This document shows positions 1-50,408 of a DNA stretch of 50,408 nucleotides, one piece after another (the stretch's first letter is position 1; each line of letters opens with the position of its first letter). The notes under the pieces are model-generated. The model did no database searches, was not told where the DNA came from, and saw only the letters and a list, made by a program, of their open reading frames with translations. The stretch is from NCBI GenBank assembly GCA_021295715.1, contig JAGWBV010000053.1, forward strand, positions 1-50,408. The letters are read 5' to 3'. A program made the position numbers and the translations under genes. Source of the stretch: Candidatus Poribacteria bacterium. Its GTDB lineage: Bacteria > Poribacteria > WGA-4E > WGA-3G.

Positions 1-226
1 TGCTGGCTATGTGTTAATCAGTGGCAGCGGAATGGGAAGACTATGGTTTACAATCTTCCTGGGTTGGTTAGCGAAGGCGATCGTGTTGAAGATTGGCGGT
101 GTGAAACTCTACCGACAAGCAGTGCCGTTCTTTTTGGGACTCATCTTAGGGGATTACACGCTCGGATGTGTCTGGAGCCTCATCGGACTGGTACTGGAGA
201 TACCGACATATATTGTCTGGCATTGA
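1..226 (+). CDS. DUF6785-family membrane protein, C-terminal fragment (cut by window edge)
   Basis: The reading frame enters at base 2 and ends at TGA 224-226, giving the last 74 residues of a polytopic membrane protein. It aligns without gaps to the C-terminus of the complete DUF6785 protein ending at 4086, with 7 differences counted by eye, and the DNA is also clearly similar. It contains a hydrophobic stretch ending in a conserved GLILGDYTLGCVWSLIGL segment and the same PTYIVWH tail. The two genes are therefore recent paralogues on the same strand. Nothing is known here of its 5' end or substrate. Confidence 0.85.
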   Translation, partial: AGYVLISGSGMGRLWFTIFLGWLAKAIVLKIGGVKLYRQAVPFFLGLILGDYTLGCVWSLIGLVLEIPTYIVWH

Positions 227-267
227 GATGTTCAATTCTTGGAAGAGTGTTTCGTGATAACGTAAGG

Positions 268-1332
268 CTACTCTTTATCTTTGAATCCTTGAAGTATTCC
301 TTCAAGAGTCGTTTTGAGATTTTCGTCTCCTTGTTGTTCAGCGAGTTTTAAAGCCGTCTGATAATCTGCCTTTGCCTCCTCCATTTTGCTAAGGTTTCCC
401 TTTACAGTGCCACGAAGGTAATAAGCCTGAGCGTCATTTGGCTTTAAACGGATTGCCTCATTAAGGTCTGAAATCGCCTCCTCACGTCTCCCCGAATTAT
501 TTTTGGAGAGTCCACGAATGAAATAAGCCCGAGCATCATTTGGCTTTAAACGGATTGCCTCATTAAGGTCTGAAATCGCCTCCTCACGTCTCCCCGAATT
601 CTCGTTGGAGAGTCCACGAAGAAAGTATGCCTCAACATAATTTGGCTTTAAGCGGATTGCCTCATTAGCGTCTGAAATCGCCTCCTCACGTCTCCCCAAA
701 GAAGTCTTGATTGTTCCAAGAGCGAAAAATGCCGCCGCGGCTATATCGTTATCAATCCCCTCTGCTGTATTCGCAATAGAACTCCACTTCTTAATAGCCT
801 CATCGGTTTTCTCCTCTTTCTGCAATCTGAACGCATCAACGATAGCTTTATCTATTACGGATGCCCCAGGATTCCGTTGAATCGTTTGTAGGAATTCCTC
901 AACTTCTGGGGACACTTCAGATTCTCCGGACTGAATGAGTTTATTGATGTCTCCACTCGTCAATCCTGATACAACTTCTTCTGCTATTTTCTTTTGCTCC
1001 TGGATGTCCTCAAGATATTTTGCTGCTTCACTGGCATACTCCTTGGCTTCCTTAAGGTGTTCCTCTGCCTCGGATTCAATACGTTGAAACTGAGTGTAGG
1101 CAACATAAGCAGCAATACCGGTTACAACCGGAATTGCAACTGCAAAAAAGGCAAGAATTAAACCTATAACAACCAGCCATTGATTAACAGTATCCAACCG
1201 GCCATCAAGATATTCACGTCGTAAATCGTTGAGTTGACGTTGATTTTCTATATCACTAACAGTATCAACACGGCTCACGCTATCTGGAACGTCTGCTTCG
1301 TCGTCAACAGGGTGTTTCGTTGTTTGTGTCAT
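268..1332 (-). CDS. Membrane-anchored tetratricopeptide repeat protein
   Basis: A 354-residue protein starting at ATG 1332, chosen because an AAAGGAAAG ribosome site precedes it. A further in-frame start at 1398 would overlap the promoter -35 box. Residues about 48-81 form one hydrophobic membrane segment. A charged, Glu/Lys/Ala-rich stretch (82-115) looks like a coiled coil. Residues 197-336 hold four TPR units of 34-36 residues, the middle ones almost identical (GRREEAISDLNEAIRLKPN). TPR arrays bind other proteins; the partner cannot be told from the sequence. It reads convergently towards the DUF6785 fragment, with 41 bases between the stops. A good sigma-70 promoter lies upstream at 1370-1398. 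Confidence 0.85.
   Translation of the reverse strand: MTQTTKHPVDDEADVPDSVSRVDTVSDIENQRQLNDLRREYLDGRLDTVNQWLVVIGLILAFFAVAIPVVTGIAAYVAYTQFQRIESEAEEHLKEAKEYASEAAKYLEDIQEQKKIAEEVVSGLTSGDINKLIQSGESEVSPEVEEFLQTIQRNPGASVIDKAIVDAFRLQKEEKTDEAIKKWSSIANTAEGIDNDIAAAAFFALGTIKTSLGRREEAISDANEAIRLKPNYVEAYFLRGLSNENSGRREEAISDLNEAIRLKPNDARAYFIRGLSKNNSGRREEAISDLNEAIRLKPNDAQAYYLRGTVKGNLSKMEEAKADYQTALKLAEQQGDENLKTTLEGILQGFKDKE
430..740 (-). repeat. Tandem 102-bp repeats inside the TPR gene
   Basis: Three successive units of about 102 bp share near-identical DNA, for example the phrase ctcacgtctccccgaa recurs at 102-bp spacing. They encode the 34-residue TPR units. The DNA identity indicates recent unit duplication or homogenisation, and the number of units may vary between strains. 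Confidence 0.75.
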
Positions 1333-1369
1333 CTTTTTCTTTCCTTTATTAATTCTTGGACTTACTATA

Positions 1370-1398
1370 AGTATACTGTAACACCTTGAATTTGTCAA
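1370..1398 (-). promoter_or_regulatory. Sigma-70-type promoter of the TPR gene
   Basis: On the minus strand TTGACA (1398-1393) and TATACT (1375-1370) are separated by exactly 17 bases. The expected transcript start lies some 30 bases ahead of the ribosome site and the ATG at 1332. Confidence 0.7.
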
Positions 1399-1430
1399 AT
1401 CTGAGCCGAAATTCGGTTACACACCGCCCC

Positions 1431-1459
1431 TTGCAAACTTATGCAAAACCCTGTATAAT
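1431..1459 (+). promoter_or_regulatory. Sigma-70-type promoter of the phosphopantoate ligase gene
   Basis: TTGCAA (1431-1436) and TATAAT (1454-1459) are separated by 17 bases, 32 bases before the TTG start at 1491. It is divergent from the TPR promoter, so the 158-base gap 1333-1490 carries both. Confidence 0.7.
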
Positions 1460-1490
1460 AGACGGAAATCTGTGCTGAGGTGCTATTCAG

Positions 1491-2195
1491 TTGAGCGACG
1501 TTCCTAAAACACATCCCCGATATCTTTCATTGGCATTACGAGATACCATCGTCCACGGCTTGATCGCGCACGGACGCGGGGAAGCTTTCGATTACCTCAT
1601 CGGAGAAACTACACAACCCTTCGCGACGGAGGCGATCCACGCTGCCGCAGTGATGCTCCGTCTCGCAGAACACCCTGTTATCTCGGTCAATGGGAATGTC
1701 GCGGCGTTAGTACCTGAAGGACTCATCGAACTGGGGAAACTCCTGAACGCACCCTTAGAAGTGAACATCTTTCATACGGAAACAGGACGGGAACAGCGGA
1801 TCCGAGAATATCTGCTGAAGCACGGCGCACCGGACGTGCTAATGCCGACAACCGATGCGCAACTCTCCTACATCGACTCCAATCGAAAATTCGTGCATCC
1901 AGAGGGAATCTTTCAAGCCGATGTCGTCTTTGTGCCGCTTGAGGATGGCGACAGATGTGAAGCACTCCGAAAGATGGGCAAAGAGGTCGTAACTATCGAT
2001 CTGAACCCGATGTCACGCACGGCGAAACAGGCGAGTATCACGATCGTAGATAACGTCGTGCGAGCAGTGCCGCTATTATGCGAAGAGATTCGGAACTTCA
2101 GTGATCGAACAGCACAGGACACCCTGAAAAAATATAGCAACGCAGCGGTGTTACAGGAAGCGTTACAGCACATCAGCAGGAGCGGGAATGGCTAA
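1491..2195 (+). CDS. 4-phosphopantoate--beta-alanine ligase (archaeal-type phosphopantothenate synthetase, COG1701/DUF137)
   Basis: A 234-residue protein that matches the archaeal family joining 4-phosphopantoate and beta-alanine with ATP to make 4'-phosphopantothenate for coenzyme A. Recognised by family signatures: HPRYLSL near the N-terminus, GLIAHGRGEAFDYLIGE (about 24-40), VISVNGNVAALVPEGL (about 63-78), VPLEDGDRCEALRKMGK (about 148-164), IDLNPMSRTAK and TIVDNVVRAVPLL near the end. Length is close to the archaeal norm. The start is TTG 1491, preceded by GAGGTG eight bases upstream. It overlaps the next gene by 8 bases, so the two are translationally coupled. The usual archaeal partner, pantoate kinase, is not in the window. 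A bacterial chromosome is an unexpected place for this enzyme. Confidence 0.85.
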   Translation: MSDVPKTHPRYLSLALRDTIVHGLIAHGRGEAFDYLIGETTQPFATEAIHAAAVMLRLAEHPVISVNGNVAALVPEGLIELGKLLNAPLEVNIFHTETGREQRIREYLLKHGAPDVLMPTTDAQLSYIDSNRKFVHPEGIFQADVVFVPLEDGDRCEALRKMGKEVVTIDLNPMSRTAKQASITIVDNVVRAVPLLCEEIRNFSDRTAQDTLKKYSNAAVLQEALQHISRSGNG

Positions 2196-4086
2196 CCGAA
2201 ACGGAAAAACCAACCTCGTCAAACCGCACATTCTGCTGATTGGACTGGTCCTCGTTGTCTTTAATAGTTACTGGTGCCTCATGGGAACAGAGGTGTGGCA
2301 TTCTACGCAGCTGACGATCGCTTCTCTGTTCTTTAACGCCGTTTTTACCCTCCTCGTCTTTGTACTTGTCAACCTACTCTTCCAACGATTCCTACCGCGT
2401 CTGGCGATGTCGGAAGCGGATTTGCAAACCATCTACGTGATGGTCGTGATGCTGACGACTATCAGCGGGCATACGATGATGGGCTATCTCATCCCTGTCC
2501 TCGCACACGCATGGATCCCACTTTTCGGACATCACGTCCCGACATGGATCGCCGTCAAAACGCCACGAATCTTGGATGGGTTCTACGAGGGGGACTCTAC
2601 ACTCTACACTTCCGCCACTTTAAACGCATGGATCCCACCGGTGCTGGCGTGGTCGGGTTTCGTTATCGCGCTCTGGCTGACGTTGTTGGCGGTGACGGTC
2701 TTTCTTCGGAAACAGTGGACAGAAAATGAACGACTCAACTATCCGATCGTCCAACTCCCATTGGCACTCACAAGCAATCCGAAACGCTTCTTTACTTCCC
2801 CGTGGATGTGGCTCGGATTTGCACTCGCAGGGAGTGCGGAATTGCTGAACGGTTTGAACTATCTCTTTCCCGATATACCCGCTTTACCGATTAAAGGCAA
2901 GACGATCGGGCAATTCAGCTCAAAGCCGTGGAGTGCGATGGGACCCATTCGCATCTCTTTCTACCCATTTAGTATCGGTTTGATGTTCTTCACACCGTTA
3001 GATCTCTCGTTTTCCTGCTGGTTTTTCTGGCTCCTCGGTCGCATCCAGCTGATTGTAACAGACGCGTTTGGGGCGCGGAATATCTACCATCTCGAACAGC
3101 AGACGGGCGCGTGGATTGCGTTCGGATGTATTCCGTTGTGGATAGGACGACGGCACTATGGACGCATTCTTAGGAAGGTCTTCGGCATTGCGCAACGCCG
3201 CGGTGAACCCGCACCTGACGACTCGCGTGAACCGATGCGCTATCGGACTGCGGCGGGACTGTTTACGGTCGGGATGTTGTGTCTCTTCTTTTTCTGTTAC
3301 CAGATGGGGATGACCTTCTGGGCGATTGGGCTCTTTTTTCTTTTCTATTTCCCACTGGTTATCGGGATCACGCGTATCCGTGCTGAAATCGGACCGCCGT
3401 TGCATCAACTCATCTTCGTCGATCCGGGACGGACGATGGTCCTTGCGTTAGGCACACGCCGACTCGGTGCAGGCAACCTGACGGGCTTAACGTTTCTCTA
3501 TCCGTTTGTCCGTTGTTTCCGTGCGCATCCGACACCGAGTGAGTTGGAGGCGTTTCGCTTGGCAGAACGGAGCCAAATAGGGTATCGGCAGTTGCTTATC
3601 GGGATGATCTTGGCGATTGTGTTCGGTATCCTGATAACGTTCTGGGCATACCTGCACGTCCTCTACGATATGGGGGCAGGAAGCAAAGCCCGCGGCTGGA
3701 TCGTCTATATGGGGTGGGAGACGTTCAACCGCTTGCAAACATGGCTTGTCAGCCCACGGGAGACGAGCGTCCCAGAACTCGGTGTTATCAGTGGAAGTTT
3801 CCTATTTACGATATGCCTGATGATGATGAAGATCCGGTTTCTGTGGTGGCCCCTACATCCGGGCGGCTATGTCCTCGTGAGCGGGACGGGGATGGGCGGT
3901 TTGTGGTTTCCGATCTTTCTCAGCTGGCTGGCGAAAGCAATCGTGCTAAAGATTGGCGGCGTGAAACTCTACCGACAGGCAGTCCCGTTCTTTTTGGGTT
4001 TGATTTTAGGGGATTATACGCTTGGGTGCGTGTGGAGTTTGATCGGGTTGGTGTTGGAGATGCCGACCTACATCGTTTGGCATTGA
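2188..4086 (+). CDS. DUF6785/DUF6784-family polytopic membrane protein
   Basis: A 632-residue integral membrane protein with about a dozen hydrophobic segments. It is homologous along its length to the gene ending at 27278: shared landmarks are GFYEGDSTLYT, the RLNYPIVQLPL segment after the first helices, FPDIPALPIKGKTI, LDLSFSCWFFWLLGR and ITRIRAEIGPP. The family is common in Poribacteria-like and planctomycete-like genomes and its substrate is unknown. A transport role is inferred only from topology. The ATG 2188 lies inside the end of the phosphopantoate ligase gene (8-base overlap), so the pair form one translational unit. Confidence 0.85.
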   Translation: MANRNGKTNLVKPHILLIGLVLVVFNSYWCLMGTEVWHSTQLTIASLFFNAVFTLLVFVLVNLLFQRFLPRLAMSEADLQTIYVMVVMLTTISGHTMMGYLIPVLAHAWIPLFGHHVPTWIAVKTPRILDGFYEGDSTLYTSATLNAWIPPVLAWSGFVIALWLTLLAVTVFLRKQWTENERLNYPIVQLPLALTSNPKRFFTSPWMWLGFALAGSAELLNGLNYLFPDIPALPIKGKTIGQFSSKPWSAMGPIRISFYPFSIGLMFFTPLDLSFSCWFFWLLGRIQLIVTDAFGARNIYHLEQQTGAWIAFGCIPLWIGRRHYGRILRKVFGIAQRRGEPAPDDSREPMRYRTAAGLFTVGMLCLFFFCYQMGMTFWAIGLFFLFYFPLVIGITRIRAEIGPPLHQLIFVDPGRTMVLALGTRRLGAGNLTGLTFLYPFVRCFRAHPTPSELEAFRLAERSQIGYRQLLIGMILAIVFGILITFWAYLHVLYDMGAGSKARGWIVYMGWETFNRLQTWLVSPRETSVPELGVISGSFLFTICLMMMKIRFLWWPLHPGGYVLVSGTGMGGLWFPIFLSWLAKAIVLKIGGVKLYRQAVPFFLGLILGDYTLGCVWSLIGLVLEMPTYIVWH

Positions 4087-4329
4087 GGTGTTGATTCATT
4101 CATATATGAACAATGTGAATTCACCTGCTACCTTCTGTGGAGATTTAGAAGTTCCATCTCCATAACAATTGACAAAAAACTGGCATTTTAACGCATCTGC
4201 GTGATATGCTATATAATAGCGCAATGCAAAGGGCCGAAGCTGCCCGACGCACGTGCAAAACCCTCAAGCCAAACTCGGAGCAGTATAGAATTGAAACCAA
4301 TGGGAATAGGCATCAAGGAGGAACACTCA
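4087..4329. other. 243-base gap with a -10-like TATAAT
   Basis: No gene is visible. TATAAT occurs at 4212-4217 with an extended TGC ahead of it, and TTGACA at 4169-4174 is too far away (37 bases) to pair with it. A weak inverted repeat (ggtg...cacc) lies just after the stop at 4086 and could be a terminator. The strong AAGGAGG ribosome site at 4315-4321 serves the following gene. Confidence 0.35.
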
Positions 4330-4572
4330 ATGCACATATCACCTGCGTATCAAGAGATCGTTGATTTTATCGCAGCAGGGACAACACCCCAAAATTTGGT
4401 TGATTTCTGTCCGTCTGAAGATGCGAAGGAACGTATCGCTGATCTTATTCATCGCGAAAAGACAACCGGTCTAACTCCTGAAGAGACAGCGGAATTAAAT
4501 CACTGTTTACAACTTGAGCATCTGATGCGTCTTGCGAAATCCCGCGCTCGACATTATTTGAAAGATGAGTAA
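4330..4572 (+). CDS. Small hypothetical protein coupled to an HNH nuclease
   Basis: An 80-residue acidic helical protein beginning MHISPAYQEIVDFIAAG. The start is fixed by a perfect AAGGAGG about eight bases upstream. I do not recognise a named domain. Its stop overlaps the start of the HNH nuclease gene by 8 bases, the arrangement expected of a two-protein unit such as an antitoxin or accessory protein plus nuclease. The pairing is seen; an inhibitor role is inference. Confidence 0.75.
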   Translation: MHISPAYQEIVDFIAAGTTPQNLVDFCPSEDAKERIADLIHREKTTGLTPEETAELNHCLQLEHLMRLAKSRARHYLKDE

Positions 4573-5005
4573 GACTTACGTTTCTGTCGCCTTAAGACAG
4601 TTGATTAGGACACGTGCCAAGAACCTGTGTGAATATTGCTTGATTCGCGAAGAGGATACCTACTTTGGTTGTCAGGTAGATCACATTATTAGCGAGAAGC
4701 ATGGAGGTTCTACTCATGAGAGTAATCTTGCCTATGCGTGTTCGTACTGCAATCGCAACAAAGGGAGCGACATCGGATCTATTGTGTGGCAGACCCGGCG
4801 ATTTTGTGGTTTCTTCAATCCCCGCATTGACCAATGGGCGGACCATTTTAGATTAGATGGCATCAGGATTGCTTTCCTTACACCCACCGGTGAGGTCACT
4901 TCCCGTATCTTGGATTTCAATCATATTGATCGACTTATTGAGCGTGAAGAATTGGCTGCCCTTGGCCACTATCCTTCGTCTGCTGCTCTAACATTGATGT
5001 TATAA
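4565..5005 (+). CDS. HNH endonuclease
   Basis: A 146-residue protein with an HNH nuclease core in residues 20-65: a zinc-type CEYC pair, then QVDHIISEKHGG with the catalytic DH, an Asn in SNLAYAC, and a second cysteine pair CSYCNRNKG. HNH enzymes cut DNA using one metal ion. The C-terminal part (FFNPRIDQWADHF onwards) is typical of small stand-alone HNH proteins found next to a short upstream gene. It lies 224 bases ahead of the restriction-modification pair, so the region 4.3-7.0 kb may be a small defence cluster. Confidence 0.88.
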   Translation: MSKTYVSVALRQLIRTRAKNLCEYCLIREEDTYFGCQVDHIISEKHGGSTHESNLAYACSYCNRNKGSDIGSIVWQTRRFCGFFNPRIDQWADHFRLDGIRIAFLTPTGEVTSRILDFNHIDRLIEREELAALGHYPSSAALTLML

Positions 5006-5229
5006 TCTTAATAGTCCTATAAGCCGATCTTTTTTTCGTAGTTCCTTAGGGCTTACGTAGACAGGCGATAAATCACCTTACTACAAACAGATGAACCTTG
5101 AAAATACGTGTGTTTTTCAAAGGAGTGTGGTTCGTAGTAGCGCAATTCATTGCGTTTTGCGTAGGTTCTATTCTTATCAAACATGTTATCATTTTCATTA
5201 ATTAATATCACAATTTAGGCAAACCCTCT
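5006..5229. repeat. Gap with two GTAG-type palindromic repeats
   Basis: This 224-base gap holds two members of a dispersed palindrome family: 5057-5084 (GTAG, AGGCGAT, AATCACCT, CTAC arms) and 5134-5164 (GTAGTAG then CGCAATTCATTGCG). Related copies are at 17034-17063, 33859-33881 and 33896-33919. No gene is visible. Confidence 0.6.
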
Positions 5230-6372
5230 ATGAAAACTACCCATAGTATCCTTTTTCAAGATGCACGAGATCTAAAAAATATTCCATCAGAAAGCGTCGA
5301 TTTGGTTGTTACTTCTCCACCATATCCCATGATTAGCATGTGGGATGAGATGTTTAGTGATCAGAATCCAGAGATTCAAAAGGCATTAGTGTGCGGCGAT
5401 GGAAAACAGGCGTATGCATTGATACACGAGATTCTCGATGCTGTGTGGAATGAAGTATTCAGGGTGTTAAAAAATGGTAGGTTTGCCTGCATCAATATCG
5501 GTGATGCGACACGGAAGATCCGAGATGATTTTTGTTTGTATCCGAACCACGCGAGAATCTTGAATTATCTCTTAAGTATCGGGTTTTCTGCGCTCCCCGA
5601 CATCCTTTGGCGAAAACAGGCGAATACGCCAAATAAATTTATGGGGTCGGGCATGCTGCCTGCGGGTGCTTATGTGACGCTGGAACACGAGTATATTCTA
5701 ATCGTCAGAAAAGGTTCCAAAAGAGAATTTAAAACAGAGGACGAAAAAGCGAATAGACGCGAAAGTGCTCTGTTTTGGGAAGAGCGGAATATCTGGTATT
5801 CGGATGTTTGGACGGATATTAAGGGAACGGAGCAGAAACTTCCGAAGGCGATGTCACGATTGAGAAGTGGAGCATTTCCGTTTGATTTGGCGTATCGACT
5901 CATCAATATGTATTCTGTGAAAGGCGATGTAATACTCGATCCATTTCTGGGGACAGGCACCACGACTACAGCTGCGATGACATCGGGACGCAACAGTATC
6001 GGTGTTGAAATCGACGAGAGTTTTCAACACGTTATTTGTCCAGTTGCCAACCATATCGTTGATTTTTCAAACGATTATTTGTGCGACAGGTTGCGAAGAC
6101 ACTTGGCGTTTGTTGAAGACCGGATCCAAAACTCGAAACCGTTAAAATATACAAATAAACACTACGATTGTCCGGTGGTGACGAGCCAGGAGCAGTTTAT
6201 TTTCCTGAACGGCTTAAAGGAAGTTCACGAGTGCCGAGATAACATCTTTGAAGTCGTGTATTCAACCAAACCGCAAACTTGGAATTTTGATGAACCCCCA
6301 GAAACCTCAATTCGGAATAAAGAGAAATCCCACCCAAAACCTTCTCAATTCAGTATGTTGAATGCACAGTGA
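5230..6372 (+). CDS. Site-specific DNA methyltransferase, beta class, probably N4-cytosine (MjaI-type system)
   Basis: A 380-residue DNA methyltransferase. The catalytic motif TSPPY is near residue 30 and the AdoMet-binding motif DPFLGTGTTT is near residue 240, the order of the beta class. The SPPY form of motif IV usually goes with N4-cytosine methylation. The gap between them would contain the target recognition region. It overlaps the upstream end of the restriction gene reading frame and ends only 25 bases before the chosen restriction gene start, so modification is translated first. Recognition of CTAG is inferred from the partner enzyme. No clear ribosome site precedes ATG 5230. Confidence 0.88.
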   Translation: MKTTHSILFQDARDLKNIPSESVDLVVTSPPYPMISMWDEMFSDQNPEIQKALVCGDGKQAYALIHEILDAVWNEVFRVLKNGRFACINIGDATRKIRDDFCLYPNHARILNYLLSIGFSALPDILWRKQANTPNKFMGSGMLPAGAYVTLEHEYILIVRKGSKREFKTEDEKANRRESALFWEERNIWYSDVWTDIKGTEQKLPKAMSRLRSGAFPFDLAYRLINMYSVKGDVILDPFLGTGTTTTAAMTSGRNSIGVEIDESFQHVICPVANHIVDFSNDYLCDRLRRHLAFVEDRIQNSKPLKYTNKHYDCPVVTSQEQFIFLNGLKEVHECRDNIFEVVYSTKPQTWNFDEPPETSIRNKEKSHPKPSQFSMLNAQ

Positions 6373-6397
6373 TTTTATATTCGACAAAGAGGTATGT

Positions 6398-6979
6398 ATG
6401 CAAATTAAATTAAAAAATACTGAGATTCAAGAATATGTAAACGCTCCTGCTGGTGAATTTCCGAAGTATACGACCCAATTAATGAATGTCGCAAATCAAA
6501 ATTCTCAAGCTACACGACCGAGGCACGTTGGACAATTGAGCGAACTGATTCAGGAATTTCCGGGACAAACTTTTGAAGAATGGGTTATGTGGTATCAAGA
6601 ACGATATCCCGATGCGATTGATGAAGCAACGGATAGAATCATCTCAATGATAGAGAACTTCAATGGGGCTGTTGACAAGATTGATCGAAATTTGGTGAAA
6701 TCATGGGTGGCGGATCTTATTCTCGTCAAAACGTTCACAGGTCTTAAATTTCAGGAGGCAATTCTGAAAAAGTTGGCGGAGATAAAAGGCTGCGACTACC
6801 GTTTGGCGGAACCTCATGAAGAATCCCAAGGTATAGATGGGTTCGTAGGCGAAGAAGCCTATTCTATCAAGCCTGACACTTATGATTCAATACCAACTGT
6901 AGCGGAATCCATAGAGATAAAGATGATTTTTTATGAAAAAAAGAAAGATGGCGTAGTGTTTGAAATACCGGAAGAGTAG
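6398..6979 (+). CDS. MjaI-family type II restriction endonuclease
   Basis: A 193-residue protein matching the MjaI restriction enzyme family (RE_MjaI): the signature KYTTQLMNVANQNSQATRP followed by VGQLSELIQEF (about 25-55), EEWVMWYQERYP, and a late GIDGFVGEEAYSIKP stretch (about 147-161) with acidic residues and Lys placed as in PD-(D/E)xK nucleases. The prototype MjaI cuts CTAG. Start 6398 is preferred because AGAGG lies five bases upstream; an earlier in-frame ATG at 6362 overlaps the methyltransferase and lacks such a site. CTAG is nearly absent from the window, which agrees with the assignment. Confidence 0.85.
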   Translation: MQIKLKNTEIQEYVNAPAGEFPKYTTQLMNVANQNSQATRPRHVGQLSELIQEFPGQTFEEWVMWYQERYPDAIDEATDRIISMIENFNGAVDKIDRNLVKSWVADLILVKTFTGLKFQEAILKKLAEIKGCDYRLAEPHEESQGIDGFVGEEAYSIKPDTYDSIPTVAESIEIKMIFYEKKKDGVVFEIPEE

Positions 6980-7053
6980 GCAGGAGAGAAGGTATATCAA
7001 TCCGCGACTCAGGCAAGCAATGATGACATATAATCCTGCAAAGATCGAAGAAG

Positions 7054-7076
7054 CCTGTGAATCCTGATTCAGACAA
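7054..7076 (-). repeat. Dispersed TCTGAATCAGGATT repeat
   Basis: The minus strand reads TTGTCTGAATCAGGATTCAC followed by AGG, nearly identical to the plus-strand sequence at 35111-35133. It sits in the convergent gap between the restriction gene and the ABC operon. Function unknown. Confidence 0.55.
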
Positions 7077-7138
7077 GAGTGCTTACACATTACCCATCTA
7101 AATTGCTTACGCTTCATCCAACCTCGCCTCTTTCCAGT

Positions 7139-8947
7139 TTAGCTGCCATTTTTCTCCTGTCCCTTATACTGCAACTGATACAACCGATAATAGATGCCGC
7201 CCTGTTGTAATAACGCGTTGTGTGTGCCGGTCTCTCGGATTTCGCCGCGATGCATCACGATAATCTTATCCGCATTTTGGATCGTCGAAAGTCTGTGTGC
7301 AATAACGACGGAGGTCCTGTTTTCCATCAGACGACTCAGGGCATCTTCGATCAGGAGTTCGGTCTCGGTGTCAACGCTTGATGTCGCTTCGTCGAGGACA
7401 AGGATGCTCGGATCGGATGCTAAAGCCCGCGCAAAGGCGACCAACTGCTTCTGTCCAACAGATAACCCGCCGCCGTCCTCTTTGATCTCTGTGCCATAGA
7501 CCTGCGGCATTTTCTGAACGAACCGGTCTAAATGCACGTCTTGCGCTGCACGCGTCACCTGTTCCGATGAGATTGACGGATTCCCCAGACTGATATTCCG
7601 TTCGATGGAGTCAGAAAAGAGAAATATATTCTGTTGCACAATGCTGACCGCCTCTCGTAGTTCCTCCAGATTCATCTCTCGGATGTCCACCCCGTCAATC
7701 AGGATCTGACCCTTGTTAATCTCATAGAATCGGCACAGCAGATTGATGATAGAGGTTTTCCCCGCACCGGTATGCCCAACGAGTGCGACCTTCTCGCCCG
7801 GTTTTACCTTAAATGAGACATCCCGCAAAACGTAGTCCTCATCGTTGTAGGCGAACCAGACGTTTCGGAACTCAATCTCACCTTTCAAAGTCTTGGTGCC
7901 ACTTTTAGGGGTGGTAGAGACGATGGTCGGTTGCGTATCGATCAGTTGGAAGATGCGTTCGGAGGATGCCATTGCGTTTTGGAAAATCGTATACTTTTCG
8001 CTCAGTTCTCGGATGGGCCAGAAGAAACGCTCAGCGTAGCGGATGAATGCTAACAGAACGCCGAAAGTCAGCGTGCCTTGCACAACCTGTCCACCCCCGT
8101 ACCAGATAATCACGGCTATCGCAAGAGAAGCAGTTACTTCAATCAGCGGGTGGAAAATTGAAAAATAGAAGATACTTCGAAGGTTGGCTGCGAGGTATCT
8201 CCGGTTTCGCTCGTTAAAGCGGAGATGGCTCCGTCGCTCTTGTGCGAAAAGCTTCATTGTCGTCATGCCGACGATGTTTTCTTGCAAAAAAGCATTGATC
8301 CGTGCAAGCTGCTTCCGTTGTTCCCGAAACGCACGACGCGAATAAATCTGGTAGACAAGCGTGGCACCGAAGATAATTGGAATCACCGTGAACGTCACGA
8401 GTGCAAGTTTCCAGTTATAAAGTAGCATTGCCACCATGATCCCCAAAATCTGGAGCAGATTCGCGAAGACGGTGATCACACCCGAGGCAAAGAGTTCGTT
8501 GAGGACCTGAACATCTCCCATAACGCGGGTCATCAGTCTACCAACCGGATTTTTATCGAAAAATTGGACGTCCAAGCGTTGCAGATGTGAAAAGAGCGTC
8601 TGTCGCAGATCGTGCATCGCGTGTTGCCCAATCATCTGCATGCGGTATTCCTCAAAGTAACTAAACACGAACTCGCCAATCAATGCCACTACGTAAAAAA
8701 TCGCGATCGTACTTAATCCGGTCAATGTGCCTGGGCTAATGTGCTCGTCAATACCACGCTGCAGTAAGTAGGGTCCCGCTAAACGTGCAAGCGTATTCCC
8801 GACCATGAGCAATCCGATGAAGAGCAGCTGGAATTTGTAGGGTTTAAGGTATGCCAGGAGACGCTTCATCAGCACCCGGTCATAAACTTTCCCGAGATCT
8901 TGCTCCTCATCGCTATATTCGTACAGTTCGCCTCCCATGCCGAACAT
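7139..8947 (-). CDS. ABC exporter half-transporter, subunit with non-canonical signature motif
   Basis: A 602-residue protein with an ATP-binding domain fused to a six-helix membrane domain (about residues 30-320). Walker A GHTGAGKT is near 389, the signature is LSVGQ near 497 instead of LSGGQ, Walker B LVLDEATSSVD near 517 has the catalytic Glu, and the switch His is in IAHRLS. It is the second gene after another half-transporter, 94 bases downstream. Together they form a heterodimeric exporter of lipids, drugs or peptides; the cargo cannot be read from sequence. Start 8947 has AAAGGAGG upstream. Confidence 0.9.
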   Translation of the reverse strand: MFGMGGELYEYSDEEQDLGKVYDRVLMKRLLAYLKPYKFQLLFIGLLMVGNTLARLAGPYLLQRGIDEHISPGTLTGLSTIAIFYVVALIGEFVFSYFEEYRMQMIGQHAMHDLRQTLFSHLQRLDVQFFDKNPVGRLMTRVMGDVQVLNELFASGVITVFANLLQILGIMVAMLLYNWKLALVTFTVIPIIFGATLVYQIYSRRAFREQRKQLARINAFLQENIVGMTTMKLFAQERRSHLRFNERNRRYLAANLRSIFYFSIFHPLIEVTASLAIAVIIWYGGGQVVQGTLTFGVLLAFIRYAERFFWPIRELSEKYTIFQNAMASSERIFQLIDTQPTIVSTTPKSGTKTLKGEIEFRNVWFAYNDEDYVLRDVSFKVKPGEKVALVGHTGAGKTSIINLLCRFYEINKGQILIDGVDIREMNLEELREAVSIVQQNIFLFSDSIERNISLGNPSISSEQVTRAAQDVHLDRFVQKMPQVYGTEIKEDGGGLSVGQKQLVAFARALASDPSILVLDEATSSVDTETELLIEDALSRLMENRTSVVIAHRLSTIQNADKIIVMHRGEIRETGTHNALLQQGGIYYRLYQLQYKGQEKNGS

Positions 8948-8988
8948 AGGTGGATTCCTCCTTTATCGTTCCTCACATCCCCGGTTAC

Positions 8989-9012
8989 GGTAGGTGCGGT
9001 TTCTAACCGCAC
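8989..9012. repeat. Palindrome GTGCGGTT-TCT-AACCGCAC between ABC genes
   Basis: A perfect 8-bp stem with a 3-base spacer, preceded by GGTAG. It is one of a dispersed family (also near 14777, 32848, 44580 and 50201) with the pattern GGTAG-stem-loop and variable stem bases. It lies between the two cistrons of the ABC operon and would form a hairpin in the mRNA. Confidence 0.7.
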
Positions 9013-9041
9013 TGGGTTTATAAGAGTTCAATCACGATAGA

Positions 9042-10805
9042 TTAAAGTTCTTCGAGTTCCTCTTGCAAGAGTTGTGTTTCGTAGATGCCGTTGTAGATGC
9101 CGTTGTATTCAATCAGTTGTTCATGCGTGCCTGTCTCAACAATGCTACCCTCATTAAGAACAATGATATGGTCGGCGTTTTTGACGGTAGAGATCCGATG
9201 CGAAATGAGAATCGTCGTGCGATCCTTCATAATTTCAGCAAGTCGGTTGAGAATTGTATCTTCAGTTTGCGTATCGACATTCGCAAAGGCATCATCAAGG
9301 ATAAGGATTTTCGGTTTAATAATAATGGCGCGTGCGAGCGCGCTCCGTTGGCGTTGCCCGCCCGAAATCGTTATCCCGCGTTCACCGAGGAAAGTTTCCA
9401 ATCCATCGGGAAATTCTTCAATTTGCTCAAGAAGATCTGCAGTATGCGCCGCGCTTTTTACTTCTTCATCATCTGCTGTTTCGAGACCGTAGGTGATATT
9501 ATTTCGCAAATAGTCTGAGAAAAGAAAAGGTTCCTGCTCCACAAACCCGATGTTAGAACGGAGGACGTTTAAGGGTATATCTTGGATGTCTACGCCGTCG
9601 ATAAAGATGGTGCCCCGTTCTGCTTGACGAATGCGTGGAATGAGGTTGACGAGCGTAGATTTCCCAGACCCCGTCCCGCCGACGATCGCGAGGGTCATGC
9701 CGCGCTCAACTTTGAGGTTGATGCCTTTGAGGACAGGCGTTCCATCTGGGTAATCAAAACTAAGATTTCTAAACTCAATTTCGCCTTCAATGTCTTTGAT
9801 GCCCCATTTCACCTGCTCACCGTCGAAGATTTCTGGTTTTTCATTGAGAATCGCGTTCATCCGATCCATGGATGCTGCCCCGCGTTCAAAGGTATTGACA
9901 ATAAAGCCGAGGGTAATCATCGGACGGACGAGCATCATGAGATAGGCACTGAACGCCACAAACTCGCCGAGTGTAATCTTCCCTTCAATCACATGGAGAC
10001 CCCCCATCCAGAGGAGAACCACACCACCGATACCCGGTAGGAAACGGAAGAGCGGGAAGAAGAAAGTCATCAATCGGATTTGTCGGTGATTACGTTCAAC
10101 AAACTCATGATTCAGCTCTTGGAAATGCTCTACCTCACTCGCCTCAAGCGTATATGCTTTCACAACACGGACACCAGACAAATTCTCCTGGACTTTGGTA
10201 TTCAGCGTTGAGAATGCCTCTTGGATGCTTTCGTAGTGGGCATGTAACCGCTTTCCGAGGGTGCGAATCAAAATCGCGAGGATTGGATAGGGCAGCAAAG
10301 CAACAGCCGTTAGGGTTGCATCGATCTGCAGCATGATAGTAAGCGCGAGTCCGAAAAACACTATCGCATCGGCGGTGTACATGATAGCACTGCTCAAGAC
10401 CATTCTGATGGCGTTTAAGTCGCTGGTGGCGCGGGTCATCAGATCACCGGTGCGGACACTATCGTAATACGCAGCGGAGAGTTTTTGGAGATGGAGAAAG
10501 AAATCAGCACGGAGGTGAAACTCCATCTGCCGAGCGACACCTTGGATGATGCGTCGTTGAGCGAAGCGTAAGATGCCCGCAAAGAACGCGACCCCGAAGA
10601 TAAGAAGTGCAAAAAAAAGGATTCGTTCCGGAGGTACGGTAAAATCTGGGTCTCTGAATGCGCGTTCTAACTCATCAAAAAAAGTCTGAAGAATCTTTGG
10701 ACTGATTAGGAGTATCGCATTCGTCACAATCACAAGGCAGAAGCTAAATATAATGGCGAATCGATACCGAATAACATATTTCTTGAGACCGAATAAACTG
10801 CGAAT
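9042..10805 (-). CDS. ABC exporter half-transporter with degenerate Walker B, probable ATT start
   Basis: An ABC half-transporter of 587 residues if started at ATT 10805. The first standard start codon (GTG 10733) would remove the first part of the opening membrane helix: the in-frame sequence above it encodes FGLKKYVIRYRFAIIFSF, typical of exporter N-termini. AAAGGAG (minus strand, 10819-10813) lies exactly 7 bases before the ATT; ATC 10808 is an alternative. Walker A GGTGSGKST is near 375, the signature is ISGGQRQR near 480, and Walker B is LILDDAFANVD, with Asp for the catalytic Glu. This marks the degenerate-site partner of a heterodimer with the LSVGQ subunit downstream. Confidence 0.85.
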   Translation of the reverse strand: MRSLFGLKKYVIRYRFAIIFSFCLVIVTNAILLISPKILQTFFDELERAFRDPDFTVPPERILFFALLIFGVAFFAGILRFAQRRIIQGVARQMEFHLRADFFLHLQKLSAAYYDSVRTGDLMTRATSDLNAIRMVLSSAIMYTADAIVFFGLALTIMLQIDATLTAVALLPYPILAILIRTLGKRLHAHYESIQEAFSTLNTKVQENLSGVRVVKAYTLEASEVEHFQELNHEFVERNHRQIRLMTFFFPLFRFLPGIGGVVLLWMGGLHVIEGKITLGEFVAFSAYLMMLVRPMITLGFIVNTFERGAASMDRMNAILNEKPEIFDGEQVKWGIKDIEGEIEFRNLSFDYPDGTPVLKGINLKVERGMTLAIVGGTGSGKSTLVNLIPRIRQAERGTIFIDGVDIQDIPLNVLRSNIGFVEQEPFLFSDYLRNNITYGLETADDEEVKSAAHTADLLEQIEEFPDGLETFLGERGITISGGQRQRSALARAIIIKPKILILDDAFANVDTQTEDTILNRLAEIMKDRTTILISHRISTVKNADHIIVLNEGSIVETGTHEQLIEYNGIYNGIYETQLLQEELEEL

Positions 10806-11117
10806 GATGAGACTCCTTTCCGGCGAGCGCGTTTTGCCGCGTGGTGTTATGTTAAGAGGGTATTTCTAATTTTGACGTAAATTTTGGCTATCCGTATTAA
10901 TCAAGTTTTCAGTAGGGCAAAGAAGTTGCTTCCTGTAGAAGCAAACTGTCCTCGGATCCTCTGCCACATGTAGGAGCGAGCTGTGCTCGCGACCCCTCAA
11001 GAATGCGTAAAGGTGCATCCGAGAATGTGTATATAAATGAATTATTATCTATTTATAACCCAAGTTGCTATCTAATAGGTCATGGACGTTTCAACACGGA
11101 TTTTTCAAGGAGTCAAT
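10806..11117. repeat. 312-base divergent gap with hairpin repeats
   Basis: Between the ABC operon and the WD40 gene, which diverge. Two hairpins are visible: AGTT-GCTTC/GAAGC-AAACT at 10923-10947, and GCGAGC-TGT-GCTCGC at 10976-10990 preceded by TGTAGGA. The latter resembles TGTAGGAGCGAGTT at about 40427. No extra gene is seen, and I could not assign promoters with confidence. Confidence 0.5.
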
Positions 11118-13172
11118 ATGAAACGCAATCGAAAACCTACACCCTTCCACGTTGTATCGGGTGATCCAGAAGGAACGACATGGGTGCTACCCGATGGAGC
11201 AATCGCCCGATTCGGGAAAGGGGAACACAAAACCCCTGGCGGCGATGTGAAACTCTCTCCGGATGGCACGTATTTCGCCACTGCAACCAGCATCGGACTC
11301 TGGTGGTATGACGTATCCACTCTGTCTCCTATCGCATTGTGGGAGACGGAACGGGGTGGGATTAACGCTATTGATTTCTCACCCGATGGCAAGCACATTT
11401 CTATTGCCAATTGGGATGGTGTCCTTAAAGTGATGGATGTTCAGAGTGGGAGGACTATCTCTGAAATAAAAAAGAAAGATAGATACGTACGCATTGTCTT
11501 CTCACCTGACGGCAATAAATGGGGTGTCGCGGATCACAATGGTATCATTCAGGTTTTGGATGCTAAAACCGGTCAGTGCCTTGTGCAAATGGATCGAGGT
11601 CAACATGAACAATCAAATGACGTTTCTCAACTGGAATTTTCTCCGAACGGACACTACATCGCGGGGTCTGTAGAAAATCCTGAACTTTATTTTTTTAATA
11701 AAAATAAAATCATTAATCCTGACACAGAAGGAACACAAACTTACATCTGGAGTTCAGAGACGGGCATGCCATTAATCAGGTTCGCGGGCAGAAATTTCGC
11801 TTTTTCCCCAGATAGTCGACTGCTGGCGTGCGCTACACCCGACGAAGCAGCGAATGAGGTCGATAGCGTTCCTTGCTTTATCTCGGTGTATGATGTGGCG
11901 AAAGGCGAGCGTATCGCCTACTTCACCGAACATAGGAGTTGGGTACACACCGTCATCTTTTCACCGTGCGGTCAGTTTCTCGCGTCATGCGATGTAGACA
12001 AAATCCTATGCCTGCGGGATCTGCCGAAGAGCGCGTTGAAGAAAAGTTATGTGGACTGTGGTACTCCATTTTACACACAGGATGGTATACTGCTTACCAT
12101 CCTGTCACGCCGTGAAAGTATCGAAGTCTGGGACGTAGAACACCGTGAAAAACTACAGACTATCGAGCGTCGATTTGGGAGCATCGGTCATAAATGGTTT
12201 TCAAAATGCCCACAATTGGCTATCGCTCACGCACTCTCCGACAAACCGATAAAATCCACAACACAAACATTCCCAATCCTTCGTGAACCGACTCTCTTTT
12301 CGGATCCAGTGCTATTTCTACCGGATGGACAAATACTTGCGAGCCGGAGTGATACCAAAGGGGTCGTGTTATGGGATGTTGAAAGTAAGCAGGTCCGAGA
12401 AATATTACTGAAGGATGCACATATCACCTCTTTTACTGTTTTGCCGTGTGGAAGTATGCTGGCTGCCAATGTCCAAGACCAGAATGTCAGTGTGTGGAGT
12501 GCTGAGAAACCCGATAAACCTATTGCTGAATTCACCGAACAGGCACGATTGGGCTGGCATATAGCGTTCGCACCGACGGGGGATCGACTTGCAGTTGGAA
12601 GTAGAGAAGGCACAATCTATCTATACGATTTCAAACGGAATGAGAAGTTAAAACCTTTCATAGGGCACACAGATTTCATCTGGTCAGTATGCTTCTCGCC
12701 AGATGGCAAGCGGCTGGTAAGCGGTTCAGATGATAAAATCGCTCGGCTGTGGGATGTTGAATCTGGTGAAGCAATTGCTACATTGCCTTTGGACGCACCT
12801 CGGACACTGATGGAGATAGCCTTTTCGCCGTGTGGCAGCGTGATTGCAGGTGGAATGTTCGGTGAACTCCGGTTGTGGTGTGCCGAAACTCTAACAACGC
12901 TTTTCACTATACCGCAGCCACAAACACAGAAACCTTACGCGCTTGCCTTTTCGCCGTGTGGGCGGTATTTCGCATCCGGGACCTGGTGGCAGGAAGGAAT
13001 GGAGAAGATGGCAATTAAATTATGGGAAGTCGCGAGCGGTGAGAATATCGCTACCTTCTGGGGACATCCGACAGACATTCAGTCGCTTGCCTTTTCACCG
13101 GACAGTAAACTTCTCGCAAGTGGCGGTTTTGATCGGACTATCCTCCTTTGGGGTTTGGAAACGTTAAACTGA
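11118..13172 (+). CDS. Cytoplasmic WD40 repeat protein
   Basis: A 684-residue protein made of roughly twelve to fourteen WD40-type blades along its whole length. The repeats show the usual phrases FSPDGK, SPCG and LWDV (for example VCFSPDGKRLVSGSDDKIARLWDVE near residue 530, split here over two blades). Many blades carry SPCG in place of SPDG. There is no signal peptide or membrane segment, so it should be cytoplasmic and may form two propellers. Start ATG 11118 is fixed by AAGGAG five bases upstream; a start at 11082 has no such site. WD40 propellers are binding scaffolds; no partner is indicated. Confidence 0.88.
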   Translation: MKRNRKPTPFHVVSGDPEGTTWVLPDGAIARFGKGEHKTPGGDVKLSPDGTYFATATSIGLWWYDVSTLSPIALWETERGGINAIDFSPDGKHISIANWDGVLKVMDVQSGRTISEIKKKDRYVRIVFSPDGNKWGVADHNGIIQVLDAKTGQCLVQMDRGQHEQSNDVSQLEFSPNGHYIAGSVENPELYFFNKNKIINPDTEGTQTYIWSSETGMPLIRFAGRNFAFSPDSRLLACATPDEAANEVDSVPCFISVYDVAKGERIAYFTEHRSWVHTVIFSPCGQFLASCDVDKILCLRDLPKSALKKSYVDCGTPFYTQDGILLTILSRRESIEVWDVEHREKLQTIERRFGSIGHKWFSKCPQLAIAHALSDKPIKSTTQTFPILREPTLFSDPVLFLPDGQILASRSDTKGVVLWDVESKQVREILLKDAHITSFTVLPCGSMLAANVQDQNVSVWSAEKPDKPIAEFTEQARLGWHIAFAPTGDRLAVGSREGTIYLYDFKRNEKLKPFIGHTDFIWSVCFSPDGKRLVSGSDDKIARLWDVESGEAIATLPLDAPRTLMEIAFSPCGSVIAGGMFGELRLWCAETLTTLFTIPQPQTQKPYALAFSPCGRYFASGTWWQEGMEKMAIKLWEVASGENIATFWGHPTDIQSLAFSPDSKLLASGGFDRTILLWGLETLN

Positions 13173-13190
13173 AAGCCTCTGATTTTTCTA

Positions 13191-13220
13191 TTGACAGTAT
13201 TACCTCTTGCAGTTTATGAT
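13191..13220 (+). promoter_or_regulatory. Sigma-70-type promoter ahead of 6-phosphogluconate dehydrogenase
   Basis: TTGACA (13191-13196) and TATGAT (13215-13220) are 18 bases apart. Transcription would start near 13227, leaving almost no leader before the ATG at 13228 and excluding the earlier in-frame codons 13207 and 13216 as starts. Confidence 0.65.
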
Positions 13221-13227
13221 ATGCAAA

Positions 13228-14694
13228 ATGGATTCTATCATAGGAGGAAAACAGATTTGGCGGCAGATGGGTGAAAACCTCGCACTGAACATGGAAAGCA
13301 AAGGGTTTGAGGTAGCGGTCTTCAACCGAACCCTCTCACGGGTGGATGCTTTCATGGCAGGTGCTGCGAAGGACAAAAATATCACTGGAGCGCATTCCAT
13401 TCCAGAACTCATTGAGAAGTTAGACAGCCCCCGAAAAATTATCTTGATGGTGAAAGCCGGCGAACCCGTCGATGCATTTATAGGGCAATTGGTCCCACAT
13501 CTTTCAACGGGCGACCTCATTATTGACGGTGGAAACTCCAATTTCAACGACACTGTCCGTCGGCATGCGGAGTTGGCTGAGCAGGACGTTCTGTTTATCG
13601 GCACAGGTATTTCTGGGGGCGAAGAGGGCGCACTCAAAGGACCCGCCATGATGCCGGGCGGTTCAGCCGAGGCTTACGCACTCGTGGAGCCGATCTTTAC
13701 GAAGATTGCGGCACAGGTAGGAGGCACACCCTGCTGCTCTTATATCGGACCCGATGGCGCGGGGCATTACGTCAAGATGGTGCATAACGGCATTGAATAC
13801 GGCGACATGCAGCTGATATGTGAAGCCTATTCCCTGATGAAAGGCATCTTGGGAATGGACGCCGACGAAATGCACGAAGTCTTCAGCGAATGGAATCGTG
13901 GCGAACTGAATTCTTACCTCATCGAAATTACCGCAGACATTTTCACACAACTCGATAGGAGTGGTACACCTTTCGTCGATGTCGTGCTGGATCAGGCAGG
14001 ACAGAAAGGCACCGGTAAATGGACGAGTATCTCGGCGCTGGATCTGGGTATCTCCGCACCGACGATCGCAGAGGCGGTTTTTGCGCGCTGTATCTCCGCT
14101 GTTAAAAGCGAACGTGTTGCGGCAGAACAGGTTATCCAAGGACCCGCTGGCACCTATCAAGGCGACCGGGACGAAGCACTCAAAGCAATTCACGACGCGC
14201 TTTACGCCGCGAAAATCTGCTCTTATGCCCAAGGTTTCGCCTTAATGCGGGAAGCAAGCGAAGAATTTGGATGGGATTTGGATCTCGGCATGATTAGTTT
14301 AGGCTGGCGGGGTGGGTGTATCATTCGGGCGAAGTTCCTGCATCGGATCGCGGAGGCGTTTGAACGCAATCCTGAACTACCGAACCTTATGCTCGATTCC
14401 TACTTCCGAGATGTGCTTGAAACCGCGCAACCCAACTGGCGAAGCGTCATCGGCACAGCCACACAACTCGGTGTTCCTGTTCCGGCATTCAGCTCCGCTT
14501 TAGCCTATTTCGATAGTTACCGCAGCGGGAGACTCTCTGCGAACCTGATTCAAGCGATGCGTGACTACTTCGGTGCACACACCTATCATAAACTTGACGC
14601 AGATGGAAACACGATCCTCGGAGAAGACGGGGAACCGACGGTATTCCATACCGAATGGATGCTCGAAGGTCGCCCGGAAGTTACTGTTGATTAA
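13228..14694 (+). CDS. gnd: 6-phosphogluconate dehydrogenase (decarboxylating) with abnormal N-terminus
   Basis: A 488-residue enzyme of the pentose phosphate pathway, oxidising 6-phosphogluconate to ribulose 5-phosphate with NADP. Clear motifs include VKAGEPVDAFI, IIDGGNSNFNDT, the signature GISGGEEGALKGPAMMPGG (about 130-148), KMVHNGIEYGDMQ with the catalytic Lys, and KGTGKWTS. The N-terminus is wrong. Family members begin with a strand and a GxGxxG nucleotide loop before MGENLALN; here the same space reads IIGGKQIWRQ. An AGGAGG at 13242-13247 precedes only an ATT (13255). The start region has either suffered small indels or diverged, so cofactor binding may be impaired. Start 13228 is a compromise. 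Confidence 0.85.
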   Translation: MDSIIGGKQIWRQMGENLALNMESKGFEVAVFNRTLSRVDAFMAGAAKDKNITGAHSIPELIEKLDSPRKIILMVKAGEPVDAFIGQLVPHLSTGDLIIDGGNSNFNDTVRRHAELAEQDVLFIGTGISGGEEGALKGPAMMPGGSAEAYALVEPIFTKIAAQVGGTPCCSYIGPDGAGHYVKMVHNGIEYGDMQLICEAYSLMKGILGMDADEMHEVFSEWNRGELNSYLIEITADIFTQLDRSGTPFVDVVLDQAGQKGTGKWTSISALDLGISAPTIAEAVFARCISAVKSERVAAEQVIQGPAGTYQGDRDEALKAIHDALYAAKICSYAQGFALMREASEEFGWDLDLGMISLGWRGGCIIRAKFLHRIAEAFERNPELPNLMLDSYFRDVLETAQPNWRSVIGTATQLGVPVPAFSSALAYFDSYRSGRLSANLIQAMRDYFGAHTYHKLDADGNTILGEDGEPTVFHTEWMLEGRPEVTVD

Positions 14695-14943
14695 ATTTTT
14701 AATTTATCGAGACGGACGCAAATTAAGCCAATATGTGTATCTTCGGGTAGCACAGATGCTCGTTTCTCTTGAATCGGTGCGGTTAGGAACCGCACTTACT
14801 CGTGAAGTGCGCCTGTCCTGATTAGCCTAAGAGGATAGCCTGCAACACCGGCGCAGGCGGATATACGGAAACAATTGTTGTTTACCGAATCTGCCTGACC
14901 GACCCGCAAGGTAAAATTAAAAAACCGCAAGGAAAATTAAAAA
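14695..14943 (+). repeat. Bracketing inverted-repeat element 1 (stop to start gap)
   Basis: The whole 249-base gap is one element. It opens right after the stop of gnd with ATTTTTAATTTATCG and closes with CCGCAAGGAAAATTAAAAA directly against ATG 14944. Inside are the GTGCGGTT palindrome (14777-14795), a GCCTGC...GCAGGC hairpin (14838-14858) followed by GGAT, and a doubled copy of the CCGCAAGG...AAATTAAAAA end. The same architecture recurs at 20384-20604, 38937-39146, 40218-40638 and 45789-45988. Confidence 0.75.
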
Positions 14944-15840
14944 ATGGATCACGGATCACAACAAGCATTATACGATTTTGAACCGCAACACGAATTTTTC
15001 GTTGGAATCGACTCAGACGGTTGCGTTTTCAATAGTATGGAGGTCAAACACAACGACTGTTTCAGCGTGAACCTCGTTAAACATTTCGGCTTGGCATCTA
15101 TTTCTCGGCAGGTGCATCAGGCGTGGGATTTTGTGAATCTTTACTCAACGACGCGCGGCACGAATCGCTTTAAAGCGATCCTGCTGGTGTGCGATTTCTT
15201 ACGCGAGATGCCACTCGTGCGAAACATGGGGGTCGCAGTGCCGGAACTGTCGTACCTACGAGAATGGTCGGAAACGGAAACGAAACTCGGTAATCCCGCA
15301 CTGCAAGCCGCAATTGACAGCGCAACTGGGGAACGACTTGACGAATTGAGCCAAGTGATGGAGTGGAGTCTCGGTGTCAACGAAAGTGTCGCAGAGATTG
15401 TCTACAACCTTCCACCCTTTCCTGGGGTGCATGAGACGTTGCAACGGCTTCAGGGCAAATCGGATGTCATCGTCGTTTCCGCAACGCCAGATGAGGCACT
15501 CGTCCGGGAATGGGCTGAGCACGAAATTGACACCTACGTCGCGTTGATTGCTGGACAGGAGATGGGAACAAAAACGGAGCATCTCACGATAACGACAAAA
15601 GACAGGTACCCCGAAAACCATGTCTTAATGCTCGGTGATTCACCCGGCGATTTGAAAGCGGCAAGAGATGTAGGGGCACTCTTCTTTCCTGTCAATCCCG
15701 GTTCCGAGGACACATCTTGGCAACTCTTCCTTGACGAGGCGATGGATAAATTCTTCAACGGACAATACGCCGGTACTTATGAGGACGCGTTGATTGACAA
15801 GTTTCAGGAATTGTTGCCAGAAACCCCACCATGGCAATGA
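14944..15840 (+). CDS. HAD-superfamily hydrolase (phosphatase)
   Basis: A 298-residue HAD-fold protein. Motif I is GIDSDGCVF with the nucleophile Asp23 and acid Asp25; motif II VVSATP near 178; a Lys in GTKTEHL near 203; motif IV LMLGDSPGDLKAA near 230. A long helical insert (about 40-155) forms a cap that should decide the substrate. The family removes phosphate from small metabolites; the substrate is not identifiable. The start abuts the repeat element, whose AAGG 13-16 bases upstream is the only ribosome-site-like sequence. It may be co-transcribed with gnd through the element. Confidence 0.82.
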   Translation: MDHGSQQALYDFEPQHEFFVGIDSDGCVFNSMEVKHNDCFSVNLVKHFGLASISRQVHQAWDFVNLYSTTRGTNRFKAILLVCDFLREMPLVRNMGVAVPELSYLREWSETETKLGNPALQAAIDSATGERLDELSQVMEWSLGVNESVAEIVYNLPPFPGVHETLQRLQGKSDVIVVSATPDEALVREWAEHEIDTYVALIAGQEMGTKTEHLTITTKDRYPENHVLMLGDSPGDLKAARDVGALFFPVNPGSEDTSWQLFLDEAMDKFFNGQYAGTYEDALIDKFQELLPETPPWQ

Positions 15841-15848
15841 AAACCAGA

Positions 15849-15917
15849 ACGTAGGGTGGAAGCAGGAGGGAAGTGTGGAGGCCCCCCTCCCTCTCCTACT
15901 TCTTCCATCCTTCCAAT
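15849..15917. repeat. Purine/pyrimidine inverted repeat (GGAAG type)
   Basis: A stretch with GGAGGG and CCCTCC arms, flanked by tggaag and cttccatccttcc. A similar purine-then-pyrimidine arrangement occurs at 21984-22060. It could form a hairpin after the HAD gene but has no T tract. Confidence 0.5.
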
Positions 15918-15951
15918 TACCTATATTACATTATGAAAGGACCCTTAGTGT

Positions 15952-16902
15952 ATGAAGATTTTACTTCAAGGACGTGTTGAAGGTGAACTCCTCCAGAGAT
16001 TAGAAGGCATCGTCGGCGACGAACACACCTTTGTTATCCCAGGTTCACGCGAGGAACTTATTGAAGAGGGCAAAGATGCTGAAGTCTTCTATGGCTACTG
16101 CAGTGAAGACCTATTTCCGCACCTACCCAATATCAAATGGATTCAATCTTCCAGCGCAGGCATGGATCGGCACATGTACCCCGCGCTTCGTGAGAGTGAT
16201 GTCATTCTAACAAACGCTGCAGGCTTATATGGAACACACGTCGCAGACCAAGCGTTCGCACTCCTGCTCGGATTGGCGCGGGGTATCCACGAATCCGTTC
16301 GGAATCAGGACAAACACCAATGGGGTGGCGCAAGGACAATGCCAATGATCGAGATTGATGGGTTCAAGATCGGTATTGTTGGCATGGGTGGCATTGGGAT
16401 GCAGATGGCAAAGCGCGCAAAGGGCTTCGATATGTACGTTATGGCTGTCGATGCCTACCGCACCGATAAACCCGACACCGTTGATGAACTGATGCCGATG
16501 GATCAGCTCTCAAATATGATGAGCCAAGTGGACGTTGTGATGATTGCATGTCCGTTGACTGAGGAGACACGGGGACTCATCAATAAGGACAACCTATCCG
16601 TGATGCAACCGACAGCGTTCTTTATCAACGTCGCCCGCGGTCCGATTGTCAATGAACCCGATCTGATTGAGATTCTACGCGCCGGTACAATCGCTGCGGT
16701 AGGCTTGGATGTCACTGAGATCGAACCGCTTTCGGCAGACAGTCCATTGTGGGATTTTGACAATATTATCATTTCGCCGCATTCTGCGGGAGGTTCGCAG
16801 CGCCGTATGCAACGGATTACCGGGTTCTTCTTGGATAACTTGGAACGGTATCTGAAGGGTGAAGAGCTGAAGAACATTGTGAACAAACAACTCGGTTTCT
16901 AA
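15952..16902 (+). CDS. D-2-hydroxyacid dehydrogenase (NAD-dependent)
   Basis: A 316-residue member of the D-isomer-specific 2-hydroxyacid dehydrogenase family, which interconverts 2-oxoacids and D-2-hydroxyacids. The nucleotide loop GMGGIGMQM is near residue 143, followed by an acidic residue (VDAYR). The catalytic triad is visible: Arg in NVARGP near 228, Glu in VTEIEPL near 257 and His in SPHSAGG near 276. Length is normal. AAGGA lies 10 bases before ATG 15952. A strong terminator follows. The particular substrate cannot be assigned. Confidence 0.88.
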   Translation: MKILLQGRVEGELLQRLEGIVGDEHTFVIPGSREELIEEGKDAEVFYGYCSEDLFPHLPNIKWIQSSSAGMDRHMYPALRESDVILTNAAGLYGTHVADQAFALLLGLARGIHESVRNQDKHQWGGARTMPMIEIDGFKIGIVGMGGIGMQMAKRAKGFDMYVMAVDAYRTDKPDTVDELMPMDQLSNMMSQVDVVMIACPLTEETRGLINKDNLSVMQPTAFFINVARGPIVNEPDLIEILRAGTIAAVGLDVTEIEPLSADSPLWDFDNIIISPHSAGGSQRRMQRITGFFLDNLERYLKGEELKNIVNKQLGF

Positions 16903-16928
16903 AAAAAAGAGTATCTGATTTCTCCAGT

Positions 16929-16963
16929 GCCTTGATCTCCCGATCGGGGCATTGCATTTTTTA
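16929..16963 (+). terminator. Intrinsic terminator after the D-2-hydroxyacid dehydrogenase
   Basis: A 9-bp stem, GCCTTGATC against GATCGGGGC (two G-T pairs), closes a TCCC loop and is followed by ATTGCATTTTTTATT. Confidence 0.8.
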
Positions 16964-17033
16964 TTCGTTCTACAAAACTTAGCGATATTCAAGAAGCGAT
17001 TAACAAGGTCTTGGATTAGGAATTTAACCGCTT

Positions 17034-17063
17034 GTGTAGCAGTGTGATAAATCGCACTACTAC
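17034..17063. repeat. GTAG-type palindrome
   Basis: Arms GTGTAGCAGTG and CACTACTAC surround GATAAATC. It belongs to the same dispersed family as 5057-5084 and 33859-33919, and lies in the 236-base gap before the AAA gene. Confidence 0.6.
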
Positions 17064-17138
17064 GAACCTGCCCTAACATAGAAAAAGAATATAACACCAT
17101 TCGTGTTTTGAAACACAAACCATACAAAAGGAACACAG

Positions 17139-18264
17139 ATGAGAAGGTTTGGCACACAGGGACCCGTGAACCCTGAACAGCACTATGTTGTCGCACGCAC
17201 GGAAGAACTCACAGAGTTCATTAAGCGCGTCAAAGAGGGACGCTATATTGTCATCTTCGCACCGCGGCAGACAGGTAAGACGACTTTTTTTCCAACGTGC
17301 CGTTGCAGCACTTACTGCTGAAGACCTCACCTATTTTCCCATTCAACTGAATTTTGAAATATATGTCGACTGCAGTCGTTCCGAATTTTACAACTTTCTC
17401 ACCAAACAGATTTGTAAGGAAATTAAACGCGTTTTCCAAAAGCGCAGAGAGGCACTTGACGAACCACTAAAGCATTTTCTCGACAATGCCCAGATAACCA
17501 ATCATTTATCAATGATGGAATTCTTTGAAGGGGTTCAGCGTTTCCTGAAGGACGGGGAAGATTGGCAGAAGGTTGTTCTCATTATCGACGAGTTTGATGG
17601 CATCCCCACATCTGCCCTGAAGGGTTTTCTGCACGCTTTTCGACATACTTACATCACTCACGCTACGCTTCAATGTCCGCACAGCCTTGGCATTGTGGGG
17701 GTCAAGAGCATCGCACAACTTGACTATGATCGCTCTGTTTCTCCGTTCAATATCCATGACGATTTTGCTTTGTCCAATTTTACGCTTGCACAGGTGCGAG
17801 AGCTGTTCAGGCAATATACTGCTGAGGCCGGACAAGCCTTTGTTCCAGAAGTGATTGAATCTATTCACAGACAGACGGGGGGACAACCCTTCCTCGTCAA
17901 CCGATTCGCACAGATACTTACTGAAGAGATGGACATTCCGAAAACCGAAACACTGACAATGACCCACTTTTCAGAGGCACATATACAACTTTTGGACGAA
18001 AATAACACCAACCTAACACATTTGATAACCAATATCCGCCGAAACCCGCGCTTTGAAAGCTTTTTGATGCGGATCCTATTGTACGAGGAAGGGGTGCCTT
18101 TCAACCTACGCAATGAACTTATTAATGAACTCGCAACGTACGGAGTGCTCGCGAGAGGCACTGACAGGATGTGTAAAATTGCCAACCCAGTTTATCTACA
18201 TTGCATCATGCAAGCATTCAAACCGATAGTGCAAGAACGCCCTTCACGAGAAAATTTTAGATAG
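17139..18264 (+). CDS. AAA-like ATPase (AAA_35 type) interrupted by a +1 frameshift in a T7 run
   Basis: Two frames together give a 374-residue P-loop ATPase. The first frame (17139 on) encodes FGTQGPVNPEQHYVVART and the Walker A GRYIVIFAPRQTGKTT. The second continues FQRAVAALTAEDLTYFPIQL with Walker B VVLIIDEFDG, then a C-terminal helical domain (TGGQPFLVNRFAQIL). The join is at seven T residues, 17285-17291: removing one T restores a single frame. AAAGGA lies six bases before ATG 17139, so the true start is intact. Such proteins are signalling or defence-type ATPases of unknown role. This may be a sequencing error, a pseudogene, or a gene read by slippage on the T run. Confidence 0.75.
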
Positions 18265-18272
18265 ATCCTCCC

Positions 18273-20429
18273 TTAAACGGTGGTTCGTCCCCCCGAATCA
18301 TCACATTCAATCCGAACAGCACAGAATTTCAACTCCGGTTGCTTGGATACCGGATCAAACGCAGAATTCGTGACATAGTTCGCATTCGTTTCGGCATGGA
18401 AAAGATCCCCCCAATGAAAAGGCGTAAAGAGTAAGCCACGTCGAATCGTCTCTGTGACACGTGCCTTTGCATAGCACCTTCCGCGTCGCCCGACAAGGTA
18501 TACCCACTCACCGTCTTGAACATCGTTTTCTACCGCATCATCGGGATGGATTTCCACGAAAGGTTCCGGGTCTTTACGCACCAGCTGCGGCACCTTGCCC
18601 GTCCGGGTCCGGGTATGCCACTGGCTCTCAACGCGTCCTGTCGTTAAGCCGAGCGGAAATTCTGCATCTGTATCTTCATCAGGAGGCTTATAGACGGGCG
18701 TATGAAATTGTGCCTTCTCAGACTCAGTGAAAAACTTCCTACGCGTATACCGACGAGGTGTCCCAGGGTGTCTCGGGTAAGGACAGGGCCAGCGAAGTGA
18801 TGTCTTCGCGAGCCGTTCGTTCGTCATTCCCATCTGATCGCACGGTGTCCCTGCGGTTAAAAGCCGATATTCATCCCATACCTCTTCAGGTGTATAGAAA
18901 TCAAAATTCCGTTTGAATCCCATCGCTCTTGCGACCTGCGTGAATATCCACCAATCCGATTTCGCTTCACTGGGTGGCGTGAGGAACTGCTCACTTCGGA
19001 CGACAAGCCGTTCGCTGTTCGTCATAGTGCCTTGCTTTTCACCCCACTGCGCTGCAGGAAGGATCACATCGGCGTACTCCGATGTCTCTGTCGGGTAATA
19101 ACAATCCTGCACGATGACCAGATCAGCACGCCGGAGTCCTGCTTGCGACACTTTTGTATCGGGCATGCTGACAGCGGGGTTCGTGCAGGCGATCCAGAGG
19201 GCGCGAACCTTACCCTCAGCTGCCGCCTCAAACATCGGGACTGCTGTTAGACCGGGATTCGGGTCAATGCTACCGGGTGGAACGCGCCAGGCACCCTCTA
19301 AATAAGCGCGGTGCATATCGTTCGTGACGACCCGGTAACCGGGTAATTGGTGTGATAGATATCCGACCTCTCTACCGCCCATCGCATTCGGTTGCCCTGT
19401 GAGTGAGAACGGACCGGCACCCTTTATACCGACTTCACCTAACTGGAGATGTAGGTTGATGAGGGCGACATTTTTGTCAACACCGCTTGTGCTTTGATTC
19501 GTGCCTTGACAGTAAAAACTAAGCAAACGACTCGGCTTAGAAAGATATTCGACAATCTCGTCGATACGCGCGGGGTGAATATCGCAGGCAGTGAGAAGAT
19601 CATCTTCATCTAAGCTATCCAAGTGGTTTTCATAAGCACTGAAGTTTTCTGTGCTCCTTCGGACGAAACGTCTATTAATCCGTCCTATCGCAAGGAGACG
19701 TTTGGCGATGAGTTGGAGGAAGGCGACATCGCTTCCAGGGGCAAGGGGGACGTGGATGTCTGAAAATTCCGCTGTCTTGCTGCGTCGCGGATCCACGGTG
19801 ATAATCCGTGTATTCGACTCAGTCGCTCGCCGTTTCCGAATCATCTGGAAGAGAACGGGATGATTTACCGCCATATTCGCGCCGATAATCAGAAAAACAT
19901 CGGCGTGCTGGATGTCGTCGTAACAGGTCGGCGGTCCATCTGAACCGAACGACTGCATGTAACCGACCACCGCAGAAGACATACACAACCGACTGTTCGT
20001 GTCTACGTTGTTCGTCCGGAGGAATCCTTTGAACAGTTTATTGAAAACATAGGAAGCCTCTGTGTCCAACTGTCCGGAGCCGTAGAATGCGATAGAATCT
20101 TTGCCGTGCTCCAATTGGATTTCGTGGAGCCGATTTGCTGTGAAGGCGATGGCTTCGTCCCACGAAACCTGACGTGGTGGTTCACCTCGGCGATCGCGAA
20201 TCATAGGATAGGCGAGCCTTCCGTCATGGTTTTGAAAAACTTGTTTGAGATGTGCGCCTTTTGGACAGAGCATACCGTAATTTGGGGCGACATCGTCGTC
20301 CGCTGAAATCCTCATAATTTTGTTATCCTGAACGGTTGCGCGGATGACGCAACCGACACCACAATAGGGACATACCGCTTTTCCTGTTTTTTTAACTTTC
20401 CTTGCGGTTCGGTCAGGTAAGTTGGGCAT
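18273..20429 (-). CDS. narB: Assimilatory nitrate reductase, molybdopterin/4Fe-4S catalytic subunit
   Basis: A 718-residue molybdopterin oxidoreductase reducing nitrate to nitrite in the cytoplasm. The 4Fe-4S ligands are Cys20, Cys23, Cys27 (CPYCGVGC) and Cys55 (MLCPKGAH), with Lys57 after it. SRLCMSSAVVGYMQSFGSDG, the molybdopterin regions NPAVSMPD and QWGEKQGTMTNSER, and a C-terminal VESQWHTRTRTGK domain follow the NarB/NasA pattern. It is the last gene of the nasT-nirA-narK-narB order. The first 14 residues (MPNLPDRTARKVKK) are not family sequence: their DNA is a copy of the dispersed element end, which also supplies the GGAAAGG ribosome site. It converges on the AAA gene, 8 bases apart. 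Confidence 0.93.
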   Translation of the reverse strand: MPNLPDRTARKVKKTGKAVCPYCGVGCVIRATVQDNKIMRISADDDVAPNYGMLCPKGAHLKQVFQNHDGRLAYPMIRDRRGEPPRQVSWDEAIAFTANRLHEIQLEHGKDSIAFYGSGQLDTEASYVFNKLFKGFLRTNNVDTNSRLCMSSAVVGYMQSFGSDGPPTCYDDIQHADVFLIIGANMAVNHPVLFQMIRKRRATESNTRIITVDPRRSKTAEFSDIHVPLAPGSDVAFLQLIAKRLLAIGRINRRFVRRSTENFSAYENHLDSLDEDDLLTACDIHPARIDEIVEYLSKPSRLLSFYCQGTNQSTSGVDKNVALINLHLQLGEVGIKGAGPFSLTGQPNAMGGREVGYLSHQLPGYRVVTNDMHRAYLEGAWRVPPGSIDPNPGLTAVPMFEAAAEGKVRALWIACTNPAVSMPDTKVSQAGLRRADLVIVQDCYYPTETSEYADVILPAAQWGEKQGTMTNSERLVVRSEQFLTPPSEAKSDWWIFTQVARAMGFKRNFDFYTPEEVWDEYRLLTAGTPCDQMGMTNERLAKTSLRWPCPYPRHPGTPRRYTRRKFFTESEKAQFHTPVYKPPDEDTDAEFPLGLTTGRVESQWHTRTRTGKVPQLVRKDPEPFVEIHPDDAVENDVQDGEWVYLVGRRGRCYAKARVTETIRRGLLFTPFHWGDLFHAETNANYVTNSAFDPVSKQPELKFCAVRIECDDSGGRTTV

Positions 20430-20604
20430 TGAAAGTGCCTTTCCGTATATCCGCCTGCACCGTTGTTGCAGGCTACGGTTTCGTTAAACTCGCATATAGG
20501 GCAAGAGGACCTCGCCCTTACGCGGTTTATGCTATAAGATGTATGTTGTTAACCAGAAACCCGCTCGTAACGAAGTGAAGAGCGGCCCAGGTTCCCATAA
20601 ATTA
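20384..20604 (-). repeat. Bracketing inverted-repeat element 2 (narK stop to inside narB)
   Basis: The element fills the gap between narK and narB and runs into narB. On the minus strand it begins with narK's stop inside TTTTTAATTTATGGG, contains GCTCTTCACTTCGTTACGAGC and a GGGC...GCCC palindrome (20498-20520), then the GCCTGC...GCAGGC hairpin (20473-20453). It ends CCGCAAGGAAAGTTAAAAA at about 20409-20387, within codons 9-14 of narB. Confidence 0.75.
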
Positions 20605-21945
20605 AAAAGCTTCAGCTCTCAGGCGTTGTTTCTCAGCGAGTGCGGCATCAAATGCTTTCTTCTCTGCGTTTTCGACTGCCGGTGAGAATCTCACCAATGC
20701 TGTAGCGACCGAAGCGACTGCAACCATGATGCCGAGATATAACAAACCTTGCTGCATTGTGATGCTCTCAGAACGGAACAGAAAACCCGCTGCGACTGCA
20801 CCAGCGTTTCCACCCGCACCCACAATACCTGCAACGGCTCCTAACGCCTTTCGATTAATAAACGGGACAATCCCATAAGTTGCACCTTCGGACATCTGCA
20901 CAAAGAGACTGAAGACAATCATCGTGCCGACAGCAAGCACGAGAACCGCCATTTGAGAGAACACGATAAGCATGATCCCTTCACCTAACAGGACAACGAA
21001 GAGGAACATGACGCGTCCACGGAGTCCCATCTTTTTTGCAAAGAAGTCAGAAAAAGCCCCGCCGACAGTCCGCGCAAAAATGTTCATTAGACCGAACAAC
21101 CCTGCAATGAGTCCGGCAGTTTTGACATCTAACTGGAAATGATCGTGGTAGTAGAGTGCTGCCACGTTGTTAATAGTAAGTTCCACCCCGAAACAGGCAG
21201 CATAAATGAAAAAGAGTGCCCAGACGCGATAGTCTTTAATCGCCAGCATGAAAGACTCCATGCCCTTGCCTTTCGCGGGTTCGAGGTCACCTCGGTCCCG
21301 GAGTTCCTTATAGTTCCCATTGGGTGCGTCTTGCGTAAGGAAGTAATACGCGAAACCGGTGATAAACAGAGCGATCCCAGGAATAATCATTGCCAACCGC
21401 CATCCGAGGAATTTGTCCACACCGAAACTGAGAACAGCGGTAAAGATGAGAGGCATCACCATCTGCGTGACACCGCCGCCGAGGTTCCCCCAGCCTGCTG
21501 TTGTTGCGTTTGCTGTGCCGACACAATTCGGGGCGAACATCGTTGATGTATGATACTGCGTGATGACGAACGCGGCACCGATCGCACCGATTGCCAATCG
21601 GAATAGCAGAAACGTCTCGTAATTCTGAGCGAGACCGATACCCATGACGGGTAGTGAACCGAGAATCAGCAACCACGTGTACGCCTTTCGAGAACCGATC
21701 CGGTCGCACAGCGGTCCGATTAAGATTCGCACAATAACTGTGATTGCAACAGAGGCAATAATCGTGTTACCAATTTGTGCTTTTGTTAGCATTAGGTCTT
21801 CACGCACAATTGCCATGAGTGGCGCGATACCGAACCATCCAAAAAAGGCAAGAAAGAACGCAAACCATGTGGTATGGAAGGTGCGCATCTGAACGGTTTT
21901 TAAACTGAAAAGATTTATTTGTGTCGCTTTATTTTTTATGTTCAT
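20602..21945 (-). CDS. narK: Nitrate/nitrite transporter (NarK/NasA type, major facilitator superfamily)
   Basis: A 447-residue protein with twelve predicted membrane helices. The nitrate-porter signature GWGNLGGGVTQ is near residue 155, and a second glycine-rich region AGIVGAGGNAGAVAAGF near 370 matches the NNP family. It imports nitrate for the reductase encoded downstream, and may export nitrite. Start 21945 is preferred because GGAGG lies five bases upstream; TTG 21957 overlaps that site. The stop codon lies in the end of a bracketing repeat element. Confidence 0.92.
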   Translation of the reverse strand: MNIKNKATQINLFSLKTVQMRTFHTTWFAFFLAFFGWFGIAPLMAIVREDLMLTKAQIGNTIIASVAITVIVRILIGPLCDRIGSRKAYTWLLILGSLPVMGIGLAQNYETFLLFRLAIGAIGAAFVITQYHTSTMFAPNCVGTANATTAGWGNLGGGVTQMVMPLIFTAVLSFGVDKFLGWRLAMIIPGIALFITGFAYYFLTQDAPNGNYKELRDRGDLEPAKGKGMESFMLAIKDYRVWALFFIYAACFGVELTINNVAALYYHDHFQLDVKTAGLIAGLFGLMNIFARTVGGAFSDFFAKKMGLRGRVMFLFVVLLGEGIMLIVFSQMAVLVLAVGTMIVFSLFVQMSEGATYGIVPFINRKALGAVAGIVGAGGNAGAVAAGFLFRSESITMQQGLLYLGIMVAVASVATALVRFSPAVENAEKKAFDAALAEKQRLRAEAF

Positions 21946-21983
21946 TAATGCCTCCAATTTTTAAAGATTATTAAATTTTGATA

Positions 21984-22080
21984 GGAAGGAAACTTGGAAG
22001 ATTGGAGGAGATGCTTTTGCCACCCTTCCACCCTTCCATACTTCCACCCTATCTCCGTGACTTCCACCCTATCTCCGTGA
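21984..22080. repeat. Purine/pyrimidine inverted repeat and exact 20-bp tandem duplication
   Basis: Purine-rich arm (ggaaggaaacttggaag) faces pyrimidine-rich cttccacccttccatacttcc. Immediately next, cttccaccctatctccgtga occurs twice in tandem (22041-22060, 22061-22080), and the nirA stop lies in the second copy. This is the gap between nirA and narK. Confidence 0.7.
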
Positions 22081-23658
22081 GAGGTAAGGAATGAGTCCCT
22101 CAAGTACTTGCGGTAGTTCATCGCAAGGGACGTTCTCCAATAACTTCGGTGCGATTTTCGGATGTGCCCCGGCATCTCCTTTCAGGAATACGTCCACTGC
22201 ATCGGTGACGATCCCGTCAATTTTGGTCTTCTTACCGAGGAGTCCGATGTCTGCCGCAGCGTGGTTGCCACACCCATTTGGGCATCCCGACCAGTGTATC
22301 GTAAGCGGTTTAGTGTTGCCGAGTTTCGCCTCCAGATGTCGGATCGCTTCCATGGCGCGTTCTTTGGTTTCAATCAGCGAGAAGTGGCAGTAGTCAATGC
22401 CAGTGCAACTCACCATACCGCGCATGACTTCCGAAGGATCATAGCGGAGTTCCTGTAAGAGCGGTTCCGCGGTGAGGTCTCCGATTTTTGCGTCTGGCAC
22501 GTTGGTAATAATCAAATTCTGCCCCTGTGTGAGACGGATGTCGCCGTTGCCGTATTCGTCTGCGATCCGGGCGACCTCGGAAAGTTGTGTTGTTGTCATC
22601 CGTCCGACTGGGACAACAAGACCGACGTAGTTGAGGTGTGGCTGTTTCTGTGAGAAAATGCCCGTGTGATCAGTCTTGTTCTTACCACGTGCTTCTTTCC
22701 CCGCTGTCAGGAGCGGCTGCTTTCTGTGCCGATGGCTTTCCAATTCTTTTCGGAATTTGTCTACACCCCAATCTGCAATCAGAAAAGCGAGGCGAGATTT
22801 ATTGCGAGCTGTCCGAGGTCCGTGATCTCGAAAGATTAGCGTAATGTCCGCACACAAGACTGAGGCTTCTTTAGGCGTAATAAACACATCAAGGGGTTGC
22901 GCGAGGGTGTAACCACCAGAACCCATCTTCCCACCGACAGCGACGTTAAAGCCGTTTATCTTTTCACCGTCAATGTCTTTCACCGCTGGTGTAAGGGCAA
23001 TGTCCTGCGAGGCGGTATGCGTGCAGTTATCCAAACATCCTGTGATACCGACGTTAAACTTCCGCGGAATATCGGTAAATTCCTTATTACCAACACAGAG
23101 TTTTGTGAATTCCCTACCGACATGCGAAGCATCAAAGAGCTCATTGGGTGTCAAGCCCGCAGCGGGGCATCCGATCACACCGCGGATGTTATCGAAGCCT
23201 GTTTGGAGTGAACCTAAACCGACCTCTTCGAGCCGATTCCAGATATGTTGGACATTCTCAATCGTGAAACCTCGCAATTGAATCTGCTGACGCGTTGTGA
23301 GATCAACGAACCCGGGTCCGTGTGCTTCACTGATTTCAGCAATGGCGCGGAACTGCTCCGAATTGCTAAAGCCACTTGACATACGGAGACGCATCATGAA
23401 TGCACCAGGGGTTTGCTTTCGAAAAAAAACACCTACCCACTTAAGCCGATCACGTTCGTTCGGGGGAATAGATTCCCAACCCTCCTGAATGTAGTTTGGA
23501 ATATCATTGATGACCTTAAGTCCGTTTTTCTCTCGCTTCAGAGCTTCCGCAGCGTTTATCTTGGACTTTGCTTTTTTGGAAACCCTCGCGCTTTTCAAAC
23601 TCGGTGCTGAACGCACACCTCGGCTTGTGGAAGTAACTTTCTTTTTTGATTGGTTCAC
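22069..23658 (-). CDS. nirA: Ferredoxin--nitrite reductase (siroheme, 4Fe-4S)
   Basis: A 529-residue nitrite/sulfite reductase family enzyme reducing nitrite to ammonium. The cluster/siroheme ligands are in CTGIDYC (near 416) and SGCPNGCG (near 457). Substrate-side motifs DLTTRQQIQLRGF and PRKFNVGITGC are present in the first half, and two copies of the nitrite reductase half-domain are recognisable. The genome context (ANTAR regulator, nitrate transporter, nitrate reductase) favours nitrite over sulfite. GTG 23658 is chosen: AAGGAG lies eight bases upstream, just after the leader terminator. ATG 23691 would sit inside the terminator stem. Confidence 0.92.
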   Translation of the reverse strand: MNQSKKKVTSTSRGVRSAPSLKSARVSKKAKSKINAAEALKREKNGLKVINDIPNYIQEGWESIPPNERDRLKWVGVFFRKQTPGAFMMRLRMSSGFSNSEQFRAIAEISEAHGPGFVDLTTRQQIQLRGFTIENVQHIWNRLEEVGLGSLQTGFDNIRGVIGCPAAGLTPNELFDASHVGREFTKLCVGNKEFTDIPRKFNVGITGCLDNCTHTASQDIALTPAVKDIDGEKINGFNVAVGGKMGSGGYTLAQPLDVFITPKEASVLCADITLIFRDHGPRTARNKSRLAFLIADWGVDKFRKELESHRHRKQPLLTAGKEARGKNKTDHTGIFSQKQPHLNYVGLVVPVGRMTTTQLSEVARIADEYGNGDIRLTQGQNLIITNVPDAKIGDLTAEPLLQELRYDPSEVMRGMVSCTGIDYCHFSLIETKERAMEAIRHLEAKLGNTKPLTIHWSGCPNGCGNHAAADIGLLGKKTKIDGIVTDAVDVFLKGDAGAHPKIAPKLLENVPCDELPQVLEGLIPYLSRR

Positions 23659-23679
23659 CTTTGAATCTCCTTCAGAAAC

Positions 23680-23727
23680 AAAAAAAGGCATCCATCAGCG
23701 AGTATAAGACTCAGCTGAATGGACACC
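23680..23727 (-). terminator. Leader terminator (attenuator) ahead of nirA
   Basis: The minus-strand RNA reads GGUGUCCAUUCAGC, then GAGU-CUUAU-ACUC, then GCUGAUGGAUGCC and seven U. The two arms pair over some 17 bp with one bulge. It stands between nasT and nirA, just upstream of the nirA ribosome site, so read-through must be controlled. Its 5' arm shares bases with the hexaloop hairpin at 23720-23735. Confidence 0.85.
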
Positions 23728-23735
23728 TGTGTCCA
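23720..23735 (-). promoter_or_regulatory. Hexaloop hairpin, candidate ANTAR-protein binding site
   Basis: RNA UGGAC-ACAGGU-GUCCA: a 5-bp stem with a six-base loop having A at position 1 and G at position 4, the rule for ANTAR targets. Its 3' strand (GUCCA) is also the 5' arm of the terminator, so the two folds exclude each other. A second hairpin lies just upstream (23754-23770, AAGGCA-AGUUG-UGCCUU), but its loop has five bases and does not meet the hexaloop rule as drawn. Confidence 0.7.
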
Positions 23736-23827
23736 GACCTAAATTGCGCCATCAAGGCACAACTTGCCTTTATTTTATATTCCACCTTCGGTTAGGTGTT
23801 ATCGTTATTCATTACAGGAGTGCAGGA

Positions 23828-23868
23828 CACATCAGTCGTATTCTGAGAGAACAGAACTTTCTGATGTG
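23828..23868 (-). promoter_or_regulatory. Upstream leader stem-loop of nirA
   Basis: CACAUCAG (23868-23861) pairs with CUGAUGUG (23835-23828), and within the loop UUCUG pairs with CAGAA. It lies 34 bases after the nasT stop. Its role is unknown; it may protect or organise the leader RNA. Confidence 0.55.
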
Positions 23869-23901
23869 AATACTTTGTTCACCCTTGAACAAGCACTACT
23901 T

Positions 23902-24531
23902 CTACAACTTATTTGTTAAAACGTCAGCGACAGACAGCACGTCTTGTGAGATTTCCGCGAGCCGTTTTCTGCGATTCATCGCCATCTTCCGCAAAATTTG
24001 ATACGCTTGTGATTCGTTGCAGCCACGTTGCTGTGCGACCACTTCCTTCGCACGTTCAATGATTTTGCGTTCGGCAAGATTTGTTTTCGTTTTTTCAAGT
24101 TCTTCTTGCAATGCCCGATATTCGTAGAATCGAGCGACAGCTGCTTCAATAATGGTTTTCACTCGGGCACCCGTAAGTTTCCCGACGGCATACGCCGAGA
24201 CACCCGCACGCGTCGCTGCCTGAATCGTTTTCGATCGTTCATCACGTGAAAACATGACTGTCGGACACGGGTAACTCTCGTGCAGAGACGCGACCCAACT
24301 GAGAACCGTTTGTCCTGGGAAGTCAACGCCGATCAATATGATGTCTGGCTTTATCTGTGTAACCTGCTCAGTTAAACCTTCCTGTAGACGCACAGGTACA
24401 GCGACTTTGTAACGGCTTGCTTCCAGTATCTGGATTAGCGAATGTGCGCGTTCTGGATTGTTATCAATGATTAAAATTCGCCCCTTCCCAGTAACGGGTG
24501 GGGATTCCGGCGTTGAGGGGACTGCTTCCAT
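23902..24531 (-). CDS. nasT: ANTAR-domain antitermination regulator (NasT-like)
   Basis: A 209-residue protein with a receiver-like domain (about 18-135) and an ANTAR RNA-binding domain (about 145-202: ERKIIERAKEVVAQQRG, then NESQAYQILRKMAMNRRKRL). ANTAR proteins bind paired hexaloop hairpins and stop a terminator forming. Here the next gene downstream, nirA, has such a hairpin and terminator. In the receiver the expected phospho-acceptor position reads Gly (ILIGVDFPG) when aligned by eye, so control may be by a partner protein instead of phosphorylation. No NasS partner is in the window. A sigma-54-like promoter lies 75 bases upstream. Confidence 0.9.
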   Translation of the reverse strand: MEAVPSTPESPPVTGKGRILIIDNNPERAHSLIQILEASRYKVAVPVRLQEGLTEQVTQIKPDIILIGVDFPGQTVLSWVASLHESYPCPTVMFSRDERSKTIQAATRAGVSAYAVGKLTGARVKTIIEAAVARFYEYRALQEELEKTKTNLAERKIIERAKEVVAQQRGCNESQAYQILRKMAMNRRKRLAEISQDVLSVADVLTNKL

Positions 24532-24605
24532 TCTCCACCTTTTCCCAAGTTAATACCACGTAGATGTGCTGCAACAACGGAGGTATGCTGACCTCAATAC
24601 ACCAT

Positions 24606-24623
24606 TAGCAAAAACCTTGCCAA
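24606..24623 (-). promoter_or_regulatory. Sigma-54-like -24/-12 promoter of the nitrate operon
   Basis: The minus strand reads TTGGCAAGGTTTTTGCTA, matching TTGGCAcG-N4-TTGCW except for one base. Transcription would start near 24594, about 60 bases before nasT. Sigma-54 control fits a nitrogen-assimilation operon. No full NtrC-type palindrome was found upstream, only a GGCACC half-site near 24650. Confidence 0.6.
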
Positions 24624-24675
24624 ACATATAGAACATTGATTTCCCTAAGGTGCCTGACACTTCTGCAAAATGGAA

Positions 24676-24698
24676 ACCCCGCAGAAGATTCGCGGGGT
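24676..24698 (-). terminator. Terminator hairpin between the methyltransferase and nasT
   Basis: ACCCCGC and GCGGGGT enclose an eight- or nine-base loop; on the minus strand TTTCCATTTT follows. It would end transcription from the methyltransferase gene and isolate the nasT promoter. The rest of the gap 24532-24810 shows no gene. Confidence 0.7.
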
Positions 24699-24810
24699 GC
24701 TAATTTTTGCCTATTTTTTTAGCAGAATGTCAGCGTTTTTCCTGTTTTTTGGGCAATACAGGTTTCTGTTACAGCGAAACCGTTTACACGGTTGACCCCG
24801 TATACTTGAA

Positions 24811-25476
24811 CTATACAGACCGCTGCACGGCGTAGATATTAACTTGAGAGGTTTGTCCGTCCAATGTGACAGGGGTGGAGTTCTTTTGATAGACGAAGCC
24901 GTTGTCAGTGAGCAGTTTGAAAAAACCGGTCGCGTTGCTACGATTCGGTTCGGAAAAGAGAGCGACACCATTATGGGCGAGATGCTCCTGAAGTAGCGTC
25001 AGGATCGGTATCCAATGCGGTTCTTCGTAAATGACATCGGCGGCGAGAATGGACAGAAATTTGCGATTGAAGCAGGGGGTGTTCCAATCCATCAGGACGA
25101 AATCGGCGCGTTGGCTCACATCATTCTGTTCGGCGTTGTGGTGTGCGAAGCGGAGTGCTTCCTGTTCCGCATCCGTGAAAACCACGCGCCCACCCATTTG
25201 ACAGGCAACAATTCCTGCCAGTCCAAACCCACATCCGATTTCTAAGATGTGCACATCTTTTAGGCGCGTGCCGATTTTTTCTATGTGGTGGGCGAGACCG
25301 ATCGAAGACTCCCAGAGATAGGTCCAATAGGGAAGGTAAAGTTTGCCTTGATCGTCTTCTCGACTGAGTCGTTCGAGAAACCAATCGGGGTCCTCTACGA
25401 TTGTGAGTTGAACCCGACCGGTTTTCAGCTTAATGATGGTACTTGTTAGCGGATAGTCTCGCAAATCGGTGTTCAT
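24811..25476 (-). CDS. Class I SAM-dependent methyltransferase
   Basis: A 221-residue Rossmann-fold methyltransferase. The AdoMet motif ILEIGCGFGLAGI is near residue 76, followed by an acidic VVFTDAEQEAL at the second strand and VLMDWNTP at the fourth. YLPYWTYLWESSIGLAHHI before motif I, and AADVIYEEPHW after it, resemble the METTL/nicotinamide-methyltransferase-like protein lysine methyltransferase group. The substrate is unknown. No strong ribosome site precedes ATG 25476; it lies 88 bases after the Uma2 gene on the same strand. Confidence 0.82.
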   Translation of the reverse strand: MNTDLRDYPLTSTIIKLKTGRVQLTIVEDPDWFLERLSREDDQGKLYLPYWTYLWESSIGLAHHIEKIGTRLKDVHILEIGCGFGLAGIVACQMGGRVVFTDAEQEALRFAHHNAEQNDVSQRADFVLMDWNTPCFNRKFLSILAADVIYEEPHWIPILTLLQEHLAHNGVALFSEPNRSNATGFFKLLTDNGFVYQKNSTPVTLDGQTSQVNIYAVQRSV

Positions 25477-25564
25477 CTACTGAAATTAGGGGTGCCAAAG
25501 GTGTTTGACGGAAGTATGTGCTTGGAGTCCTACTTCAAAATCGCCCTTGTGGTTCTCCAAAACG

Positions 25565-26155
25565 CTACTCAGGAAACGTGACGCGTTCGTAGATTTCCTG
25601 TAAAAACAATTCGCATTGGATAGAGGTAAGGGGTAGACTTTCCTCAATAGCTTGGAATTCGGTGAAAATCCACTGTTTCTCTTGGCGACGGTAGTGCTCC
25701 ACACAAACCTCGTCTTGGGCGACGAGGAGGTATTCCTGCAACGATGGGAGTTGTCGGTAGTGCGCGAATTTTTCGCCTCGGTCATACGCTTTGGTTGAGA
25801 GTGAGAGAACTTCTACCAAAAGAATAGGGTTAAGGAGTGTGTCGAAAACGTCATCTTCAAAACGGGGTTCGTCACAAACGACAACGACATCTGGATAGAA
25901 ATAGGATGTTGTCGTGGGGGTGCTCACACGCATCTCGTTCGCGTAAGTTTCGCATCTGCTCCCTCTTAACAGGTTACGGAACTCACCAGATATATTACCT
26001 GTAATGAGGTTATGCGCCCGGCTCGCGCCAGACATCGCGATTAACTCACCGTTTAAGTACTCATGCCTGATTATTTCTGCGTCTGGAAGTGCTTTGCGTT
26101 CAAAAGCGATGTATTCTTCGGGGGTGAGGTATGTTTGTGCTGCAGAGGCTCCCAT
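25565..26155 (-). CDS. Uma2-family (DUF820) restriction-endonuclease-like protein
   Basis: A 196-residue protein of the Uma2 family, with a PD-(D/E)xK-type fold: YLTPEEYIAFERKA at the N-terminus, EYLNGELIAMSGAS, YFYPDVVVVCDEP (Asp), NPILLVEVLSLSTKAYDRG (Glu and Lys) and YRQLPSLQEYLLV. These proteins are abundant in cyanobacteria and Poribacteria-like genomes. Their function is unsettled. Start 26155 follows GGAGG; an upstream ATG at 26236 has no site. It is probably functional, since all core residues are present. Confidence 0.88.
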   Translation of the reverse strand: MGASAAQTYLTPEEYIAFERKALPDAEIIRHEYLNGELIAMSGASRAHNLITGNISGEFRNLLRGSRCETYANEMRVSTPTTTSYFYPDVVVVCDEPRFEDDVFDTLLNPILLVEVLSLSTKAYDRGEKFAHYRQLPSLQEYLLVAQDEVCVEHYRRQEKQWIFTEFQAIEESLPLTSIQCELFLQEIYERVTFPE

Positions 26156-26246
26156 GGTTTCCTCCGGTGATGTACTGAACTGATAATTTGTATTATAGCG
26201 TAATTCCGAGAAGATGTCAAGGAGGGATGGAAGCATTCAAAGGAAC

Positions 26247-27266
26247 TTAGAAAAGTTTAGCGATTTCGTCCGTCTCAAAAATAGGTAGTGGTTGTTGTCT
26301 GCCAGTGGTATCTTCCAACCACAATCCGTGCTCAGGTGGTGAAAACTTTCCGATAATATCCGCATTGATACCAGCCATACCGAGGACTTGACAGATTGTT
26401 TCGCCTTTTTCAGGTGCCGAGGCAATTAACATGGCACCCGATGAAATGATACCAAGCGGATTGAGTCCAAACATATCACATAACGTCCGTGTTATATTGC
26501 TATACAATATGGGTGAGTCAAGAAGTTTATCCGAATAGACGGTCACCCCTAACTCGGCGGCGGTTGCCAACTCGTAAACAGCGGTTGCGACACCGCCTTC
26601 TGTGACATCGTGCATGGCGTGCACGCCACCTGTGGCGATTGCGATTTGGGCATCCTTTAGCACAGAAATTCCGGGATCCGTGAGATAGTTCTTTGCCTGC
26701 TCCAAGAATTGGGCATCACATTTATCATGCAACTGATCTTCACACTCGCGCGCGATGATTGCTGTTGCCTCAATGCCGATTCCTTTTGTGAGAATGAGAG
26801 CATCCCCTGCGCAGGCATCCGCCGAAGTGAACAACGTATCTTTATGGGTAACCCCCATCATTTGTCCGATGACAACGGGTTGTGTCACAGCAGGTGTGAT
26901 TTCGGTGTGTCCACCACAAAGCGCGATGTTGAACGCCGCACATGCCTCTGTGATTTGTGCCATGATGTCGCGAACCATTGTAGAGGTGGTTGCATCTTCG
27001 GGTAACAGCAGCGTTACCAGCAACCATTTCGGCACAGCCCCCATCGCAGCGATGTCATTGCTATTAACACAGACCACGTACCACCCAATATCTTCAGTCG
27101 CAAAGGTTATCGGGTCGCTCGTCGCAACGAGGTAATTGTCCCCGAATGCCATGACTGCGGCATCTTCGCCGAGTTGTGGACCGACAACCACGTCTGTATT
27201 TCTGTCGTGTGTGGGTAGAAGTTCTTTTAAAAAGTCGTGTTTCAGTTTTCCAACGGGCAGATTCAT
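26247..27266 (-). CDS. AIR synthase-related (HypE-like) ATP-binding protein
   Basis: A 339-residue member of the PurM/HypE/SelD-type fold. N-terminal half: QLGEDAAVMAFGDNYLVATSD, then NSNDIAAMGAVPKWLLVTLLLP and CGGHTEITPAV, which form the ATP/phosphate region. C-terminal half: MHDVTEGGVATAVYELA. A true HypE ends in a cysteine-bearing PRIC tail; here the C-terminus is ETDEIAKLF without Cys. Hydrogenase maturation is therefore not supported and the reaction is unknown. The gene starts 11 bases after the DUF6785 gene, in an operon also containing a homocysteine methyltransferase/MTHFR protein. Confidence 0.8.
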   Translation of the reverse strand: MNLPVGKLKHDFLKELLPTHDRNTDVVVGPQLGEDAAVMAFGDNYLVATSDPITFATEDIGWYVVCVNSNDIAAMGAVPKWLLVTLLLPEDATTSTMVRDIMAQITEACAAFNIALCGGHTEITPAVTQPVVIGQMMGVTHKDTLFTSADACAGDALILTKGIGIEATAIIARECEDQLHDKCDAQFLEQAKNYLTDPGISVLKDAQIAIATGGVHAMHDVTEGGVATAVYELATAAELGVTVYSDKLLDSPILYSNITRTLCDMFGLNPLGIISSGAMLIASAPEKGETICQVLGMAGINADIIGKFSPPEHGLWLEDTTGRQQPLPIFETDEIAKLF

Positions 27267-27277
27267 GACTTTCGCTC

Positions 27278-29206
27278 TCAGATAAAGATTTTGTAGGTAC
27301 GCAAGCCGGAGGCAGGTCCAATGATTGCCCAGATGCTGCCGATAACGTAATCGCCTAAGATGAGTCCCAGAAAGAGCGGTGCGACCCGACGATGCAGCCG
27401 TAAACCACCGTGCCGTAAAATCATCAATTTCAGGAACCACGCCACGAAGAAGGCGAACCAGAAATAATCCATCGCAAAACTGATTGCAAGCGCGTAGCCT
27501 GCGGGATGGAAGGGCCACCATAAGAAATGCATCCGCATATACATCATCACGAACGTCAAGAGCGCACCGATACCCATGAAACCGATGCCAATCACATTCG
27601 GTTCGGTTGGGTTATGTAACCATCGCTGGAGCCGACTGAACGATTCTCTGCCGACCCATCCTTTGAACCCGCCTGCTTTCGCGACTGCCCCGTTACGGAA
27701 GGTGATGTCAAGGTTTGCCCAGAAGGTTACCAGAATACCGACGATAATCGCAATCAACATCGCCATCCATAAACGTCGGTTCCCCATCCCCGTTGATTCC
27801 GCGAGTTTAAACGCCTCTATCTGATTCGGCATCGGGTGGTTACGGTAACCACGATTGAACCAGTAGAAAAGGGACATGATGGTGAGACTACTTGTGTCAA
27901 ACTGCCGAGTGCCGCCGACTGTCGCCAACATGTCGTGCGGATTGACGTAGTAAATTTCATGAGGTGTGCCGAGTTCTGCTCGAACGCGGGTGATCGCAAA
28001 GGAGAGTAAGAAGTACACACCGAAGAAAACGCCCGCAACCCATAATGACATCCCCGCTATAGAAGCAAAAATACCGAGCGCAACGAGCGAACCAAGGATA
28101 CCTAAAAAAGCGGCACGGTAAGGCATCGGTTCGTCAGAATCATCGAGGCGCGAGTTAAACCCAAACACCTTTTTCATGACCTCAATCAAGTGGCGCCGTG
28201 TGACCCAGACAGCGAGGAGGAAGAGCGCAACCCATGCCCCGTATGCTTGTTCATTGAGAGCGGGGAAATAGCGCGTACCGAGTGCAGCACCGATAACAAA
28301 TTCCGCTAAACGAACGACAAAGAAAAACCAGCACGAGAACGACAGATCCAACGGCAGGAAAAACGCTAACCCCACTGCGAACGGGTAAACGGAGATACGG
28401 GTGCCACGAATCACATTCCATGGACGGTCAGTGAAGATGTTTTGAAAGACCGCTGTCCGTTTGATGTAAGGGATTTCTGGAAACTGTGGGAAGAGGTAAT
28501 GAACGCCGTTAATAACACCAATGGCGACAGCAATGCTGAATCCAATCCACATCATCCGATTTTTCAGGAGACTGATACCGCCATCTTCCGAGAGTCGCAG
28601 CGGGAGTTGGATAATCGGATACGCCAACTTTTCCTGCTCTGCCCACCGCTTACGAACGAGCGTGTTGATGCAGAGCATCATAAACATCATAATCAGGAAA
28701 AAGAGTCCCCAGAACAACAACGGTTTTGTCCAAACCGAAAAGTTATGCCGTGTGTAGAAAGTGGATTCTCCTTCATAAAACCCCTGCAAACTTTGTGCGT
28801 CAGAAACAGTGAGCCACGCCGGTAGATACCGAAAAAAGAGGGTCTGCCACTCGTTTTCTTCAGTCGCGAACCGGAAAGGGTGTGCGATACTACCGAACAT
28901 ATTTTGCATCGTATCGTGTCCGGCGAACGTGCAGGAAATCGCGACCATAATATAGATGGTGAGCAGTTCCCCCTGATGTAGCATCTGTCGCGGTGCGATA
29001 CGTTTCAACACAAGGTTGGCGACAACACACACGAACATGATGAAAACAGGTTGAATAAATAGGGGGAGGCACGAGCCGTCAAGGGAGTAATACTTCACCT
29101 CAACAAGCGTCATCCAATAGACATTAACTGGGATGAATAAGATGCCTAAGAGAAGCGAACGCCCTGTAACGCGTGCTGATGGGATTGAAGTTTCACGATC
29201 TTTCAT
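27278..29206 (-). CDS. DUF6785/DUF6784-family polytopic membrane protein
   Basis: A 642-residue membrane protein homologous to the one at 2188-4086 (shared: LQGFYEGESTFYT, KLAYPIIQLPLRL, YLFPQFPEIPYIKRTAVF, PLDLSFSCWFFFVVR, AITRVRAELGTP, and an LFLGLILGDYVIGSIW tail). About twelve membrane segments are visible. The function is unknown; a transporter-like role is inference. ATG 29206 is chosen so that the protein begins shortly before the first helix and leaves a 29-base gap to the preceding gene; ATG 29287 is possible and would overlap it. No strong ribosome site marks either start. Confidence 0.85.
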   Translation of the reverse strand: MKDRETSIPSARVTGRSLLLGILFIPVNVYWMTLVEVKYYSLDGSCLPLFIQPVFIMFVCVVANLVLKRIAPRQMLHQGELLTIYIMVAISCTFAGHDTMQNMFGSIAHPFRFATEENEWQTLFFRYLPAWLTVSDAQSLQGFYEGESTFYTRHNFSVWTKPLLFWGLFFLIMMFMMLCINTLVRKRWAEQEKLAYPIIQLPLRLSEDGGISLLKNRMMWIGFSIAVAIGVINGVHYLFPQFPEIPYIKRTAVFQNIFTDRPWNVIRGTRISVYPFAVGLAFFLPLDLSFSCWFFFVVRLAEFVIGAALGTRYFPALNEQAYGAWVALFLLAVWVTRRHLIEVMKKVFGFNSRLDDSDEPMPYRAAFLGILGSLVALGIFASIAGMSLWVAGVFFGVYFLLSFAITRVRAELGTPHEIYYVNPHDMLATVGGTRQFDTSSLTIMSLFYWFNRGYRNHPMPNQIEAFKLAESTGMGNRRLWMAMLIAIIVGILVTFWANLDITFRNGAVAKAGGFKGWVGRESFSRLQRWLHNPTEPNVIGIGFMGIGALLTFVMMYMRMHFLWWPFHPAGYALAISFAMDYFWFAFFVAWFLKLMILRHGGLRLHRRVAPLFLGLILGDYVIGSIWAIIGPASGLRTYKIFI

Positions 29207-29235
29207 AGTTTGGAATCGTGGGCGCGGCAAGACAG

Positions 29236-31104
29236 TTAACGATAAGTTTTCACGATTTCTGAGATGACCCTGGCTCTGTTTTTCCAATTCATGCGAGCGG
29301 GCGGGATTAGGTAGATACCGTCGATAGCGAATTCATCTTGGCTACGGATCTCCTGAACCAATTCTAAGCACAGTCGCATACCGAGTTCATGCCCGGCGGT
29401 GTCGCCAAGGTCTCGGAATTTGTCAACGATAAACTGTGGGATGTAAAGCCCCAAATTGTCGCGTAGATAGGATGCGCTTCGGAAACTCGTAAGCGGAAGG
29501 ATACCGTAGAGAACCTTTATATCGAGATGTTCCGTTGCCTGCTGCGCACGGGCAATATCTTCGTATGCCCAGACGGGTTGTGTGTAGGCAAACTTCGCAC
29601 CATGCGCCACCTTATTTGCGAGATGCTTAACGTGTGGTTGTAGATTCTCTGCAATCGTGAAGCCACCACCGTAATAGAAGCTGCACGGCTCACCGATCGA
29701 CGAACCATCGGCGAGTTCGCCTTGGTTCAGTCGGTTAATGAGTCCCATCAATTGAACCGCACCCCGAACATCCGGCACGAGACTCGCAGTCTCATATGGT
29801 CCAGCTTTCGGATGATCGCCGGATAAGGCGACAATGCCTCGGATCCCCAGGGCTTCCGCTTCCAGAAGATGGGATTGCATACTGATGAGATTACGGGATC
29901 GGGTCGTCCAGTGGATAAGCGTCGGAATCTGGGTTGACTGCTGGAGTCGATAGGCTGTAGCGATAGCCCCGATATTCACGGCAGCACCGGAGTTGTCGGT
30001 TACATCGAATAAATCTACACCGATTGCAGCGAGGTTTTTTGCTTCTTTCAACATTGCTCGCAATTGCGGAAAAGTATTGGCGCGCATTTCTACGCTTACA
30101 ATGCGTTCGCGCGTTTCAAATACTTGCTGGACAGGATTATCGCTTGGTGATTTGGAGGTAGACGCAATCTTTGGAAGCACGAAAATACGCTGCTCTCGTT
30201 CGACAGGTTCACGCCCGGTGACAGCTTGTCGAATTTTTGCCGTGTATGTCGGGGTCGTGCCGCAACAGCCGCCGATCATGTTCGCACCAAGTTCGACTAA
30301 CTTGCCAACGTAGTCACTGAATACTTCAGCCTCGACTGTATAGGAGACAGCAATTTCACCTTGCTCTACTCTCGGATTACCAGCATTCGGTTGCACGACA
30401 ATAGGTGCCTTGATGACTGGAGCGATTAACTCCATTGCCTCAACGAGATCGTGCGGTCCTCTGCAATTGATGCCGACTGCGTGCGCGCCGAGCTGTTCTA
30501 ACTCTTGGGCAAAGACGCGCACATCTAATCCCGCACCTACAGTTCCACCTGAAACGCCGCTGATTTCAACGATGACAGGAACACTGTATGTGAGGGCTTG
30601 CTTGGTAGCGATTTCTGCCTGTTTGGGAGAGACAAAGGTTTCAAGGACGAGAAGATCAACGCCTTCATCGACGAGCACATCCATCTGTTCCTTGAAAAGC
30701 CGTCGGATTGTCTTCGTGGATGGAGTAGGGGCATCTAAGGTTTGGAACGGGATTTGACCGACGGAGCCAGCAACATAGCATGTCTCTTGTGCCGCCGCTC
30801 GTGCCAGGGACACGCCTGTTCTGTTAATTTCTTCAACCTGTTCAGCCAAGCCGTGGACTGCTAATGCTTCCCTGTTTGCTTGGTAGGTATTCGTCTGAAT
30901 AACATCAGCACCCGCCTCAATGTAGGCGCGATGAACCGCTACAACTTTCTCGGCATGTTCTGTAGAGATATTGCAGGCATCAACGCACTGTATATGTGAG
31001 GGAATCCGTTTGCGGAGTTCGGTTCCGATAGCACCGTCGCACACCAGAATCTGGTGCGCAAGGGCTTCCATAAAGTTGTCTTTTCTTGAATGAGTGGTTT
31101 TCAT
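29236..31104 (-). CDS. Bifunctional homocysteine S-methyltransferase / methylenetetrahydrofolate reductase (YitJ-like)
   Basis: A 622-residue fusion. Residues about 12-300 form a homocysteine S-methyltransferase barrel: LVCDGAIGTEL, DVIQTNTYQANR, and zinc cysteines in GINCRGP and GGCCGTTP. Residues about 330-615 form a methylenetetrahydrofolate reductase barrel: VSVEMRANTFPQLR, VALSGDHPKAGPYE, AKFAYTQPVW. The two steps would make methyl-folate and pass the methyl to homocysteine, as in Bacillus YitJ. The second ATG (31071) gives the usual family N-terminus and could be the true start; neither ATG has a strong ribosome site. It heads an operon with DUF6785 and AIR-synthase-like genes. Confidence 0.88.
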   Translation of the reverse strand: MKTTHSRKDNFMEALAHQILVCDGAIGTELRKRIPSHIQCVDACNISTEHAEKVVAVHRAYIEAGADVIQTNTYQANREALAVHGLAEQVEEINRTGVSLARAAAQETCYVAGSVGQIPFQTLDAPTPSTKTIRRLFKEQMDVLVDEGVDLLVLETFVSPKQAEIATKQALTYSVPVIVEISGVSGGTVGAGLDVRVFAQELEQLGAHAVGINCRGPHDLVEAMELIAPVIKAPIVVQPNAGNPRVEQGEIAVSYTVEAEVFSDYVGKLVELGANMIGGCCGTTPTYTAKIRQAVTGREPVEREQRIFVLPKIASTSKSPSDNPVQQVFETRERIVSVEMRANTFPQLRAMLKEAKNLAAIGVDLFDVTDNSGAAVNIGAIATAYRLQQSTQIPTLIHWTTRSRNLISMQSHLLEAEALGIRGIVALSGDHPKAGPYETASLVPDVRGAVQLMGLINRLNQGELADGSSIGEPCSFYYGGGFTIAENLQPHVKHLANKVAHGAKFAYTQPVWAYEDIARAQQATEHLDIKVLYGILPLTSFRSASYLRDNLGLYIPQFIVDKFRDLGDTAGHELGMRLCLELVQEIRSQDEFAIDGIYLIPPARMNWKNRARVISEIVKTYR

Positions 31105-31106
31105 AT

Positions 31107-31135
31107 AAGAGAAAAGCGCGCTTAAAGAGCGCGCC
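31107..31135 (-). terminator. GCGCGC hairpin terminator after the dockerin-copper protein gene
   Basis: GCGCGC (31134-31129) and GCGCGC (31121-31116) flank CTCTTTAA-type loop bases, followed on the minus strand by TTTTCTCTTAT. It lies between the stop at 31159 and the start of the YitJ-like gene, separating the two units. Confidence 0.7.
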
Positions 31136-31158
31136 TTCCTGTGTTTATGAAGCGGGTT

Positions 31159-32772
31159 CTACTTAATTATTGCTCCCGCGCTTTCGGTCGGGATATAATA
31201 ATAGCCAAAAATGATACACATCTCATCTTCAGACGTAAGTCCAAATATGAGGGGTTCATCCGTGTCATAGTTGTTATGGGTACACTGGAACTTGATTGTA
31301 TCTTCCCCATCTAAGCGGAGGATTGGATCAAAGAGGTCAATGGGGGCATCATCATAAGCAATACTCCGATGCAACAAGTCGCCTGATGATCCCTGAAAAA
31401 TCTCAAACAATTCTCCGTGCCGATGCATGTGGGATGTCAGCAAAAAGACATTTAGCGCGGCACTTGGGTCGTGGCCTCGGCGTTCCAACTCATCTTCAAC
31501 ATACCACGACATTTTGGCGACGCGCGTTGTTCCGGGCGGGACGTTAATGGACCGATTAGAAACGAAGATTTCAACGGCTTCGTACTGGACTTCCGCCTCC
31601 GGAATCGTGTAGATATTGACGTAAGTTTCACCGAGTAACGTTTCGTCACCAAGCAGATTAATGTAGTGCGAATTCAGATCGTAAATGGTGTCACCGGGGA
31701 GTCGTAACCCTACACCCTCTGGGAACTGAAATAGGGTATCATCGGTTTGTGTTCCGACGACGAAAAGTCTGTCAACACCGAAATTCCCAAGTATCTGCGG
31801 ATCCTCTGGGTCGAGTTCGCGGAAAGCATCTTCCGAATTAACGCCGATGCCGGGTGTGATGCCTCTCTCTGGCACACCGTTCGCCAAACCTTCTTCCGTG
31901 AAGCGATATAAGACGAAGTGGTGGCTACCAGAAGGATAGAAAATCTCGACTCTGTTAATAAAGATGTCTCCGTCCACTGGATTGCCATTTTCATCTCTGA
32001 TTTGGGTGGCGTAGTAAATTTCGCGTTCAGTGCCGGGTTCGATTTTGAACGGCGGCAAACGGAGTTGGTAACCTTCGCCGGGGGTAGGCGGCGCGGGCGG
32101 TTCAAAAACTTCGTCAGGATCGCGTAGGACACCGAGGTCCCCGATACCTACTAATTTACCGGTCTGCGGCGCGCCAGCCTCAATCCACGTCCGAACCGCA
32201 TCTATTTTACCAGTATGAAGCATGCCACCACCGAATGGCATCCGAGCCCCTTGTTCGGGTGCTGTCGGTCCCATCAGTTTCGCTAAAAGAAAACTGTTCT
32301 CTGGATTCCCTGGATCAACGAGTTTCATACCCGCTGCTGCTGCCGATGGGTTCTGTGGCTCACGTCCAACCAAATCTTCGTAGGAGAGACCATAGGTGAG
32401 ATTCAAATTGCCAGCATTTGCAGGCGCAGCATGGCAGACACTGTTGGCACAGCTCTTGTCAAAGACATACTCCTGAATATCATGATACGCTGAGTTTTCT
32501 TCCGGGGCGGTTTGTCCAAAACTGTTGCCCACGCGAACGAGGTCCAGGACATTGACGATTCCGTCACGATTAACATCAGGGTCCTGCTCGGCATTGCGAT
32601 CCCTTGGCTGCCCGAAAGAACCAGCAACAAGCACCAAATCCTGGATGTTCACGACACCGTCTTTATTAACGTCTTCCAACAGGGTAGGAAGATTACTGTG
32701 TCCAAACGCTAAGAAGGACATGCCGCCTATTAGTAGAAGAATGAGTATAGAATACGTTGTTTTTTTTAACAT
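31159..32772 (-). CDS. Secreted protein with N-terminal dockerin, heme-type CxxxxCH motif and copper monooxygenase-like domain
   Basis: A 537-residue exported protein. A signal peptide (about 1-24) is followed by a dockerin module of two calcium-loop repeats (DVNKDGVVNIQDLVLVAGSF and DVNRDGIVNVLDLVRVGNSF, about 34-90). Residues about 105-200 look like a planctomycete-type cytochrome module: SCANSVCHA gives CxxxxCH in place of the usual CxxCH. The rest resembles copper type II ascorbate-dependent monooxygenases: GSHHFVLYRF, a His pair in TSHMHRHGELFEIF, and FQCTHNNYD. Dockerins usually sit at the C-terminus, so the order is unusual. An extracellular oxidative enzyme is inferred; the substrate is unknown. 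GGAGG lies 14 bases before the start. Confidence 0.82.
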   Translation of the reverse strand: MLKKTTYSILILLLIGGMSFLAFGHSNLPTLLEDVNKDGVVNIQDLVLVAGSFGQPRDRNAEQDPDVNRDGIVNVLDLVRVGNSFGQTAPEENSAYHDIQEYVFDKSCANSVCHAAPANAGNLNLTYGLSYEDLVGREPQNPSAAAAGMKLVDPGNPENSFLLAKLMGPTAPEQGARMPFGGGMLHTGKIDAVRTWIEAGAPQTGKLVGIGDLGVLRDPDEVFEPPAPPTPGEGYQLRLPPFKIEPGTEREIYYATQIRDENGNPVDGDIFINRVEIFYPSGSHHFVLYRFTEEGLANGVPERGITPGIGVNSEDAFRELDPEDPQILGNFGVDRLFVVGTQTDDTLFQFPEGVGLRLPGDTIYDLNSHYINLLGDETLLGETYVNIYTIPEAEVQYEAVEIFVSNRSINVPPGTTRVAKMSWYVEDELERRGHDPSAALNVFLLTSHMHRHGELFEIFQGSSGDLLHRSIAYDDAPIDLFDPILRLDGEDTIKFQCTHNNYDTDEPLIFGLTSEDEMCIIFGYYYIPTESAGAIIK

Positions 32773-33111
32773 TATCGCTATCTAACCTCCGTATTTGGGT
32801 TATCGGTTATTATGGTAGATTTTAGAATTACTTTGACACGCTGCATCGGCGAGGTTAGAAACCTCGCCTACCGCGATAGGGGGTATATTTGGGGGTGGGT
32901 CCCCTGCGGGAAACACCCAAGTAAACACCCCTACGAAAACTGTTCATATATTTTTAGGATTTACCAGCTTTGCTGTCTTGTATTAGAGTCGAGTTGATGG
33001 TTAAAGTTAAGAGGGATGCCTGTAACAATTCACCTTTCCGTGACGTGCGCTAAGTATGTGTGAATTGTGAAAACGCCTCTTAACCGAAAACTGAACACTG
33101 ACAACCATTAA
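32773..33111. repeat. 339-base gap with three inverted repeats
   Basis: No gene is visible. It holds GGCGAGGTT-AGA-AACCTCGCC (32848-32868, the GGTAG family). Next is a G-rich hairpin (32876-32937: AGGGGGTATATTTGGG against CCCAAGTAAACACCCCT). The third is a long imperfect inverted repeat, 33006-33033 against 33060-33084 (GTTAAGAGG...CAATTCAC and GTGAATTG...CCTCTTAAC). Confidence 0.65.
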
Positions 33112-33813
33112 CTATTTAAAAAGTTCGGTTTCTGATATAAAACGGTATTTTAAAAGTGTCCATGCAGCAAAAAAACCATCCGACCAGAATCGGAGTTTTT
33201 TGCCTTGCTTTTTCGTGCGCGGGAAATAGGAGACCGGCACTTCATAGATACGATAACCTGCCCGTAAAATCTTGGCTGTGACTTCCGGACAGAATTCAAA
33301 TCCTTCACACGTTAAATCTAAACGTGTTATGAGTTCTGCTGAGAAGGCTTTGTAGCCCGTTGATTCATCGGTAATTTGGCATCCGTAAAGGAGATTTGTA
33401 TAGGTCGCGAGAATGCGATTCGCGATAAAGTTATGAAGACTCGCGTTCCCGCGTCCTTCCAAAAACCTTGAGCCGTAGACGACTTGAACGTTCTCTTTTT
33501 TAAGCGGTTTCACGACCTCAGAGAGATCCGTTGGATCTAATTCCATGTCTGCGTCTTGAATGACAATCACTTCCCCCTTCACATGTTGAAGACCCCTCCG
33601 AATTGCGAAACCCTTTCCTCTGTTCTCTTGACAATGCACGACACTCAGTTCATAAGTCGCACGCAATTCCTCAAGGACCTTGTAAGTCCCGTCGGTGGAA
33701 CCGTCGTTGACAACAATAATTTGCGTTTCGATGGGTAACGAACTAACAGCCCTAACGACCTGCTCAAGGGTCTGCTCTTCGTTAAACGCAGGAATGATTA
33801 CGGATATTAACAT
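33112..33813 (-). CDS. Family 2 glycosyltransferase (dolichyl/polyprenyl-phosphate sugar synthase type)
   Basis: A 233-residue GT-A fold glycosyltransferase. SVIIPAFNEEQTLEQVV at the N-terminus, VVNDGSTDGTYKVL near 35, the metal-binding DAD in VIQDADMELDP near 91, GSRFLEGRGN, and TDESTGYKAFSAEL near 150 match the DPM1-like branch, which transfers a sugar from a nucleotide to a polyprenyl phosphate at the membrane. It has no C-terminal membrane helices, so it is probably peripheral. GGAGG lies 11 bases before ATG 33813. Confidence 0.88.
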   Translation of the reverse strand: MLISVIIPAFNEEQTLEQVVRAVSSLPIETQIIVVNDGSTDGTYKVLEELRATYELSVVHCQENRGKGFAIRRGLQHVKGEVIVIQDADMELDPTDLSEVVKPLKKENVQVVYGSRFLEGRGNASLHNFIANRILATYTNLLYGCQITDESTGYKAFSAELITRLDLTCEGFEFCPEVTAKILRAGYRIYEVPVSYFPRTKKQGKKLRFWSDGFFAAWTLLKYRFISETELFK

Positions 33814-33858
33814 CGTTCATCATGCCTCCGTCCAAGCATGCTGGAGCAGTGTAATTGG

Positions 33859-33919
33859 CGGGCGATGGATCGCCCTACTACAAACGGGTTTGCTCGTAGT
33901 GGTGCTATTTATAGCGCGT
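33859..33919. repeat. Paired GTAG-type palindromes
   Basis: GGGCGAT-GG-ATCGCCC then CTACTAC (33859-33881), and GTAGTGGTGCTAT-TT-ATAGCGC (33896-33919), two copies in opposite orientation joined by CAAACGGGTTTG. They occupy the gap between the SDR and glycosyltransferase genes. Confidence 0.65.
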
Positions 33920-33990
33920 TCGGAGGTTACCCAAATTATATTTTTTCGACTTGACCCGAAGTCCCGAGGAATGCTTAACGCAAACTCGCG

Positions 33991-34782
33991 TTAGAGCAGT
34001 GATTTGACCATGCCGCCATCTACCTGAATCGTAGTTCCGGTTATGTAGCTTGCGCATCCCGATGCAAGAAAGACAACTAAAGTTGCAAATTCGTCTGGAT
34101 CGCCGATCCTACCGAGCGGAATATCGGCAGTCATATTCGCGAGTGCCTCATCAAACGTGATGCCCCCCTCTTCTGCGCGGACCGTCGCGAGTTGACGGAT
34201 GCGGTCGGTGAAAATAATACCCGGGCAGACATTATTAACGAGGATTTTGTCGGGTGCTAACTCCGTCGCGAGGGTCTTCGCAAATCCAATTACACCCGTC
34301 CGTGCCATGTTTGATAGCATGAGGTTGTCGACAGGTTGCTTGACAGAGACAGAGGTTAGGTTGATGATCCGTCCACCACCACGTTCCCGCATCGTCGGAA
34401 CAACAGCGCGGCAGAGGTTTATTGTGCTCATCAGGTTCAAATGGACGGCGTCTTGATAGTCCTGTGCATCCAAGTCATCAAACCGTCCGGCTCTGGGACC
34501 ACCGGCGTTGTTCACCAAAATGTCGATACCACCGAAGTGTCCGATCGCTGTGCTAATGAGATTTCCAACCTGTTCTGATTGGCTAACGTCGGTTGGAACC
34601 GCTAAAACTTCCGTGCCGGTCTGGTTGCGAATGTCATCTGCTGTTGCTTCTAAGGCATCGCTATTTCTTGCACAGATCGTGACTTTCGCTCCTTCATGTG
34701 CTAAACCGAGCGCAATTGCGCGCCCAAGCCCTTTGCTTGAAGCACCCACAACTGCAATTTTATCCGTGAGTCCGAGATTCAT
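33991..34782 (-). CDS. Atypical short-chain dehydrogenase/reductase lacking the YxxxK pair
   Basis: A 263-residue SDR-fold protein. The nucleotide loop AVVGASSKGLGRAIA is near 10-24, NNAGG near 90, and the Ser strand INLTSVSVKQP near 139. At the position of the catalytic YxxxK, thirteen residues after the Ser, the sequence is SNMAR (Ser and Arg), as in a divergent FabG-like subgroup with an LSN..R signature. The C-terminus VFLASGCASYITGTTIQVDGG is standard. It probably binds NADP but may use another mechanism. The start abuts a repeat-element end (AATTAAAAA|ATG). Confidence 0.87.
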   Translation of the reverse strand: MNLGLTDKIAVVGASSKGLGRAIALGLAHEGAKVTICARNSDALEATADDIRNQTGTEVLAVPTDVSQSEQVGNLISTAIGHFGGIDILVNNAGGPRAGRFDDLDAQDYQDAVHLNLMSTINLCRAVVPTMRERGGGRIINLTSVSVKQPVDNLMLSNMARTGVIGFAKTLATELAPDKILVNNVCPGIIFTDRIRQLATVRAEEGGITFDEALANMTADIPLGRIGDPDEFATLVVFLASGCASYITGTTIQVDGGMVKSLL

Positions 34783-34872
34783 TTTTTAATTATTCCTTGC
34801 GGTTAAACAATCGGAGTTGCGGTATTGACGTGCCTTTCAGAGGATCCGCCTTCCCTTTCATTATAGGCTACA
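34783..34872 (-). repeat. Bracketing element 3 (half element at the SDR start)
   Basis: On the minus strand the order is AGCCTATAATGAAAGGGAAGGC hairpin-type module (shown in two parts: AGCCT and AAGGC arms), GGAT, AAAGGCACGTCAATACCGCA, then CCGCAAGGAATAATTAAAAA against ATG 34782. The AAAGGCAC..TCAAT stretch matches the element upstream of narB. The other end of this 514-base gap lacks a partner arm. Confidence 0.65.
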
Positions 34873-35296
34873 AGTTTTGGTTAAGATTTAAGACAGGACT
34901 CCCCTTCATATCGCGCCTCCGCTGAATCCTACGCATCCTAATTTTAGCCATCACCACAAGGCCCTACATCCTTTCAAAAAGCGGAATTGACTTTACGAGG
35001 TTAAGTATAACACTCTGGCACTGCAATGTCAAGCGCAATTTTTTTTACACGGGTGTGTAAATATTTTGTCAAAGGTTTGGGTGTTGGCGATTGGTTGTAG
35101 GAAGTTCTTATTGTCTGAATCAGGATTTACAGGATTAGAGAATTCACAGGATTAGGGACGCTGCTTGATCGCCATCTGCCCTTTGTGGAATTATTGGAAT
35201 ATTTTCTTAAACTTCACCAAACCGCACCTATCTGATCCTGCAGCTTGGGCGAGATTTGCAACCTTGTTCGCTGATTGCTGACTGCTGATGGCTATT
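34873..35296. repeat. Remainder of the 514-base gap: short repeats only
   Basis: No gene seen. It has the TTGTCTGAATCAGGATTTAC repeat (35111-35130, continuing AGG and another CACAGGATTAGG), a T-rich stretch with a tacacgggtgtgta palindrome at about 35047-35060, and GCTGATTGCTGACTGCTGAT (from about 35270), related to repeats at 47407-47432 and 48177-48207. Confidence 0.55.
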
Positions 35297-37852
35297 CTAC
35301 TTCTTTATCAGCATTTTCCCTGTTGCTGTGAAATCCCCTGCTGACAAGTGATAAAAATAAACGCCACTCGCCACGCGTTCTGCCTGTTCGTTTCGACCAT
35401 CCCAATACGCAGCACGGCTTTTGTTATGATACGTTCCAGCCGGTTGATGTCCCAACGCCAACGTCCGCACCGGTGTCCCATCTATAGCGTAAATGTGTAA
35501 TCTCACTTCCGCAGGCTCCGATAACTGAAAGGGTATCCATGTCTCTGGGTTGAACGGGTTCGGGTAGTTCGCTAAGAGATGGGTTTCTGTTGGAATTGCT
35601 AAGGTTACGAGGAGTTGCTCGAGCACGACAATTCCTTTTTTTATTTTGTCTGGATGAGAGGATAAGGAATCCGTTTGGTTATTGTAATTCTTGGCTTGGC
35701 GAATCCACTGCTTTAGATCTGTTGCTGTGAATGCGGGCATCTCTTGAGTAAGTAGCGCGGGTGCTGCTGACGCATCAGGTAAGAGGCTTGCAACCAAGAG
35801 AAGATCGACAACATTGACAATTCCGTCGCTGTTAACATCGGGATTTCTATTCGGTTTACCCTTAATAGTTTTGCCGAAATTTGAAGCAACCAATACAAGG
35901 TCGGCTATGTTGACGGTTCCATCTTTGTTGACATCGGCGTTTTTTCTGGAAAGTTGGGAGTTCTCTGCTTTGAGTGTGTAATTCTGCCGCCGAATATTTC
36001 CATATACATCAATCACTTGAAGTGCTATGTCGTTAACTTGGTGAGTCGTTAATATTGGAGCACTGAACTCAAGGGTACTGCTTTGCGTGTTTAAATCCTT
36101 ACAACTGTGCAACTTAATGCCCGGTGCTGGATCGGCTGCGGTCACTGGGACAAGTAACTGGGCTTGATGGATACCATCTGCGTCCGTTACTTCAAATTGG
36201 AGCGTGAAATTTTTGGCGTTCGGCAGGTAAGCCGATGGTGTGAGCATCTGAATCGATGTCGGTTCATCAAAGGCGGTTTGGTCGGTGTTGAAAAAACGGT
36301 TTACATTCAACCATTTGGCGGCACACTTGGACAATCGGTCGGGCGATGCGCCGTAGGACATGATATATGAGGCATCGCGAAAGTCGTGCTCTAAGCCGAA
36401 AGCGTGCCCGAGTTCATGCGCTGCTACAACAATACCGTACGTACCCTCGAAACACGTGCCGGAGGCAGATATAATAGCCTGTCCACCTTGTGTTCTTACC
36501 AAAAGCTCATTTTCATACCAATTGCCACCGCCGATGCCACATTTATTTTCTACCCCAATAGACTCACTGCTCATCTCTGCAACGATAAGATAGACGTGCT
36601 TTCCCGTGTCAAGCTGAGAGGCTACTTCCTTATAAATCTTGTTTGCTGTGTTTGTACGGTAATATGGATCTCTGAACTGCCCCTCAACGTGGTAGACGTG
36701 TAGGATTCCATTTTCATGGGTTTCATACGTGAAGGTTTTCCCACCAAATCCGTTAATTTCCATCTGGTCTGCATAAAAGCGCTGTACGCGCCTTATGAGC
36801 GTATCCAGTTTATTCCAGATACCCGGTTGTGCGAGGCGGTCTTGCGGAGTGAAATAGACAATTCGGACCATATCTTGATTCAGACTGCTATCTTGATTCA
36901 GATTACTATGGGGTGTTACGTCCCAAATTCGAACCGTTCTGTCGGCACCACCGCTGATGAGTGCACTTCCGTCCGGAGAAAAGGCGGCACCCCTGACCCA
37001 ACCTGTGTGTCCTGTGAGCGTGCCGATATTCTCGCCGGTGTTAACCCCCCACAGGTTGACAGCTGTGTAGCCTGTGGTGGCAAGCTTGCTGCTATCAGGC
37101 GAAAAACTAATATCGGAGATTGTGCCATTAGAGGTTAGCGTGCCGTGTGGTATCCAAGTCGGTACTGTCCATAACTTGACGTTCCCTTCGTAACCAGCCG
37201 CCGCAAGGATTTGGTCGTCTGGGGAGAACTGAACGGTATACACCGAATCGGAATCAGCATGGAATTGCGTAACAGCCCGTTGACTTTGAAGATTCCAGAT
37301 GTTAACCTGTCCACTGTTATCCCCCGTGGCGAGCAGCTTGCCATCGCTGGAAAACGCAACCGCCCAGACCCAGTCATGGTGCTCGAAGGTAACTATTTGG
37401 TTGCGAGTGTAGACATCCCAGAGTTTCGCATGTCTACCCCCAGTCGCTATCATGCTACCGTTTGGAGAGAAGGTGACCGCTTTGACTTGTGAACGGGTGC
37501 GGTCGGTAATATGCTCGCGGGTTGTGATATGATGTTTGTGTGTGACATTCCACAATTTCAGGACATAATCGTCGCCACCGCTGACGAGAAGTGTGCCGTC
37601 TGGGGAGAAAGCGATGGAATTGACGGTATCATCGTGGCGACCCAACGTTACCGAGGTCCCGTTCCGCAGGTTCCACAGTTTTATTTCGCCATTATCTCCC
37701 GCACTGGCAACGACGGAAGGATTCACGGGAGAATATGCGACCGTTTGGACGCTGCTGCCATGCCTAAATAAGGTGTGTTGTACTTGGGCGACCACGGTGT
37801 GTGGCAGCATTAATAAAGCGGTTATTGTGAGAAAAAGGTGCTTGAATTGCAT
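35297..37852 (-). CDS. Secreted WD40 propeller-metalloprotease-dockerin fusion with FlgD-like tail
   Basis: An 851-residue exported protein. Signal peptide about 1-22; seven WD40 blades about 30-318 (FSPDGTLLVSGGDD, LWDV and similar); a zinc peptidase about 330-530 with HELGHAFGLEH near 479 (HExxHxxGxxH) and a downstream Met turn YIMSYGAS; a region about 530-630 resembling Ig-like folds; a dockerin of two repeats near 639-692 (DVNKDGTVNIADLVLVASNF, DVNSDGIVNVVDLLLVASLL); and a C-terminal FlgD/T9SS-like tail from NYPNPFNPETW near 759 to GKMLIKK. It should act outside the cell as a protease. The domain combination is unusual. The ribosome site is weak. Confidence 0.87.
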   Translation of the reverse strand: MQFKHLFLTITALLMLPHTVVAQVQHTLFRHGSSVQTVAYSPVNPSVVASAGDNGEIKLWNLRNGTSVTLGRHDDTVNSIAFSPDGTLLVSGGDDYVLKLWNVTHKHHITTREHITDRTRSQVKAVTFSPNGSMIATGGRHAKLWDVYTRNQIVTFEHHDWVWAVAFSSDGKLLATGDNSGQVNIWNLQSQRAVTQFHADSDSVYTVQFSPDDQILAAAGYEGNVKLWTVPTWIPHGTLTSNGTISDISFSPDSSKLATTGYTAVNLWGVNTGENIGTLTGHTGWVRGAAFSPDGSALISGGADRTVRIWDVTPHSNLNQDSSLNQDMVRIVYFTPQDRLAQPGIWNKLDTLIRRVQRFYADQMEINGFGGKTFTYETHENGILHVYHVEGQFRDPYYRTNTANKIYKEVASQLDTGKHVYLIVAEMSSESIGVENKCGIGGGNWYENELLVRTQGGQAIISASGTCFEGTYGIVVAAHELGHAFGLEHDFRDASYIMSYGASPDRLSKCAAKWLNVNRFFNTDQTAFDEPTSIQMLTPSAYLPNAKNFTLQFEVTDADGIHQAQLLVPVTAADPAPGIKLHSCKDLNTQSSTLEFSAPILTTHQVNDIALQVIDVYGNIRRQNYTLKAENSQLSRKNADVNKDGTVNIADLVLVASNFGKTIKGKPNRNPDVNSDGIVNVVDLLLVASLLPDASAAPALLTQEMPAFTATDLKQWIRQAKNYNNQTDSLSSHPDKIKKGIVVLEQLLVTLAIPTETHLLANYPNPFNPETWIPFQLSEPAEVRLHIYAIDGTPVRTLALGHQPAGTYHNKSRAAYWDGRNEQAERVASGVYFYHLSAGDFTATGKMLIKK

Positions 37853-37898
37853 ATTTCTAACGATTGACCTCTGGGCACCGCTCCATTACGAGAGGAAT

Positions 37899-38936
37899 CT
37901 ACTGGGCTTGTGCCATAGGGACATTCCATTTTTCGGCGCACTCGCGAAGTTGCTGATAGATGGTATCCGGTATATCAATGCCGTTTGCGAGACGGTGTGC
38001 TCGGGTATTTGCTTCAAAATCCCCGGGGGCTAACACCTCGTCGAAACCGGCGGCAGGCGGTGTTGCCTTGATTGTGTCTAAAAATGATCGAACCCCTTTT
38101 TGATATTCTTCGAGGGGTGTAAACGCATTGACATCAATCACCTGCATGTGGAGACCGCCCATCTGTCCGGCTTCAGTATTGAATGCACCTCCCAATCCAC
38201 CGATCAGTGCCACAAATAGGGAAAGCGCGTAGCCTTTATGCCGCCCAAAGGCAAGAAGATGTCCGCCATCGTTATATTCAGCGGTTTTTACGGTCGGATT
38301 GCCGTGTTTGTCAACAACACATCCTTCGGGCAAGTCGCGATTTTCACTGTCGGCGACGTAGGTTTTACCGTTTGCGATCATGCTCGTCGCGAAGTCGATG
38401 AGGAATGGCGTGTCATCACCCGTCGGTACACCGATAGCGATCGGGTTCGTGCCGAGCGCGCCAACCGCTCCACCGAAGGGAAGGATGCGTCCGCCGCCCT
38501 TTGAACCACCACCAACAGTGACGATTCCGATATACCCTGATTCCGCGGCTTCTTGAGCATATTCCCCGACTCTGCCGATATGTCCCGTCCGAGTGAGTGT
38601 CGCAAAACAGGTGCGCGCAGTTTGCGCTTTTTCGATCGCACGTCGGACCGCATAACGCGCGGTATAGTGTCCAAACCCGTTTCCACCATCAATGTGGAGT
38701 GTAGTATCGGTTTCCTGTCGCACATCTGGCTCGGCATCGGGACGGATACCGCCGCCTTCAATCCCCGCAAGATAGGAGGGAATCCGAAGCACGCCGTGCG
38801 AATCGTGCCCAGCGAGGTTGGCTTTTATCAAAATCTCGGCAACGTTATCCGCGATGTGCTGCGGTGTGCCTGCCGCTACAAATAGGGTGTTCGTAAATGC
38901 CTGAAGATGTGCGGCTTCAAATATGTGCCTTTCCAT
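37899..38936 (-). CDS. Ldh-family oxidoreductase (malate/L-lactate dehydrogenase type), copy 1
   Basis: A 345-residue NAD(P)-dependent oxidoreductase of the Ldh_2 family (malate, ureidoglycolate, pyrroline-carboxylate reductases). Landmarks: AGHDSHGVLRIPSYLAGIEGG near 44-64 with the catalytic His, DGGNGFGHYTARYAV, RTGHIGRVGEYA near 112, GGSKGGGRILPFGG, NPIAIGVPTGDDTPFLIDFATS and GHKGYALSLFVALIGG. It is clearly a paralogue of the next gene upstream. The neighbours suggest a role in amino or hydroxy acid catabolism, for example as a pyrroline-2-carboxylate reductase. Start 38936 abuts a bracketing repeat end. Confidence 0.88.
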   Translation of the reverse strand: MERHIFEAAHLQAFTNTLFVAAGTPQHIADNVAEILIKANLAGHDSHGVLRIPSYLAGIEGGGIRPDAEPDVRQETDTTLHIDGGNGFGHYTARYAVRRAIEKAQTARTCFATLTRTGHIGRVGEYAQEAAESGYIGIVTVGGGSKGGGRILPFGGAVGALGTNPIAIGVPTGDDTPFLIDFATSMIANGKTYVADSENRDLPEGCVVDKHGNPTVKTAEYNDGGHLLAFGRHKGYALSLFVALIGGLGGAFNTEAGQMGGLHMQVIDVNAFTPLEEYQKGVRSFLDTIKATPPAAGFDEVLAPGDFEANTRAHRLANGIDIPDTIYQQLRECAEKWNVPMAQAQ

Positions 38937-39146
38937 TTTTTAAATTTTCCTTCGGTTCAGTGAGGTGGGTCTGAATCTTAGCGTGCATTTCGTATATCTG
39001 AAGAAATACCCTATCAAAAACCCTCCATTTCATTACGGACTATGCCCTCTTTAAACAAACCCGTAGCCTGCAACATCGGCGCAGGCGGATTTGAGAAACG
39101 TCCGTCAAAGTCCAAACGCCCGATGTTACTCCGCAAGGTATAATTA
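38937..39146 (-). repeat. Bracketing inverted-repeat element 4 between the two Ldh genes
   Basis: It fills the gap exactly. The right end holds the stop of the upstream gene in TTTTAATTATACCTTGCGG (minus strand). The left end reads CCGAAGGAAAATTTAAAAA against ATG 38936. It contains the GCCTGC...GCAGGCGGAT hairpin (39065-39091) and, in opposite orientation, the second loop type CCGTAATGAAATGGAGGG (39039-39022). Confidence 0.75.
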
Positions 39147-40217
39147 AAAGCTGTAGTGTGCCTTGTCGTCTTCCTTGACAGTGTCTTCGCCGATGGAAAT
39201 ACCGAGTGTGTCTGCGCACTCTTGAAGTTGATTGTAGATGGTATCGGGTATCTCAACGCCTTCTACTAACCGCTGGGTGCGGAATCGGTGTTCAAAATCA
39301 CCGGGAACGAGGACTTCATCGAAGCCGTGTGCTGGCGGTGTGGATTTAATGCCGTCTAAGAAGGCGCGCACGCCTTGCTGGTATTCTTCGACTGGTGTGA
39401 AGGCGTTGACATCAATCGCTTGCATGAAAATGCCACCCATCCTGCCGCTTTCTGTGTCAAATGTTCCTGCCAATCCACCGAGGAGACAGGTGAACATAGC
39501 GAGTGCGTAACCTTTATGTTTCCCGAATGCGAGGAGCGCACCGCCATCATAGAAATCGGCGGGCTTGACGCTCGGCATCCCGTTTTTATCAAGGATGCAG
39601 CCCTCAGGTAAATCAATCCCTTTGCTTCGCGCGACCTGTATCTTCCCTTCAGCAACCATGCTCGTTGCGTAGTCAACGATAAAGGGACTGTCGTCGCCAG
39701 TCGGCACGCCCAAAGCGATCGGATTTGTGCTAAAGGTGCCTTGCGAACCACCATAGGGGACTGTCGGTCCCCCGCCTTTACCACCCGACCCGACGCTGAT
39801 AAGTCCGATACATCCAGCTTTCGCTGCTGCTTCTGCATATTCACCCAAGCGTCCGATATGTCCAGTGTTGCTGATGCTAACAGAGCAGGAGACAGCGGTT
39901 TTTGCCTTCTCAATGGCTTTGCTAATTGACCAGCGCGAGACGTAGTGCCCGAAGCCGCGTTGCCCATCAACGCGTAAAGTATTCGGGGTGTCCGCGAGGA
40001 TTTTGGGTTCCGCAGTCGGGTTCAGATGTCCGGTGTCAATGCCACGTAGATAAGCGGGAACGCGCAGCACACCGTGTGAGTCGTGTCCAGCAAGGTTAGC
40101 ATTGACAAGGATTTCAGAGACATCCTCTGCGATGTGCCGCGATGCACCAGCAGCGACAAAGATGTTACGTGCAATTGCGTGAAGGTGTGGTGCCTGAAGT
40201 AGGTGCGTCTTTTCCAT
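39144..40217 (-). CDS. Ldh-family oxidoreductase (malate/L-lactate dehydrogenase type), copy 2
   Basis: A 357-residue paralogue of the downstream gene, with the same landmarks: AGHDSHGVLRVPAYLRGID, GQRGFGHYVSRWS, NTGHIGRLGEYAEAAAKAG, GSGGKGGGPTVPYGG, NPIALGVPTGDDSPFIVDYAT and GHKGYALAMFTCLLGG. The acidic C-terminal tail (about 12 residues longer) is unlike copy 1. Two copies in tandem point to duplication followed by different substrates or cofactors. Its stop codon lies in the arm of element 4 and its start abuts element 5. Confidence 0.88.
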   Translation of the reverse strand: MEKTHLLQAPHLHAIARNIFVAAGASRHIAEDVSEILVNANLAGHDSHGVLRVPAYLRGIDTGHLNPTAEPKILADTPNTLRVDGQRGFGHYVSRWSISKAIEKAKTAVSCSVSISNTGHIGRLGEYAEAAAKAGCIGLISVGSGGKGGGPTVPYGGSQGTFSTNPIALGVPTGDDSPFIVDYATSMVAEGKIQVARSKGIDLPEGCILDKNGMPSVKPADFYDGGALLAFGKHKGYALAMFTCLLGGLAGTFDTESGRMGGIFMQAIDVNAFTPVEEYQQGVRAFLDGIKSTPPAHGFDEVLVPGDFEHRFRTQRLVEGVEIPDTIYNQLQECADTLGISIGEDTVKEDDKAHYSF

Positions 40218-40638
40218 TTTTTAATTTATGGCCTCCTGATCTGCCCTCCATTTCATTACGGGCAGGTTTCTGATCAGTTCGTGGCTGCGTTTGCTAAAGT
40301 TGAAGGTCGTAGAAAAATATGCCCCTATTTTATACGATTTGCTTTTTTTGTCAATATCAAAAACGGTAGTCAGCAAAGGCATTCAATTCTCCCATAATTT
40401 CGATTTTCTGCCTGGGAATCCTTCGTTGTAGGAGCGAGTTCCAGTTCGAGATGCCTTCGCGTGAATGTTCAAAAAACCGACACTTGAATGGCTCTGTAGT
40501 TAAACATGACTCCAAACCGTAGCCTGCAACAATACGCAGAAACGCCCAAGCAAAAACCCCAAGCAAAAACACGCAGGCGGATAGAAGGAACGCACGTTAA
40601 AATACAAAGGCACGTTGTTCCTCCGCAAGGTAAAATTA
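40218..40638 (-). repeat. Bracketing inverted-repeat element 5 (418-base gap)
   Basis: The gap between the ornithine cyclodeaminase-family gene and Ldh copy 2 is bounded by element ends: CTTTAATTTTACCTTGCGG on the right, including the upstream stop, and AAATTAAAAA against ATG 40217 on the left, with AGGAGG 15 bases before. Inside are TGCCCGTAATGAAATGGAGGGCA as a stem-loop (written here as arms TGCCC and GGGCA), TGTAGGAGCGAGTT (40427 on), a GCCTGC..GCAGGCGGAT module with an inserted tandem cccaagcaaaaac repeat (about 40545-40575), and AAAGGCACGTTGTTCC. Confidence 0.7.
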
Positions 40639-41604
40639 AAGAGCCATTTCAACGATGGTGCCTAACCCTTTGGCTTCTGCTTCTGCAAGTACCACCGATC
40701 CTGCGACCGCATCTTGCACCGCCACGCCAACCGATTTGAAGAATGTGATTTCGTGGTCTGATTGGCGTCCCTGCTTGTCGCCATTGACGATTTCGCCGAT
40801 TTCCGCATCAATTTCAGCCTTTGGAATAATCAGATCTCCCGCCTCTTCCAAACAGGCTTCCCGCGAATCGACCACAATTCGGGATGCTCTTCTGATCGTT
40901 GTCGTATCAACTTCCCTTTTTTCTGGGACAAACGTGCCAACGGCTGTGATGTGTGTCCCTGGTCGCAGAGCCTTTCCGTCAAAAAGTGGGGTTGCCGAGG
41001 TCGTTGCACAAATAACGATGTCTGCGTCCTCGACTACCTGTTGTGGAGTGGATGCGAGATTGACTTCCGGGGCATCTACCCCTTCTGAAATCTCAGTGGC
41101 AAGTTGTTGTGCTGAGGCTTTTGTGCGGCTGATGAGATTGACGTGCGCGATCTTTCTGACTGCCAGCACTGCCTGCAATTGTGTCCTCGCCTGCACGCCC
41201 GCTCCGAACAAGCCAACGGTTTTCGCGTCTTGTCGAGCAAGCACATCTGCGGCTACGCCAGCACCGGCTCCAGTTCGGATAGCAGTGAGGCTGCTGCCGT
41301 CCATGAATGCTTTTGGGAGTCCTGTCGCTGGGTCGAGTACTAAAACTGTCGCGGTGATGCGAGGCAAATTGAGGTTCGGATTATCGTCGTAAACCGAGAC
41401 GACTTTGATGCCGAACTCGCTGTGTTCAGGCAGATGAGCAGGCATTAGGAGCGTAACGCCTTTGTCAGTGGCAATGTGTTGCCGTGGCGGCGCGTCCACC
41501 TTGCCTGCTGAAAGTTGACCATAGGCATGCCGCATCGCCTCAATTGCTTTGGGCATCGGTAGGGCTGTTCGGACATCGGCGGCGGATAAAATTCTGATCT
41601 GCAT
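40636..41604 (-). CDS. Ornithine cyclodeaminase / mu-crystallin family protein
   Basis: A 322-residue NAD(P)-binding protein. N-terminal LSAADVRTALPMPKAIEAM, then PPRQHI, LLMPAHLPEHSEFGIKVVSVY, and the Rossmann part TVGLFGAGVQARTQLQAV near 125. DADIVICATTSATPLFDG and ITAVGTFVPEKREVD follow. Family members include ornithine cyclodeaminase and pyrroline-2-carboxylate or ketimine reductases. Because the adjoining gene, 8 bases away, is a probable hydroxyproline dehydratase whose product would be pyrroline-2-carboxylate, a reductase role is the best guess. The stop codon lies in the arm of element 5. Confidence 0.87.
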   Translation of the reverse strand: MQIRILSAADVRTALPMPKAIEAMRHAYGQLSAGKVDAPPRQHIATDKGVTLLMPAHLPEHSEFGIKVVSVYDDNPNLNLPRITATVLVLDPATGLPKAFMDGSSLTAIRTGAGAGVAADVLARQDAKTVGLFGAGVQARTQLQAVLAVRKIAHVNLISRTKASAQQLATEISEGVDAPEVNLASTPQQVVEDADIVICATTSATPLFDGKALRPGTHITAVGTFVPEKREVDTTTIRRASRIVVDSREACLEEAGDLIIPKAEIDAEIGEIVNGDKQGRQSDHEITFFKSVGVAVQDAVAGSVVLAEAEAKGLGTIVEMAL

Positions 41605-41612
41605 ACAACCAT

Positions 41613-42716
41613 TTACTCCACACGGATGATCGCTTCACCTAACACATCCATATCAGGGACGATTCCCAAGCCCGGTTGCGTTGAGGCTGCCATCCTGCCG
41701 TTAGTTCGTTGGGGTGCCCCTGCCGCCGTGCTGACGGTGACGTAGCTATTGAAATCGGTTGCCGTGAAAAGAAATGCCGTCGGTGTACTGTGCGCGAGAT
41801 GGGCAATGGCAGCGGTTGTAATATCACCACCCCAGCTATCTTCGATCGTCATCGCAACTCCGAGTTCAACGCATAAGTCTCTCGCCAGTTTCGCTTTGGT
41901 CAGTCCGCCGAATTTGCTAATCTTGATGTTGACGACATCCATCCCCTGATCGCCATGACCGCGTAGCAACGCTTGAATGCTGTCTATCGTCTCGTCAAGA
42001 ACGAAGGGGTGACTTGTGCGTTGACGGATCGCAAGGCATTCTTCATAGGAAAGACAGGGTTGTTCGATGTAGACGTCTACATCGCTTACGCCTCGGACGA
42101 CGCGGGCGGCTTCGTGCATCAACCAACCCGTGTTCGCATCTGCAATGAGGACATCTCCGGGTTCCATCAGTTCAGCAACCGCTCGGATACGTTCGATATC
42201 GGTGTTCGGATCGCCGCCTACTTTTAACTGGAATTTGCGGTATCCTTCCGCACGATAGGTGGCGACTTTTGCCGCCATCTCGTCGGGAGATTGTTGCGAA
42301 ATCGCACGATAGAGCATGAAATCCGACCCATACCTTCCACCGAGAAGCGTACAAACCGATTGGTTTGAAACCTTACCGAGAATATCCCAACACGCTGTGT
42401 CGATCGCTGATTTCACATACGGGTGTCCCTTGAGGGCAATATCCATGCGTTGGTTGAGCGGAAGCAGTTGTGTCGGATCTTCGCCGATGAGATGTGGTGC
42501 GAGTTCAGCGATGCCGGTGCGGGTGCCTGCCGCATAAGCGGGGAGATAGAAAGGTCCCAACGGACAAACCTCACCGTAGCCGGTGATGCCTTCGTCCGTT
42601 TCAATTGAGACAATGGTGCTGTCAAATACGGATACAGATTTTCCGCCCGACCAGTTATAACTGCCTTCATAGAGTGGGAGATCAACTTGATAGGCATTAA
42701 TACAGCGAATTTCCAT
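41613..42716 (-). CDS. Enolase-superfamily enzyme resembling cis-3-hydroxy-L-proline dehydratase / hydroxyproline-betaine epimerase
   Basis: A 367-residue mandelate racemase/muconate lactonizing enzyme-type protein. The cap has the strongly conserved [20 protein letters not shown] stretch. Barrel residues: Lys in [10 protein letters not shown] near 165, metal ligands in LIADANTGW (Asp near 193), YIEQPC (Glu near 218) and VLDETID (Asp/Glu near 241), and Lys in NIKISKFGG near 265. The whole sequence strongly recalls the subgroup that acts on cis-3-hydroxy-L-proline or hydroxyproline betaine; the exact activity is inferred. It is the first gene of a leftward group with the cyclodeaminase-family and two Ldh-family genes. 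Confidence 0.87.
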
Positions 42717-42882
42717 ATTTTTAATTATGTGCCAATCGTGAAATGAAGTGATTGATAATTGAGGCAGTAGTGGGCGGAAGGATTATCAAAATCTTTCACC
42801 ACACCACAATCCGTTGTGAGGATAGTAGCATGTTTGACAAAAACTATCAAGAAAAAGCGTGTACGCGCAGAAAGATAAAATA
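42717..42882. other. Gap before the enolase-superfamily gene
   Basis: A 166-base gap. The first bases (minus strand TAATTAAAAAT before ATG 42716) look like a remnant of a bracketing element end, but the inner CCGCAAGG and the opposite arm are missing. Nothing else is recognised. Confidence 0.4.
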
Positions 42883-44352
42883 CTACTCAAAACCACTGAC
42901 CCTCGCAGCGGCAGGTGCATGCTTTGGGAGTGCTTTCTTGATTAGCGCGGATTCAGGAACATAACCGGAGTAATCAGAGATCGAGCCGTGCGTCAACGCA
43001 TATATCACAACGTTCGTCATGAAACGGTAGACCCCTGGGGAATAGTGGACACTCCGCGTCGGGTAGCTGACAGTTTCCATCGCGCACATGTAATCACGAC
43101 GAACAACGATAACCGATAATTTCTCACCGACGGAGATACCTTCAAGGAAGTTCCGTTTCGGTGGACGTGTGCCCCACCAGAAAATGTCGTATCCGATTGG
43201 AGGTCCGCCCATCCCATAGAAGTTATTATAAATTTCGTGATTGTTGGAAATCCGCTCAATGTGGTATTCAGGCATAACGTAGTGCATCTGCGAGAGAAAG
43301 AGGCGAACCATCGCTTGTGCAGGAGCATCTACACCGCAATCGTCAAAAACGAGGAATCCACCTTTTTCGACGAGATAGCGACGCAGTCCTGCTGCTTCGT
43401 TGTTAGAGAAACGACCATCTATTCTACCGGCACCATAATTTTTCCCCAGAAGATCGCGAGATCGGACAACTGCTGGATCATGTCCTGTCATAAAAACGAG
43501 GGGCGTTTTGAAGAGACTCGCATCGGTGAGTTTCAATGCACCGCCTTCAACATTCATATCGGTTTTAATCTTGGTGCGTTCGTTGAGCCATTGCGTCAAT
43601 GCGTTAAGAGCGGAGGCGTCCGCCCACCAGTCAGAAAGATCGTGCCGAACCCGGGCAAAACGGAGGATACCTCGGATGTCCTTACCTTTACCGATGACGC
43701 GTCCACCCGGTTCGCCTTTCGGAAGGGGCGGGACGACGTAGTTAGAAAGCGTAATATTCTCGACCACATCACCAAGTGCATCGCGTGCGGCACCGACGTT
43801 TTCAACCATTGAGAGTCCCGGTGGGCGTTCAAGCGTGACCTTTAACCACCCAGCGATACCACGGTTGACATTTCTCATTCGAGCGGAAGGGACTGTTACC
43901 ACGGGGGCAGAGAATGCCAAGGCATCGGGAGCATCTGATACCAGTAAATCACCGTATATCACATCTGCCTGCGCCGCTGGGTTTAGCGTTACTACTTTCG
44001 GTACATCCGGATCTATTGGCGGTTGGACTTTGACGGTTTGGCTTGAAAATTCGATTACTGTCTGTGCTTGGAAATTTGACTCGCGAGGCAACACAGTTGT
44101 TACACGCGGTTGCACCTGAATCTGTCCAACAACAGTTTTTTGCGTTGGAACCGTTGGTTTCACGATAGGTTTCACGACGAGTTTTCTTCCCACTTTAGGC
44201 TTCGGGGGCTCTTTGGGATAGAGAATTTCGATGCCTATCAGATCTTTGAGCGGCGCAGTTAGCGCAAGCAGATAGAGTCCAGCAACACATATGATGACAG
44301 CATGAAGTGCCAACGAGGTTATAAGAGCACCTGAGGTTATTTTTCCGCGCAT
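42883..44352 (-). CDS. DUF4159-domain protein with N-terminal membrane anchor
   Basis: A 489-residue protein. One membrane helix near residues 8-32 is followed by a Pro/Lys/Val-rich stretch (KPKVGRKLVVKPIVKPTVP) like the periplasmic spacer of TonB-type anchors. Residues about 230-460 are a DUF4159 domain: FARVRHDLSDWWADASALN, LVFMTGHDP, an LRRYLVEKGGFLVFDDCG segment, and GPPIGYDIFWWGTRPP. DUF4159 proteins often accompany MoxR/DUF58 gene sets; none is present here, so the role is open. GGAGG precedes the start by about 10 bases. Confidence 0.82.
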   Translation of the reverse strand: MRGKITSGALITSLALHAVIICVAGLYLLALTAPLKDLIGIEILYPKEPPKPKVGRKLVVKPIVKPTVPTQKTVVGQIQVQPRVTTVLPRESNFQAQTVIEFSSQTVKVQPPIDPDVPKVVTLNPAAQADVIYGDLLVSDAPDALAFSAPVVTVPSARMRNVNRGIAGWLKVTLERPPGLSMVENVGAARDALGDVVENITLSNYVVPPLPKGEPGGRVIGKGKDIRGILRFARVRHDLSDWWADASALNALTQWLNERTKIKTDMNVEGGALKLTDASLFKTPLVFMTGHDPAVVRSRDLLGKNYGAGRIDGRFSNNEAAGLRRYLVEKGGFLVFDDCGVDAPAQAMVRLFLSQMHYVMPEYHIERISNNHEIYNNFYGMGGPPIGYDIFWWGTRPPKRNFLEGISVGEKLSVIVVRRDYMCAMETVSYPTRSVHYSPGVYRFMTNVVIYALTHGSISDYSGYVPESALIKKALPKHAPAAARVSGFE

Positions 44353-44470
44353 TTGTCTTTACCTCCAAGGAACAAAAGTGTTGATATGGAGATAAAAGCA
44401 ATTTCCGTGCCAATACAAAAAGTGCTGAATTTGCGGTAATTCGTGTAGTTATGAGGGATTAGACTGCACG

Positions 44471-44492
44471 AAAAAGGACAGTTGTCTTTTTT
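44471..44492 (-). terminator. A/T-rich hairpin, possible terminator after nifS
   Basis: AAAAAGGAC-AGTT-GTCTTTTTT forms a 9-bp stem with a four-base loop; on the minus strand CTTTTTCG ends the structure. It lies between nifS and the DUF4159 gene in a 275-base gap that otherwise holds only the GATGCGGTT-AGA-AACCGCATC palindrome (44580-44600). Confidence 0.45.
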
Positions 44493-44579
44493 GATTGCAC
44501 AAAAAGGGGCTTGTTGCAGTTCGGTATTTCTACAAGTATGCTATGGGATTGGCGTGAAGAGGTTACAGGATGGAAAACC

Positions 44580-44600
44580 GATGCGGTTAGAAACCGCATC
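44580..44600. repeat. Palindrome GATGCGGTT-AGA-AACCGCATC
   Basis: A perfect 9-bp stem followed by TACC, member of the GGTAG/CTACC family, located 28 bases past the nifS stop. Confidence 0.7.
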
Positions 44601-44627
44601 TACCCCGATTCGATGGAGATGGGAATT

Positions 44628-45788
44628 CTATCCTCTATACAAGGTGCGCATTTGCTGGATGACCTTCGGTAATTTGGTAATCACTTCATCAATCTCGGTT
44701 TCAGTTGTGTTCCTACCCAAGGAAAAGCGGACTGTGCCTTGTGCCAAACGCGGGGGTAAGCCGAGCGCGGCGAGAACGTGCGACGGTTCCATAGAACCGG
44801 AGGTACACGCTGAACCCGTCGAGACACAGATACCCTCCATGTCCAAACGTAAGATGAGACTTTCACCCTCTACCGCTTCAAACGAGACGTTAAGCGTGCC
44901 GGGCGCACAGTGGTCAGGGTGTCCATTGTAGTGCAAGCGATCGATGTGTGCATCCAAGCCTTCGCGGAGTCTTTGGGTTAAAGCGTCGAGATGCTGTGCG
45001 TAGGTGTTCTGCTCCTGTTTCGCAAGATCGGCAGCAATACCTAAGCCGACAATGGCAGGGACATTTTCAGATCCAGCGCGTCGGTTGCGTTCATGCGCCC
45101 CCCCGTGAACGAGGTTTGCCAGTCGGGTGCCGCGGCGAATGTAGAGGACACCAATGCCTTTGGGGGCGTAAATCTTGTGCCCAGAAAACGCGAGGAGGTT
45201 CACACCGAGTTTTTGAACGTTCATCTCCAATTTGCCGACCGATTGCACGGCATCGGTGTGGAGAGGGATCTCGTGTTCCTGCGCGATCTCGCATATCTCT
45301 TCGAGCGGTTGGACGGTGCCATTCTCGTTGTTGACGTGCATGATAGAGATCAGGACTGTCGTATCACGGACTGCTTCACGGAGTTGTTCAATACGGATTC
45401 GTCCGTATCTGTCTACGGGGAGGTAGGTTATCTCAAAATCGCGTTGCTCCAGATATTGACACGTATGCAAGACAGCGTGATGCTCCACAGAGGAAGTGAT
45501 GATATGGTTTCCGTTGCCCCGGCTCTTTCCCAGTTCAGTCAATCCTTTAATGGCGTGGTTGTCTGCTTCGGTGCCGCTTCCGGTGAAAACAATCTCACTC
45601 GGACTTTTGGCACCGATGAGATCCGCGACCTGCTCGCGGGCGGTGTCGATCGCCGTGCGTGCCTCGCGGCCGTATGCGTGGATGCTCGAACCGTTACCGA
45701 ATGCCTCGGTGAGATACGGTGTCATTGCGTCTATGACTTCGGGACGAAGGGGTGTTGTGGCGTTGTAATCTAAATAGATGCGTTGCAT
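44628..45788 (-). CDS. nifS: Cysteine desulfurase (NifS/IscS family)
   Basis: A 386-residue pyridoxal-phosphate enzyme that removes sulfur from cysteine for iron-sulfur clusters or tRNA thiolation. Seen: YLDYNATTPLRPEV at the start, FTGSGTEADNHAIKG, SSVEHHAV with the PLP-stacking His near 103, HTDAVQSVGKL, the PLP lysine in FSGHKIYAPKGIG near 206, and the active cysteine in STGSACTSGSMEPSHVL near 325. Length is normal. No IscU or tRNA-thiolation gene adjoins it. Its start abuts a bracketing element end (AATTTAAAAATG). Confidence 0.92.
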   Translation of the reverse strand: MQRIYLDYNATTPLRPEVIDAMTPYLTEAFGNGSSIHAYGREARTAIDTAREQVADLIGAKSPSEIVFTGSGTEADNHAIKGLTELGKSRGNGNHIITSSVEHHAVLHTCQYLEQRDFEITYLPVDRYGRIRIEQLREAVRDTTVLISIMHVNNENGTVQPLEEICEIAQEHEIPLHTDAVQSVGKLEMNVQKLGVNLLAFSGHKIYAPKGIGVLYIRRGTRLANLVHGGAHERNRRAGSENVPAIVGLGIAADLAKQEQNTYAQHLDALTQRLREGLDAHIDRLHYNGHPDHCAPGTLNVSFEAVEGESLILRLDMEGICVSTGSACTSGSMEPSHVLAALGLPPRLAQGTVRFSLGRNTTETEIDEVITKLPKVIQQMRTLYRG

Positions 45789-45988
45789 TTTTAAATTTAT
45801 GAATCCTTGGCTACACAGATGGATTTCCCCACTGGAAAGACCTTATCGGAGCAGGTCCTCGATTATTCTGTAGATTCTTCTTAAAATCGGACCTGTAGCT
45901 CGTAATGAAATGGAGAGCGGATGCTCAAGAAAGCATATTCTTGGCTCAAATGAGCGTTGTTCTCCCGCAAGGTAAAATTAAAGAATTA
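45789..45988 (-). repeat. Bracketing inverted-repeat element 6
   Basis: It fills the gap between the COG3014 gene and nifS. Right arm on the minus strand: stop codon in TTTTTAATTC, then TTTAATTTTACCTTGCGGG. Left arm: AAATTTAAAAATG at the nifS start, with CCAAGGATTC before it. Inside, GCTCGTAATGAAATGGAGAGC (as arms GCTC and GAGC around GTAATGAAATGGA) precedes GGAT (45897-45921). Confidence 0.72.
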
Positions 45989-47320
45989 AAAATATGTTCG
46001 GTGATTCCAAAAAGTTATCCGATTCGGGTTAATCTTGATTTTTGGCACAGAATCGCGTTCACCGACCCTTCCGTTCGCGTCTAAAAAGGAAAGATTGAGT
46101 GTATGCGTGCCTGCGGGCAGAGGCATCCGCACGATAAAAATTTGATTCGGAAGCGTTTGCCAAGAACGTGTGTCCGCCTGTTCTGTCACGGCACCAGCGA
46201 GGTTTACAAGGAGTCCTAAGGCTTCATTTTCCTTGTTTGCTTTTCGGTAGAGCAAGTATTTCCCTACAGCTCGGACTAAGGTTCGCAAGAGAATCCCAGT
46301 GCGTTGCGCCTTGAAAGTTTCTATTGCGCTGTTCTCTACATCCTCCACAAGCACACCCTTCGCTTTCACCGCTCCAACCGCAACTTCGATCCCTGAGAAA
46401 AGGGGTCGATGGGAGTCAATTTTCGGGATAGCGACACGTAGCAGATATTCCAATTCAATCTCTTTATACACCCTTCCCTCGCGCCCTATAAGTGCCGGCA
46501 CAAACTTGTCATCGTCCACATCGTCTGTTTTCAGAATCGGAAACGTCAAAGCGTCCTCACCTTTCGGCGGAACGTAGCCGCTTTCATAAAAAAGAATCAG
46601 TTCGCCGGTGTTTTCAGGACGGACAGAAAACTTTCCATACTGTTCCTCATAACGCGCCAGCTCGTCGACGAAACCGAGTTTGCGTGCCAACCCGACCAGC
46701 GAACGCCCGATGTCCGCTGGTATCGCTACACCCGTTTTCTCTGATGCGTTTCTATAGTATGCTGCAGCCTGTTTGTAAGAGATGTAGGCATCATTCCATT
46801 CACCAGTGGCTTCAAAGAGAACACCAGAGAGGTGCGCAAGAAATCCTGCGCCGAAGAAATCGTAATTTTCGTCTTCACCTTTGAAGTAGTTGATGAGAGC
46901 CGTTGCCCGACGACATTCTACCAGCGCACCGTCTAACTGACCTTGGTAGATATAGTTGAGTGCCCGGTAATAGTGGCTCAAAAGCCGTTCATATCGGGTG
47001 CCCGGATACGGACGCATCTGATCAGAGGTAACGAGCGAAACAACCTCTTTTGAAACGCTTTTGGTATACCGGTCTTCAGCGATATCGCCTGCTTGATCGA
47101 ACGCCGCGTTGCTTTCTTGGAAATGATTGGCGTAATGGGCAACTAATCCTAATTCAAACAGAAAAGGGATGTCAGACTTTTTCGAGGCATTTTTCTGAAG
47201 GTTCGTATAGGCTTTTTCTGTTTCTCCCGCCTCCAATGCGATTTGGAGGTCTTGCATCTTATAGCCGCCGCATCCGATTATCAGACAAGTAATGAACAGG
47301 AAAGAGAGTGTTTTAATCAT
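45986..47320 (-). CDS. COG3014-family outer-membrane lipoprotein
   Basis: A 444-residue lipoprotein: an N-terminal hydrophobic stretch ends in the lipobox IIGCGG (Cys about 16). Helical, TPR-like repeats (about 20-220) such as YRALNYIYQGQLDGALVECRRA match COG3014, followed by a beta-rich C-terminal region (LILFYESGYVPPKGED, MPLPAGTHTLNLSFLD). The start at 47320 gives a normal lipoprotein signal; 47383 would add 21 charged residues. It precedes nifS and follows the LpoB-like gene; COG3014 and LpoB-like genes are often neighbours, which suggests a shared envelope role. Confidence 0.82.
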   Translation of the reverse strand: MIKTLSFLFITCLIIGCGGYKMQDLQIALEAGETEKAYTNLQKNASKKSDIPFLFELGLVAHYANHFQESNAAFDQAGDIAEDRYTKSVSKEVVSLVTSDQMRPYPGTRYERLLSHYYRALNYIYQGQLDGALVECRRATALINYFKGEDENYDFFGAGFLAHLSGVLFEATGEWNDAYISYKQAAAYYRNASEKTGVAIPADIGRSLVGLARKLGFVDELARYEEQYGKFSVRPENTGELILFYESGYVPPKGEDALTFPILKTDDVDDDKFVPALIGREGRVYKEIELEYLLRVAIPKIDSHRPLFSGIEVAVGAVKAKGVLVEDVENSAIETFKAQRTGILLRTLVRAVGKYLLYRKANKENEALGLLVNLAGAVTEQADTRSWQTLPNQIFIVRMPLPAGTHTLNLSFLDANGRVGERDSVPKIKINPNRITFWNHRTYF

Positions 47321-47326
47321 AAGAGT

Positions 47327-47437
47327 GGCAATCGGTTTCCATCGGTTTCCGTCGGCTTTCAGAGTAGCCATCAGTTTAACCATCAGTCATCAGAACGGAA
47401 ACCTCTTTGCTGACTGCCGAAAGCCGATAGCCGTTCC
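47327..47437. repeat. GGCTTTC/GAAAGCC inverted repeat in the CTGACTGC repeat family
   Basis: Arms gtcggctttcag and ctgactgccgaaagccgat flank a middle stretch with repeated catcag. It overlaps the alternative N-terminus of the COG3014 gene and fills the gap to the LpoB-like gene. Related text occurs at about 35270-35292 and 48177-48207, each just beyond a stop codon. Confidence 0.55.
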
Positions 47438-47438
47438 T

Positions 47439-48071
47439 CTACATTTTAAACTTGTCACGTCCGACAAACTTTTTGATTTTCTTGTTACCGATCCAAATCT
47501 TCTCGTTAGTTTCAATGTTCGTCAATGTCAGGTCTGTTTGGTAGAAGATAACTTGGTCGCCGCCCTCTCGATCTTCGATGGTGTTGATTTCACCGGTCAT
47601 CATGTAATCGGCACCGAGTTCACGTCCCATCCGTTTAACGGTTTCGATTGCAGCGAATTCGCCTTGGTCGGCACGCTCTTCGCGAATTTCACCGCGCTCA
47701 CTTGAGCTTGAGACAGTCCGCACCTTTCCAGAATTAATGAAAGCGCGCTCGATGTCGGTGATAAACGTAGCAACGGGGATATGTTCCATGCTCTTATTGC
47801 GAATACCTCCGACGATTACAACCGGTTTCGTACCGGCGTTTATACCGTGATCATTGATCCAAGGGTGTGTTAAGCAGTCCTGAATGATGTCGTCGGCGAC
47901 CATACGCGAATCGGTATCGTTCCAACGTCCAGACAGATCAATCGTAGTATCGGCATCGACACGAGTGACCTGCTTAGAGGAACTGCAACTACTGAAAATT
48001 GTGATACCAACGAAGAGTGCGAAAATTGTAAGACTATATTTAAAAGGCTTGACTGTCAAAATTTTATACAT
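47439..48071 (-). CDS. lpoB: LpoB-like lipoprotein (penicillin-binding protein activator family)
   Basis: A 210-residue lipoprotein. After a basic N-terminus and hydrophobic stretch comes the lipobox FSSC (Cys about 29). The mature part has DLSGRWNDTDSRMVADDII, PVVIVGGIRNKSMEHIPV, a family stretch ERAFINSGKVRTVSS and GADYMMTGEINTIEDR, as in the LpoB/YcfM family, whose E. coli member activates the penicillin-binding protein PBP1b from the outer membrane. The activation role here is by family only. AAGGAG lies eight bases before the ATG. The COG3014 lipoprotein gene follows. Confidence 0.85.
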   Translation of the reverse strand: MYKILTVKPFKYSLTIFALFVGITIFSSCSSSKQVTRVDADTTIDLSGRWNDTDSRMVADDIIQDCLTHPWINDHGINAGTKPVVIVGGIRNKSMEHIPVATFITDIERAFINSGKVRTVSSSSERGEIREERADQGEFAAIETVKRMGRELGADYMMTGEINTIEDREGGDQVIFYQTDLTLTNIETNEKIWIGNKKIKKFVGRDKFKM

Positions 48072-48092
48072 TCGGTATGCTCCTTTTTGGAA

Positions 48093-48207
48093 TGGCTATC
48101 AGCCGTCAGCCTTCGGCTGTCAGTAGGACACAGTATGGCAGGAATGTTTACGATAACCACCACAAGATTCTCTTTCTGACTGCCGACTGCTGATAACTGA
48201 TTGCCAA
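48093..48207. repeat. CTGACTGC-type repeats between thrS and lpoB
   Basis: A hairpin GCCGTCAGCCTTCGGCTGTC (about 48102-48121) and ctgactgccgactgctgata (48177-48196) lie in the 136-base gap. They belong to the same short-repeat family as 47407-47432 and 35270-35292. Confidence 0.55.
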
Positions 48208-49995
48208 TTAAAAGTCTAAGTCGGCTTCTTGAACAATTTTGTCAACGAAAGTATCAAGTGCCATCGCACCGATGTCGCCTTCATCGCGGCTGCGGACGCT
48301 GACCGTGCGGCTTTCCTGCTCACGTCCACCGATAATTAACATGTACGGCACACGTTGCAAACGGGCTTGACGGATCTTCGCGCCAATCTTGTCATCGCTA
48401 TTGTCCAATGCAACACGACACCCTTTTTGCAACAGAAGGTGTTCGACCTCTTTGCCGTAATCAACGAAGCGTTGACTAATCGTCATCACGACGCACTGGA
48501 TAGGCGAGAGCCATGTCGGAAATGCCCCGGCGTAATGCTCAATCAGCATCGCGATAAAGCGTTCAAAACTCCCGCAAATCGCGCGATGAATAACCACAGG
48601 ACGCTTTTCAGATCCGTCTGGCGCGACGTAGATGAGTTCAAACCGTTCAGGCAGCTGGAAATCGAGTTGCACGGTAGCACACTGCACGTCTCGGTTGAGT
48701 GAATCCCGAACCTGAAAATCCATCTTAGGTCCGTAGAATGCGGCTTCCCCGGGATCAATAGTGTGCTCAATCCGGTTGTTTTTCAACACGTCCTCAAGGA
48801 TTGTCTCCGCTCGATTCCAGACCTCTACATCGCCCATAAACTTCTCAGGGTTGCGTGTACTCAAATCGCATCGAAACGGTAGATCAAACGTGCCGTAGAT
48901 ACGTTGGAAGAGTCCAAGAATCCGTTCATATTCATCAGCAATCTGGTCTTCGGTGACGAAATTGTGTGCATCATCTTGACACATCTGACGCACACGCGAC
49001 AAACCGGTCAGTGTCCCTGTGGCTTCGTTACGATGCAACACGCCTTGGTCGTGCAGACGATAGGGTAAATCACGATAGCTGTGGCGCACACTTTTATAGA
49101 TTAACATGTGTGCCGGACAGTTCATCGGTTTCAAAGCACTCGTCGCTTCGCCATCTTCATTTTCGACGAGGAACATATCGTCTTTAAAATGTTCCCAATG
49201 TCCGGAGGTCTTCCAGAGACTACTATCGTAGATGAGCGGTGTCCGAACCTCCTGATAGCCTTCACTGAGATAGAGTTTCCGCACCTTTTCCGAGAGGAGA
49301 TTATAGATGAGTGTGCCTTTCGGAAGCCAAAATGCGCTTCCGGGGGATTCGGGATGCATTTGGAAGAGTTCCAATTCGCGTCCGAGTTTACGATGGTCGC
49401 GTTTGGCGGCTTCTTCGCGTTGTGTCAAGTACGCCTGAAGGTCGGCTTTGGTCTCCCATGCGGTGCCATAGATGCGTTGCAACTGCTCACGGTTGCTATC
49501 ACCGCGCCAATAGGCTCCTGAAACCCGGAGCAGTTTGAAATATCGGCATTCGCGTGTTTTTTCAACATGTGGACCCTTGCAGAGGTCTGTGAAATCGCCG
49601 TTGTGGTAGATAGAAACACCTTCTTCATCAACACCCTCATCGGTAGCACTGACTTCACGATCCGAAATCCCGTCGATTAATTCGAGTTTGAATTTCTGAT
49701 CGCGTTCACCGAACCATGTGCGAGCATCGTCGTAGGACCATGCCTCTTGCTCGAAAGGCACATTGGCTTTGATCATCGCCTTCATGTGCTTTTCGATTTC
49801 AGGAAAATCGTCGGGTGTGATGGGGCGCGGCACCTCCATATCATAATAGAACTCGTTTTCAATCGGCGGTCCGATTGCGAGTTTAACGGTCCGTTCGCCA
49901 TCTGGGAATAGTTGTTGGACGGCATACGCCATGATGTGCGCGGTCGAATGGCGTAAGCGTTGTAAGTAATCTTCAGGTTGATTGGGTTCACGCAT
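48208..49995 (-). CDS. thrS: Threonyl-tRNA synthetase lacking the TGS domain
   Basis: A 595-residue synthetase charging tRNA-Thr. The N-terminal editing domain is present: HSTAHIMAYAV with His16 and His20, and a later YWRGD. The catalytic core has MNCPAHMLIY with the zinc Cys, RLHDQGVLHRNEATGTLTGL, RQMCQDDAHNFV (motif 2) and HRAICGSFERFIAMLIEH (motif 3); the anticodon-binding domain ends the protein. The usual first ~60 residues (TGS domain) are missing: the protein starts just before the editing domain and the DNA upstream does not encode it in frame. Confidence 0.93.
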   Translation of the reverse strand: MREPNQPEDYLQRLRHSTAHIMAYAVQQLFPDGERTVKLAIGPPIENEFYYDMEVPRPITPDDFPEIEKHMKAMIKANVPFEQEAWSYDDARTWFGERDQKFKLELIDGISDREVSATDEGVDEEGVSIYHNGDFTDLCKGPHVEKTRECRYFKLLRVSGAYWRGDSNREQLQRIYGTAWETKADLQAYLTQREEAAKRDHRKLGRELELFQMHPESPGSAFWLPKGTLIYNLLSEKVRKLYLSEGYQEVRTPLIYDSSLWKTSGHWEHFKDDMFLVENEDGEATSALKPMNCPAHMLIYKSVRHSYRDLPYRLHDQGVLHRNEATGTLTGLSRVRQMCQDDAHNFVTEDQIADEYERILGLFQRIYGTFDLPFRCDLSTRNPEKFMGDVEVWNRAETILEDVLKNNRIEHTIDPGEAAFYGPKMDFQVRDSLNRDVQCATVQLDFQLPERFELIYVAPDGSEKRPVVIHRAICGSFERFIAMLIEHYAGAFPTWLSPIQCVVMTISQRFVDYGKEVEHLLLQKGCRVALDNSDDKIGAKIRQARLQRVPYMLIIGGREQESRTVSVRSRDEGDIGAMALDTFVDKIVQEADLDF

Positions 49996-50340
49996 TGCAA
50001 TTCACTCTCATATATTGATTCAGATAGGTTTCAAAATTGGTCTTAATAGACTTAACGTCTTTTTTTCTACACTGTTTACGAAATAATTTTACACGATTTA
50101 AAAGGGGATTGCCAATAAAAAAGATAAGGGTAGGAGTTTTAGTTTTAGGAGGATATTGTACCATTTCTAAAAGATTAAGCGCGACGTTCACTCAGACCCC
50201 GGTAGGTGGGGTTTCCTAACCGCACCGGGTATAACCAAAAATAGTGGACCCTTTTAAGAACAATCATCAATCAGAATTGATATTGTTTAGGGAGGGTATT
50301 GTCCAGTTTCAGGTGCGTTGGCGTAAACGTTTTGGGAGGA
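49996..50340. other. 345-base gap between tRNA-Val and thrS
   Basis: An AT-rich gap. It contains an imperfect copy of the GGTAG palindrome (50197-50229, arms CCCGGT..GGTGGGGTT and AACCGCACCGGG). A 58-67 codon frame on the minus strand (49988-50191) has no recognisable domain and no good ribosome site, so I do not call it a gene. No T-box signature was recognised. Confidence 0.5.
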
Positions 50341-50408
50341 TGGGCGGTACAGGACTTGAACCTGTGACCTCTTGCATGTCAAGCAAACGCTCTAGCCACC
50401 TGAGCTAA
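50341..50408 (-). tRNA. tRNA-Val (anticodon GAC), 5' end cut by window edge
   Basis: The minus strand gives the D arm GCTCAGGTGGCTAGAGC, anticodon arm TTTGC-TTGACAT-GCAAG with anticodon GAC, T arm ACAGG-TTCAAGT-CCTGT, and the 3' acceptor strand ACCGCCC plus discriminator A. The first six acceptor bases lie beyond 50408. CCA is not encoded. It contains the only CTAG found in the window (50392-50395). Confidence 0.93.

Follow-up and report, generated by a model that had tools for sequence, protein, structure and literature searches.

The nitrate-assimilation locus and its leader

The window, that is, the whole stretch of 50,408 nt analysed here (Candidatus Poribacteria, contig JAGWBV010000053.1, GCA_021295715.1), carries on its minus strand an ANTAR regulator gene (24531-23902), a leader, and the genes nirA, narK and narB. 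The nirA gene (23658-22069) is predicted to encode a ferredoxin-nitrite reductase with NIR_SIR domains, which matched PRK09566 at 2.9e-162 with a score just below the curated cut-off. A GGAG ribosome-binding site and a likely GTG start (23658) were recognized in the sequence at 23670-23656, and this start region is conserved in relatives. The following genes are predicted to encode a narK-type nitrate/nitrite transporter (21957-20602; TIGR00886, 5.2e-91) and a narB/nasC-type assimilatory nitrate reductase (20429-18273), the latter with molybdopterin oxidoreductase domains and a match to the NasC model of 5.8e-156, below the cut-off. In the window's genus the constant upstream neighbour of the ANTAR gene is a Methyltransf_16-type methyltransferase gene (24811-25476), which was not seen at that place in most other genera.

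Pfam analysis of the regulator revealed a receiver-like domain (Response_reg, 4.2e-08) and an ANTAR domain (2.5e-17), the latter scoring 62.8 bits against PF03861, well above the curated cut-off of 27.3, and no NIT domain of the NasR type. The closest solved relative is EutV (6wsh), which contacts RNA through R142, K143, K147, E160, Y164, M172, N173, R175, and R177 (PMC8934654); these residues correspond to R155, K156, R160, E173, Y177, M185, N186, R188, and R190 of the regulator. The contact positions are kept throughout the phylum, with Arg in place of EutV K147 and Asp in place of N186 in 15 proteins. The phospho-acceptor position of the receiver, on the other hand, was Gly in 54 of 57 proteins, the window's among them, and Asp in none, which sets the regulator apart from the EutVW type; receivers lacking this Asp are enriched on ANTAR proteins (PMC4395418). 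No NasS-like partner was found at the locus, and the genomes with an ANTAR gene gave just weak, generic NMT1_2 matches; a partner of diverged sequence is conceivable. A search of viral contigs returned no relatives of the regulator. In one sequence labelled Flavobacteriales (L066) the receiver Asp is retained, and a useful leader was not found there.

The leader RNA is encoded in the gap separating the ANTAR gene from nirA. Its second hairpin, P2 (UGGAC-ACAGGU-GUCCA, 23735-23720), has a six-base loop (23730-23725) with A at position 1 and G at position 4 (A1 and G4), and its 3' strand belongs to the 5' arm of an intrinsic terminator (23728-23680). The terminator is formed by 18 pairs with two bulges (5' strand 23728-23709, 3' strand 23703-23686; about -23 kcal/mol) and ends in a U-tract at 23686-23680. 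Since bases 23728-23720 are used by both structures, P2 and the terminator are mutually exclusive. The hexaloop hairpin, its overlap with the terminator and the incompatibility of the two were thus all as the original prediction had described them. The minimum-energy fold of the leader includes the terminator, and the leader as a whole folds much better than its shuffles (z -5.25). Hexaloop hairpins by themselves occurred at chance level (24 in the window vs 24.25 in shuffles), whereas a hexaloop hairpin overlapping a terminator was found once in the window vs 0.05 times per shuffled window. In its six-base loop, its A1 and G4 and its overlap with the terminator 5' arm, P2 has the properties of an ANTAR-target antiterminator RNA. 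Rfam yielded nothing relevant, no family reaching its threshold in the leader.

Conservation and covariation across Poribacteria

One ANTAR gene was present in 56 of 85 Poribacteria genomes and, with few exceptions, the leader and then nirA, narK, and narB come after it. Every one of these 56 genomes has the P2/terminator arrangement. A covariance model of P1, the first hairpin, plus the terminator (R1), built on 30 sequences with the window clade excluded, matched 56/56 ANTAR-bearing genomes and, weakly, 2 of the 29 ANTAR-less ones. Model matches in G016, G024, and G019:C26 were considered to be due to chance, the P1/P2 pair being unconvincing there. Likewise, nirA genes of >70% identity were confined to ANTAR-bearing genomes; in three of the genomes (L089-L091) the gene after the leader resembles NirB rather than nirA.

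An intact P1, such as CCCAACC-AAUGGU-GGUUUGGG, was found in 46 leaders. All 46 loops carry G4 and 43 of them A1, with the finder slightly favouring G4 and the fixed-spacing count, before one-base shifts were registered, being 40/45. The distance between the loop starts of P1 and P2 is 21 nt in 39 of the 46 leaders and 18-20 nt in the others. In P2, both A1 and G4 were present in 56/56 leaders; the pattern used to locate P2 itself demanded these two bases, and it missed no leader with an intact operon.

Analysis of the stems revealed compensatory change in P1, P2, and the terminator alike, and so the hexaloop-stem covariation on which the original prediction had been staked was found. In P1 and P2 together, 94.4% of cells were paired and five pairs had changed on both sides (23 cells vs 7.5 in shuffles, which ignore relatedness), while in the terminator 94.3% of cells were paired and seven pairs had changed on both sides (32 cells vs 9.5, again in shuffles that ignore relatedness). 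The signal was lost when the partners were slid by one to three bases. The fourth pair of P2 covaries (G-C 31, A-U 15, G-U 4), as does the terminator pair that shares its 3' base (C-G 31, U-A 13, U-G 6); one base is thus tracked by two partners, which is evolutionary evidence for two alternative helices. Together with the shuffle control of the terminator overlap, this covariation ruled out a chance hexaloop as the explanation of P2.

Further leaders of the same type were found outside the nirA position. In G080 and G070, a second ANTAR-type leader precedes an Alginate_exp porin gene. Its stems have new sequences (GGAGCC-AACGUU-GGUUCC and AUCGAC-AGAGGU-GUCGAU in G080), and the two leaders lie at about 2924-2999 of L125 and about 2990-3065 of L126. 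This porin, possibly a nitrate porin, occurs in 2 of 58 family genomes, namely these two. In L089, L090, and L091 an extra attenuator with one clear P2-type hexaloop (GGAC-AAAGGC-GUCC) sits upstream of the ANTAR gene, in the gap that separates it from an amt-like gene, which suggests autoregulation of the ANTAR gene in these three genomes and control without a clear P1.

The split P1 and the upstream hexaloop P0

In the window, alignment with the 46 intact sister P1s and with R1 placed P1 at 23798-23738, where 41 nt with UUU at their end follow CCUAACC-GAAGGU-GG and split the hairpin. The 5' arm CCUAACC, the former hexaloop GAAGGU (23789-23784) and the GG of the 3' arm occupy 23798-23782, and the remaining 3' arm UUUAGG lies at 23743-23738, its UUU being common to the end of the insert. 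In the R1 alignment, ACCUAA of the window pairs with UUUAGG over a span of 48 nt rather than 10. The inserted stretch (23781-23741) matches a dispersed palindromic repeat, roughly AATGTAAAGCAAAGACAAATTGTGCCTTRATGGCACAATTT, whose core was found at 2 sites in the window's genome, 4 in G083 and 11 in G078 (allowing up to 3 mismatches in the last), with no control matches; the copies sit in unrelated surroundings in several genomes. Together with L138-L149, the window copy represents a dispersed short palindromic repeat of Poribacteria of about 41 bp. The five-base-loop hairpin at 23770-23754, which had been proposed as the first hairpin, sits within the repeat copy and was ruled out as P1. The suggestion that the leader might be a real variant held, for another reason, namely the splitting of P1 by the repeat. 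As a P1 hexaloop just upstream of P2 was present in the 46 sister leaders and lacking in the window, the window was treated as a derived variant of the ANTAR-target antiterminator RNA.

The same interruption was found in ten leaders, those of the window, eight close relatives and L050, which sits elsewhere in the regulator tree; the repeat is present in P1 in two separate clades. In addition, a second, GC-rich palindrome (GGGGCGAGGTAACCTCGCCCCTACGG-like) was seen in the apical loop of the terminator in L033, L008, L035, L013, and L039, and in the P0-P1 spacer of L047, L049, and L052, indicating that the leader accumulates short repeats while the terminator is retained.

It is possible, though on balance doubtful, that the switch of the window clade is decaying, i.e., that antitermination has been lost or weakened by the repeat and the operon is expressed by terminator leakage or an internal promoter only, while the sister switch still works. 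In the ten interrupted leaders the probability of the P1 closing pair was 0.000-0.001 and the loop distance 46-65 nt, and longer linkers abolish antitermination by EutV: with the linker lengthened to 14 nt induction fell strongly (PMC3369931), and a 20-nt extension blocked antitermination (PMC8934654), so that in the window the switch may have little or no activity. L050 lacks both a normal P0 and a normal P1. Operon remnants elsewhere also indicate that the locus can be lost: G069 (L059, L072) retains the ANTAR gene and leader but has lost most of nirA and has a truncated narB, and in G029 (L094, 2049-2436) the N-terminal half of the ANTAR gene is fused to the end of narB, a single deletion having taken the leader, nirA, narK, and most of narB. 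Against decay, however, nine species of the clade retain an intact P2 with A1/G4, the terminator, the ANTAR gene, and nirA, and the attenuator of L089-L091 likewise has a single clear hexaloop.

A third hexaloop hairpin, P0, went unnoticed in the original prediction, whose account of P2 and the terminator stood. It lies at 23897-23869 (loop AAGGGU, 23886-23881). Of the 56 leaders, 46 have such a hairpin downstream of the ANTAR stop codon and before P1, and in ten it is absent or degraded. Its form is UUC-AANGNU-GAA with longer outer arms, and a search that left the loop unconstrained gave G4 in 46/46 and A1 in 43/46, with all four bases at position 3. The outer arms covary: paired with their own partners they gave -7.6 kcal/mol, vs -4.5 (sd 0.33) with arms exchanged among species, and the fit also holds within each of the two most densely sampled genera (0 of 500 permutations in either).

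As an inverted repeat with an A-rich stretch downstream, missing from ten leaders, P0 could also be read as a DNA operator for a transcription factor at a nirA promoter rather than as an ANTAR-bound RNA hairpin, which we regard as rather unlikely. All 46 loops have G at position 4, but only 18 have a complementary base at position 3, its partner in a dyad, and these statistics disfavour a DNA dyad. The arms covary with their bulges included, the loop shares the A1/G4 pattern of P1 and P2, and a promoter search between P0 and P1 revealed A-rich sequence only, with no strong conserved element. The loop pattern and the own-arm fit point instead to an ANTAR-type RNA hexaloop, which perhaps has a role in antitermination.

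Proposed control and comparison with known systems

A coincidental hexaloop in what would be simply the terminator of the ANTAR gene is very improbable, for although hexaloop hairpins alone occur at chance frequency, P1 and P2 covary, A1/G4 are invariant, the loop spacing is near-fixed, and the leader co-occurs with the ANTAR gene across several families. Conservation, covariation of the exclusive helices, the kept RNA contacts and co-occurrence strongly support ANTAR attenuation of nirA-narK-narB, and with high confidence we interpret the leader as a transcription attenuator of the ANTAR type that controls assimilatory nitrate/nitrite reduction in Poribacteria, with P1 broken in the window clade.

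In the attenuation model, RNA polymerase would by default form the terminator (23728-23680) and halt before nirA. Once active, the ANTAR protein encoded immediately upstream would bind the P2 hexaloop on the nascent RNA, and the terminator could then not form, because P2 occupies its 5' strand, so that nirA-narK-narB would be transcribed. In most species the protein would meet P1 and then P2, about 21 nt apart. With P1 disabled by the repeat insertion, control in the window clade would have to rest on P2, perhaps aided by P0 upstream. The trigger is probably nitrate or nitrite, acting by a route other than phosphorylation of the usual aspartate, and the input could come through a partner protein or a direct ligand; the lack of both a phospho-Asp and a NasS points to an undiscovered nitrogen sensor. 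We advance only tentatively the fuller proposal that in the window clade an ANTAR protein with an Asp-less receiver antiterminates under such a sensor without a canonical adjacent P1, through P2 alone or with the distant P0. If true, adjacent dual hexaloops would not be obligatory in vivo.

More broadly, nitrate-use genes in sponge-associated Poribacteria are probably turned on by an RNA-binding protein through an RNA switch of a familiar type. No report of ANTAR attenuation in Poribacteria was found in the limited literature searched. The present analysis would extend this mechanism to a sponge-symbiont phylum. Further additions are a third covarying hexaloop and a P1 disrupted in nature alongside intact sister leaders.

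The leader shares with the dual-hexaloop leaders of eutP, eutG, eutS, and eutA, which are targets of EutV in Enterococcus faecalis (PMC3369931, PMC8934654), the same pair of A1/G4 hexaloops, the overlap of P2 with the terminator and the AC/GU pairs closing P2, and in both systems the regulator is a receiver-ANTAR protein with the same RNA contacts. Unlike EutV, the poribacterial regulator has neither a phospho-Asp nor a neighbouring kinase, its targets are nitrate rather than ethanolamine genes, and P1 is interrupted in the window clade. The NasS-NasT system of Paracoccus and Azotobacter (PMC3795266) similarly joins a receiver-ANTAR protein to a nitrate-assimilation leader; a NasS-like partner, however, was found neither beside the poribacterial gene nor convincingly elsewhere. 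Nitrate assimilation is also under ANTAR antitermination in Klebsiella, by NasR at the nasF leader (PMC3369931; PDB 4akk), but NasR senses nitrate via the NIT domain that the poribacterial protein lacks. AmiR-AmiC of Pseudomonas (PDB 1qo0) offers an ANTAR protein with an unphosphorylated receiver-like domain, and differs in its target genes and in its AmiC partner, of which no counterpart is known in Poribacteria. The EutX sRNA resembles P0 in that a further single G4 hexaloop has been reported for it besides the dual one (PMC8934654); EutX is a sequestering, riboswitch-containing sRNA, whereas P0 is located downstream of the ANTAR gene and ahead of P1. As to the number of hexaloops needed, an adjacent pair was reported to be required (PMC3369931) and a single hexaloop to be the minimal binding site (PMC8934654), and the intact and split poribacterial leaders represent matched natural constructs for testing how many an ANTAR protein needs.
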